This document shows positions 1 to 42,835 of a DNA stretch of 42,835 nucleotides, one piece after another (position 1 is the stretch's first letter; every line of letters starts with the position of its first letter). The notes under the pieces were generated by a model, which was not told the DNA's origin, made no database searches, and was given only the letters and a program-made list of their open reading frames with translations. Source of the DNA: Gemmatimonadota bacterium. GTDB lineage: Bacteria; Gemmatimonadota; Gemmatimonadetes; Gemmatimonadales; Gemmatimonadaceae. The stretch lies in NCBI GenBank assembly GCA_016871895.1, contig VHBO01000016.1, positions 1 to 42,835 of the forward strand, read 5' to 3'. The translations under genes and the position numbers were made by a program.

Positions 1-29
1 GTGCTCTAACCAAACTGAGCTACGCCCCC
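1..29 (-). tRNA. tRNA, 5' part only (cut by window edge)
   Basis: Read on the minus strand, this stretch gives a seven-base acceptor strand (GGGGGCG), TA, and a D-arm of the form GCTC-loop-GAGC. That is the 5' part of a tRNA whose anticodon lies outside the window. The amino-acid identity therefore cannot be read. It is the most downstream member of the minus-strand tRNA array that starts with tRNA-His near 497. Confidence 0.85.
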
Positions 30-113
30 TGACCTACGGACCACATCGCCAGGTGACGGAACGCCGCACCCAACCTGCCAGTCCTTCCTTCCAGCCCCAC
101 ACCCGTGGAGCCA

Positions 114-185
114 TAGCCCCAACGGGAATCGAACCCGTCTCTGCACCTTGAAAGGGTGCCGTCCTAGCCGATAGACGATGGGGCC
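114..185 (-). tRNA. tRNA-Glu (anticodon TTC)
   Basis: The minus strand folds into a full cloverleaf. The acceptor is GGCCCCA against TGGGGCT, with the G1-U72 pair often found in bacterial tRNA-Glu. The anticodon stem is GCACC/GGTGC around loop CTTTCAA, so the anticodon is TTC. The T-arm carries GGTTCGATTCC. The discriminator base is A and no CCA is encoded, so the end must be added by the CCA-adding enzyme. It follows a second Glu isoacceptor by 43 nt in the same array. Confidence 0.95.
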
Positions 186-228
186 CGATCGACCTGCGGT
201 CCTGCGCACCACCCTGCTGACCTACCCA

Positions 229-301
229 TAGCGGTAACGGGATTCGAACCCGTGTTCCAGCCTTGAGAGGGCTGTGTCCTAGTCCCCTAGACGATACCGC
301 C
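229..301 (-). tRNA. tRNA-Glu (anticodon CTC)
   Basis: The minus-strand cloverleaf has acceptor GGCGGTA/TACCGCT and an anticodon loop CTCTCAA between AGCC and GGCT, giving anticodon CTC for GAG codons. The T-loop GGTTCGAATCC is intact. No CCA is encoded. It is the second Glu isoacceptor in the array, and GAG is the favoured Glu codon expected in such GC-rich DNA. Confidence 0.95.
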
Positions 302-343
302 TCGTGTCCAGCTTCCCGCCTCCAGCCTTCAGCCTTTGCACCA

Positions 344-416
344 CAGGCCCGGAGGGAATCGAACCCCCAACCGCCGGTTTTGGAGACCGGTGCTCTACCA
401 ATTGAGCTACGGACCT
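344..416 (-). tRNA. tRNA-Trp (anticodon CCA)
   Basis: The acceptor is AGGTCCG/CGGGCCT and the discriminator base is G, as is usual for bacterial tRNA-Trp. The anticodon stem CCGGT/ACCGG encloses loop CTCCAAA, so the anticodon is CCA. The T-arm contains GGTTCGATTCC. No 3' CCA is encoded. It lies 6 nt behind tRNA-His, so both probably come from one transcript. Confidence 0.95.
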
Positions 417-422
417 AGTCAG

Positions 423-497
423 GGTGGATGACGGGATTCGAACCCGCGACCCTCGGAACCACAATCCGATGCTCTAACCGACTGAGCTACATCCACC
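423..497 (-). tRNA. tRNA-His (anticodon GTG)
   Basis: The cloverleaf includes the extra 5' G(-1) facing C73, the hallmark of tRNA-His. The acceptor is GTGGATG/CATCCAC. The anticodon loop TTGTGGT lies between TCGGA and TCCGA and gives anticodon GTG. No CCA is encoded. It is the first gene of the minus-strand tRNA array, with a plausible promoter just upstream. Confidence 0.95.
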
Positions 498-530
498 AGA
501 CTCTCTGGGACCGTTCACCCAGAGCATTCA

Positions 531-559
531 AAAGTAGGTCCGCTCCGCCGCCGAATCAA
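531..559 (-). promoter_or_regulatory. Putative promoter of the tRNA array
   Basis: On the minus strand TTGATT (559-554) and TACTTT (536-531) are separated by 17 nt, a sigma70-like arrangement pointing into tRNA-His. Transcription would start near 524. A 7-bp hairpin (CTCTGGG, 8-nt loop, CCCAGAG; 503-524) lies between this point and the tRNA. The hexamers are only partial matches to consensus. Confidence 0.45.
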
Positions 560-604
560 CCGGGTGGCGCGCCAAACTTCTCGGCGCACCCCGACCGCCG
601 TCGC

Positions 605-1171
605 TCAGTCCTTCGCCCGGTCCATGTACTCGCCGGTGTTCGGGTTCACCCGCACCCGCTCCCCCGACGCGATGAATTCCGGCACCTGGATCGTGACGCC
701 GTTCTCGAGCACCGCCGGCTTCGAGCTCGCCGTCTTCGTCGCCGTCTTCATCACCGGCGCGGTCTCCGTGATCGTCAGATTCAGGAACTGCGGCAGCTGC
801 ACCGACATCGGCCGCCCATTATAGAACTCGACCATCACCATCATGTTGTCCTGCATCCACGGCGCGTTGTCCCCGAGCGTCTCCTCGTCCATCTCGAGCT
901 GCTCGTAGTTGTCCGTGTTCATGAAGTGATACGTCTCACCGCTCTTGTACAGGAACTGGAGCTCCTGCGTCTCCATATCCGCCTTGTGGATCTGGTCGTC
1001 GGCGCGGAACCGATGCTCGAAGTTGTTCCCCGAGCGCAGGTTCTTCAGCTTCGCCTGCACCATCGCGCGGAGGTTCCCCGGCGTGTGGTGACGGAACTCG
1101 ATGATGCGGCAGGGATCGCCCTCGAACACGATCACCATCCCGCGACGGATCTGCGTGGCTGGCAGCGCCAT
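605..1171 (-). CDS. efp: Elongation factor P
   Basis: EF-P binds between the P and E sites of the ribosome and helps form peptide bonds at polyproline stretches. The 188-residue product has the usual family length and the three expected beta-barrel domains: a KOW-like N-domain, a middle OB domain, and a C-terminal OB domain ending near VRVNPNTGEY. The loop that normally carries the modified Lys or Arg reads TPGNLRAM (residues 30-37). The tip position after PG is thus Asn33, with Leu34 and Arg35 following, instead of the PGKG form. Start ATG gives a canonical N-terminus (MALPATQIRRG). No clear Shine-Dalgarno is visible. It sits 107 nt upstream of the tRNA array, with its own putative promoter at 1218-1247. 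Confidence 0.97.
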   Translation of the reverse strand: MALPATQIRRGMVIVFEGDPCRIIEFRHHTPGNLRAMVQAKLKNLRSGNNFEHRFRADDQIHKADMETQELQFLYKSGETYHFMNTDNYEQLEMDEETLGDNAPWMQDNMMVMVEFYNGRPMSVQLPQFLNLTITETAPVMKTATKTASSKPAVLENGVTIQVPEFIASGERVRVNPNTGEYMDRAKD

Positions 1172-1217
1172 AGGTCGGACTCGGACAGAAGGAAGGTCTA
1201 AACCTCGACAGCCGCTG

Positions 1218-1247
1218 AATTTAGCCGACAGCGGCGCCGAGGGTCAA
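1218..1247 (-). promoter_or_regulatory. Putative efp promoter
   Basis: On the minus strand TTGACC (1247-1242) and TAAATT (1223-1218) are separated by 18 nt and face efp, leaving a leader of roughly 40 nt. The -35 hexamer overlaps the stop codon of the upstream tesA-like gene, so efp probably has its own promoter. The -35 matches consensus in 5 of 6 positions and the -10 in 4 of 6. Confidence 0.5.
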
Positions 1248-1963
1248 CGGGGCGCGGTGGGCGCCGCCAATATCGGCCCGAGGCTCGCCCACATCGCCCG
1301 CGCCGCCCGACGGGCCCCCTCCGCATTCGGATGGATCCCGTCGTCCTGGTTGAGCGCCGGCACCCCCGCGATGCCATCCAAGAAGAACGGGATCAATCCG
1401 ACCCCCTCGGCCGACGCGACCGCCCCGAAGGCGTCGTGGAACGCCCGCGTGTACGCCGGCCCGAGGTTTCGTGGGGCCTCCATCTGCGCGAGTAGGATCC
1501 GGGCAGTGGGATTCGCACGCCGCACCTTCCCGATGATCGCCCGCAGGTTCGCCCGCGTGGAGTCGACATCGAGCCCGCGGAGCCCATCGTTCGCCCCGGT
1601 CTCGATCACCACCACCGCCGCCGGGCCCCGCAGGAGCCAGTCGGTCCGACGGAGCGCCCCCGCCGAGGTCTCGCCGCTCAACCCGGCCCCGTCGATGCGC
1701 GCCGAGACCCCGAGCGAGTCGGCGATCCGCTGCAGGACCGCGGGGTACGCGGAGTCCGGGTCGAGCCCGAGCCCCGCCGTGAGACTCGTCCCGATGATCA
1801 GGACGCGCGGCACGGCGGTTGCCGCAGGCGCGGCCGCCTGGGTTGATTCCATCGCAGCCGCGGGAACGCCCGCCCCATCCGCCGTCTTCTCCTGGGAGCC
1901 GCCGCACGCCGCCAGCCCGAGCGCCGCGACGACCCGCCATCCGACCGTTTTGATCCGATCCAT
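1244..1963 (-). CDS. tesA: TesA-like SGNH-hydrolase lipoprotein (esterase/thioesterase)
   Basis: This is a 239-residue SGNH-family hydrolase, predicted to cleave ester or thioester bonds in the periplasm. It begins with a lipoprotein signal whose lipobox LAAC places the lipidated Cys at residue 20. A low-complexity Ala-rich linker (about 24-50) follows. The SGNH blocks are GTSLTAGLGL (nucleophile Ser60; the family's usual GDSL Asp is Thr here), Gly95, GANDG (Asn125) and DGIHP (Asp208/His211). The TesA-typical stretch after the nucleophile (AGLGL...AYP) is conserved. The start ATG at 1963 is supported by the signal peptide directly behind it. It diverges from ybbA, and the two start codons overlap. 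The tesA/ybbA/ybbP neighbourhood is also known from E. coli, where TesA is soluble rather than lipidated. Confidence 0.9.
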   Translation of the reverse strand: MDRIKTVGWRVVAALGLAACGGSQEKTADGAGVPAAAMESTQAAAPAATAVPRVLIIGTSLTAGLGLDPDSAYPAVLQRIADSLGVSARIDGAGLSGETSAGALRRTDWLLRGPAAVVVIETGANDGLRGLDVDSTRANLRAIIGKVRRANPTARILLAQMEAPRNLGPAYTRAFHDAFGAVASAEGVGLIPFFLDGIAGVPALNQDDGIHPNAEGARRAARAMWASLGPILAAPTAPR

Positions 1964-2654
1964 GCTCGCAGCCCGCGACCTCACGAAGGAATACCCGAGC
2001 GGCACCGGTGCGCTCGCCGTCCTCAAAGATGTCTCGTTCGACATCCCGCAGGGAGCGTTCGTCGCCATCGTCGGTCCCTCGGGGAGCGGCAAGACGACCC
2101 TCCTCGGCCTCCTCGCGGGGCTCGATCTCCCCTCGCGCGGGGCGGTCACCCTCGACGGCGTGGATCTCACCCGTCTCGACGAAGACGGCCGCGCGCGCCT
2201 CCGCGGCGAGAAGGTCGGCTTCATCTTCCAGAGCTTCCAGCTGATCCCGACGCTCACGGCCGTCGAGAACGTTCAGGTGCCGCTCGAGCTCCGCGGTGAG
2301 GCCGATGCCGCCGACCGCGCGCAGGATCTCCTCGCGCGCGTCGGGCTCTCGGGCCGCACGCACCACTACCCGACCCAACTCTCGGGTGGCGAGCAGCAGC
2401 GCGTCGCGATTGCACGCGCCTTCGTGAATCGCCCGCGCATCCTCTTCGCTGACGAACCGACCGGGAACCTCGACGGTGCCACGGGCGAGAAGATCGTCGC
2501 GCTCCTCGATGCGCTGAACCGCGAGTCGGGCGCCACGGTGGTGATCGTCACGCACGACCTCACGCTCGCGGAACACGCGCAGCGCGTGATCCGGCTGCGT
2601 GACGGCGTGGTGATCGAGGACCGGCCGGGCCGCGGCGCGCCGTCCCCCGTCTGA
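1962..2654 (+). CDS. ybbA: ABC transporter ATP-binding protein YbbA (LolD/MacB type)
   Basis: This 230-residue ATPase has Walker A GPSGSGKTT (38-46), the signature LSGGEQQR, Walker B with ADEPTGNLD, and a switch His in VIVTHD. The EPTGNLD sequence is typical of the MacB/LolD/FtsE class, which works with FtsX-type permeases. Start ATG at 1962 gives MLAARDLTKEY, the usual N-terminus. The longer upstream reading frame is antisense to tesA and is not believed. Its stop overlaps the ybbP start by one base (TGATG), which implies translational coupling. Together they would form a mechanotransmission-type exporter acting on a periplasmic or membrane substrate. Confidence 0.95.
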   Translation: MLAARDLTKEYPSGTGALAVLKDVSFDIPQGAFVAIVGPSGSGKTTLLGLLAGLDLPSRGAVTLDGVDLTRLDEDGRARLRGEKVGFIFQSFQLIPTLTAVENVQVPLELRGEADAADRAQDLLARVGLSGRTHHYPTQLSGGEQQRVAIARAFVNRPRILFADEPTGNLDGATGEKIVALLDALNRESGATVVIVTHDLTLAEHAQRVIRLRDGVVIEDRPGRGAPSPV

Positions 2655-5200
2655 TGCCGAGCCCCGCGCTCGCCCCGCTCCTGCGCCTCGCGTGGCGCGA
2701 GAGCCGGACCGCCCGTCGGCGACTCCTGCTCTATATGAGCTCGATCTCCCTCGGCGTCGCAGCGCTCGTCGCGATCGACTCCTTCGCGTCGAACGTCCAG
2801 GTCTCCATCGAGGCGCAATCGAAAGCCCTCCTCGGCGGCGACCTGAACCTCCGCGCGCGCGACGGCTTCACCCCGGCGATCGACTCCCTCCTCGACTCCC
2901 TCGGGACCGTCGGCATCCCCTCAGCGAAGGTGCAGAGCTTCGGCTCGATGGCGATCGTCCCGCGCACCGGGGCCACGCGCCTCTCGCAGGTGCGCGCCGT
3001 CGGCGAGGGCTACCCGTACTACGGCGAGGTCCTGACGGAGCCGGCCGGCGCGTGGGGCTCACTCCACGACGACCGGAACGCCTTCGTCGACCCGTCGCTG
3101 ATGATCTCGCTCGGCGCGCAGGTGGGCGACACGCTGAACGTCGGCTTCGCCCGCTTCGTGATCCGCGGACGGATCGTGAATGTCCCCGGCGACCCCGGCA
3201 TCGCCGGCACGGTCGCGCCTCGCATCTTCATTCCCGCCCGCTACCTCGCGGAGACGCAGCTCACCGGCTTCGGGAGCCGCGTGGAGCACGAAGTCGTGGT
3301 CCGGCTCCCCGAGGGGACCGATGCGACGGCCTGGGTCGCGCCATTCAAGACACGGTTCGACTCGCTCGGCGTCCGCGTGCGCACCGTGCAGGAGAACGAG
3401 GTGGACCTCACCGACGCGATCGCGCAGCTCGCGCGCTTCCTCGGCGTGGTCGGGCTCATCGCCCTGCTCCTCGGTGGCATCGGCGTCGCAAGCGGCGTGA
3501 ACGCCTTCGTGCAACGGAAGATCGATACCGTCGCCGTGCTCCGGTGTCTCGGCGCCTCGAGCGCGCAGGTGCTCGTGATCTACCTCGTGCAGGCGGGGGC
3601 GATGGGGTTCCTCGGTGCCGCCCTCGGCGCGGCGCTCGGTGTCGGCATCCAGCTCCTCCTGCCGGAACTCCTCACGGGGTTCCTCCCCGTCGATGTCTCC
3701 GTCACCCCCGTGCCGTCGGCAATCGCCCTCGGGATCGGAATCGGCGTCTGGGTCGCGATCGTCTTCGCGCTGCGGCCACTCCTCGTGCTCCGGCTCGTCT
3801 CCCCGTTGCAGGCGATCCGTCGCGACGATGCGGCGCTCGCAGCCTCCCGGCGCGGCGACCACTGGAGCTGGGCGGTGGATCTGGCGCTCCTCGGTAGCGT
3901 CTTCGGCCTCGCGGCGCTGCGCGCCGAGACGCTCGCGCAGGGGGCGTGGTTCACCGCGGGGATCCTCATCAGCCTCGGGATCCTCTACGGGAACGCCTCG
4001 CTTGTCGCGCGCCTCGCCCGCCGGCTCAGCTCGCCGCGCTGGCCGTACGTGGTGCGTCAGGGAATCGCGAACCTCTACCGCCCCGCGAGCCAGACCCGTT
4101 CGGTGATCCTCGCGCTCGGGTTCGGCTCGTTCCTCGTGACGACCAACATCCTCGTGCAGGCCAACCTCCTGCAGTCCTTCGACGTGACGGCGTCGGCGGC
4201 GCGCGGCAACCTCGTCTTCTTCGACGTGCAGGAGGACCAGCAGCCGGGACTCGACTCCCTCCTTCGGCAGCCGGGCAACGACGTCGTGACGACCACGCCG
4301 ATCGTGACGATGCGCCTGCAGGAGATCAACGGGCAGTCGACGCAGGCGTGGGCGGAGGCGAAGGGGCTCTCGCCACGCTACTGGGCGCTGCGGCGCGAGT
4401 ATCGCTCGACCTACCGCGACACGCTCGAGGCGACGGAGACGATCACGGCGGGGCGCTTCCACGGTGCGGCCGCCGCGACGGATACGCTGTACGAGTTCTC
4501 GTTCGAGGAGGACGTCGCACGAGACCTGCAGCTCACCGTCGGCGACATCGTCACGTGGGACGTGCAGGGCGTCCCGGTCCGGGCGCGGCTCACGAGCACG
4601 CGGCAGGTCGAATGGGGGCGGTTCCAGCCGAACTTCTTCGCCGTCTTCCAGTCGGCGGCGATCGCCGCGGCACCGAAGCAGTTCATCCTCGTGGCCGCGG
4701 TCCCGAGCGACACGGCAGTGGCGCTGCTCCAGCGCGACGCGGTCCGCCGCTATCCGAACGTCTCAAGCATCGACCTCTCGCTGATCCGCAACACGATCAC
4801 GCAGATCGTCGACCGTGTCACGCTGACGGTGCGCTTCCTCGCCCTCTTCAGCCTCGCGATGGCGGTCCCGGTGCTCTTCAGCGCGGTGGCGGCCACGCGA
4901 CGCGACCGACTCCGTGAGGGGGTCCTGCTCAAGACGCTCGGCGCGACGAAGGGGCAGATCGGTCGGATCCTGCTCTCGGAGTACGCTCTGCTCGGGTTGC
5001 TCGGCGCGCTGAGCGGGATGCTCCTCGCCTTCGGCGGGGCGTGGAGTCTCACGCATTTCGTCTTCCAAGGGGACTTCGCCCCCGCGCTCGGTCCCGCGGC
5101 GGCGATCGCCGGGGTGATGATGGGGCTCGCGATCGGGATCGGGCTGCTCACGGGGCGCGACGTCTTCCGCGAGACGCCGATGGCGGCGCTCCGCGAGTGA
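2654..5200 (+). CDS. ybbP: FtsX-family ABC permease YbbP
   Basis: The 848-residue permease has a first transmembrane helix near residues 20-40, then a large MacB-like periplasmic domain (about 40-240). An FtsX core with helices around 260-390 follows, then further helices and a second periplasmic domain (about 500-700), and a final FtsX core of three helices ending at the C-terminus. The duplicated FtsX architecture and the length match YbbP. Its start overlaps the ybbA stop, and its stop overlaps the start of a small membrane HEFGH protein. The YbbAP complex is thought to extract or release hydrophobic molecules in cooperation with TesA. The substrate here is unknown. Confidence 0.92.
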   Translation: MPSPALAPLLRLAWRESRTARRRLLLYMSSISLGVAALVAIDSFASNVQVSIEAQSKALLGGDLNLRARDGFTPAIDSLLDSLGTVGIPSAKVQSFGSMAIVPRTGATRLSQVRAVGEGYPYYGEVLTEPAGAWGSLHDDRNAFVDPSLMISLGAQVGDTLNVGFARFVIRGRIVNVPGDPGIAGTVAPRIFIPARYLAETQLTGFGSRVEHEVVVRLPEGTDATAWVAPFKTRFDSLGVRVRTVQENEVDLTDAIAQLARFLGVVGLIALLLGGIGVASGVNAFVQRKIDTVAVLRCLGASSAQVLVIYLVQAGAMGFLGAALGAALGVGIQLLLPELLTGFLPVDVSVTPVPSAIALGIGIGVWVAIVFALRPLLVLRLVSPLQAIRRDDAALAASRRGDHWSWAVDLALLGSVFGLAALRAETLAQGAWFTAGILISLGILYGNASLVARLARRLSSPRWPYVVRQGIANLYRPASQTRSVILALGFGSFLVTTNILVQANLLQSFDVTASAARGNLVFFDVQEDQQPGLDSLLRQPGNDVVTTTPIVTMRLQEINGQSTQAWAEAKGLSPRYWALRREYRSTYRDTLEATETITAGRFHGAAAATDTLYEFSFEEDVARDLQLTVGDIVTWDVQGVPVRARLTSTRQVEWGRFQPNFFAVFQSAAIAAAPKQFILVAAVPSDTAVALLQRDAVRRYPNVSSIDLSLIRNTITQIVDRVTLTVRFLALFSLAMAVPVLFSAVAATRRDRLREGVLLKTLGATKGQIGRILLSEYALLGLLGALSGMLLAFGGAWSLTHFVFQGDFAPALGPAAAIAGVMMGLAIGIGLLTGRDVFRETPMAALRE

Positions 5201-5754
5201 CGGGCACCGCGGCGACCCTCCGCGACTGGGCGACCGGGCGGTGGTGGTGGTGGCGCCTCCCACTCCTCCTCTGGCTCGTGCGCTCCGCGGCCGCGCCGCT
5301 CACTGACATCGACCAGGGTGGTGTCTTCGGCGGAATCACCTTCGGCGCGCACGAGTTCGGCCACCTGCTCTGGGCGCCCTTCGGGGAATGGATCGGGATC
5401 GCCGGTGGGAGCCTGACGCAGCTGCTCGTCCCGATCGGCGCGGCGGCCCTGATGGTGCGCTCGCGCGACTGGTTCGGGCTCGCGATTGCTGGGCTCTTCC
5501 TCGCGAGCAGCCTCAGGAACCTCGCGTGGTACGTGGCCGACGCGCGCGCCGAGGCGCTCCCCTTGGTGAGTATGTCACCGGACGGCGCGATCCACGACTG
5601 GAACTACCTGCTCGGCTCCCTTGGATGGCTCACGCGCGACGAGGCGCTCGCTGCCGCCCTGCGGCGGACGGGATGGGCGCTGGTCGTGGCCTCGACGCTC
5701 CTCGGGGCGGTCCTGCTCTGGTGGATGGCGACGGCGCCGCGGCGCGCCGATTAG
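5197..5754 (+). CDS. Integral membrane protein with HEFGH zinc-protease-like motif
   Basis: The GTG start overlaps the ybbP stop (GTGA), so I chose it over an upstream start inside ybbP. The 185-residue product has an N-terminal Trp-rich segment (WWWWR, about 16-20) followed by several hydrophobic helices. HEFGH (residues 52-56) sits at the edge of a helix and fits the HExxH zinc-binding motif of membrane-embedded site-2-type (M50-like) proteases. A second conserved-looking patch, HDWNYLL (133-139), could supply a further ligand. The classical M50 LDG motif is not visible, so peptidase activity is an inference. Coupling to ybbAP suggests a role in the same process. Confidence 0.7.
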   Translation: MTGTAATLRDWATGRWWWWRLPLLLWLVRSAAAPLTDIDQGGVFGGITFGAHEFGHLLWAPFGEWIGIAGGSLTQLLVPIGAAALMVRSRDWFGLAIAGLFLASSLRNLAWYVADARAEALPLVSMSPDGAIHDWNYLLGSLGWLTRDEALAAALRRTGWALVVASTLLGAVLLWWMATAPRRAD

Positions 5755-5764
5755 ACTTCGTGCA

Positions 5765-6034
5765 TCAGCGGGTCCGGCACTGCGGCCGCTGGGGCGGGAG
5801 CCCTGCGCATCGGATCGACTCGTCCATTCCCTGGGTGAGGGTGCCGCAGGCGGTGTTCACCGCGGTCCGCAGCGCCTCGAGGGAATCCTTCCCCGACGCG
5901 GCCGCGCAGTTCTCCGCCCCGTTGAAGGTGACGCAGGCGGAGCATTCCACCTGCTGCGCGCCGAGGGTGTTGTAGAGCAGGAGGCCACCGAAGCCGGTGG
6001 CGAGGGCGATGGTGATGACGGTGCTGCGCCGCAT
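5765..6034 (-). CDS. Small secreted or membrane-anchored Cys-rich protein
   Basis: The 89-residue protein is of no family that I recognise. Residues 5-24 form a hydrophobic N-terminal segment (signal peptide or anchor). The rest carries six cysteines (31, 34, 43, 63, 76, 86), including a CSAC pair, which suggests disulfides or a metal site outside the cytoplasm. An AGAGG Shine-Dalgarno lies 6 nt before ATG at 6034, which supports the gene. It converges with the HEFGH gene and diverges from ctaA with only 23 nt between the two start codons. The CxxC and the link to haem A synthase could hint at a redox or oxidase-assembly role, but this is speculative. Confidence 0.65.
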   Translation of the reverse strand: MRRSTVITIALATGFGGLLLYNTLGAQQVECSACVTFNGAENCAAASGKDSLEALRTAVNTACGTLTQGMDESIRCAGLPPQRPQCRTR

Positions 6035-6057
6035 AAGGAACCTCTGAGGGACGCGGG

Positions 6058-7065
6058 ATGACGCGCTTCGCAAGATACGGCTGGGCCGTGCTCGGCTTCA
6101 ATCTGCTGGTGATCCTCTGGGGTGCCTATGTGCGCGCCTCGGGGTCGGGCGCGGGGTGCGGTGCGCACTGGCCGCTCTGCAACGGCGTGGTGATCCCGCG
6201 GGCGCCGGCGCTTGAGACGATCATCGAGCTCACACACCGCGCGACCTCCGGAATCGCGCTCCTCCTGGTCGTGGGCCAGCTGGTGTGGGCCCGACGGATC
6301 GCGCCGCGGCGCGGCGCGCTCTGGTGGGCGGCGCACGCGGCGATGTGCCTGATGCTCACCGAGGCGCTGGTGGGTGCCGGGCTCGTCCTCTTCGAGATGG
6401 TCGCTGAGAACGCGAGCCTCGCGCGGGCGTGGTGGCTCGCGGCGCATCTGCTCAACACGTTCGGCCTGCTCGCGATGTTGGGGCTCGTCCCGTGGTTGGC
6501 CGCGCGGGCGGGCGCGACGGCGGGCGCGGAGGCGGCATCAGCCCGCGCGACGGGATCCGGCGCATCGGCACGTGCCGCGGCATCGGCGTTCTCGTTCCGC
6601 GGTGCGGTGCGCACGGCGTGGCGCGCCGCCGGCCGTGAGCGCGGCCTCCTCCTCGTCGCCCTCGGGGGTACGCTGCTCCTCGGGATGACGGGCGCGATCA
6701 CCGCCCTCGGCGACACGCTCTTCCCGTCGCGCTCCCTCGCGGAGGGGTTCGCGCAGGATGTCTCGCCGACCTCCCACCTGTTGGTCCGGCTCCGCGTGAT
6801 CCATCCGACGCTCGCGGTGGCGATGGCCGCGGTGCTGCTCCTGACGGCAGGCGTCTGTGCGGCGCGACGCCCATCGCCAGAGACCCGCCGATTCGGGATC
6901 GCGGTCGCCACCCTCGTGCTGACGCAGCTGCTGGCCGGGGTGGTGAATCTCGTCCTGCTCGCGCCGACCTGGATGCAGCTCGTCCACCTGCTGCTCGCCG
7001 ACCTGCTCTGGCTCGCGTTGGTCGGGCTCGCGGCCGCTACGCTGGCGACGGCCCCGCGGGATTGA
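6058..7065 (+). CDS. ctaA: Haem A synthase (COX15/CtaA family)
   Basis: Haem A synthase oxidises the methyl group of haem O to a formyl group, making haem A for aa3-type oxidases. The 335-residue protein is highly hydrophobic, with about eight helices in two four-helix halves. Family landmarks are the RASGSGAGC-xxWPLCNG stretch near residues 26-42 (paired Cys), ELTHR (His in helix 2), and the second-half IHPTLA histidine. An Ala-rich linker with ASARAT repeats (about 150-180) joins the halves and is longer than usual. ATG at 6058 has a GAGGG Shine-Dalgarno about 7 nt upstream. The 3' end overlaps the convergent manC gene by 29 nt. Confidence 0.95.
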   Translation: MTRFARYGWAVLGFNLLVILWGAYVRASGSGAGCGAHWPLCNGVVIPRAPALETIIELTHRATSGIALLLVVGQLVWARRIAPRRGALWWAAHAAMCLMLTEALVGAGLVLFEMVAENASLARAWWLAAHLLNTFGLLAMLGLVPWLAARAGATAGAEAASARATGSGASARAAASAFSFRGAVRTAWRAAGRERGLLLVALGGTLLLGMTGAITALGDTLFPSRSLAEGFAQDVSPTSHLLVRLRVIHPTLAVAMAAVLLLTAGVCAARRPSPETRRFGIAVATLVLTQLLAGVVNLVLLAPTWMQLVHLLLADLLWLALVGLAAATLATAPRD

Positions 7066-8197
7066 TCCGCATCGAGCCCGGGAGCGCGTCGAGCAAGCGG
7101 TTGAGGTCCGCGGCGCGGTCGAGGCTCGTGACAAAGGTGAGGCCGTCGACGGTGACGACGAGGAGCTTCGAGACGCCGTAGACGACGACGCGCCCGTGGC
7201 CGGCGTGCACGACGTTGCTCTCCGCATCGACGAACCGCACGTCGCCGATCGCGCCGTTGCCGTCGTCGTCGAGATCGCGCGCGCGCCGCAGCGACGCCCA
7301 GGTGCCGACGTCGTCCCAGCCGAAGTCCCCGAGCGTGACGAGGAGTCGGTCGGTGCGCTCCAGCAAGCCCCGCTCGAGCGAGGTCGCGCGCACGCGCGCG
7401 ACGAACCCCTCGAGGTCCCCGCGCCGGACGGCATCGAGCGCCGAGGCGACCTCCGGCGTGTGGGTCGCGAGCTGCGACAGGACCGTCCGTGCTGGTGCGA
7501 CGAGGATGCCCCCGTGCCAGAGCGCGCCCGATGCGATCCGCAGCTCCGCCTCGACGGTGCTCGGCTTCTCGACGTAGCCCGTGGTCGCGACGACCCCACC
7601 GGCGGTGAGCGACTGGTCGGCGTCGATGGGCGGACCGGGCTGCACGTAGCCGAAGGCGGGCTCCGCGCGCGACGGGCGGATGCCGATGGAGACGAGGGCC
7701 TCGTCGCGCGCGGCGACCGCCGCGGCCCGACGCACCGTCTGCCGGAAGACCTCGGGAAAGGCGACGGCGAGGTCGGCGTGCACCGCACAACAGAGGGCGC
7801 CCGGTCCCGCGCGGCGCACCAGCTCCGCGGAGGCCCAGGCGAGCGCGGCCGCGGTGCCGAGCGGGCGCGGCTCGACGAGCACGTTCTCGTCGGGGACGTC
7901 GCGCGTCACGGAACGGATCGCCGGCGCGATGTCGTGACTCGTGAGGATCAGCACCCGCTCGGGTGGGATCAGGGGCTGCAACCGTCCGACGGTATCCTCG
8001 ATGAGCGTCCGCTCCGAGACGAGCGCGAGGATGGGCTTCGGGCGCGCGGGGGTGGAGAGGGGCCAGAAGCGCGACCCGATCCCACCGGCGAAGACCACGG
8101 CCCAGAGGGCGGCATCGATCGCGGGGTCGACCGTCGCGACGGGACCAGTGGACGTGAGGGTGCCGAGTCCGAGGTCGGCGTCGTCGAGCGGAGGCAT
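7037..8197 (-). CDS. manC: Mannose-1-phosphate guanylyltransferase-like nucleotidyltransferase
   Basis: The enzyme would make GDP-mannose (or a related NDP-sugar) for polysaccharide synthesis. The 386-residue product is a single-domain GT-A nucleotidyltransferase. The signature reads AGGIGSRFWPLS with a following PKP, where the family usually has AGGxGxRLWPLS and PK. Further landmarks are an EPRPLGTAAALA motif, FGYVQPG, VEKPS and GDFGWDDVGTW. I chose ATG at 8197 because a TACCTT -10 element lies 8 nt upstream, consistent with a leaderless mRNA. An in-frame ATG at 8296 and an earlier start at 8323 are alternatives. The glycosyltransferase cluster near 41-42 kb may use its product. Confidence 0.88.
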   Translation of the reverse strand: MPPLDDADLGLGTLTSTGPVATVDPAIDAALWAVVFAGGIGSRFWPLSTPARPKPILALVSERTLIEDTVGRLQPLIPPERVLILTSHDIAPAIRSVTRDVPDENVLVEPRPLGTAAALAWASAELVRRAGPGALCCAVHADLAVAFPEVFRQTVRRAAAVAARDEALVSIGIRPSRAEPAFGYVQPGPPIDADQSLTAGGVVATTGYVEKPSTVEAELRIASGALWHGGILVAPARTVLSQLATHTPEVASALDAVRRGDLEGFVARVRATSLERGLLERTDRLLVTLGDFGWDDVGTWASLRRARDLDDDGNGAIGDVRFVDAESNVVHAGHGRVVVYGVSKLLVVTVDGLTFVTSLDRAADLNRLLDALPGSMRINPAGPSPA

Positions 8198-8205
8198 CGC
8201 GGGCA

Positions 8206-8211
8206 AAGGTA
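8206..8211 (-). promoter_or_regulatory. Putative -10 element placing manC mRNA start at its ATG
   Basis: On the minus strand TACCTT ends 8 nt before ATG at 8197, so transcription would begin within one or two bases of the start codon. No good -35 hexamer is visible 17 nt upstream. The same spacing recurs before typA, the DUF58 gene and the ComEC-like hydrolase. Confidence 0.35.
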
Positions 8212-8307
8212 CGCCGCCGACACCGGGGCCAGCCACTCGGGGATTCCTGCGCGCGACCTCAGCGCGCGCCGGACGGACGGCGGGGTGTGGGGGCATGATG
8301 GTTCGGG

Positions 8308-10236
8308 ATGACTGCGAGGACACGACGAGGCGTGCTCATCGGCGCGATGGCGCTTGTCCGCGGACCGCTGGGGGCGCAAGGCCGGACGCCGGACGCACGA
8401 CCCGCCGACCTCTCACCTCCCACCTCACCCCTCACCCCTCCCCTCTGCCCCCCCGCCCCCACCGCCCTCGTCCTCGGCGGCGGCGGCGCCAAGGGGATGG
8501 CCCACCTCGGCGTGCTCGCCGTCCTCGACTCGCTCGGCATCACCCCCGATCTCATCGTCGGCACGAGCGCTGGCGCGGTGCTCGGCGCGATGTGGGCGAG
8601 CGGGGAGACGGCGGCGTCGATTGAGGCGCGGGTCCGAGCCGCCCGCCTCGACCGCATCGTGCGCCCCTACTCGCCGAGCCTCGGTCCGGCGTTCGCGTCG
8701 GCGCGGCCGCAGTTCGTCTGGGAGCGTGCGGGGGTGCGCTGGGTCGTGCAGGATGGCGCCGTGCGGGACGAGGAGGCCGACAGTGCGCTCGCGAGGCTCC
8801 TCGCGCCGGCGGAGGTGCGGGCCGGCGGCGACTTCGATGCCCTGCCGATCCCGTTCCGCGCGGTAGCGACCGACCTCCGCACGCGGGAGGTGGTCGTGCT
8901 CGACCGTGGACGCCTCGTCGACGCGGTGCGCGCGAGTATGGCGATCCCCGTACTCCTCCGACCGGTGCCCCGCGAGGGTCGTACCCTCGTAGATGGCGGC
9001 CTCAGCGCGAACAACCCCGTCGCCGTAGCGCGCGCGCTCGGCGCCCGACGGATTATCGTCGCGACGATCGCCTCCCCCGTGCCCGACGTGACACGCCTCG
9101 ATGACCCACTCACCGTGGCGAGCGCGGTCTTCGAGTTCCTCTTCCTCCAGGACCCGATGTCACTCGGCGACTCGGATGTCCGCATCGCGCTCCCCACGGC
9201 GACGTACGGGATGCTGGACTTCCGGCCGAGCACGCTCGATACGCTGATCGCACTCGGTCGCACGACGGCGACGGCGGCGCTCACCGCGCAGTGTGTGCGA
9301 CCGCTGACGGCGACCCCGACCCGCGTGACGATCCCCGTCACCACGACGGACGGGCGCATCATCCCGAGCGCTCCATCCGCGGAGCGCATCGGCCTGGCGA
9401 TCGCTTACGACCACGCGCTCTCCGCGCAGGCGTGGAGCCTCTGGACCGCGCCACCGACCCGACGAGGCGTCACGCGATCGGTCGAACTGACGGTGGCGCC
9501 GTGGTCACTTCGCATCCGGGGGACGGCGCTCGCGCGCCGGGCGGGCGCCTCACTCGACCTCAGCGCGCAGCGGCTGCCGACGTTCATCGACCGACGTGAG
9601 GTCGGCGGCGTGCAGGCCGACGATGCGCTGCTCACCATTGGTCGTCCCCGCGCTACGAGCGCCGGCTGGCAGGTGGATGGCGGGCTCGTCGGCTGGGCGG
9701 GACGGAGCGGCGGTGTCGATGGGCGCGCGGATGCCGGCCTCGCGCTGGCACTCACCCGACGCCGCCCACGTGATCCCGCCCCCGCGCTCCAACTGGAGGG
9801 CATCGCGGTCTCCCGCTGGCACCAGCTCACGATGGAAGCCCGACCGCGCGGCGCGCTCGGCGTCCTCCGGTTCGAGGGGCGCCTGCTCGCCAGCGTGGGC
9901 ACGGGTGTGCCCCTCGCGAGGCGGCCGACCCTCGGTGGCCTCGAGGGATTCACGGGGCGCCCCCTCCTCTCCGCGCGGGGCGACCATCTCGCCTCTCTCG
10001 CGCTTCGCACCGCGTGGCCGCTTCGACCACGGTTGCGCGCGGAGGTGGAACCGATGATCGGGCGGGTGGGCGAGGGTGGGTTCGGGCGCGGATCCGACCC
10101 GGCGCACGGCATCCTGCATCGTGGGCTCCGCGTCGGGCTCGCGGTCGAGACGCCACTCGGGACGCTTCGCGTGAGCGAGGGGTTCGCCGCCGACGGCGGG
10201 CGTGCCGCTTATGTGCGGTTCGGCGACTGGCGCTGA
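8308..10236 (+). CDS. Patatin-like phospholipase fused to a C-terminal beta-barrel-like domain
   Basis: This is a 642-residue exported lipase-like protein. A signal peptide ends near LGAQ (residue 24). A Pro/Ser/Thr-rich linker (about 30-52) encoded by a pyrimidine-rich repeat tract follows. The patatin domain (about 52-300) shows the oxyanion motif GGGGAKG (57-63), the nucleophile elbow GTSAG (Ser87) and the dyad Asp in DGG (229-231). Residues of about 380-642 are rich in alternating polar and apolar stretches with repeated GLxVGLxVExP-like strands and end in an aromatic-containing strand (FGDWR). That resembles an Omp85/BamA-type barrel and recalls PlpD, the type Vd autotransporter. The barrel assignment is inference. 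A CATGAT element lies 8 nt before the start codon. Confidence 0.9.
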   Translation: MTARTRRGVLIGAMALVRGPLGAQGRTPDARPADLSPPTSPLTPPLCPPAPTALVLGGGGAKGMAHLGVLAVLDSLGITPDLIVGTSAGAVLGAMWASGETAASIEARVRAARLDRIVRPYSPSLGPAFASARPQFVWERAGVRWVVQDGAVRDEEADSALARLLAPAEVRAGGDFDALPIPFRAVATDLRTREVVVLDRGRLVDAVRASMAIPVLLRPVPREGRTLVDGGLSANNPVAVARALGARRIIVATIASPVPDVTRLDDPLTVASAVFEFLFLQDPMSLGDSDVRIALPTATYGMLDFRPSTLDTLIALGRTTATAALTAQCVRPLTATPTRVTIPVTTTDGRIIPSAPSAERIGLAIAYDHALSAQAWSLWTAPPTRRGVTRSVELTVAPWSLRIRGTALARRAGASLDLSAQRLPTFIDRREVGGVQADDALLTIGRPRATSAGWQVDGGLVGWAGRSGGVDGRADAGLALALTRRRPRDPAPALQLEGIAVSRWHQLTMEARPRGALGVLRFEGRLLASVGTGVPLARRPTLGGLEGFTGRPLLSARGDHLASLALRTAWPLRPRLRAEVEPMIGRVGEGGFGRGSDPAHGILHRGLRVGLAVETPLGTLRVSEGFAADGGRAAYVRFGDWR

Positions 10237-10282
10237 GCTGCGTCAGCGCCGCGTCGGCGCCGCGCCAACTGAACGAGCGGCG

Positions 10283-10715
10283 TCAGGGCCGCGCGACGTC
10301 GACGACTTCGATGCGGACGAGTTGCGTCACCCAGCGCGAGGGTCGCGCGGTACCCGTCCGCGCCGACGAGGACGAGCACACGCGCCAGCGCGGGACCGCG
10401 CAACGAATCCGTCGCGATGCCGGCGAGCCGGAGCGCCGCCCGAAGTTCGACCCCCTCCCAGGTCCAGCGGTGGCCGTGCACCTCGGAGCGCCCGCTGTGA
10501 CGCGGCAGCGCGCCGAGCTACGTGGCGGTGAGGACGTGCGCGCCGCCGTTCGGGTCGACGACCGTGAGCGACGTCGCGATCGGTGTCGTGGGCGCCGGCG
10601 CGTGATCGTGGTCCTGCGCCCTGAGGCGTGGGGCGATGACGAGCAGCGCCCCGATGCCAAGGGCAACCCCGAGGCGACGATGCGCTCCGCCGAGCCCCCA
10701 CACGCGCACCGGCAC
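10283..10715 (-). pseudogene. Decayed molybdopterin-oxidoreductase-fold exported protein
   Basis: From GTG at 10715 the minus strand encodes a signal peptide (ending near RLRAQ) and a short stretch ending HVLTAT. An in-frame TAG (10520-10518) then interrupts it. The same frame continues with LGALPRH, then WTWEGVELRAALRLAGI and GADGYRATLAL. This matches the pattern of sulfite-oxidase/molybdopterin-binding domains (W-GV-L--LL--AG, then ADGYR-xx-AL). The expected roughly 40-residue following segment is missing, and the C-terminal strand WVTQLVRIEVVDVARP continues in a shifted frame to a stop at 10285-10283. A nonsense codon plus a frame-shifting internal deletion indicate a pseudogene. Sequencing error could explain one lesion but hardly both. 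Confidence 0.7.
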
Positions 10716-10759
10716 GCGCCTTCGCCTGCGCCCCGAGGCCACGGCGGCGATGTCGACGC

Positions 10760-12556
10760 TCAGAACCACTCCGCGTCGAACTCGAGCGCGGCGGCGTCGT
10801 TGCGCTCGAGCAGGTCGGCGTCGGGGGCGTTCTTCGGCAGTTCGAACCCGAAGTAGAAGCGCGCGGCCGCGACCTTCGCCTGATAGAAGCGGGCCTCGTC
10901 GCCGGTGGCGCCCGCCGCAAGCGCCCGCGCCGCGACGGTGGCCTGCCGGAGCCAGAGCCACGCGTAGACCACGCGCGACGCGAGATCGAGGTACACCGAC
11001 GCGTTTGCCAGCCCGCGCGTCGGGTCCTGCATCAACCCGCGGGCGAGCCCTCGCGTGACCTCGACCATCCGGCCGAGCGCCGACGCGAGCGCATCGGCGT
11101 GGCCGTCGAGCCCGACGGTGCGGGCCTCCGCCACCGCCTGCGCGACACGCGACGCGAAGGCGGTGAGCGCCGCCCCCTGATCCTGCATCACCTTCCGCCC
11201 GAGGAGATCGAGCGCCTGGATGCCGTTCGTCCCCTCGTGGATCTGATTGAGGCGGTTGTCGCGATACAGTTGCTCGACGTCGTACTCGCGCGCGTAGCCA
11301 TACCCGCCCATCGTCTGCAGCGCATTGGAGATGCCTTCCTGCCCGTAGATCGCGGGCCAACTCTTCGCGATCGGCGTGAGGAACTCAAGCAGGACCGTCG
11401 CCTCGCGGCGGGCCGCCTCGTCGGGGGCCGTCGTCTCATCGTCGACGAGCCGCGCACAGGCGAGGACGAGGGCCATCGATCCCTCGGCCGCACACTTGCC
11501 GATGAGGAGCATCCGGCGCACGTCGGCGTGGGCGATGATCGGGACGGGGGGCTTCGTCGGATCCTTCTCTGCGGGGAGCCGCCCCTGCCGACGCTGCCGC
11601 GCGTACTCGACCGCCGACCGGTAGGCGGCGGTACTCATCGCCGCGCCCGCGCGCCCGACGCCGATGCGCGCCTCGTTCATCATATGAAACATGTAGGCGA
11701 GTCCGCGATGCGGTTCACCCACCAACTCGCCGACACAGGGCCCCCGCTCGCCGAAGTTCAGCAGCGTGGAGGTCGTCCCGCGCCATCCCATCTTGTGGAT
11801 CAGCCCGCCGAGCGCGATGTGGTTCGGTTCGCCGGAGCGGCCATCGGCGCCGACGAGGCGCTTGGGGACGATGAAGAGGGAGATCCCCTTGGTGCCGGCG
11901 GGCGCACCGACGATCCGCGCGAGCACCAGGTGGACGATGTTCTCCGTGAGCTCGTGCTCGCCCGCGGAGATCCAGATCTTGGCGCCCTCGATCCGATATG
12001 TGCCGTCGGGCTGCGGGATCGCGATGGTCCGGAGGTCAGCGAGGCCGGATCCGGCGTCGGGCTCCGTGAGCGCCATCGTGCCGCCGAACCGCCCCTCGAG
12101 CATCGGCGGAAGCCACCGCGCCTTCTGCTCCTCGGAGCCGAAGGCGGCGATGAGGTTCGCCGCGCCAGCGGTCAGCATCGGGTAGCTCGCCGATCCGATG
12201 TTCGCCGCCTCGAGCCAGGCGATCGCCGCCGACGCGACGACGTGCGGCAACTGCAGCCCGCCGCGCTCGGCATCGTGCGTGGAGGCGATGATCCCCGCCT
12301 CGGCGGTCGCGTGGAACGCGGGCTTCAGGTCCGGCTGGGTGACCACGCGGCCGTCGACGACCGTCGGCTCCTCCTGGTCGTTCCGCTTGCGGTTCGGCAG
12401 GTAATGGGCCTCGGCGACCGCCTGCGCCGTCTCGAGCACGGCGTCGTACACCTCACGGCCCTGCTCAGCGAAACGGGGGCGCGTCGTCAGCTGCTCCACC
12501 TCCAGCAGCTCGTAGAGGAAGAAGCGGAGGTCGCGCGGATCGAGGACGGTGGTCAT
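10760..12556 (-). CDS. Long-form acyl-CoA dehydrogenase (DmdC-like)
   Basis: This FAD-dependent dehydrogenase makes an alpha,beta double bond in an acyl-CoA. At 598 residues it is longer than the classic 380-residue enzymes. It fits the branch with an extra N-terminal segment and an extra C-terminal domain, as in 3-methylmercaptopropionyl-CoA dehydrogenase DmdC. Visible motifs are MALTEPDAGSGLADL (FAD and substrate loop), IEGAKIWISAGEHEL, MNEARIGVGRAG, and QTMGGYGY followed by IHEGTNGIQ, which carries the usual catalytic Glu position. The C-terminal ~120 residues form a helical domain ending in EFDAEWF. ATG at 12556 follows an AGGTG. It lies 59 nt downstream of ridA and is probably co-transcribed. 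The real acyl substrate cannot be read from sequence. Confidence 0.93.
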   Translation of the reverse strand: MTTVLDPRDLRFFLYELLEVEQLTTRPRFAEQGREVYDAVLETAQAVAEAHYLPNRKRNDQEEPTVVDGRVVTQPDLKPAFHATAEAGIIASTHDAERGGLQLPHVVASAAIAWLEAANIGSASYPMLTAGAANLIAAFGSEEQKARWLPPMLEGRFGGTMALTEPDAGSGLADLRTIAIPQPDGTYRIEGAKIWISAGEHELTENIVHLVLARIVGAPAGTKGISLFIVPKRLVGADGRSGEPNHIALGGLIHKMGWRGTTSTLLNFGERGPCVGELVGEPHRGLAYMFHMMNEARIGVGRAGAAMSTAAYRSAVEYARQRRQGRLPAEKDPTKPPVPIIAHADVRRMLLIGKCAAEGSMALVLACARLVDDETTAPDEAARREATVLLEFLTPIAKSWPAIYGQEGISNALQTMGGYGYAREYDVEQLYRDNRLNQIHEGTNGIQALDLLGRKVMQDQGAALTAFASRVAQAVAEARTVGLDGHADALASALGRMVEVTRGLARGLMQDPTRGLANASVYLDLASRVVYAWLWLRQATVAARALAAGATGDEARFYQAKVAAARFYFGFELPKNAPDADLLERNDAAALEFDAEWF

Positions 12557-12615
12557 TCAGGCACCTGGTGGACGGACGACGAAAGAACCCCTGCGCGCGC
12601 GAGCGCGCCGCGCGC

Positions 12616-13005
12616 TCAGGGGCGATACGCGATGCAGTCGATCTCGACGCGAAGGCCCTCGCCCGGCAATCCGGCCGCCTGGATCGTGGTGCGCGCCGGC
12701 CGATGCGACCCGAAGACGCGCTCATAGACGGCGTTCATCTCCGGGAACTCGGCCATATCGAGGAGGAAGACGCCGCACCGCAGCACGTGCTGCAGGTCGG
12801 AGCCCGCCGCGTGGAGGATCGCCTCGACGTTCCGCAGGCACTGCTCGGTCTGGGTCGCGGCGTCCGCGCCGGCGAGCGCGCCGGTGGCGGGGTCGGTGGC
12901 GCCCTGCCCCGAGACGAAGATCAGTTTCTCGAACGCCATCCCCGGCGAATACGGACCGACCGGCTTGGGGAGGTTGGCGCTGTGGACGGGATGGTGGTGC
13001 GTCAT
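12616..13005 (-). CDS. ridA: RidA/YjgF family enamine/imine deaminase
   Basis: RidA proteins hydrolyse reactive enamines and imines produced by PLP enzymes such as threonine dehydratase. The 129-residue product has the normal family length and the motifs PVGPYSPGM near the N-terminus, VSGQGATDPATG, NVEAILHAAGSDL and RTTIQAAGLPG, where the Arg binds the substrate carboxylate. The C-terminal VEIDCIAY strand is also typical. ATG at 13005 gives a canonical start (MTHHHPVHSANLPKPVGPYS). In-frame upstream codons extend into low-complexity sequence and were rejected. The acyl-CoA dehydrogenase follows on the same strand. Confidence 0.96.
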   Translation of the reverse strand: MTHHHPVHSANLPKPVGPYSPGMAFEKLIFVSGQGATDPATGALAGADAATQTEQCLRNVEAILHAAGSDLQHVLRCGVFLLDMAEFPEMNAVYERVFGSHRPARTTIQAAGLPGEGLRVEIDCIAYRP

Positions 13006-13090
13006 CGGGAATCTCGGTGGGAGGAGCGTGGCCGGGGGGCCACCGGAGCGAGGGACGCGTGGCGACGGCGCGGGGGCCGCCCAGCGAAGC

Positions 13091-13885
13091 TTATGCGGGC
13101 GGGGTGCCGTGCGCACCAGGCGCGCCGGCCAGCATCGCCCGCCGCGTCGCGACGAACCAGAGCGCGCTCCCGATGACGATGCCGCCGATCGCCCCGGGGC
13201 CGCCGAACCAGACGACGGCAGGATCCTCCGTGTAGCGCGCGGCGATTCCGGCGAGCGCCCAGGCGACGGTGAACGGGAAGGTCAGGTTCCGGCGCGCCCA
13301 GGCCATCCACCACCCCAGCGCGGTCGCGATGCCCATCATCGCGAGAGCCCAGAGCCGCTCGGGGATGCCGAACCCGCCGAAGCCGACCACGTGCGCCACT
13401 TGGAAGGTGTTGGCGATCACGGCGACGGAGATCCAGGCGAGGTAGAGGTCGTGGGGGACGATCAGGCAGAGCCGCTCCCACCGATCGGGCTCCGGCGCCC
13501 GACGCAGCACCTCCCCGACGGCGATGAGGACGCCGAGGAAGGCGAGCATCAGGATCATCGCTTCGAGATACCGCGCGTACGAGAAGAGCACGATCCAGCC
13601 GACGTTCAACGCGCCGACGATGGTCCACCACGGGCCGAGGCGCTCGACCGCGCGGCGGCCACGCGCGCCGGGCCAGAGCTGGCAGGCGAGGCAGAGCATC
13701 AGGCCGGCGTAGATGACGCTCCAGATGCCGAAGACCCAGTTCGCGGGGAGGAAGCGCGACGGGTACGCGTTGGCGATCTCCCCGATGTTCCGGCCACTGA
13801 GGCCGCCGGAGGCGGCCACGAAGTTGCCGTAGAGGACGCCGAGGAAGACGGCGAGGTTGAGGAGGCGAAACGCGACTGGTCGCAT
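13091..13885 (-). CDS. TspO/MBR-related tryptophan-rich membrane protein
   Basis: The 264-residue protein has about eight hydrophobic helices and many tryptophans. The stretch RFLPANWVFGIWSVIYAGL resembles the PAxWxFxxxWxxxY core of TspO/MBR translocator proteins, but the protein is longer than classic five-helix TspO (about 160 residues). It fits the larger tryptophan-rich relatives of unknown ligand. ATG at 13885 directly precedes a hydrophobic helix (FRLLNLAVFLGVLYG). The much longer open frame upstream is antisense to the metallo-hydrolase and is not real. It diverges from that hydrolase with 27 nt between starts. Confidence 0.8.
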   Translation of the reverse strand: MRPVAFRLLNLAVFLGVLYGNFVAASGGLSGRNIGEIANAYPSRFLPANWVFGIWSVIYAGLMLCLACQLWPGARGRRAVERLGPWWTIVGALNVGWIVLFSYARYLEAMILMLAFLGVLIAVGEVLRRAPEPDRWERLCLIVPHDLYLAWISVAVIANTFQVAHVVGFGGFGIPERLWALAMMGIATALGWWMAWARRNLTFPFTVAWALAGIAARYTEDPAVVWFGGPGAIGGIVIGSALWFVATRRAMLAGAPGAHGTPPA

Positions 13886-13900
13886 GTCAGAGTCGTGACG

Positions 13901-13906
13901 TAGGTT
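13901..13906 (+). promoter_or_regulatory. Putative -10 element before the secreted metallo-hydrolase
   Basis: TAGGTT ends 6 nt before ATG at 13913, which would give a leaderless or nearly leaderless mRNA. No convincing -35 is seen. The identical hexamer occurs in the DUF58 promoter. Confidence 0.35.
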
Positions 13907-13912
13907 CACCGG

Positions 13913-14782
13913 ATGCGACGTCCGCCGCCGCTCCTGCAGTGTATCGCCCTCGCGCTCCTCGGCGCGACCCGACTCGCCGAGGCGCAGCGGGCGCCCGCGT
14001 GGTGCGCGCGCCCCGACACCGCCGGCGTGGAGATCCGGTTCCTTGACGTCGGCCAAGGGGATGCCGCGCTCATCGTCACGAGCGACGGCCGCCGCGCGCT
14101 GATCGATGGCGGGCCCGACGGTGACCTCCTCGACGCCTATCTCACGCGCGACCGGATCGACCGCCTCGACCTCGTGATCGCCTCGCACCACCATCTCGAC
14201 CACATCGGTGGGCTGCCGGCGGTGCTCGCCTCGCGGGCCGTGACGAACGTCGTCGAGAACGGGATGCCGGCGACCACGCGGATCTACGGACGGCTCGTGG
14301 ACGCGATGGCGCGGCGCGGGAGTCGCGTCCTGGCGGCGACCCCCCGTGAGCTCACCCTCGGCACGGCGATGTTCCGCATCCTGCCGCCGTGGTCTGCGGC
14401 CGAGGACCAGAACGATGCGTCGGTGGGGGTGATCGTCTCCCACGGGGCGTTCCGGGCGCTCTTCACGGGTGATGCGGAGACGAGGGCCGTCGATGCGTGG
14501 ATCCGCGACGGTCGCATCCCGCGGGTGCAGGTGGCGAAAGCGGGACACCACGGGAGCCGAAATGGGGTCACCCCCGCGCTCGTGCGCGCGGCGGCCCCGA
14601 GCCTCCTCGTGATCTCGGTGGGCGAGGACAATCGCTACGGGCATCCGCATCCGGAGGCACTCGCCGCGTGGCGCGCGCCGACCCGACGAATCCTCCGCAC
14701 CGATCTTGAGGGTACGATCCGCGTCCGCGGCTGCGCCGACGGACGCTATTTCACCACCACGGCACGGGAGGGCGGCCGATGA
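13913..14782 (+). CDS. Secreted ComEC/Rec2-type metallo-beta-lactamase-fold hydrolase
   Basis: The 289-residue protein carries a signal peptide ending near AEAQ (residue 25) and then one metallo-beta-lactamase-fold domain. FLDVGQGDA (43-51) is the hallmark of the ComEC C-terminal domain family. The metal motif HHHLDH (92-97) provides HxHxDH. Later motifs are FTGDAE, AGHHGSRNG and GHPHPEAL. The ComEC channel helices are absent, so it is a free periplasmic or secreted hydrolase, perhaps a nuclease or phosphodiesterase. The DUF3006 gene starts within its stop codon (ATGA), a pairing I know as common for this family. Confidence 0.92.
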   Translation: MRRPPPLLQCIALALLGATRLAEAQRAPAWCARPDTAGVEIRFLDVGQGDAALIVTSDGRRALIDGGPDGDLLDAYLTRDRIDRLDLVIASHHHLDHIGGLPAVLASRAVTNVVENGMPATTRIYGRLVDAMARRGSRVLAATPRELTLGTAMFRILPPWSAAEDQNDASVGVIVSHGAFRALFTGDAETRAVDAWIRDGRIPRVQVAKAGHHGSRNGVTPALVRAAAPSLLVISVGEDNRYGHPHPEALAAWRAPTRRILRTDLEGTIRVRGCADGRYFTTTAREGGR

Positions 14783-15069
14783 ATCGATCCGTTCGTTACG
14801 CTGTCGATCGCATCGAGGGCGACGCCGCCTCCGCGATCGTCGTTTTGGTCGCCGATGCGGACGGCGCGGTCGTGGAGGTACCAAGAACGGCCCTGGGGCG
14901 CTCGGCCATCGAGGGGGCCATTCTCGTCGTCCCCCTCCGCGCGGACGGGACCCCCGCGTGGGCCTCCGCTGCGCGGGATTCCGCCGAGGAGGCCCGTCGC
15001 CGGGCCGCGGCCGCTGACACCCTCGCGACACTGCGCCGGAAGGATCGCGGCGGCGACCTCACGCTATAG
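14779..15069 (+). CDS. DUF3006-type small protein
   Basis: The 96-residue product begins RYAVDRIEGDAASAIVVL, matching the DUF3006 pattern (xxAVVDRIEGDxAVLL) with a short beta-rich half. The C-terminal half is a charged helix (AEEARRRAAAADTLATLRRK). There is no signal peptide, so unlike its partner it would be cytoplasmic. The start overlaps the stop of the ComEC-like hydrolase, indicating translational coupling. The function of DUF3006 is not established. An 86-nt convergent gap with a weak 6-bp hairpin (15137-15155) follows. Confidence 0.85.
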   Translation: MNRSVRYAVDRIEGDAASAIVVLVADADGAVVEVPRTALGRSAIEGAILVVPLRADGTPAWASAARDSAEEARRRAAAADTLATLRRKDRGGDLTL

Positions 15070-15155
15070 CCGATCCCAGTGGAGACGTCAGGAATCGTCG
15101 GGGCAGAAGCGGATCGCGCCGAGCATTCCACGTGCGCGCCACCACGGTCGTGGCG

Positions 15156-18023
15156 TCAGCGGAAGGGCTGATACCGAGGCTTCCAGAGGCGATCATAGGT
15201 GAGCCCGACGCGCAACTGCGAACTCACGCCAAGCTGCCGGGTCGCCGGCACCTTGCCTTGGAAGAAGAAGAGGTCGGCGCTGATGGAGAGGGAGAGCTCG
15301 TCGACGAGCGGGACAAGCACGTCGTGGACCATCCCGTACCGCAGGGCGAGGTCGGCGGGCGTGTCGTCGCCGGTGGGAAGGAAATAGGTGAAATCGTTCC
15401 GCATCCGGTACGTCATCCCGGTGCCAAGCGGACGTTCGAAGTCGACGCGCGACTGGAACCCCGCCTGGGGGTTCGGACGACCGAAGTCGTTCTCGAGGAC
15501 CACGCCGAGATCGGCGCGGCGCCAGCGAGGCGTCGGCTGCGCCATCAGGCCGGCGACGGCACGGAGCGAGAGTTGCCGCGGGTTGCGTCCCCCGGTCGTG
15601 GGGAGCACGGTGGGTGAGAATTCCGTATCGAAGAGACCGCGGACGAACGGATGCAGCCGACGCGATGACGCGTCGTCGAAGGCTGGTCGCAGCGTCCAGT
15701 CAATCTTGATGTCGTCTGCCGTCTCGATCGGACCCGACCCCGCGCCCGTCACGCGCTGCTGCGCGAAGGCAAAGCCCACGCCGAGATCGGTGGCACGGAA
15801 GCGCCCGCTCGTCGTCCGCACCACGCGCCCGCTCACCCCCGCGACCCACGCATCCTGCGCAAGAATCCGGCTCTCCGGCACGCCCACATACCCGGTGCTC
15901 CCGGCGATTCGGTTCACGGAGGCCCAGATGGTCGGGCGGTCAAAGGTCAGGGAGGTGACGTCCACATAGGCCGGGTCCGCCGCGAGGTATCCGGCGACGG
16001 TGTCGATTTGTGCCTCCCCCTTCGCGACGGCGCGGACCCGCCGGAGTTCACCGAGGATGAAATCGCGCACGGCGATCGTCGGCGCACCCGGGGTCGCCCG
16101 CAGGGCGCCGCTTGCGGGCGCCACCGTGAACTGCCGTCGTACCCGGAGCCCGCGCGCGAAGAACCGTGCCCGCGCGCCGTCGACGAGCACATCCGACGTG
16201 GCCACACGATAGGTGACGCCATCCTCAATGCGGTGACCGAGCACCAGGCTCCGAGCGGCATCGATGCCACTCGTTGCCAACTCGCCGCGCGTATCAGAGC
16301 GGAGCAGCGCCTTCAGGTCGGCCCCGGGGAGATCGAGGACCACGAGCTCATCCTCCGTCCAAAGCCACTCCCCGATCTCATTCTCGTGGAGCTTGCCGAT
16401 GAGCGGCGGGAACTGGTCGAGCCGGCGGATGACCGCGACCTCCGCGCCCGCTTGCTCGCGGACTCGACGCGCGATGAACGCCTCCCAGAGCGCCTTGGAG
16501 ACTCGGCCACGCCGCGTCGTTGCATCTACCTCCGCGAGAGCCGGATGTCGTGCCACGATGTCGGGAAAGGCCGGGAACATCAACTCCCCGCGGTCTTCGG
16601 CGCGGCGTCCGGCGAGCGTGGCGAGCCGCCGGACGAGCGCGGTGTCAGGCGCGGTCCGGTCGCTGAGCATCGTGAGGCGGTGTTCGATCGCGGACACGAA
16701 CGCGCCTCCCGTGTCCGGGCGCGGGCGGAACTCGATGCCGAGGATGCCGACACCGATGCCGTTCGCTGCGCTCCGCGCCACGAGGGCAGGCGTGCCCGGG
16801 CGGACGAAGGGACGATCGGGGAGCTCGACCCGGAGACGCATCGCCTCGGGGGCCGCCCGGAGGGGGAGATCGGCGACGATCGCATCGATTCCCGGCACCT
16901 CCTGTGCCAGGAGGGCGTTGTCTGACGGGTCGAGATTCGACAGGACCACGACGGCCTCTGCACCGGCATCGCGGAGCCACGCGACCTCCCGACGCGCGAC
17001 GGGGGTGGGCGCCTCGAACGTGTAGGCCGCGAGGACCGCCCTCGGCAGGCGATCGCGAATCGCGGCGTTCACCACGCCGATCACCCCGACGCGACGCCCA
17101 CCGAGCTCGACGATTCGACTACGGGTGAACGTCGTGCTGTCACCGACGCCAACGTTCGCCGCCAGCAGGGTGACCTCCGGGAACTCTGTCCTCAGCCGCC
17201 GCAGCCCGTCGAGCCCGAGCGCGAGCTCAAACTCGAACGGCACGACCATCGTGTACCCGATGTCGCGCAGCGCCGTGAAGTCGACGCGCGCGCGCGTCGC
17301 CCGCTGGACCCCGAAGTCCCCCTCCTGCTGGCCGAGGTCGACGACCAGCGTCCGCTCGCTCCCGCCGGCCGCCGCGACCGCCGTGCGCACCGCCGTCGCG
17401 CGGGACCCGATGCCCCCTAGGTTGAATGGGAGCTCGAAGATCCGTGCCTCACCCACGTCGACACGATTCATCTCGCCGACCGCCCACGCCGTCGGATCGG
17501 TCGGCCAGACGGCGCCAGACTGCTCGACGATGATCACCCGGTCGTCGGCGGCGGAGCGGAGCCGCGAGACCCGGAGCGGGGTGGGCACGAGATCCGGGAA
17601 CTCGCTGCGCCGCCGCGGGTTCCGCTGGAGCATCGCGAGCAGATCGAGCTCCGCGTTCCACGGGTCCTGTAGCAGAACGACGGTGGCCGACGCGAGGGCG
17701 TGCACCTCGGGCGCGACCTCTGCCTCACCTCGACGGGCGATCACCTCGGCGAGTTCGGCCCCCGTCGGCTCCGAGGAGGGGAGGAAGACGACGATGCCCG
17801 GGGCACGATACGCGACGTGGCTCACGAGCTTGAACGTCTGCCCCTCAGCACGCGCCTGCTCGGTCAGGAGTTCGTGCTCATCCTGAGCGCGGCGCACCCC
17901 CAATGCACCGAGGGAACGCCCAGAGTAGACGATGGAAACCCGTTCCGGAGACGGTGTCCCCTGCGCCACGGCGCGGCCGGCAGCAAGGCAGCCCAACAGC
18001 AGGATCGGTCGGAGGAGGCGCAT
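15156..18023 (-). CDS. 5'-nucleotidase-like pseudoenzyme fused to an outer-membrane beta-barrel domain
   Basis: The 955-residue protein begins with a signal peptide (cleavage near AVAQ, residue 21). Residues 30-200 contain a divergent N-terminal region. About 200-440 follow the metallophosphatase half of UshA/CpdB-like 5'-nucleotidases, and 505-640 match the 5'-nucleotidase C-terminal domain. The metal ligands look lost throughout. VVDLGQQEGDF (227-237) replaces the GD motif, VPFEFELAL (261-269) the GNHE/D motif, VLSNLDPSD (360-368) the H-bearing loop, and VPGIDAIVADLPL (376-388) the GHxH motif. The last ~255 residues (about 700-955) alternate like beta-strands and end in YQPFR, suggesting an outer-membrane barrel. 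ATG at 18023 is fixed by the signal peptide. It diverges from the amidohydrolase operon. Confidence 0.8.
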   Translation of the reverse strand: MRLLRPILLLGCLAAGRAVAQGTPSPERVSIVYSGRSLGALGVRRAQDEHELLTEQARAEGQTFKLVSHVAYRAPGIVVFLPSSEPTGAELAEVIARRGEAEVAPEVHALASATVVLLQDPWNAELDLLAMLQRNPRRRSEFPDLVPTPLRVSRLRSAADDRVIIVEQSGAVWPTDPTAWAVGEMNRVDVGEARIFELPFNLGGIGSRATAVRTAVAAAGGSERTLVVDLGQQEGDFGVQRATRARVDFTALRDIGYTMVVPFEFELALGLDGLRRLRTEFPEVTLLAANVGVGDSTTFTRSRIVELGGRRVGVIGVVNAAIRDRLPRAVLAAYTFEAPTPVARREVAWLRDAGAEAVVVLSNLDPSDNALLAQEVPGIDAIVADLPLRAAPEAMRLRVELPDRPFVRPGTPALVARSAANGIGVGILGIEFRPRPDTGGAFVSAIEHRLTMLSDRTAPDTALVRRLATLAGRRAEDRGELMFPAFPDIVARHPALAEVDATTRRGRVSKALWEAFIARRVREQAGAEVAVIRRLDQFPPLIGKLHENEIGEWLWTEDELVVLDLPGADLKALLRSDTRGELATSGIDAARSLVLGHRIEDGVTYRVATSDVLVDGARARFFARGLRVRRQFTVAPASGALRATPGAPTIAVRDFILGELRRVRAVAKGEAQIDTVAGYLAADPAYVDVTSLTFDRPTIWASVNRIAGSTGYVGVPESRILAQDAWVAGVSGRVVRTTSGRFRATDLGVGFAFAQQRVTGAGSGPIETADDIKIDWTLRPAFDDASSRRLHPFVRGLFDTEFSPTVLPTTGGRNPRQLSLRAVAGLMAQPTPRWRRADLGVVLENDFGRPNPQAGFQSRVDFERPLGTGMTYRMRNDFTYFLPTGDDTPADLALRYGMVHDVLVPLVDELSLSISADLFFFQGKVPATRQLGVSSQLRVGLTYDRLWKPRYQPFR

Positions 18024-18062
18024 CGCCGCAGGGGGGAAGGAAGGCTGAGCCGATACCGTCCA

Positions 18063-18091
18063 AATAGACCCGGGACGCACCAGAGCGGCAA
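18063..18091 (-). promoter_or_regulatory. Putative promoter of the nucleotidase-barrel gene
   Basis: On the minus strand TTGCCG (18091-18086) and TCTATT (18068-18063) are separated by 17 nt. The leader to ATG at 18023 would be about 35 nt. Both hexamers match consensus in four of six positions. Confidence 0.45.
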
Positions 18092-18241
18092 CTCACCGAT
18101 CCAGCAGGGCGCGATGGTCCCGGACCGGCGCCGCACGGCGTCGGCGTCGGCGTCGAATCGACGGCGTCAGCTCCCCGCCCGCCCAGCGTTCGACGCGTGC
18201 CATCCGTAGCGGGCGTGAGTCCCCGCTCCGCCCCCTGCCGT

Positions 18242-18270
18242 TTGCCGCCCCCGATCCCCGGGCGCATACT
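18242..18270 (+). promoter_or_regulatory. Putative promoter of the amidohydrolase operon
   Basis: TTGCCG (18242-18247) and CATACT (18265-18270) are spaced by 17 nt and face the GTG at 18371, giving a leader of about 95 nt. The -35 hexamer is identical to that of the divergent promoter. Confidence 0.45.
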
Positions 18271-18370
18271 GTGGGCGGTGCGAGCGGCCCACGCACCGGC
18301 GACGCAGGCGCCCTGACCCCCGACCCTTGATGGCCGCCTGCCCCGCCGGCCGTCCCGCACGGAGCACGTC

Positions 18371-21346
18371 GTGAGAGCTTCCCGCACGATTCCGGCCCTC
18401 GCCCTCTGGCTGTCCGGCGCGCTCGGCGCCCAGCAGGCGTCGCGCCTTGAGCCGGTCACCGGCCTGCGCGACAACGGCACCGGGTTCCACGCCCTCGTCG
18501 GCGCACGCGTCGTCACCGCGCCCGGCCAGGCCATCGACAGCGCCACCGTCGTCATCCGCAACGGCGTCATCACCGCCGTCGGTCGCAACCTGAAGGCGCC
18601 CGCCGGCGCCCGCGTCTGGGACCTCAAGGGGCTGACCGTCTACCCCGGGTTCATCGACGCGCACGCCGACCTCGGGATGGACGCCGTCCCGCAGGGAGGC
18701 GACATCGGACCGACCCACTGGAATCCGCAGGTGCGCGCCTGGTTCAGCACGACGACCAATCTCAAGGACGATTCCACCCGCCGCGTCGCGCTGCGGTCCC
18801 TCGGCTTCGGCACCGCGCTCGCCGTCCCGCATCAGGGGATCTTCCGCGGCACCGCCTCGGTCGTGAACCTCAGCGACGCCGGCGTCCGCGAGCGGGTGCT
18901 CCGCGCCGACCTCGTCCAGACCGTCGGCTTCCAGCGCTCCTTCCTGCTCGGCGGGATGTACCCCAACTCGACGATGGGGACCGTCGCGCTGATGCGGCAG
19001 ACCCTGATGGACGCTGAGTGGTACATCCGGGCGAACGCCGCCTACGAGGCGAGCGGCCGCTCGGTCCTGCCGCCGGAGCGGAGCGAGGCGCTCGGCGCCC
19101 TCGGCAACACCGTACAGGGGAAGCAGGCGGTCCTGTTCCAGACCGAGAGCGAGGAGGAATACCTCCGCGCCTATCGCCTCGCCGCCGAGTACAAGCTCGT
19201 CCCGTGGTTCCGCGGGAACGGGACCGAGTATCGGCTGATCGACGTGCTGAAGGGCCGGACGCAACCGCTAATCGTCCCACTCAACTTCCCTGACGCCCCC
19301 GACGTCTCGAGCCCGGAGGCTGCGCTCAACGCCTCGCTGGCCACGATGCGGCACTGGTATCAGGCGCCGACGAACCCGGCGCAGCTCGCCGCGGCGGGGG
19401 TCCCGTTCGCCCTCACCACCGACGGGCTCTCGACCCTCACGCAGTTCCTTCCGAATCTCCGCCTCGCTGTCGCGCGCGGGCTCGCCGCCGAGAAGGCGCT
19501 CGCCGCGCTGACCACGGTGCCTGCCGGGTGGCTCGGCATCGACCGCACGCACGGCACCATCGCCGTGGGCAAGGTCGCGAACCTCGTCGTCACCGACGGC
19601 GACCTCTTCACGCAGGACGCGAGCGTCCGGGACGTCTGGGTGCAGGGGTCACGCTACGGCGTCACGCGCCCGCCGCAGATCGACCCGCGCGGGACCTGGG
19701 CCATCACCTCGACCGATGCGGACGGCTTCAACGCGACGCTGCGGCTCGAGGGTCCGATCAACCGCATCCGCGGCACGATCGAGCGCGCCGGCCGCCGCGA
19801 GCTCCCGCTCGCCGGTGTCCGCGTGATCGCCGAGACGGGCCGACTCGAAGTCACCTTCAACGGCGAGCCCCTCGGGTACGAGGGCACCGTGCTGATGTCG
19901 GGCGCGGTGAGCGGGGATGAGGTCTACGGCTGGACGTCGCTGCCGAACGGCACCGATCCGACCTTCAAGGGGACCCGCACCGAGGCGTACGAGGGTCCGG
20001 CGCGCGGTGCGGTGGCGCAGCGGGTACCCGCCATCGACCTCCCTTTCATTCGTCCGATGATCGAGTTCGGTCGCGCGTCGGTCCCGGAGCAGCCGGCGGT
20101 GCTCCTGGTCCGCAACGCGACCGTCTGGACGCAGGGCCCGCAGGGGCGCCTCGAGAACGCCGACCTCCTCGTCCGCGCCGGCAAGGTGGCGCAGGTCGGA
20201 CGCGGCCTCACCGCGCCGCGCGGCGCGGTCGTCGTCGACGCCACGGGCAAGCACGTCACGCCGGGGCTGATCGACCCCCACACGCACACCGGCGTCAGCT
20301 CGGTGAATGAGAGCGGCTTCGCGATCGTCCCCGAGGTGCGGATGGGCGATGCCCTCGCGCACAACGACATCTGGATGTACCGCCAGCTCGCCGGCGGCCT
20401 CACGATGCAGATGGTGAAGCACGGCTCCGCGAACCCGATCGGTGGCGAGAACGTCTTCGTGAAGAACCGGTGGGGGATGCTCCCCGACGACTACCGGCTC
20501 GAGAACGCGCCGCGCACCGTGAAGTTCGCGCTCGGCGAGAACCCGAAGCGCAGCCCCAACCGCTATCCGAACACGCGGATGGGGGTGCAGGAGATCATCC
20601 GCGACCACTTCAACGCCGCCCGCGACTACCGGCGCGAGTGGCAGCGGTGGGAGCGCGAGAAGACGGGGATCCCGCCGCGCCGCGACCTCCGGATGGAGGC
20701 GCTGCTCGACATCCTCGACCAGAAGCTGCTCGTCTCGTCGCACGGCTACCGCGCCGACGAGTTCCTCGCGCTGGTGCGGCTCGCCGAGGAGTTCGGCTTC
20801 CGCATCCAGACCCTGCAGCACGGCGTGGAGGCGTACAAGATCGCGTCGGAGCTGAAGGCGTCGGGCGTCGCCGCCGTCGTCTGGAGCGACTGGGGTGCGT
20901 TCAAGCTCGAGTCGTATGACGCCACATCGTACAACGCGCGCCTGCTGATGGAGGCGGGCGTCGTGACCTCGCTGCACTCGGACAACGCCGAGATCTCCAC
21001 CCGGATGAACTGGGAGGCGGGGAAGCTCCTGCGCTCGGGCGTCGATGAGATCCAGGCCCTCTCGACCGTGACGAACCAAGCGGCGCGCGCCGTCGCGATC
21101 CAGGACCGGGTCGGGTCGCTCGAGGCCGGCAAGGATGCCGACTTCGTGATCTGGAACGGCAACCCGCTCTCGCAGTTCACCCGCGCCGAGCAGACCTGGG
21201 TGGACGGGCGCCGCTACTTCTCGCTGGAGGAGGACGCCCGGACGCGCGAGGAGATCGCGCGCCAGCGGGCGCAGCTCATCCAGGCCATCCTGGCTGCCGC
21301 CCCCGCGGGCGGCGCCGGTGCCACCGCGGCGCCGGCCAGACCGTGA
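18371..21346 (+). CDS. Secreted protein with two fused amidohydrolase-fold units
   Basis: The 991-residue product has a signal peptide (end near LGAQ, residue 21), an N-terminal amidohydrolase unit (about 40-430), a beta-rich lipocalin-like middle domain (about 438-570) and a second amidohydrolase unit (about 575-950). The C-terminal unit is intact: DPHTHT places HxH at 637-639, with His791, His817 and Asp871 as further candidate ligands and the end motif GSLEAGKDADFVIW. The N-terminal unit has DAHAD (96-100) where HxH is expected, but keeps the sequence around the usual Asp (LTTDGLS). It is probably non-catalytic. The GTG start is preceded by GGAG at suitable spacing. Its stop overlaps the next amidohydrolase gene (GTGA). 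The substrate is unknown; a cyclic amide or peptide-like compound is possible. Confidence 0.88.
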   Translation: MRASRTIPALALWLSGALGAQQASRLEPVTGLRDNGTGFHALVGARVVTAPGQAIDSATVVIRNGVITAVGRNLKAPAGARVWDLKGLTVYPGFIDAHADLGMDAVPQGGDIGPTHWNPQVRAWFSTTTNLKDDSTRRVALRSLGFGTALAVPHQGIFRGTASVVNLSDAGVRERVLRADLVQTVGFQRSFLLGGMYPNSTMGTVALMRQTLMDAEWYIRANAAYEASGRSVLPPERSEALGALGNTVQGKQAVLFQTESEEEYLRAYRLAAEYKLVPWFRGNGTEYRLIDVLKGRTQPLIVPLNFPDAPDVSSPEAALNASLATMRHWYQAPTNPAQLAAAGVPFALTTDGLSTLTQFLPNLRLAVARGLAAEKALAALTTVPAGWLGIDRTHGTIAVGKVANLVVTDGDLFTQDASVRDVWVQGSRYGVTRPPQIDPRGTWAITSTDADGFNATLRLEGPINRIRGTIERAGRRELPLAGVRVIAETGRLEVTFNGEPLGYEGTVLMSGAVSGDEVYGWTSLPNGTDPTFKGTRTEAYEGPARGAVAQRVPAIDLPFIRPMIEFGRASVPEQPAVLLVRNATVWTQGPQGRLENADLLVRAGKVAQVGRGLTAPRGAVVVDATGKHVTPGLIDPHTHTGVSSVNESGFAIVPEVRMGDALAHNDIWMYRQLAGGLTMQMVKHGSANPIGGENVFVKNRWGMLPDDYRLENAPRTVKFALGENPKRSPNRYPNTRMGVQEIIRDHFNAARDYRREWQRWEREKTGIPPRRDLRMEALLDILDQKLLVSSHGYRADEFLALVRLAEEFGFRIQTLQHGVEAYKIASELKASGVAAVVWSDWGAFKLESYDATSYNARLLMEAGVVTSLHSDNAEISTRMNWEAGKLLRSGVDEIQALSTVTNQAARAVAIQDRVGSLEAGKDADFVIWNGNPLSQFTRAEQTWVDGRRYFSLEEDARTREEIARQRAQLIQAILAAAPAGGAGATAAPARP

Positions 21347-22764
21347 CCTTCACCCTCTCGACTCCTATGAACACCACGGACCGCAGGACCGACCGCGCCC
21401 CGGCGCGGTCGATGTGGCGGCAGGCCGCCGCCGCGTTCGCCGTCGCGCTCGCCGTCGCGCCGCTGTCGGGGCGCGTCGCCGAGGCGCAGGTCACGATCCC
21501 CACCGCCCGGCAGTCGCAGCCCGTCGCGCTGCGCGGTGCGACGATCCACACCGTCACCAAGGGGACCATCACGAACGGCACGATCGTGCTCGACAACGGG
21601 CGCATCGTCGCCGTCGGGGGCGCCGATGTGGCGATCCCGCGCGGCGCGAAGGTGGTCGACGTCACCGGGAAGCACATCTATCCGGGACTGATCGACGCCT
21701 ACAGCACCGTCGGCATCACCGAGATCGGATCGGTCGACGTCTCCAACGACATCACCGAGCTCGGCGACTTCAATCCGAACGTGCGCGCCGAAATCGCGGT
21801 GAACGCGGAGAGCCGGCACATCGGCACCTCGCGCTCGGCCGGCGTCCTCGTCGCGTTCAGCACCCCCGAAGGGGGCGTGATCTCGGGGCTCTCGTCGGCG
21901 ATGTCGCTCGAGGGATGGACGTGGGAGGAGATGTCGATGAAGGGCGCCGCGGCGCTTAACGTCACCTGGCCCGATCCCGCCGGCCGGCCGCGCCGCTTCG
22001 GGGGCCCGCCTCCGGGCGGCCCGGGCGCCGCGCGTGGCCCCGCCCCCAAGACCTACGCCGAGCAGGTGCAGGCGATCAAGGACTTCTTCGCCGAGGCGCG
22101 GGCGTACCGTGATGCACAGGCGGCGGGGCAGGTCGTGCGCACCGATGTCCGGTATGCGTCGATGATCCCCGCGCTTGATAGGGCGATCCCGGTGGTCGTC
22201 GCGGCGAATTCCGTCTCGCAGATCAACGACGCCATCACCTGGGCCAAGGCCGAGGGCGTGCGCGTCGTCATCCGTGGCGGCCGCGACGCGATCCACGTCG
22301 CTGATCGGCTCAAGGCGGAGAACATCCCGGTCATCCTGACCTCGACGATGGATGCGCCGCAGCGGAATTATGAGGGGTATGACGGCGGCTACAACGCGCC
22401 GGCGCAGCTCTACGCCGCCGGGGTGCGCTTCGCCATCGCCGGCGGGTCCGGCGGTCTCTACACGTATCGGCTCCCGTGGGAGGCCGGTGTCGCCGTCGCC
22501 TTCGGGCTCCCGGAGGAGGAGGCGCTGAAGGCGGTGACGATCAATGCCGCCGAATTCATGGGGATCGCCGACCAGGTTGGGTCGCTCGAGGTTGGCAAGC
22601 AGGCGACGCTGCTGATCACGTCGGGGACGCCGCTCAACATGACGTCGGATGTGATCCAGGCGTACATCCAGGGTCGCGAGATCGATATGAACGACATGCA
22701 GAAGCAGTTCTTCAAGAAGTATCTCGAGAAGATCCGCCAGCAGCAGGGGCGTATCGCGATGTGA
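21343..22764 (+). CDS. Secreted amidohydrolase-fold protein lacking the HxH motif
   Basis: From the overlapping GTG the product has 473 residues. An ATG at 21367 would give 465 and an equally good signal peptide ending near AEAQ. The fold is recognised by the N-terminal beta-sandwich (ALRGATIHTV, NGRIVAVG), YPGLIDA and the C-terminal VGSLEVGKQATLLI with TSGTPL. At the metal site it reads LIDAYST (117-122) instead of LIDxHxH, so it is likely inactive or uses another site. A GP-rich insertion (RFGGPPPGGPGAARGP) sits mid-protein. Coupling to the fused amidohydrolase suggests a paired complex, as seen for tandem amidohydrolase genes in other bacteria. The unit ends at a strong terminator. Confidence 0.87.
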   Translation: MTFTLSTPMNTTDRRTDRAPARSMWRQAAAAFAVALAVAPLSGRVAEAQVTIPTARQSQPVALRGATIHTVTKGTITNGTIVLDNGRIVAVGGADVAIPRGAKVVDVTGKHIYPGLIDAYSTVGITEIGSVDVSNDITELGDFNPNVRAEIAVNAESRHIGTSRSAGVLVAFSTPEGGVISGLSSAMSLEGWTWEEMSMKGAAALNVTWPDPAGRPRRFGGPPPGGPGAARGPAPKTYAEQVQAIKDFFAEARAYRDAQAAGQVVRTDVRYASMIPALDRAIPVVVAANSVSQINDAITWAKAEGVRVVIRGGRDAIHVADRLKAENIPVILTSTMDAPQRNYEGYDGGYNAPAQLYAAGVRFAIAGGSGGLYTYRLPWEAGVAVAFGLPEEEALKAVTINAAEFMGIADQVGSLEVGKQATLLITSGTPLNMTSDVIQAYIQGREIDMNDMQKQFFKKYLEKIRQQQGRIAM

Positions 22765-22810
22765 GGGGTGGGCGCCCGAGCGGGGCGCCCACCGATCGGC
22801 CCTTGAACGA

Positions 22811-22853
22811 CCGAAACGCCCCGTCCGCGGAGACCGCGGACGGGGCGTTTCGG
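22811..22853. terminator. Perfect palindromic terminator, probably bidirectional
   Basis: A 20-bp perfect stem (22811-22830 with 22834-22853) closes a 3-nt loop AGA. The stem has AAA near its left end and TTT near its right end, with only a short T/A-rich flank outside. It lies 46 nt after the amidohydrolase stop on the plus strand and 9 nt beyond tRNA-Ile on the minus strand, so it can end both transcripts. Confidence 0.85.
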
Positions 22854-22862
22854 TTGTCGAAA

Positions 22863-22936
<74 letters not shown>

Positions 22937-22950
22937 GGTCAGAATCCGTA

Positions 22951-22979
22951 AATCAAGCGGGTCCCCGCGACCGGGTCAA
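22951..22979 (-). promoter_or_regulatory. Putative tRNA-Ile promoter
   Basis: On the minus strand TTGACC (22979-22974) and TTGATT (22956-22951) are spaced by 17 nt, and tRNA-Ile begins 14 nt after the -10. The -35 is strong, the -10 weak. The element fits entirely in the gap after the acidic-protein gene. Confidence 0.45.
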
Positions 22980-22991
22980 CGGCGGACCGCC

Positions 22992-23243
22992 TCAGTCGTC
23001 GTAGCGACCCGGGGTGCCGGACTCGTCCCGCTCCTCGAAATCATCGTACTCGTCGTCGAGGTCGATGAGGTCGTCGTCCTCCGCGTCCTCGTCATCCTCG
23101 TCGTCCTCCAACCCGTCATCGTCCTCGTCGAACTCATCCTCGTCGTCTTCGGAGAACTCCTCGTTCAAGTCCTCTCCGTCCACGATCTCGAAGCCGTCGA
23201 GGTCGCCTTCACCGATTCCGTACTCCTGCTCCAGCACGAACAT
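22992..23243 (-). CDS. Extremely acidic 83-residue protein
   Basis: The product contains 46 Asp/Glu residues out of 83 and only two Arg, with runs such as EDDEDEFDEDDD. No known domain is recognised. An AGGAGA Shine-Dalgarno 7 nt before ATG at 23243 supports real translation. It lies 38 nt behind typA on the same strand, so it is probably in the same transcript. Such a chain would be disordered and could mimic nucleic acid, bind a basic ribosomal partner or chelate cations. None of these is shown. Length and composition rule out a shadow frame, because the opposite strand would read as a Ser-rich low-complexity product without a start signal. Confidence 0.75.
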   Translation of the reverse strand: MFVLEQEYGIGEGDLDGFEIVDGEDLNEEFSEDDEDEFDEDDDGLEDDEDDEDAEDDDLIDLDDEYDDFEERDESGTPGRYDD

Positions 23244-23281
23244 CCCTGCGCTCTCCTGGTGGGGGGGCCACGCGCGCCGGG

Positions 23282-25117
<1,836 letters not shown>

Positions 25118-25125
25118 AGCCTTCA

Positions 25126-25131
25126 AAGCTA
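25126..25131 (-). promoter_or_regulatory. Putative -10 element before typA
   Basis: On the minus strand TAGCTT ends 8 nt before the typA ATG. No clear -35 is found at 17 nt. The spacing suggests a transcript starting at or next to the start codon. Confidence 0.35.
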
Positions 25132-25217
25132 ATCAGGTCCGCCCTGAAAGAAGCGAGTGGGCCACCGCCCCCCCTCAGGGGCCCGGACCCGGGCCGACGG
25201 GCGGGACCCGCCGCCCC

Positions 25218-26759
25218 CTACTTCTTGGCGGGCTTCGGCGCGCCCCCGGCCGCCCCCTCCTTTTCCCCGTCTGCGAAGCTCGTCTCAAATCCCTTCGCCT
25301 TCAGGGCGGCGAGGAACGACCCCTTCTCGACCGACTTCATCCAGGCCTCCTTGGGCTCGACGAGGTTCCGCTCCACCAGGCTCAGGAGGGTGTCGTTCAT
25401 CGTGATCATGCCGAGCTTCTTGGACGTCTGCATGATCGACGGGATCTGGAAGGTCTTCCCCTCGCGGATGAGGTTCGCGATCGCGGGCGTCACGAGGAGG
25501 ATCTCCCACGCTGCCACGCGCCCACCCCCGATCTTCTTACAGAGGACCTGCGAGACGACCCCTTTGAGCGATTCGGAGAGCATCGTCCGCACCTGCTCCT
25601 GCCGGTCGGCCGGGAACTGGTCGATCAGCCGGTCGATCGTGCTCGCTGCGGTCGTCGTATGCAGCGTACCGAAGACGAGATGCCCCGTCTCCGCCGTCTC
25701 GATTGCGATCCCCACGGTCTCGAGGTCGCGGAGCTCGCCGACGAGGATGATATCCGGGTCTTCGCGGAGCGCCGCGCGCAGCGCACTCTTGAACGAGCCC
25801 GTATGCACCCCCACCTGCCGCTGGGTGATCACGCAGTTCTTGTTCTCGTGCACGAACTCGATCGGGTCCTCGATCGTGATCACGTGGTCCGATCGTGAGC
25901 GATTGACCAGGTCGATCAGGGCGGAGAGGGTCGTCGACTTCCCGGAGCCGGTCGGCCCCGTCACGAGCACGAGCCCCTTGGTCAGGTAGCAGAGGTTCTG
26001 TACCTCGGGGGTGATGCCAAGGGCGTCCGCGGTGACGATGGTGCTGGGGACGACGCGAACGACCGCGGCCATCCCCTTCCGGTCGCGCAGGACGTTGGCG
26101 CGGAAGCGCGCGACGCCGGCGATCTCGTGGGCGAAGTCGGTGTCGTTGGTCTCGGCGAACTCCTTGCGGTTACGCTCCGGCATGATCGAGGTGAGGAGCG
26201 CCTCCATCGCCGTGGGGTCGAGCGTCGACTGGCCGGGGATCCGCTCCATCTCCCCGCTCTTCCGGACGATCGGCGGCTCCCCGACCCGCAGGTGCAGGTC
26301 GGAGCCACCGTGCTCGACGAGCATCCGCAAGAGCTTCTCCATCGCGATCGTCGCAGAGCCGAGGTCACCCGCGGCGGTCTGTGCGTCGGGAACGTCCCGC
26401 GTCGAACCGGTGTCGGAGTCGGTCGCTCGGAAGAGGCCCGTGGCGCGTTTGAACTCGGCATCCGCATCGACCGTGAAGTCGACGACCATCAGGTCGCCCT
26501 GCAGCATCGCGCGAACGGTGAAGACCCGCTCCGGGGCGGCGTAGCGAAACTTGGTCGGTTGCCGCGCGTCGATCGCCTGCTGTGCGGCGGGGGTCGCGAT
26601 CTCGCGGATCAGCGCGCCGACCTGTGCCGCCGTGAGCGGCTTGGTGGCGGGCGTGGGTTGGCCCTCCACGAGCAGGACCGCCGGCTCGCCCTCACGGAGG
26701 ACGAGGGCGTCGGCGTGGCTGGAGAGCATCACGGAGAGCAGTTTGTCAATGTTGGCCAT
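25218..26759 (-). CDS. pilT: PilT-like twitching ATPase with an extra N-terminal domain
   Basis: PilT-type ATPases power retraction of type IV pili. The 513-residue protein is far longer than usual PilT (about 350). The typical PilT N-domain is at about 138-240 ([21 protein letters not shown]). The RecA-like core has Walker [10 protein letters not shown] (268-276), the [12 protein letters not shown] Walker B/Asp region (334-345), the His-box [14 protein letters not shown] (364-377) and the PilT-specific [10 protein letters not shown] (426-435). Residues 1-95 look like a second, diverged copy of the N-domain ([21 protein letters not shown]), joined by a loose linker. A Lys/Pro/Ala tail ends the protein. 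ATG at 26759 is chosen; a GTG 42 nt upstream is less likely. No other pilus gene is in the window. Confidence 0.93.
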
Positions 26760-26813
26760 AGCGCGAATCTCGGTCACTTCGGACCCGTCCGCTATAGGCA
26801 CTCCCGTCTCGCC

Positions 26814-26840
26814 CCTGACCCCTGATTCCTGACCCCTGAT
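26814..26840 (+). repeat. Short tandem repeat upstream of the CNNM-type gene
   Basis: A 14-nt unit CCTGACCCCTGATT is repeated twice with the last base truncated, ending 5 nt before ATG at 26846. It fills part of the 86-nt divergent gap between pilT and the CNNM-type gene, where a TATAGC element is also seen on the minus strand. It looks like a small expansion rather than a mobile element. Confidence 0.7.
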
Positions 26841-26845
26841 AGCTT

Positions 26846-28162
26846 ATGTCTGTGCTCTCCCACCTCCTCGCCGTCGCCGCCCTCCTCGCGCTCAACGCCT
26901 TCTTCGTCGCCGTCGAGTTCGCCCTCGTCCGGGCGCGCCGTTCCCGGCTCGAGGCGATGGTCCGCGCCGGCGATCCGTTCGCCCGCTTCGCCGTCGCCGC
27001 CACCTCCCGGGCACACCTGACCCGCGTCCTCTCCGCGGGACAGCTCGGCATCACGCTCGCCTCCCTCGGGCTCGGCTGGGTGGCGGAAGCCTCCCTCGGC
27101 CAGACCCTCGAGCATTGGTTCGTCGCCCTCCCGCTCCCGCTCGAGGTGAGCGTGCGCGTCGGGATCGCCGCCGGCGTCGCCCTGACGATCGTCACCTACC
27201 TGCACGTGGTCCTCGGCGAGCTCGCGCCCCGCGCCCTCTCGCTCAATCACCCCGAGGTCTTCGCGAAGTGGCTGGCGCCGCCGATCCTCGCCTTCGCGTG
27301 GGTGATGCGCCCCTTCATCTTCGTCCTCGACGGCTCCTCCCACTGGCTCCTGCGCGCCCTCGGCCAGCGGAATGTCACCGAGGAGGAGACCCCGCATTCC
27401 TCGGAAGAGCTCCGGCTGCTCGTCGAGCAGGCCGAGGAAGGGGGCCAGCTCCACACGACCGAGGCGCGGATCCTCGGCGGCGTCTTCGAGTTCTCGGAGA
27501 AGAACGCCCGCGAGGTGATGACGCCCCGCACGGCGATGGTCGCGATCCCTGTAGAGGCGACCCTCGACGAGGCGATCCGCACGGTGGAGGAGGCGGGCTT
27601 CTCGCGCTACCCGGTGTATCGCGACACCGTCGACGACATCGTCGGGATGGTCCACGCGAAGGACCTCCTGCGCGCGCTCCATCGCGACCCCTCGGGGTTC
27701 GCGTTGGCCACCGCGCTCCGCCCGGTCCACGTGGTCCCCGGCTCCCGTGAGGTCGAGGAGGTGCTAGCCGACTTCAAGCGCCGCAAAGAGCATCTCGCGA
27801 TCGTGCTCGACGAGTACGGCGGCACGGCGGGGATGGTCACGATGGAGGACCTCCTCGAGGAGATCGTCGGCGAGATCCTCGACGAGTATGACGAGACGCC
27901 GGGGGTCACCACGACCCACGAAGCCATCCCGGCGGGCGGGCGGATCATCGCGGGAGACCTCAACATCGGCGAGGTGAACGCCGAGCTCGGGCTCGCGATC
28001 CCCGAGGAGGACTTCACCACCGTCGGCGGCTACGTCTTCGGGCGGCTCGGGCGGCTTCCGATCGCCGGCGATAAGGTCACCGGCGCCGGGGCGACCTTCA
28101 CCGTCCGGTCGATGGAAGGCCGGCGGATCCGGTCGCTGTTGATCGAACCGCTCGGCGACTGA
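26846..28162 (+). CDS. CNNM/CorC-type transporter-associated membrane protein (DUF21-CBS-HlyC)
   Basis: The 438-residue protein has the DUF21 transmembrane domain with about four helices (1-180), a tandem CBS pair (about 200-330, with VMTPRTAMVAIPV and DEYGGTAGMVTMEDLLEEI), and the C-terminal CorC_HlyC domain (about 345-435). The family includes Mg2+ efflux/exchange proteins and those annotated as haemolysin C-like. Length and order are ordinary. No Shine-Dalgarno is visible before ATG at 26846. The 3' end overlaps the convergent pdxA by 65 nt. Ion specificity cannot be told from sequence alone. Confidence 0.93.
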   Translation: MSVLSHLLAVAALLALNAFFVAVEFALVRARRSRLEAMVRAGDPFARFAVAATSRAHLTRVLSAGQLGITLASLGLGWVAEASLGQTLEHWFVALPLPLEVSVRVGIAAGVALTIVTYLHVVLGELAPRALSLNHPEVFAKWLAPPILAFAWVMRPFIFVLDGSSHWLLRALGQRNVTEEETPHSSEELRLLVEQAEEGGQLHTTEARILGGVFEFSEKNAREVMTPRTAMVAIPVEATLDEAIRTVEEAGFSRYPVYRDTVDDIVGMVHAKDLLRALHRDPSGFALATALRPVHVVPGSREVEEVLADFKRRKEHLAIVLDEYGGTAGMVTMEDLLEEIVGEILDEYDETPGVTTTHEAIPAGGRIIAGDLNIGEVNAELGLAIPEEDFTTVGGYVFGRLGRLPIAGDKVTGAGATFTVRSMEGRRIRSLLIEPLGD

Positions 28163-29060
28163 TCGCAAGCGCGAGCCGGATCGCCGCGACCATCGAGGTG
28201 GCGGAGGCAGTGCCCTTGCCCGCGATGTCGAGCGCCGTGCCGTGGTCCGGTGAGGTGCGGGGGAATGGGAGGCCGAGGGTCACGTTCACCGCCTCACCGA
28301 AGCTCGCGACCTTGATCGCGGTCATCCCCACGTCGTGATACGGCGCGATCACCGCGTCGAACTCACCGCGCAGGGCGCGGACGAAGACCGTGTCGGCGGG
28401 GAGCGGCCCAGCGATCCCTTCCGCCCGCGCCACGGGGGCGAGCAGCGCGTCGTCCTCGACGCCGAACCGCCCCTGATCCCCCGCGTGCGGGTTCAGGGCG
28501 CAGAGCACGAGCCGCGGCGCCTCGATCCCGAACCACGCGCGCAGCCCCTCGCGCGTCGCGCGGATGGCCCGGACGAGCGCGGCCTCGGTGACCGCCGCCG
28601 GCACCTCTCGGAGCGCGAGATGGGTCGTCGCGAGCACCACGCGTAACCGGTCGGAGGCGAGCATCATCGTGGTGGGCGCGCCGGTGAGCCGCTCGAGCAG
28701 CTCCGTGTGCCCGGGGTCCGGGTAGCCGCCGGCGTGCAGCGCCGCCTTGTCGATTGGGGCGGTGACGATGCCGTCCACCGTCCCGGCCCGTGCCAGCGCC
28801 ACGGCACGCTCGATGGCGAGCCCCGCGAGCCGTCCGGCGGCGGCATCGCGTGCCCGTCCCGCCGCGTCGGTCCCGCTCGCCCCCGTTCCGCCGTCCCATC
28901 GCCCGACGGCCTCATCGACCGGGACCCCCGCGCCCTCCGGCCCGACCACCACGAAGCGCGCGGCGCCCGCGACCTCAGGGGTCGCGAGCGCCGTTCGCAC
29001 GATCTCCGGCCCGATGCCCCGGGGGTCGCCGAGGGTGATCGCGAGCGCGGGACGGGTCAC
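28098..29060 (-). CDS. pdxA: 4-hydroxythreonine-4-phosphate dehydrogenase
   Basis: PdxA makes the unstable intermediate that PdxJ condenses into pyridoxine phosphate. The 320-residue protein has family landmarks: ITLGDPRGIGPEI at the start, TAPIDKAALHAGG, GHTELLE (metal-binding His), NPHAGDQGRFG, YHDVGMTAIK, and FPRTSPDHGTALDIAG. The GTG start overlaps the stop of the SurA-like gene (GTGA), and translation is probably coupled. It is the last gene of the minus-strand operon. Its final 65 nt lie opposite the end of the CNNM-type gene. Having pdxA behind surA is a classical arrangement in Gram-negative bacteria. Confidence 0.96.
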   Translation of the reverse strand: MTRPALAITLGDPRGIGPEIVRTALATPEVAGAARFVVVGPEGAGVPVDEAVGRWDGGTGASGTDAAGRARDAAAGRLAGLAIERAVALARAGTVDGIVTAPIDKAALHAGGYPDPGHTELLERLTGAPTTMMLASDRLRVVLATTHLALREVPAAVTEAALVRAIRATREGLRAWFGIEAPRLVLCALNPHAGDQGRFGVEDDALLAPVARAEGIAGPLPADTVFVRALRGEFDAVIAPYHDVGMTAIKVASFGEAVNVTLGLPFPRTSPDHGTALDIAGKGTASATSMVAAIRLALAISRRAVRSTATGSAGLPSTGR

Positions 29061-30391
29061 AATCGCAGCGACACGTAGAGTTCGCGGCGCAGGTTGTCGA
29101 GCGTGCGGCGGATCGACTTCTCCTCCCGCAGCTGCCGACGGATCCGCTCCTGGTTCTCCTCGAGCGTATAGGCGCCCGTCGGCTTCGCATCGGTCACCTG
29201 TGCGACCGCCCACTTGTTGAACCCGGAGGCCCGGTCCGGGATCGCGAAGACCTCGGTGAGGCGCTGCACCTCGACATCCCGGAGCGCTACGCGGTACTCC
29301 GCCGGCATCGAGTCCCGCGGGATCCCATCGGGGATCGCGCGCTCCTCCCCCATATCGTGGAAGCGCTTCACGAGGGAGTCATAGGGGGTCCCGGCCGTCC
29401 AGAGGGCGCGCATCGAATCCGCGCGCACCCGTGCGATACCGAGGTCGATGGTGTCGACCGCCGGCGTGATCAGGATGTGCCGCGCCCGCACCTCCGCCGG
29501 CCGCACCCGATCGACCCGGATGATGTGGAACCCGTACACGGTCTCGACGAGCGGGCTGATGCGGTTCACCGGCAACGCGAACATCATCCGCTCGAACTCG
29601 GGCACCATCACGCCGCGCCGCTGCCAATCGAGGTCACCCCCACGCTCCGCGGAACCGCGGTCCGTCGAGTAGCGTCGCGCGAGCGAGTCGAAGTCGGCGC
29701 CCCCCTCGAGGAGCTGGCGGAGCGAATCGGCGAGCGCCCGGGCGGAGTCGACGCTCGCGGCACGCGCCTTGGGCGCCACCACCACCTGCCGGAAGGCGAC
29801 GGTCGCGGGCCGCGGCGGCAACTCCTGCTTGAGCCGCTCGAACGCCTCGGCGACCTCTCGCTCCGTGACGTTGGCCGGCGCGAGCCGCCCCTTCGCCTTG
29901 AGCGAGTCGATCGCCTTGCGCTGTAGCTCGTCGCGGATGGCGGACTCGACGGCCTTCTTCCGGTATGCCTCAGGGGTGCCGAAGCCTTCGCGGGTCAGCG
30001 CCTCACGGAACTGCTGGTCGGTCTGGAAGTTCGATCGGACGCCGTCGAGCTGTTGCTCCACCTGCGCGGCGACATCGGGCTCGGTGACCTCGATCTTGTA
30101 CTCCTTGGCGATCGCGATCAGGACTTCTTTGTCGACGATCTGTCCCAGGAAATCCCGGGCGAGGGCGATCTGGCCGGCACTGTCGGGCGGGACTTGCAGC
30201 CCGCGCGATCGGGCGAAGTTGATCGCTTCGAGGACTTCGCTGAAGAGGATCGGATGGGTCCCGACGACGGCGACGATGCGATCGACCTCGATGTCCTTGA
30301 GCGGACGCGCCTGCGCCCCCGCCGTCCGCCCGAAGGCGAGGACGACGAGGGCGCCGACGACCCGCGCCGCGCGGAGCGCGAGCGGGCTCAC
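29057..30391 (-). CDS. surA: SurA-like periplasmic peptidyl-prolyl isomerase/chaperone
   Basis: SurA escorts unfolded outer-membrane proteins through the periplasm. The 444-residue protein has a signal peptide ending near AGAQA, a SurA N-domain (VDRIVAVVGTHPILFSEV and following helices, about 33-190), a parvulin domain (about 200-315, with FDSLARRYSTD-GGDLDW and YGFHIIRVD) and a second, weaker parvulin-like region. The C-terminal charged helix (RRQLREEKSIRRTL) completes the N-domain as in SurA. The GTG start overlaps the upstream parvulin-gene stop (GTGA). The longer open frame upstream is not real. It is followed directly by pdxA. Abundant barrel-protein candidates in this window are possible clients. 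Confidence 0.92.
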   Translation of the reverse strand: MSPLALRAARVVGALVVLAFGRTAGAQARPLKDIEVDRIVAVVGTHPILFSEVLEAINFARSRGLQVPPDSAGQIALARDFLGQIVDKEVLIAIAKEYKIEVTEPDVAAQVEQQLDGVRSNFQTDQQFREALTREGFGTPEAYRKKAVESAIRDELQRKAIDSLKAKGRLAPANVTEREVAEAFERLKQELPPRPATVAFRQVVVAPKARAASVDSARALADSLRQLLEGGADFDSLARRYSTDRGSAERGGDLDWQRRGVMVPEFERMMFALPVNRISPLVETVYGFHIIRVDRVRPAEVRARHILITPAVDTIDLGIARVRADSMRALWTAGTPYDSLVKRFHDMGEERAIPDGIPRDSMPAEYRVALRDVEVQRLTEVFAIPDRASGFNKWAVAQVTDAKPTGAYTLEENQERIRRQLREEKSIRRTLDNLRRELYVSLRL

Positions 30392-31830
30392 TGCTGCGGC
30401 GGGACCGGAGCGCCCGGGAGCGGCACGGCCGAGGGCGGCTGCGTCGCGGCGCGGGCGGAGTCGGCGGCGGCGCGGAGCTTCGTCGCCGCGGCGAGCGCAC
30501 GGTCGAGCCCGGCCGGGGTCACCCGGTTGTCGTAGCGGTCGCGGAGGACGCTGGCGACCTGGTCCGGGACCTCGACGTACTGCACCTCGTTCCGGATCAC
30601 CTGCGCGAAGAACGCGTTCGCGCGGCGCGCCGCGATGGCGGCACGGCCCTTCGCATCCGGGGCGCTGTCCGCGAGCGCCTTCGGGGTCACGCCGATCGCG
30701 TCCATCACGCCGACCACGCCGCCGAAGAAGGCGGAGCGCACCTGCGCAAGCTCGGCCGAGTCGGGCGCGACCTTGAGCGAATCGGCGACCCGGAGCAGGA
30801 ACTCGTTCCGGATGACGTTCTGCACGAAGATCGGGATCTGCGAATCGGGCGCCTGCAGCACCTGCGCGCGGACTCGGGACTGCGGCGGGAAGGCGGCGAT
30901 CCACTTCGCCAGCTGGCCGGCGGAGAGGTCCGCCAAACGCGACGTCGCGACGGCCTCGCGGCTGTCTCGGTACGCGTCGGGATCCTCGGCGATCGCCTTC
31001 ACAAGCTTCGGCGCGCTCTCCTTCACCTGCACCTGCGCCGCGCTGTCCATCGCCGCGAAGTAGACGCTCTCCGCACGCTGGGCGGCGATGCCCTGGTACG
31101 CCTCGCCGAACTGGTCCTTGATCTCCGCGTAAGTGTGGCGGCGAATGATGTGGTAGCCGAACTGCGTCTCCACGACCCCGGTGATACCGCCGGGCGGAAC
31201 GGAGCGGATGCCCGCGTCGAACTCCGGCACCATCTGGCCGGCCGGGAAGACGCCGTAATCGCCGCCGCGCTCCTTCGACCCCGGATCATCGGAGCGACGC
31301 TTCGCCACATCGGCGAAGGTGGCGCTCGTCACCGTCGCAGCGATCCGCTCGGCCTCCGCCTTGATCGCCGTATTCGCGGCCTCGGAGCCGGGCTCGGACT
31401 TCTTCGAGAGGAGGATGTGCGAGGCGCCCAGGAGCGCGCCGTCGTTGTACGCCTGCTCGAAGGTGCTGGAGTCGACCTTCGCCCAATCCTTGCTGATGAC
31501 GTCGAAGACCTTGCGGAAGCGGAGCTGCGCGATCGCCGCCCACATCCCCTCATCCGCATCCTCGATCGTCCCGAGGGTGTCCCCTTCGGCGGCAGCGGCC
31601 GCGAGGAGCTGGTAGTTCACCCAGAGCTGGGCGACGGCGCGGATCGCATCCGGGCGCAGCGGGACGTCGGTGGCCCCGAGGAGCGCGGCGATGCTGTCGA
31701 CGTGCAGCTCCTGCGAGCCGGCGCGGGCGACGACATCGACGTGCGCGGTCATCGCGTCCTTGAGCGCCGCACACGAGGAGAGGCCCAGCAGGGCGACAAA
31801 GGAGACCAGGGCGAGACGAAGGCGGGTCAT
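30388..31830 (-). CDS. Parvulin (PpiC-type) peptidyl-prolyl isomerase lipoprotein
   Basis: This is a 480-residue periplasmic folding factor. The N-terminus has a lipoprotein signal with lipobox LSSC (Cys20). A SurA_N-like helical segment precedes one parvulin domain (about 130-245) with SHILLSKK, FADVAKRRSDDPGSKERGGDYG, FPAGQMVPEF and FGYHIIRRH. The last ~230 residues are helical and end in a Pro-rich tail (PLPGAPVPPQQ). It resembles PrsA/PpiD-type foldases tethered to the membrane. It lies 28 nt behind mfd and overlaps the SurA-like gene by 4 nt, so two parvulins are made from one message. Confidence 0.92.
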   Translation of the reverse strand: MTRLRLALVSFVALLGLSSCAALKDAMTAHVDVVARAGSQELHVDSIAALLGATDVPLRPDAIRAVAQLWVNYQLLAAAAAEGDTLGTIEDADEGMWAAIAQLRFRKVFDVISKDWAKVDSSTFEQAYNDGALLGASHILLSKKSEPGSEAANTAIKAEAERIAATVTSATFADVAKRRSDDPGSKERGGDYGVFPAGQMVPEFDAGIRSVPPGGITGVVETQFGYHIIRRHTYAEIKDQFGEAYQGIAAQRAESVYFAAMDSAAQVQVKESAPKLVKAIAEDPDAYRDSREAVATSRLADLSAGQLAKWIAAFPPQSRVRAQVLQAPDSQIPIFVQNVIRNEFLLRVADSLKVAPDSAELAQVRSAFFGGVVGVMDAIGVTPKALADSAPDAKGRAAIAARRANAFFAQVIRNEVQYVEVPDQVASVLRDRYDNRVTPAGLDRALAAATKLRAAADSARAATQPPSAVPLPGAPVPPQQ

Positions 31831-31858
31831 GGGGAGGGGGGAGAGAAAAGGGGGCGGC

Positions 31859-34800
31859 TCAGGCCGCGTCGGTTGGAGCGATGGTGCGCAGCGCGCGGGC
31901 GAGCCCATCCAGCAGAGTCGCGCCACCGAGCCGCGTGAGCTTGAGCGACAGGGGGTGGACCCGGCGGACGTCCACTTGGAACTGGACGTCCCGGAAGGCT
32001 GCCGCGAGCGGCTTGAGACGCGGAACCGCGTCGGCTCGGAAGCTAACACGGGCCTCCGCGCCATGCACGAGGATCCCCTCGACGCCGAGGGGGGCGCCGA
32101 GCCGACGGAGCCGCGCGATCCCGAGGTAGGCCACGGCCGGCTCCGGGAGGGGCCCGAACCGGTCGCGGAGCTCGTCACGGATGGCATCCACCTGCTCGGA
32201 GTCCCGCGCGGCCCCGAGGCGCCGGTACAGATCGAGTTTCACCTCCGCCGAGGCGATGTACTCGTCGGGGAGATACGCCGGCAGATCGAGCGTGACCTCC
32301 GTCGGCGGGGGCGGCGGCGCCTCGTCCCCGCGCTGGAGCCGCGTCACGGTCTCCTCGAGCAGGCGCAGATAGAGGTCGAACCCGACGGCGTGCACGAACC
32401 CCGACTGCTCGGGGCCGAGGAGATTCCCCGCCCCACGGAGTTCCATATCGCGGAGCGCGACGCGGTACCCCGACCCGAGCTCGGTGTGGTGCTCCAGCAC
32501 TCGGAGCCGCCGTTCGGCATCCTCGTCGCAGTGTTCCGGGACGATGAGGTAGCAGTAGGCCCGTCGATGTGAGCGTCCCACCCGGCCGCGGAGCTGGTAC
32601 AGCTGGGCCAGCCCCAATCGGTCCGCCCGGTCGACGAACATCGTGTTCGCGTTCGGCACGTCGAGCCCGCTCTCGACGATGAGCGTCGAGATGAGGACGT
32701 CAACCTCGCCGGCCACGAAGCGCCGCATCACCGCTTCGAGCTCGCGCTCCGGCATCTGGCCGTGGCCGACGGCGACCCGCGCCCGCGGCACGAGCCGCTG
32801 CAGGTGGTCGGCTACGGCGAGGATCGTCTCGATCCGGTTGTGCACAAAGTAGACCTGCCCGCCCCGGTCGAGCTCGCGCGCGATCCCCTCCTCGAGAAGC
32901 CCGTCGTCCCAGGGCTCGAGTGAGGTGAGCACCGGGGAGCGGTCTCGCGGCGGCGTCTGCATCAACGTCAGGTCACGGAGCCCTGCCAGCGATTGATGGA
33001 GCGTCCGCGGGATCGGCGTCGCCGTGAGGGTGAGCACGTCGGTCTCGAGGCGGAGCTGCTTGAGCCGCTCCTTGTGCTTCACACCGAAGCGATGCTCCTC
33101 GTCGACGACGACGAGGCCCAGCTGCTTGAACGTCACGTCGGGACTGAGCAGGCGATGCGTCCCGATCACGACGTCGATGGTGCCGGCCGCGACCTCGGCG
33201 AGGGCTGCGCCCTGCGCCTTGGGGGTCTGGAATCGACTCAGCACCGCGATGCGCACGGGAAAATCCGCGAAGCGGTCGCCGAGGGTGCGCGCGTGCTGCT
33301 CCGCCAGGATCGTCGTCGGCACGAGGATCGCCACCTGCCGCCCGCCCTGCACCGCCTTGAAGGCAGCGCGAACCGCGATCTCCGTCTTGCCGTAGCCGAC
33401 GTCGCCGACGAGCAGGCGGTCCATCGGACGCTCGCCCTCCATATCCCGCTTCACCTCCGCCGTCGCCGTCCGCTGGTCGGGGGTGTCCTCGAACAAGAAG
33501 GCACTCTCCAGCTGCTTCTGCCACGCCCCATCGGGGTGGTGTGGCGGGCGGGCGGTGACGCGGCGCCGCGCATAGAGCTCGAGCAGCTCGGCCGTCATCT
33601 CCTGAATGGCCGCGCGCGTCTTGTCGCGCTGTGCCGCCCAGCGGCGCCCACCGAGCTTGTGCAGCCGGGGCGGCGGCGTGTCGTCGTCGATCTCGCCGGC
33701 GGCGCGGTACCGTTCCACCTGATCGAGCCGGTAGAGCGGCACGTTTAATCGATCGCCCCCCTCGTACTCGACCACCGCGACCTCGATCGTCGACTCGCCG
33801 TGGTACACGGTCGACATCCCGCGGTAGATGCCGATCCCGTGCTCGAGGTGCACGACGTAATCGCCGGGCTTGAGCGCCGTGACCTGCTCGAGCGCGGCGC
33901 CGGTGACATACCGGCGCGCCCGGCGGATGCGACGCTCGCGACGGAAGATCTCGTGGTCGGTGAGCACGCGGAGGCCGTCGGGCCCGCCGCGCGGCGGGAG
34001 AAGGAAACCGCCCGCGAGGACGCCGATGGCGAGGGCGACGGGCGCGCGATCGCCGCCGCGCGCGTCGAGCAACTCCTCCAGCCGCTCCGACTGCCCCGCG
34101 TTGTCGCAGAGGATCACCGTCGGTGTGCCATCCCGCACGAGCGCACCGAGACGCCCGAGGTCGCGCTCCACCTTCTCGGGAGGACGGATCGGGAAGATCA
34201 CGGTGCGCGCGTCGCCGGCCTCCGCCGCGATGAGCGCGACCGAGGGGAAGGCCGCGAGCTGCCGCGCGACCGCGTCGGGCGGGAGGAGGAGCGCCTCCCG
34301 GGCCGGCACCTCCTCGCCGCGCCGCCGTGCGACGTCCAGATGGTGCGCCGCCTCCTCCCAGGTCCGCTGCCACTCGGGCTTCGGACTCACACCGGACGGC
34401 AGCACGAGCAGCGTCCCCGCCGGGAAGAGCTCACCGAGCGCGACGCGGGCATAGGGCACCGCCTCATCGTCGCCACTCACCTCGACGGGGAGGATCACGG
34501 CCTGTTCGAGCGGCGCCGTCATCCGTTGCGTCGCCACGTCGAAGCCGCGCAGCGCCTCGAGCTGGTCGCCCCAGAACTCGAGCCGGACGGGCTCGCGCAT
34601 CCCGAAGCCGTAGATGTCGATGATCCCGCCGCGCACGCTGTACTCGGCGACGTCCTCGACGACAGAGACGCGTGCGAACCCGACGCGATCGAGATGCGCG
34701 GTGAGGTCCTCGAGCCGCCAGCTATCCCCGCGCCGGAGGGTGAGGCGGGCTTCCGCGAGCGCGCCCGGGAGACGCGTCCGCTCCTGAAGCGCGCGCACCG

Positions 34801-35164
34801 TCGTGAGCAGCACGCGGACGCCGCCGCGGGCGAGCGCCTCGAGCGTCTCCACCCGTTCGCCCGCCACCTCGGCGTGCGGCTCCACCTCGCCGAGTCCCTC
34901 GCGCGGGGGATAGAGCGCGACCCCCTCGCCCCCGAGCACGGACTGCAGGTCCGCGAGCCAGCGTTCCGCCTCGGTCACCTGATCCGCGACGACGACGAAG
35001 AGTCGGTTCGGCTCCCGGGTGGCCAGCGCCGCGAGGAGGACGGCATCGGACGACCCCGCGAGCCCGCTCACCTCGAGGCGGCCGTTCACCGACGGGAGGG
35101 CCCCCGTGAGACTACGGAAGGCGGGGAGCGCGGCGAGGCGCTCGATGAGCTGCGGCAGCGCCAT
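31859..35164 (-). CDS. mfd: Transcription-repair coupling factor Mfd
   Basis: Mfd removes RNA polymerase stalled at DNA lesions and recruits UvrA. The 1101-residue protein has the UvrB-homology region (about 15-330), the RNA polymerase-interacting domain (KPGDYVVHLEHGIGIYRG), the translocase with Walker A GDVGYGKTE, the DEEH box (VVDEEHRFG), the TATPIPRTL motif, the helicase C-terminal motifs and the TRG/C-terminal domain. All elements look intact. ATG at 35164 overlaps the stop of the BatA-like gene by one base (TGATG). Its place in an envelope operon between vWA proteins and parvulins is notable. The longer upstream frame is a shadow of the BatA-like gene. Confidence 0.98.
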   Translation of the reverse strand: MALPQLIERLAALPAFRSLTGALPSVNGRLEVSGLAGSSDAVLLAALATREPNRLFVVVADQVTEAERWLADLQSVLGGEGVALYPPREGLGEVEPHAEVAGERVETLEALARGGVRVLLTTVRALQERTRLPGALAEARLTLRRGDSWRLEDLTAHLDRVGFARVSVVEDVAEYSVRGGIIDIYGFGMREPVRLEFWGDQLEALRGFDVATQRMTAPLEQAVILPVEVSGDDEAVPYARVALGELFPAGTLLVLPSGVSPKPEWQRTWEEAAHHLDVARRRGEEVPAREALLLPPDAVARQLAAFPSVALIAAEAGDARTVIFPIRPPEKVERDLGRLGALVRDGTPTVILCDNAGQSERLEELLDARGGDRAPVALAIGVLAGGFLLPPRGGPDGLRVLTDHEIFRRERRIRRARRYVTGAALEQVTALKPGDYVVHLEHGIGIYRGMSTVYHGESTIEVAVVEYEGGDRLNVPLYRLDQVERYRAAGEIDDDTPPPRLHKLGGRRWAAQRDKTRAAIQEMTAELLELYARRRVTARPPHHPDGAWQKQLESAFLFEDTPDQRTATAEVKRDMEGERPMDRLLVGDVGYGKTEIAVRAAFKAVQGGRQVAILVPTTILAEQHARTLGDRFADFPVRIAVLSRFQTPKAQGAALAEVAAGTIDVVIGTHRLLSPDVTFKQLGLVVVDEEHRFGVKHKERLKQLRLETDVLTLTATPIPRTLHQSLAGLRDLTLMQTPPRDRSPVLTSLEPWDDGLLEEGIARELDRGGQVYFVHNRIETILAVADHLQRLVPRARVAVGHGQMPERELEAVMRRFVAGEVDVLISTLIVESGLDVPNANTMFVDRADRLGLAQLYQLRGRVGRSHRRAYCYLIVPEHCDEDAERRLRVLEHHTELGSGYRVALRDMELRGAGNLLGPEQSGFVHAVGFDLYLRLLEETVTRLQRGDEAPPPPPTEVTLDLPAYLPDEYIASAEVKLDLYRRLGAARDSEQVDAIRDELRDRFGPLPEPAVAYLGIARLRRLGAPLGVEGILVHGAEARVSFRADAVPRLKPLAAAFRDVQFQVDVRRVHPLSLKLTRLGGATLLDGLARALRTIAPTDAA

Positions 35165-36996
35165 CAGGGCTCCGCGGCGGCGCGGCGGGCGACACCTCGT
35201 CCCGCGACGACCCACTCCGCCGCGAGCAGCAGGAGCGCGAGGACGAGGAGGGCACGGCTCCACGCGCGCGCCCCGCCCGCGGCAAAGACCGCGCGACCGA
35301 GCCCATCGGGCGTCGTCTCGACCCGCCGCGCCCCGAGCCGCGCGGCGAGGGTGTCGGGCGCGAGCCGCGCCGTGTCCGACTCCGCCGGTTCCGCATTCAC
35401 GACGAGCGCACCGACCCGCATCGCGCCGCGGCGCCAGAACGCGACGCCCGCCTCCCACGGGGCGGCGATCCCCTCCCCCGCGGTGACGGGGCGGACGGTG
35501 CCCGATCCGAGCTCGAGACCATCGACCCCCGCGGGCACGCGGACCGTCGCGCCCGGCGTCGCGGCCGAGATCCCGGTGCTGCCGTCGACGAGTCGCTGCG
35601 AGACGAGGCGATCGACCCACGGCACGAAGGCCGCCCGCACCGGGAGGTCGGTCGCCTCGTCGGTCGCCGGAGAGGCGACGAGGACGTAGCCGTCGCCGCC
35701 GACCGCCCACGGGGCACCGCTGACCGTCGCGAGGGTATCGATCCGCTGCGACGCGTCCGTCGATGCGGCGGCCGGTTCGAGGACGTACCAGACGCGCGCC
35801 ATCGCGCCCGCCACGCCCTCCCCGGCGAGCGGGGCGGTCCCCGTCCGACGCGCGCCGAGTCGCCAGGGGATGCCCGCGCGCGCGAGCGCCCGATTGGCGT
35901 CGGCCACGCGAATCGGGTCGGTCGGCGCGAAGAGCAGTCCAGGTCGACGCGCCTGCTCCATCGTCGCGACGGTGATCCCGGCGCCGGCGCGCGCACGCCC
36001 GCCCGCCACCAACGCCCCGACCGCGCCCGCGAGGAACGGCCCCGCGCCCGCGGCCGCCTGGATCGCCGGGGGCTCGCCGACGTGCACGGCGAAGTGGCGT
36101 CGGTCGTCGCCGCGGAGCTCATCGGGGGCGAGCTCGACGACACCTGCCCGCCATCCACTGCCGGCGAGCTGCGCGCGGGCGAGGATCGTCGCGCCGGGGA
36201 GCGCGGTGCCGCGGGAGAGGGTGCGGCCATCGACGACGACGCGCCAACTCGCGGAATCGGGGGCGACCGCCGTGGCGCGGACCGCGCCGCGCGGGTCCCA
36301 GTGGAGCGGTTCCGCCACGACGGCGGTGACCGCGCGGTTCACGATCGGCCCGGCGGTGAGCACGGCGACGTCGGCCGCGGCGCCGCCGAGCGCCGACGCG
36401 TCGATCGCGCCCCAGCTCGAGGCTTGCGCGTCGGTGAGCACGACGACGCGACCCGAGGGCACCTCGCTCCCGCGGACGAGCGCGGCGGCGCGACGCACCG
36501 CATCCGCGGCATCGCCGGCCCCGTCGAGCGGACGCGCCGCCGCGAGCGCCGCATCGAGCGTGGGGCGGTCGCCCCCGACGACGAGGCCATCCATCGTCAC
36601 CACCCAGAGCCGGTCGGCGGCGGTCGCCGTGCCGACGATGCCCCGCGCCGCGGCGGCCAAGCGGGCGAGGACCGGGCCCTCTGCCCCCGCCGCCTGCGAC
36701 GAGAGCGAGTTGTCGAGCACGATCGCCACCGCCGTGGGCGCGTGCCCGACGCCCGGCGCCCGCCCGACGGGGCGCGCGATCGCCGCCGCGAGGGCGAGGA
36801 TGATCGCACAGCGGAGCAGCATCAGCAGCAGGTTCTGCACGCGCACCTCGCGCGCGTGCTCCCGCTCCATCCGCAACAGGTAGCGCACCGCGGGGAACTC
36901 GACGCGCGCCTGTGCCCGGCGACGCCAGAGGTGGAGGACGAGCGGGACGGCGACGGCGGCGGCGAGCCCCCATCCCCACGGCGTGAGGAAAGTCAT
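35164..36996 (-). CDS. BatA-like aerotolerance-domain membrane protein with vWA domain
   Basis: The 610-residue protein starts with two transmembrane helices typical of the BatA/aerotolerance N-terminal domain (FLTPWGWGLAAAVAVPLVLHLWRRR, then a helix near 57-75). A von Willebrand A domain follows, whose MIDAS motif reads LDNSLS (DxSxS). A large central region of low similarity and a C-terminal helix (about 580-600) end the protein. These membrane proteins often accompany DUF58 and MoxR ATPases, but no MoxR gene is seen here. ATG at 36996 overlaps the DUF58 stop (ATGA), and its stop overlaps mfd. A role in envelope stress or cofactor assembly is guessed from relatives. Confidence 0.85.
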   Translation of the reverse strand: MTFLTPWGWGLAAAVAVPLVLHLWRRRAQARVEFPAVRYLLRMEREHAREVRVQNLLLMLLRCAIILALAAAIARPVGRAPGVGHAPTAVAIVLDNSLSSQAAGAEGPVLARLAAAARGIVGTATAADRLWVVTMDGLVVGGDRPTLDAALAAARPLDGAGDAADAVRRAAALVRGSEVPSGRVVVLTDAQASSWGAIDASALGGAAADVAVLTAGPIVNRAVTAVVAEPLHWDPRGAVRATAVAPDSASWRVVVDGRTLSRGTALPGATILARAQLAGSGWRAGVVELAPDELRGDDRRHFAVHVGEPPAIQAAAGAGPFLAGAVGALVAGGRARAGAGITVATMEQARRPGLLFAPTDPIRVADANRALARAGIPWRLGARRTGTAPLAGEGVAGAMARVWYVLEPAAASTDASQRIDTLATVSGAPWAVGGDGYVLVASPATDEATDLPVRAAFVPWVDRLVSQRLVDGSTGISAATPGATVRVPAGVDGLELGSGTVRPVTAGEGIAAPWEAGVAFWRRGAMRVGALVVNAEPAESDTARLAPDTLAARLGARRVETTPDGLGRAVFAAGGARAWSRALLVLALLLLAAEWVVAGRGVARRAAAEP

Positions 36997-37910
36997 CCGA
37001 GGCGCTGGCGGCGGGCGAAGGCGCGCCGCAGCGGCACGCCGAACGGCTGGTCGGTGAGGATCGGCTCGTAGAACGCCCCCGCGGCCGCGAAGTGCTCACG
37101 CCATTCGGCGAGCGCGTCGCCGACGGTCGAGGCGTAGAGGTCCCGGACGTCGGCGGGGGTCGCGATCGACTCGAGCCCGCGCTCCGGATCCACGAACGTC
37201 GCCTCGCCCGAGGCCACCTCGAAGCGGCGCTCCGCAGGATCGAGGAGATGCAGGCAGGTGACGTCGTGCCCCTGTCCGCGCAGCCCCTGCACCGTGTCGC
37301 GGATCTCATCAGGCTCGAGGAGGAGATCGGAGATGAGGATCACCATCCCGCGCCGCGCGATCAGCTTCCCGGCCTGCGCGAGCGCGCCGGCGAGGTCGGA
37401 GCCCTGGCCGGCGCCGGCGTCGTCGAATGCCGCGAGCATCTTCCGGAACTGCGACTGCCCCGAGCGCGGCGGGATGATCGAGCGGATGCCATCGTCGAAG
37501 CGGATGAGCCCGACGGCGTCACGCTGCCGTAGCAGCAACAAGGCGAGCGCGGCGGCGAGCCGCTCAGCGTAGTCGAGCTTGGTGAGGCGACCGGGCGCGC
37601 CGCGCCACGCCATCGAGCGGCTTACATCGAGGACGATCGTCGCCCGGACGTTCGTCTCCTCCTCGAACTGCTTGATGAGCCACCGGTCGGCACGCGCGAC
37701 GACCTTCCAGTCCATGAACCGGAGGTCGTCCCCGGGCTGGTACTGCCGGTGTTCGGCGAACTCGACGCTGAACCCCTTCTTCGGCGAGCGGTGGAGGCCC
37801 GCGAGGAGGCCATCCACCAGCCAACGCGACACGACCTCGAGGCGACCGAGCGCCGCGAGGGTGGCGGGATCCATAAGGTCTGCCCGAACGGCGGGCGCTG
37901 ACGCGGACAT
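36993..37910 (-). CDS. DUF58 vWA-like protein
   Basis: The 305-residue soluble protein contains the DUF58 motif (SVEFAEHRQYQPGDDLRFMDWKV shortened here to its key part QPGDDLRFMDWKV) and a vWA-type MIDAS DVSRS. This is the protein commonly encoded with MoxR AAA+ ATPases and vWA membrane proteins. The start ATG at 37910 lies 9 nt after a TAGGTT -10, and ATG at 37874 is an alternative. It heads an operon with the BatA-like gene, mfd, two parvulins and pdxA. The usual MoxR gene is missing from both sides, which would be unusual if the operon were complete. Confidence 0.92.
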   Translation of the reverse strand: MSASAPAVRADLMDPATLAALGRLEVVSRWLVDGLLAGLHRSPKKGFSVEFAEHRQYQPGDDLRFMDWKVVARADRWLIKQFEEETNVRATIVLDVSRSMAWRGAPGRLTKLDYAERLAAALALLLLRQRDAVGLIRFDDGIRSIIPPRSGQSQFRKMLAAFDDAGAGQGSDLAGALAQAGKLIARRGMVILISDLLLEPDEIRDTVQGLRGQGHDVTCLHLLDPAERRFEVASGEATFVDPERGLESIATPADVRDLYASTVGDALAEWREHFAAAGAFYEPILTDQPFGVPLRRAFARRQRLG

Positions 37911-37919
37911 GCGACCGGG

Positions 37920-37948
37920 AACCTACCGGCGCCGGGGAGAGGCACCAA
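37920..37948 (-). promoter_or_regulatory. Putative promoter of the DUF58-mfd-surA-pdxA operon
   Basis: On the minus strand TTGGTG (37948-37943) and TAGGTT (37925-37920) are spaced by 17 nt. The -10 ends 9 nt before ATG at 37910, so the transcript would begin next to the start codon. This is the best-supported leaderless candidate in the window because both hexamers are present. Confidence 0.5.
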
Positions 37949-37959
37949 GGGGGCGCCCG

Positions 37960-37988
37960 TTGGAGCCGCTCCCCCGCCCGGCTAGCTT
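37960..37988 (+). promoter_or_regulatory. Putative lepA promoter
   Basis: TTGGAG (37960-37965) and TAGCTT (37983-37988) are spaced by 17 nt and face lepA with a leader of about 27 nt. It lies back-to-back with the DUF58 promoter. Confidence 0.4.
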
Positions 37989-38021
37989 TCGCCCTTTCCC
38001 ACCGCCCCCGTACGCGCGCCC

Positions 38022-39797
<1,776 letters not shown>

Positions 39798-39821
<24 letters not shown>

Positions 39822-40667
39822 CCGCCGCGCCGCCTCGGGTGCCGGGGTCGGTGCGGGCGCCGCGACGATGATGAATCCGCCGTGGTCGCGCGGATTCACC
39901 GCACGGACATAGACGCGGAAGGTGCCGTCCGCCACGAAGATCGCCTCGGCGTCGGTCCCGCCCGCGGCATCGTCGTCGGAGGTCACGAGCGTCTCGCCGC
40001 GCGGCCCGACGCGGACCACGCGCAGCATCGCATCAAAGACACCGCTCCGCACGGTCACGCGCACGCGCTCCCCGCGACCGGTGATCGTGTAGGCCGCGTA
40101 GACGACCGTCTCCTCACCGTCGTCCATCTCCGGCCCATCGGTCAGGAGCGCCCCTTCGCGCGGCTGGCCGAGCACGAGCGGCGCAGCGGCGACCGGCGCG
40201 GGCGGCGGGACCGATTCGACGACCAGCGTGTAGGCCCCGGTCTCGTCGGCGTCGAGCGATTGCGCAACGATCAGATAGGTGCCCGCACGAGACGGACGAA
40301 AGAGGAGCTGCGCATCGGTGTCGCCGCCGCCGTCATCATCACTGGCCACCTGATCCGTCAGCCCCCCGACGTTCTCGGCGACCCAGACGTACGCATCGAG
40401 GTCCGCGGACCGCATCGTCACCTTGTACCGCCCCCCCGCGACCGCCTCGAACCGATAGGCGTGGAATGCGCCCCGACCCATCACCTTCGGGTCCGTGCGG
40501 CCGAGGCGGCCCTCGACCGTCGCGCCGACCGTGATCGCGCGCGTCGACTCCTGCGCGCCGACCGGAGCGGGCGCGACGAACGACGCGACCCCGCCGACCA
40601 TCAGCGATCCGAGGCCCATCCGCGCGACCCGTCGGCCCAGGCGGTCCCATCCCATCGGCTCCGTCAT
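39798..40667 (-). CDS. Secreted protein with two PPC-type beta-domains
   Basis: The 289-residue product has an extended signal peptide region (hydrophobic 15-35, cleavage near VGAQE). It then has two beta-sandwich repeats that resemble bacterial pre-peptidase C-terminal domains. Each repeat carries an acidic Gly loop: [12 protein letters not shown] near 110 and [12 protein letters not shown] near 235, as in PPC repeats that hold Ca2+. No peptidase domain is attached, so a binding or adaptor role is more likely than an enzyme. ATG at 40667 overlaps the methyltransferase stop (ATGA). The 3' end overlaps convergent lepA by 24 nt. Confidence 0.8.
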
Positions 40668-41374
40668 GCGAACACCCCCCCGAGGCCCGAATAGAACGTC
40701 CACAGACGACGGTGGCCCACCGCATCGATGAACGTCGCCGGATCGCGATCGACGCTGCCGATCCATACCCCGCCCGCCGGCTTCCGACGCGCCGCACGGC
40801 GATCGCGGAAGAGCAGTTGATGCGGGTACCGCGCGGCGGGACCGAGGTACGCGTCCCGATTGGCATCGTGAAGGACCACCACACCACCAGGCGCGAGGAG
40901 CCCGTGGGCCCGCGTGAGGGCCGCCGCGCGGGCGCGCCCATCGATGAAAATGAAGTCGTACGGCGCGCCTGCGTCGGCCGCCTCGAGGTACCGCGCGAAC
41001 GAGACGGCGTCGCCGTCGCCCACGAACGCGAGGTCGTCGGGCGGGACCTGCCGCACCGTGGTGCCGGGGCGCGTCACCATCCCCGCGAGCGTGCGGGCCC
41101 ACCCAGCATCGTGCTCGATCGCCGTCCACGTGGCGTCCTCGGCCAGCAGCGCGGGGAACTGCACCGTGCTGAGTCCCCCACCCCATTCGAGGCAGCGCCG
41201 AGGCCGCAGCGCCGTCAGCAGGTCGCCGAGGAGATCCTCCTCGGCCGGCCGCATCCACGGCGTATCACGATACGTCCGCAACCGACGGATAAGGCGGGTG
41301 CGATTGCGGCGCACCACCTGCTGCAGGAACGTCGGGACGAACGGGCGTGGGACGACAGGCGACACGTGGTTCAC
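40664..41374 (-). CDS. Class I SAM-dependent methyltransferase-like protein
   Basis: The 236-residue protein has the SAM-binding loop LEWGGGLSTVQF followed by an acidic strand end (IEHD), a second acidic region (PYDFIFIDGRARA) and LLAPGGVVVLHDANRD. These are standard class I methyltransferase motifs 1, 2, 4 and 5 in order. The N-terminal basic segment (RRNRTRLIRRLRTYR) is specific to it. GTG at 41374 overlaps the glycosyltransferase stop (GTGA), so it probably modifies the same glycan or nucleotide-linked product. The exact substrate is unknown. A longer upstream frame shadows the glycosyltransferase and was rejected. Confidence 0.85.
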   Translation of the reverse strand: MNHVSPVVPRPFVPTFLQQVVRRNRTRLIRRLRTYRDTPWMRPAEEDLLGDLLTALRPRRCLEWGGGLSTVQFPALLAEDATWTAIEHDAGWARTLAGMVTRPGTTVRQVPPDDLAFVGDGDAVSFARYLEAADAGAPYDFIFIDGRARAAALTRAHGLLAPGGVVVLHDANRDAYLGPAARYPHQLLFRDRRAARRKPAGGVWIGSVDRDPATFIDAVGHRRLWTFYSGLGGVFA

Positions 41375-42216
41375 TCCGGCGGCGTGATGGCGTCCGCGGT
41401 GACGAGATGACGATCCAGTCCGTGGGGCGTGCGGGCGAGGCGCTTCGCGGCGACCTCGTCGCGGATGGCGCGGTTGCGCGCGATCGCCTCGGGACGCTTG
41501 TAGCCGCGGCCGTGGTCGAGATGCACGACGAGCGCGCGATGGCGGACCTGATGCCCACGGACCCCCGCGTGCTCCAGGCGCTCGCCGAGTTCCCGATCGA
41601 GCCCACCCCACTCGAGCCGCTCGTCGAAGCCGTTCACGCGCAGAAGATCCTCCCGCCACGCCGAGCTGTTGTGTCCGTTGAAGGTCGCTCCGGTCGGCGT
41701 GAGGCGGTCGAGCCACGCCGAGACGCGCGGGCCCCACGCGAGCCGCTGGAGGCGGCGCGACCACGGCGTGCCGTGGGCGCGCAGCCACGCGGCGTCGGTC
41801 GCGTGCCCGGCGCGGATATTCTCCGGCGTGATCGCCTGGCTCGTCGCCATCGGGAGCTTCAGGTAGCCGCCGGACAGGAACCGCCCCGGCCGCGCCTCGG
41901 CCACGTGCACCGCGAGTAGGTCCGACCGCGGGATGCAATCGCCGTCGGTGAAGACGCAGTACGGATGCGCCGCACGCGCGATCGCGGCGTTGAGGATGGT
42001 GCACTTCCGGAACCCCTCCTTGGGGTGCCAGACGTGCTGCACCGGGAATCCCAGCCGCGGGCGCAGGGCGTCGATCCGGTCGCGGGTGCGATCATCCGAG
42101 CCGTCATCGGCGATGAGCACCTCGAACGCAAGATGGGTCTGGGCGTCGTACCCCCAGAGCACCTTCTCGAGCCAGTCGGGGCTGTTATACGTCGTGATGA
42201 TGACGGACAGGTGCAT
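41371..42216 (-). CDS. Family 2 glycosyltransferase
   Basis: The 281-residue enzyme starts LSVIITTYNSPDWL and shows the GT-A motifs ADDGSDD and FTDGDCIP (DxD for nucleotide-sugar/metal). The acceptor-site region NGFDERLEWGGLDREL is of the galactosyltransferase-C type. It has no transmembrane helices, so it would act at the inner face of the membrane on a lipid- or protein-linked acceptor. A TAACGT element lies 6 nt before ATG at 42216. It is the first gene of a coupled set with the methyltransferase and the PPC-domain protein. Confidence 0.92.
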   Translation of the reverse strand: MHLSVIITTYNSPDWLEKVLWGYDAQTHLAFEVLIADDGSDDRTRDRIDALRPRLGFPVQHVWHPKEGFRKCTILNAAIARAAHPYCVFTDGDCIPRSDLLAVHVAEARPGRFLSGGYLKLPMATSQAITPENIRAGHATDAAWLRAHGTPWSRRLQRLAWGPRVSAWLDRLTPTGATFNGHNSSAWREDLLRVNGFDERLEWGGLDRELGERLEHAGVRGHQVRHRALVVHLDHGRGYKRPEAIARNRAIRDEVAAKRLARTPHGLDRHLVTADAITPPE

Positions 42217-42222
42217 CGGGCC

Positions 42223-42228
42223 ACGTTA
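42223..42228 (-). promoter_or_regulatory. Possible -10 element before the glycosyltransferase
   Basis: On the minus strand TAACGT ends 6 nt before ATG at 42216. No -35 is evident. A 7-bp inverted repeat GTCCGCG-ACGAC-CGCGGAC (42238-42256) lies just upstream, in the gap shared with the ROK kinase, and could be an operator. Confidence 0.25.
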
Positions 42229-42312
42229 CCTTTCGGGGTCCGCGACGACCGCGGACATGCTCAAGGATAGCCGCCGGCGGAGGCCGGCGACACGGCGACG
42301 GCGGAGGCGCGG

Positions 42313-42835
42313 GTGGGCGAGCGAGAACAATACATCCTCGGCGTGGACCTCGGTGGAACGAACATCGTCGTCGGCGCGATGCGCGCCGACGGCGCCACGC
42401 AGCACGCGATGCACTCGGTGCCGACGCGCGCCGATCTCGGCGCCGACGCGGTCGTGGCGCGGATCGCCGAGGCGCTCGAACGCAGCATCACCGAGACCTG
42501 CGCCGCCACCGGGGCCACACGCGCCGACTTCCTCGGCGTCGGCATCGGCTCCCCCGGCCCGCTCGACCGGAAGACCGGGGTCGTCATCTTCACGCCGAAC
42601 CTCGGGTGGCGCGACTTCCCGCTGCGCGACCGGGTGAGCGCCGCGGTCAGCCTCCCCGCCACCCTCGACAACGACGCCAACTGCGCGACCTTCGGCGAAT
42701 GGTGGATCGGGTCGGCGAAGGGGGCGCGCCACGTGATCGGGCTCACCATCGGGACGGGGATCGGCGGCGGGATCATCCTCGACGGGACGCTGTTCCACGG
42801 CGCGAGCGACGTCGCGGGCGAACTCGGGCACATCA
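42313..42835 (+). CDS. ROK-family sugar kinase, N-terminal part (cut by window end)
   Basis: The visible 174 codons begin at GTG, with GGAGG 5 nt upstream. In-frame extension upstream is blocked by TAG at 42268 and offers no other ATG. The motifs are the phosphate-binding LGVDLGGTNI (residues 9-18), GIGSPGPLD, DNDANC (catalytic Asp region), GTGIGGG and VAGELGHI at the cut. These define a ROK glucokinase-like kinase phosphorylating glucose, a hexose or an amino sugar. The zinc-binding CxCGxxGC motif lies outside the window, so the exact ROK type cannot be settled. Confidence 0.93.
   Translation, partial: MGEREQYILGVDLGGTNIVVGAMRADGATQHAMHSVPTRADLGADAVVARIAEALERSITETCAATGATRADFLGVGIGSPGPLDRKTGVVIFTPNLGWRDFPLRDRVSAAVSLPATLDNDANCATFGEWWIGSAKGARHVIGLTIGTGIGGGIILDGTLFHGASDVAGELGHI

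What the first reader, a model, noticed from the sequence alone, without database searches (positions are those of the whole stretch)
8308..10236. Patatin with a Pro-rich linker and barrel-like C-terminus
The lipase domain follows a signal peptide and Pro/Ser/Thr linker and is joined to about 260 residues with barrel-like periodicity. This recalls type Vd autotransporters but with an unusually long middle region. The linker is encoded by a pyrimidine-rich repeat that may vary in length.
Basis: partly seen in the sequence, partly recalled or inferred. Interest (0 to 1): 0.5.

Follow-up and report, generated by a model that had tools for sequence, protein, structure and literature searches.

The report
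Outer-membrane lipase missing its middle domain
This gene encodes a lipid-cutting enzyme fused to an outer-membrane barrel, a known bacterial design, but in this species and one sister species the connecting domain typical of the family has been cleanly lost, which could help test how these proteins sit and work in the membrane.

Summary
The ORF at 8308-10236 (642 aa) is a real, conserved gene. It has a signal-peptide-like start, a Pro-rich linker, a patatin domain with intact Ser87/Asp229 and a predicted 16-stranded Omp85-type barrel (360-639). It is a patatin-Omp85 protein (PlpD-like, 'type Vd').

Between patatin and barrel lie 38 residues, against 80-115 in 52 other family rows (43 distinct); only one sister species (80% identical) shares the loss. 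AlphaFold shows no POTRA in the window protein and a clear one in a congener.

The locus is syntenic with POTRA-containing congeners and the pair nests among them, so one lineage-specific loss is simplest. It coincided with a long barrel stem branch (1.9 changes per site, against 0.5 for patatin) and replacement of the C-terminal Phe by Arg. Selection is purifying (dN/dS 0.09 patatin, 0.20 barrel).

Most likely it is an outer-membrane-anchored periplasmic phospholipase whose enzyme domain hangs on a flexible tether instead of docking on a POTRA. Location, assembly and activity are inferred. New variant of a known kind.

The parts
8308..10236 (+). Whole gene: POTRA-less patatin-Omp85 protein, 642 aa plus stop
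   Evidence: 80% identical orthologue of 642 aa in G008; dN/dS 0.18 overall
8308..8379 (+). Signal-peptide-like N-terminus, residues 1-24, probable cleavage after ...GAQ
   Evidence: read by eye from the sequence and the orthologues; no signal-peptide program was run
8380..8445 (+). Pro-rich linker, residues 25-46, of this length only in the window protein and its sister among the rows
   Evidence: alignment; dN/dS 0.92 over 22 codons
8408..8440 (+). Degenerate heptamer repeat (ACCTCAC consensus, 4.7 copies) encoding part of the linker
   Evidence: score 38
8455..9300 (+). Patatin domain, residues 50-331; GGGxKG at 58-63, GTSAG with Ser87, DGG with Asp229
   Evidence: Pfam 54-241; PlpD 5fya_A Z 34.2, rmsd 2.1, 249 residues aligned; Ser87 and Asp229 in 56 of 56 rows
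8767..8817 (+). Residues 154-170, matching the PlpD helix that touches POTRA; six of six columns conserved at 85% or more are changed in both POTRA-less proteins
   Evidence: suggestive only, see report
9307..9384 (+). Disordered junction, residues 334-359, in place of the POTRA domain
   Evidence: pLDDT under 50 at 337-358; segment counts
9385..10224 (+). Predicted 16-stranded Omp85/TamA-like barrel, strands from residue 360 to 639
   Evidence: TamA 4c00 Z 24.2, rmsd 2.7, 271 residues
10231..10233 (+). C-terminal Arg642 where 47 of 49 other rows with a residue there have Phe

Best explanation
The gene encodes a patatin-Omp85 protein (PL-Omp85, 'type Vd') that has lost its POTRA domain in one small lineage of an uncultured Gemmatimonadaceae genus. 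Shown by computation: an intact patatin catalytic dyad, a predicted 16-stranded Omp85-type barrel, a disordered 38-residue junction in place of the POTRA, a nested position among POTRA-containing congeners at a syntenic locus, and purifying selection since the two species split. Inferred: it is exported by Sec and its barrel inserted by BAM; the patatin domain stays on the periplasmic face on a flexible tether, its lid still reaching the barrel, and cleaves inner-leaflet phospholipids (outer-membrane lipid homeostasis), as proposed for PlpD, but without POTRA docking.
For: PlpD patatin is the best sequence match and best structural match (Z 34.2). Barrel: 16 strands, TamA Z 24.2 and BamA Z 23.4. 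No POTRA: 38 and 37 residues against 80-115 in 52 rows. A control congener folded with the same rows shows a beta-alpha-alpha-beta-beta unit at 332-401 and aligns to TamA and BamA from inside the last POTRA, while the window model aligns from the barrel on. Synteny and nesting. dN/dS 0.09 patatin and 0.20 barrel. The periplasmic location and lipid role rest on the PlpD work (PMC11116518). Cys47 in 54 of 54 and Cys329 in 53 of 53 other rows fit an oxidising envelope compartment (inference).
Against: No experiment on this protein. The PlpD location argument leans on patatin-POTRA contact, which is absent here, so it transfers less well. The barrel diverged strongly on the stem and lost its C-terminal Phe, so it may have changed role or assembly. 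Pfam's Omp85 models do not hit the window protein (they hit only 11 and 6 of 30 family rows at E <= 0.1). Model confidence is middling (pTM 0.55) and low in the first barrel strands (pLDDT 55-63 over 361-410). The signal peptide was not tested by a program.
Confidence: 0.6

Rival explanations
1. Surface display or secretion: with the POTRA gone, the patatin domain is no longer held in the periplasm and is displayed or released outside, as first proposed for type Vd autotransporters.
For: POTRA contact is a main argument for the periplasmic location of PlpD (PMC11116518) and is absent here. The Pro-rich linker could serve as a spacer (inference).
Against: The linker lies before the patatin domain, not between it and the barrel. 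A folded patatin domain would have to pass a small closed pore, which Hanson et al. judge unfavourable (Discussion). No released fragment or surface signal is known for this protein.
Confidence: 0.12
2. Barrel repurposed: after POTRA loss the barrel took on another role (plain anchor or pore) and the enzyme works uncoupled from it.
For: Barrel identity to congeners 0.28-0.32 against 0.54-0.73 among five POTRA-containing congeners, while patatin is 0.56-0.61 against 0.63-0.83; barrel stem 1.9 against patatin stem 0.5; Phe to Arg at the C-terminus.
Against: Strand number and the LGG..GF.G motif are kept and the barrel still aligns best to TamA and BamA. The lid region of patatin is kept in the alignment.
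Confidence: 0.14
3. A decaying gene: loss of the POTRA is a step in reductive evolution, since 9 of 17 genomes of the genus show no match at E <= 1e-20.
For: Patchy presence; both POTRA-less genomes are 2.2-2.3 Mb; the stem is accelerated in both domains.
Against: No stop or frameshift in either species; dN/dS 0.09 in patatin and 0.20 in the barrel, against 0.20 and 0.20 in patatin and 0.21 and 0.28 in the barrel of two POTRA-containing pairs. G003, also small (1.9 Mb), has the longer form.
Confidence: 0.09

Closest known systems
PlpD of Pseudomonas aeruginosa (prototype PL-Omp85, type Vd)
   Same: Patatin domain joined to a C-terminal Omp85 barrel; patatin fold Z 34.2; catalytic Ser/Asp kept
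   Different: PlpD has one POTRA between the two (PMC11116518); here it is absent, the junction is disordered and the C-terminal residue is Arg
POTRA-containing orthologue of the same genus (Gemmatimonadaceae bacterium SJ530, L038)
   Same: Same syntenic locus, patatin 58% and barrel 31% identical (row L005, the same protein)
   Different: 97 residues instead of 38 between the domains, a predicted POTRA at 332-401, C-terminal Phe, no Pro-rich linker
POTRA-less Omp85 proteins: bacterial 'noNterm' barrels; plant Toc75-IV and OEP80tr
   Same: Omp85 barrel without a POTRA (passages of PMC4104836, and PMC4195282)
   Different: Described there as barrels without an N-terminal extension or as truncated Toc75/OEP80 forms; here an enzyme domain is joined to the barrel

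Membership tests
PL-Omp85 / type Vd (PlpD family) | N-terminal patatin domain with Ser-Asp dyad | tested here: met
   Pfam; PlpD matches; dyad in 56 of 56 rows
PL-Omp85 / type Vd (PlpD family) | C-terminal 16-stranded Omp85 barrel | tested here: met
   Predicted only: 17 strand elements, 504-511 and 514-517 counted as one strand; TamA and BamA Z above 23. Pfam Omp85 does not hit
PL-Omp85 / type Vd (PlpD family) | One POTRA domain between patatin and barrel | tested here: not met
   38 residues, disordered, against a predicted POTRA in the congener. It is a descendant of the family that lacks this feature
PL-Omp85 / type Vd (PlpD family) | Orthology to POTRA-containing members | tested here: met
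   synteny; patatin tree; barrel tree by the quick method
PL-Omp85 / type Vd (PlpD family) | Homodimer with a mobile lid on barrel strand 1 | not testable with these tools
   reported for PlpD; no multimer prediction here
Autotransporter (type V secretion) in the functional sense | Passenger domain crosses the outer membrane | not testable with these tools
   disputed for PlpD itself
noNterm Omp85 barrels | No N-terminal extension before the barrel | tested here: not met
   a patatin domain of about 280 residues precedes the barrel

The most novel reading that the evidence does not exclude
A natural experiment: a patatin-Omp85 protein lost its POTRA, rewrote its barrel and its former docking surface, and still works. 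The POTRA would then not be needed to assemble or hold a patatin-barrel lipase, and a changed topology (enzyme freely tethered, or even exposed) or a changed barrel role arose with the loss.
Probability: 0.25. Interest if true: 0.62.

Novelty: new variant of a known kind. Interest (0 to 1): 0.45.

Why it matters
Whether type Vd proteins secrete their lipase or hold it in the periplasm is disputed, and the case for the periplasm leans on contact with the POTRA (PMC11116518). A naturally POTRA-free orthologue with POTRA-bearing congeners at the same locus gives a clean pair for asking what the POTRA does: assembly, anchoring of the enzyme, or regulation through the lid. Six searches of the held library listed no paper whose title or shown start of abstract describes a POTRA-less patatin-Omp85 protein; the library lacks most subscription papers and all bioRxiv preprints, and I opened only the three papers cited.

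Tried and rejected
Long middle region: rejected, the segment is shorter than in the 52 rows measured.

Divergent POTRA hidden in the junction: rejected as far as the tools go. Residues 334-359 number 26, mostly at pLDDT under 50, with no strand before 360 except an isolated bridge at 332. Pfam POTRA does not hit, but it hits only 4 of 30 family rows at E <= 0.1, so length and model count for more than that miss.

POTRA split off into a separate gene: Pfam POTRA hits the own genome at one place, contig C1, in a 769-aa frame that also holds an Omp85 match, presumably BamA. The low sensitivity of the Pfam model applies here too, so this is not excluded.

Assembly artefact: unlikely, because the sister's own contig shows the same architecture with 20% amino-acid divergence. 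Raw reads were not available.

Barrel swapped in from elsewhere: not supported; the barrel tree keeps the pair in the genus clade (SH-aLRT 99, quick method), though the branch is long.

Other POTRA-less cases: in a length screen of 134 loci with an ORF hit (of 136 loci L002-L137), 125 ORFs were complete with the DG motif: 110 long, 3 intermediate (window gene, sister, L070), 12 short after the motif. Length is only a proxy for a POTRA, and some rows are one protein fetched from two collections. L070 (Maricaulis MAG) has a POTRA-like block and a stop inside the barrel. L017 has a shortened segment of 80 residues that still shows part of the block; not followed up. Not examined: 11 of the 44 family genomes with a match, whose loci were not fetched, and the 470 of 550 relatives that one search did not keep.

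Docking-surface decay as proof: kept only as suggestive. Fisher p is 1.3e-6 at the 85% threshold (6 of 6 columns), 0.0066 at 90% (2 of 2) and 0.058 at 95% (1 of 1); the stretch 154-170 was chosen after the changes were seen; congeners L004 and L006 change 3 of the 6 and L008 2.

Promoter and terminator scan of 8150-10500: none found. Paper search for Gemmatimonad plus patatin: 6 papers, none on this by title. The repeat finder on 8370-8480: no direct repeat family, in contrast.

Full report
WHAT IS THERE. The ORF at 8308-10236 on the + strand encodes 642 residues. The window is contig 16 of a 2.28-Mb genome, 96% complete. A congener's contig is titled Gemmatimonadaceae bacterium SJ530. Pfam finds one domain, patatin, at 54-241 (E 4.9e-33). 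The best solved relative by sequence is the PlpD patatin domain (E 1.1e-35, residues 53-333). It is the only place in its genome that the Pfam patatin model finds at E <= 0.001.

IS IT A REAL GENE. A second species of the genus (G008) has a 642-aa orthologue, 80% identical, in a conserved neighbourhood. Between the two, mismatches fall 93, 50 and 253 times on codon positions 1, 2 and 3, and dN/dS is 0.18 overall. By region it is 0.09 in patatin and 0.20 in the barrel; five neighbouring genes give 0.05-0.14, and two POTRA-containing pairs give 0.20 and 0.20 in patatin and 0.21 and 0.28 in the barrel. The Pro-rich linker is near neutral (0.92, only 22 codons).

BARREL. AlphaFold2 with 30 family rows predicts 17 strand elements between 360 and 639, which I count as 16 strands because 504-511 and 514-517 continue one another (mean pLDDT 79.6, pTM 0.55). 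Foldseek finds PlpD first, then TamA; BamA follows. Structural alignment gives TamA Z 24.2 (rmsd 2.7, 271 residues, model 356-642) and BamA Z 23.4 (model 357-642). Confidence is low in the first strands (pLDDT 55-63 over 361-410), and the Pfam Omp85 models do not hit this protein.

NO POTRA. Aligned to orthologues, the window protein lacks a block of about 60 residues between patatin and barrel. From Cys329 to Asp368 it has 38 residues and its sister 37. Of 54 other rows, 52 have both ends: one (L017) holds 80, the others 94-115; 43 of the 52 are distinct. As a control I folded an orthologue of the same genus with the same rows: pTM 0.85, a beta-alpha-alpha-beta-beta unit at 332-401, then 16 strands counted the same way. 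That model aligns to TamA from chain residue 189 and to BamA from about 345, hence including the last POTRA; the window model aligns only from TamA 263 and BamA about 422. In a wider length screen of 125 complete ORFs, only the window gene, its sister and L070 fell in the range expected for patatin plus barrel without POTRA, and L070 proved to have a POTRA-like block and an early stop.

WHEN AND HOW OFTEN. In the genus, 8 of 17 genomes have the gene at E <= 1e-20. Two lack the POTRA-length block; five have 97 residues in the segment; the sixth, G003, is split over two contigs and is judged longer from its match coordinates. Next to the gene lie the nucleotidyltransferase (manC-like) and ctaA genes in G008, G009, G002, G006, G003 and SJ530 (G016); the G005 contig ends too close to show them. 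A tree from patatin columns alone, 43 rows, places the two POTRA-less proteins together (100/100), sister to POTRA-containing L004 (97/88), inside the genus clade (100/100). One loss is the simplest reading.

WHAT CHANGED WITH THE LOSS. The stem of the pair is 0.50 changes per site for patatin and 1.9 for the barrel (quick method). Barrel identity to five congeners is 0.28-0.32, against 0.54-0.73 among those five; for patatin 0.56-0.61 against 0.63-0.83. Against 16 outgroup rows the pair is less similar than the congeners in 16 of 16 for the barrel and 15 of 16 for patatin. The C-terminal residue is Phe in 47 of 49 other rows that have one there and Arg in both POTRA-less proteins. In residues 154-170, six of six columns conserved at 85% or more are changed in both species. 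This stretch matches the PlpD helix whose Q135 and V146 crosslink to POTRA residues Q383 and V388 (passages; mapping by the alignment with numbering). The enrichment weakens at stricter thresholds, the stretch was picked after the fact, and two POTRA-containing congeners change three of the six, so it is suggestive only.

HOW IT PROBABLY WORKS. For PlpD, Hanson et al. 2024 (PMC11116518; abstract, passages, dimer and lid sections and Discussion seen) report a periplasmic patatin domain docked on POTRA, a homodimer and a mobile lid that binds barrel strand 1, and propose a role in outer-membrane lipid homeostasis. Here the catalytic dyad (56 of 56 rows), a recognisable lid region and the barrel remain, so the likeliest function is the same: an outer-membrane-anchored periplasmic phospholipase with its enzyme on a flexible tether. 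Export, insertion, location, dimerisation and activity are all inferred. Surface display, barrel repurposing and decay are the rivals.

LINKER REPEAT. Part of the linker DNA is a degenerate 7-bp repeat (4.7 copies, score 38). The sister has a different heptamer (CCTCCAG type) at the same place and no length change in residues 25-46. A period-7 CCTCNNN pattern occurs in 11 of 17 genomes of the genus; it clearly exceeds the reversed-pattern control in G009 (58 against 5), G006 (39 against 6) and G002 (32 against 2), less so in G016 (23 against 15); overlapping matches are counted. So the repeat is real; length variation was not seen between the two species.

COMPARISON. By descent this is a PL-Omp85 protein; by architecture it fails one defining feature, the POTRA. 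POTRA-less Omp85 barrels are known in bacteria ('noNterm', passages of PMC4104836; its POTRA section was also read) and in plants (passages of PMC4195282), without an enzyme domain as described there. Six library searches listed no POTRA-less patatin-Omp85 by title or shown start of abstract. Verdict: a new variant of a known kind, of moderate interest.

Noticed in passing
window 8408-8440; G009, G006, G002, G016, G008, G012 and other genomes of the genus: A dispersed period-7 CCTCNNN repeat occurs in 11 of 17 genomes of the genus, with units that differ between species (CCTCACA/CCTCCCA, CCTCCAG, CCTCCGT); some copies lie as close inverted pairs. One such repeat, with the unit type changed between the two species, encodes part of the linker here.
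   Followed up: partly
patatin residues 47 and 329 (window 8446-8448, 9292-9294): Two cysteines flank the patatin domain and are kept in 54 of 54 and 53 of 53 other family rows; they could form a disulfide.
   Followed up: no
L017 (G036:C33): A relative with a shortened patatin-to-barrel segment (80 residues), possibly a partly eroded POTRA.
   Followed up: no
L070 around 6911 (Maricaulis salignorans MAG): A patatin-Omp85 gene with a POTRA-like block and a stop codon inside the barrel.
   Followed up: partly
window 1101-5200: ABC transporter ATPase followed by an FtsX/MacB-like permease of 848 aa.
   Followed up: no
window 13091-15031 (-): A 646-aa frame with a weak TspO/MBR match only in its middle-to-C-terminal part, residues 420-542 (E 2.9e-7), so a fusion or an over-long frame.
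   Followed up: no
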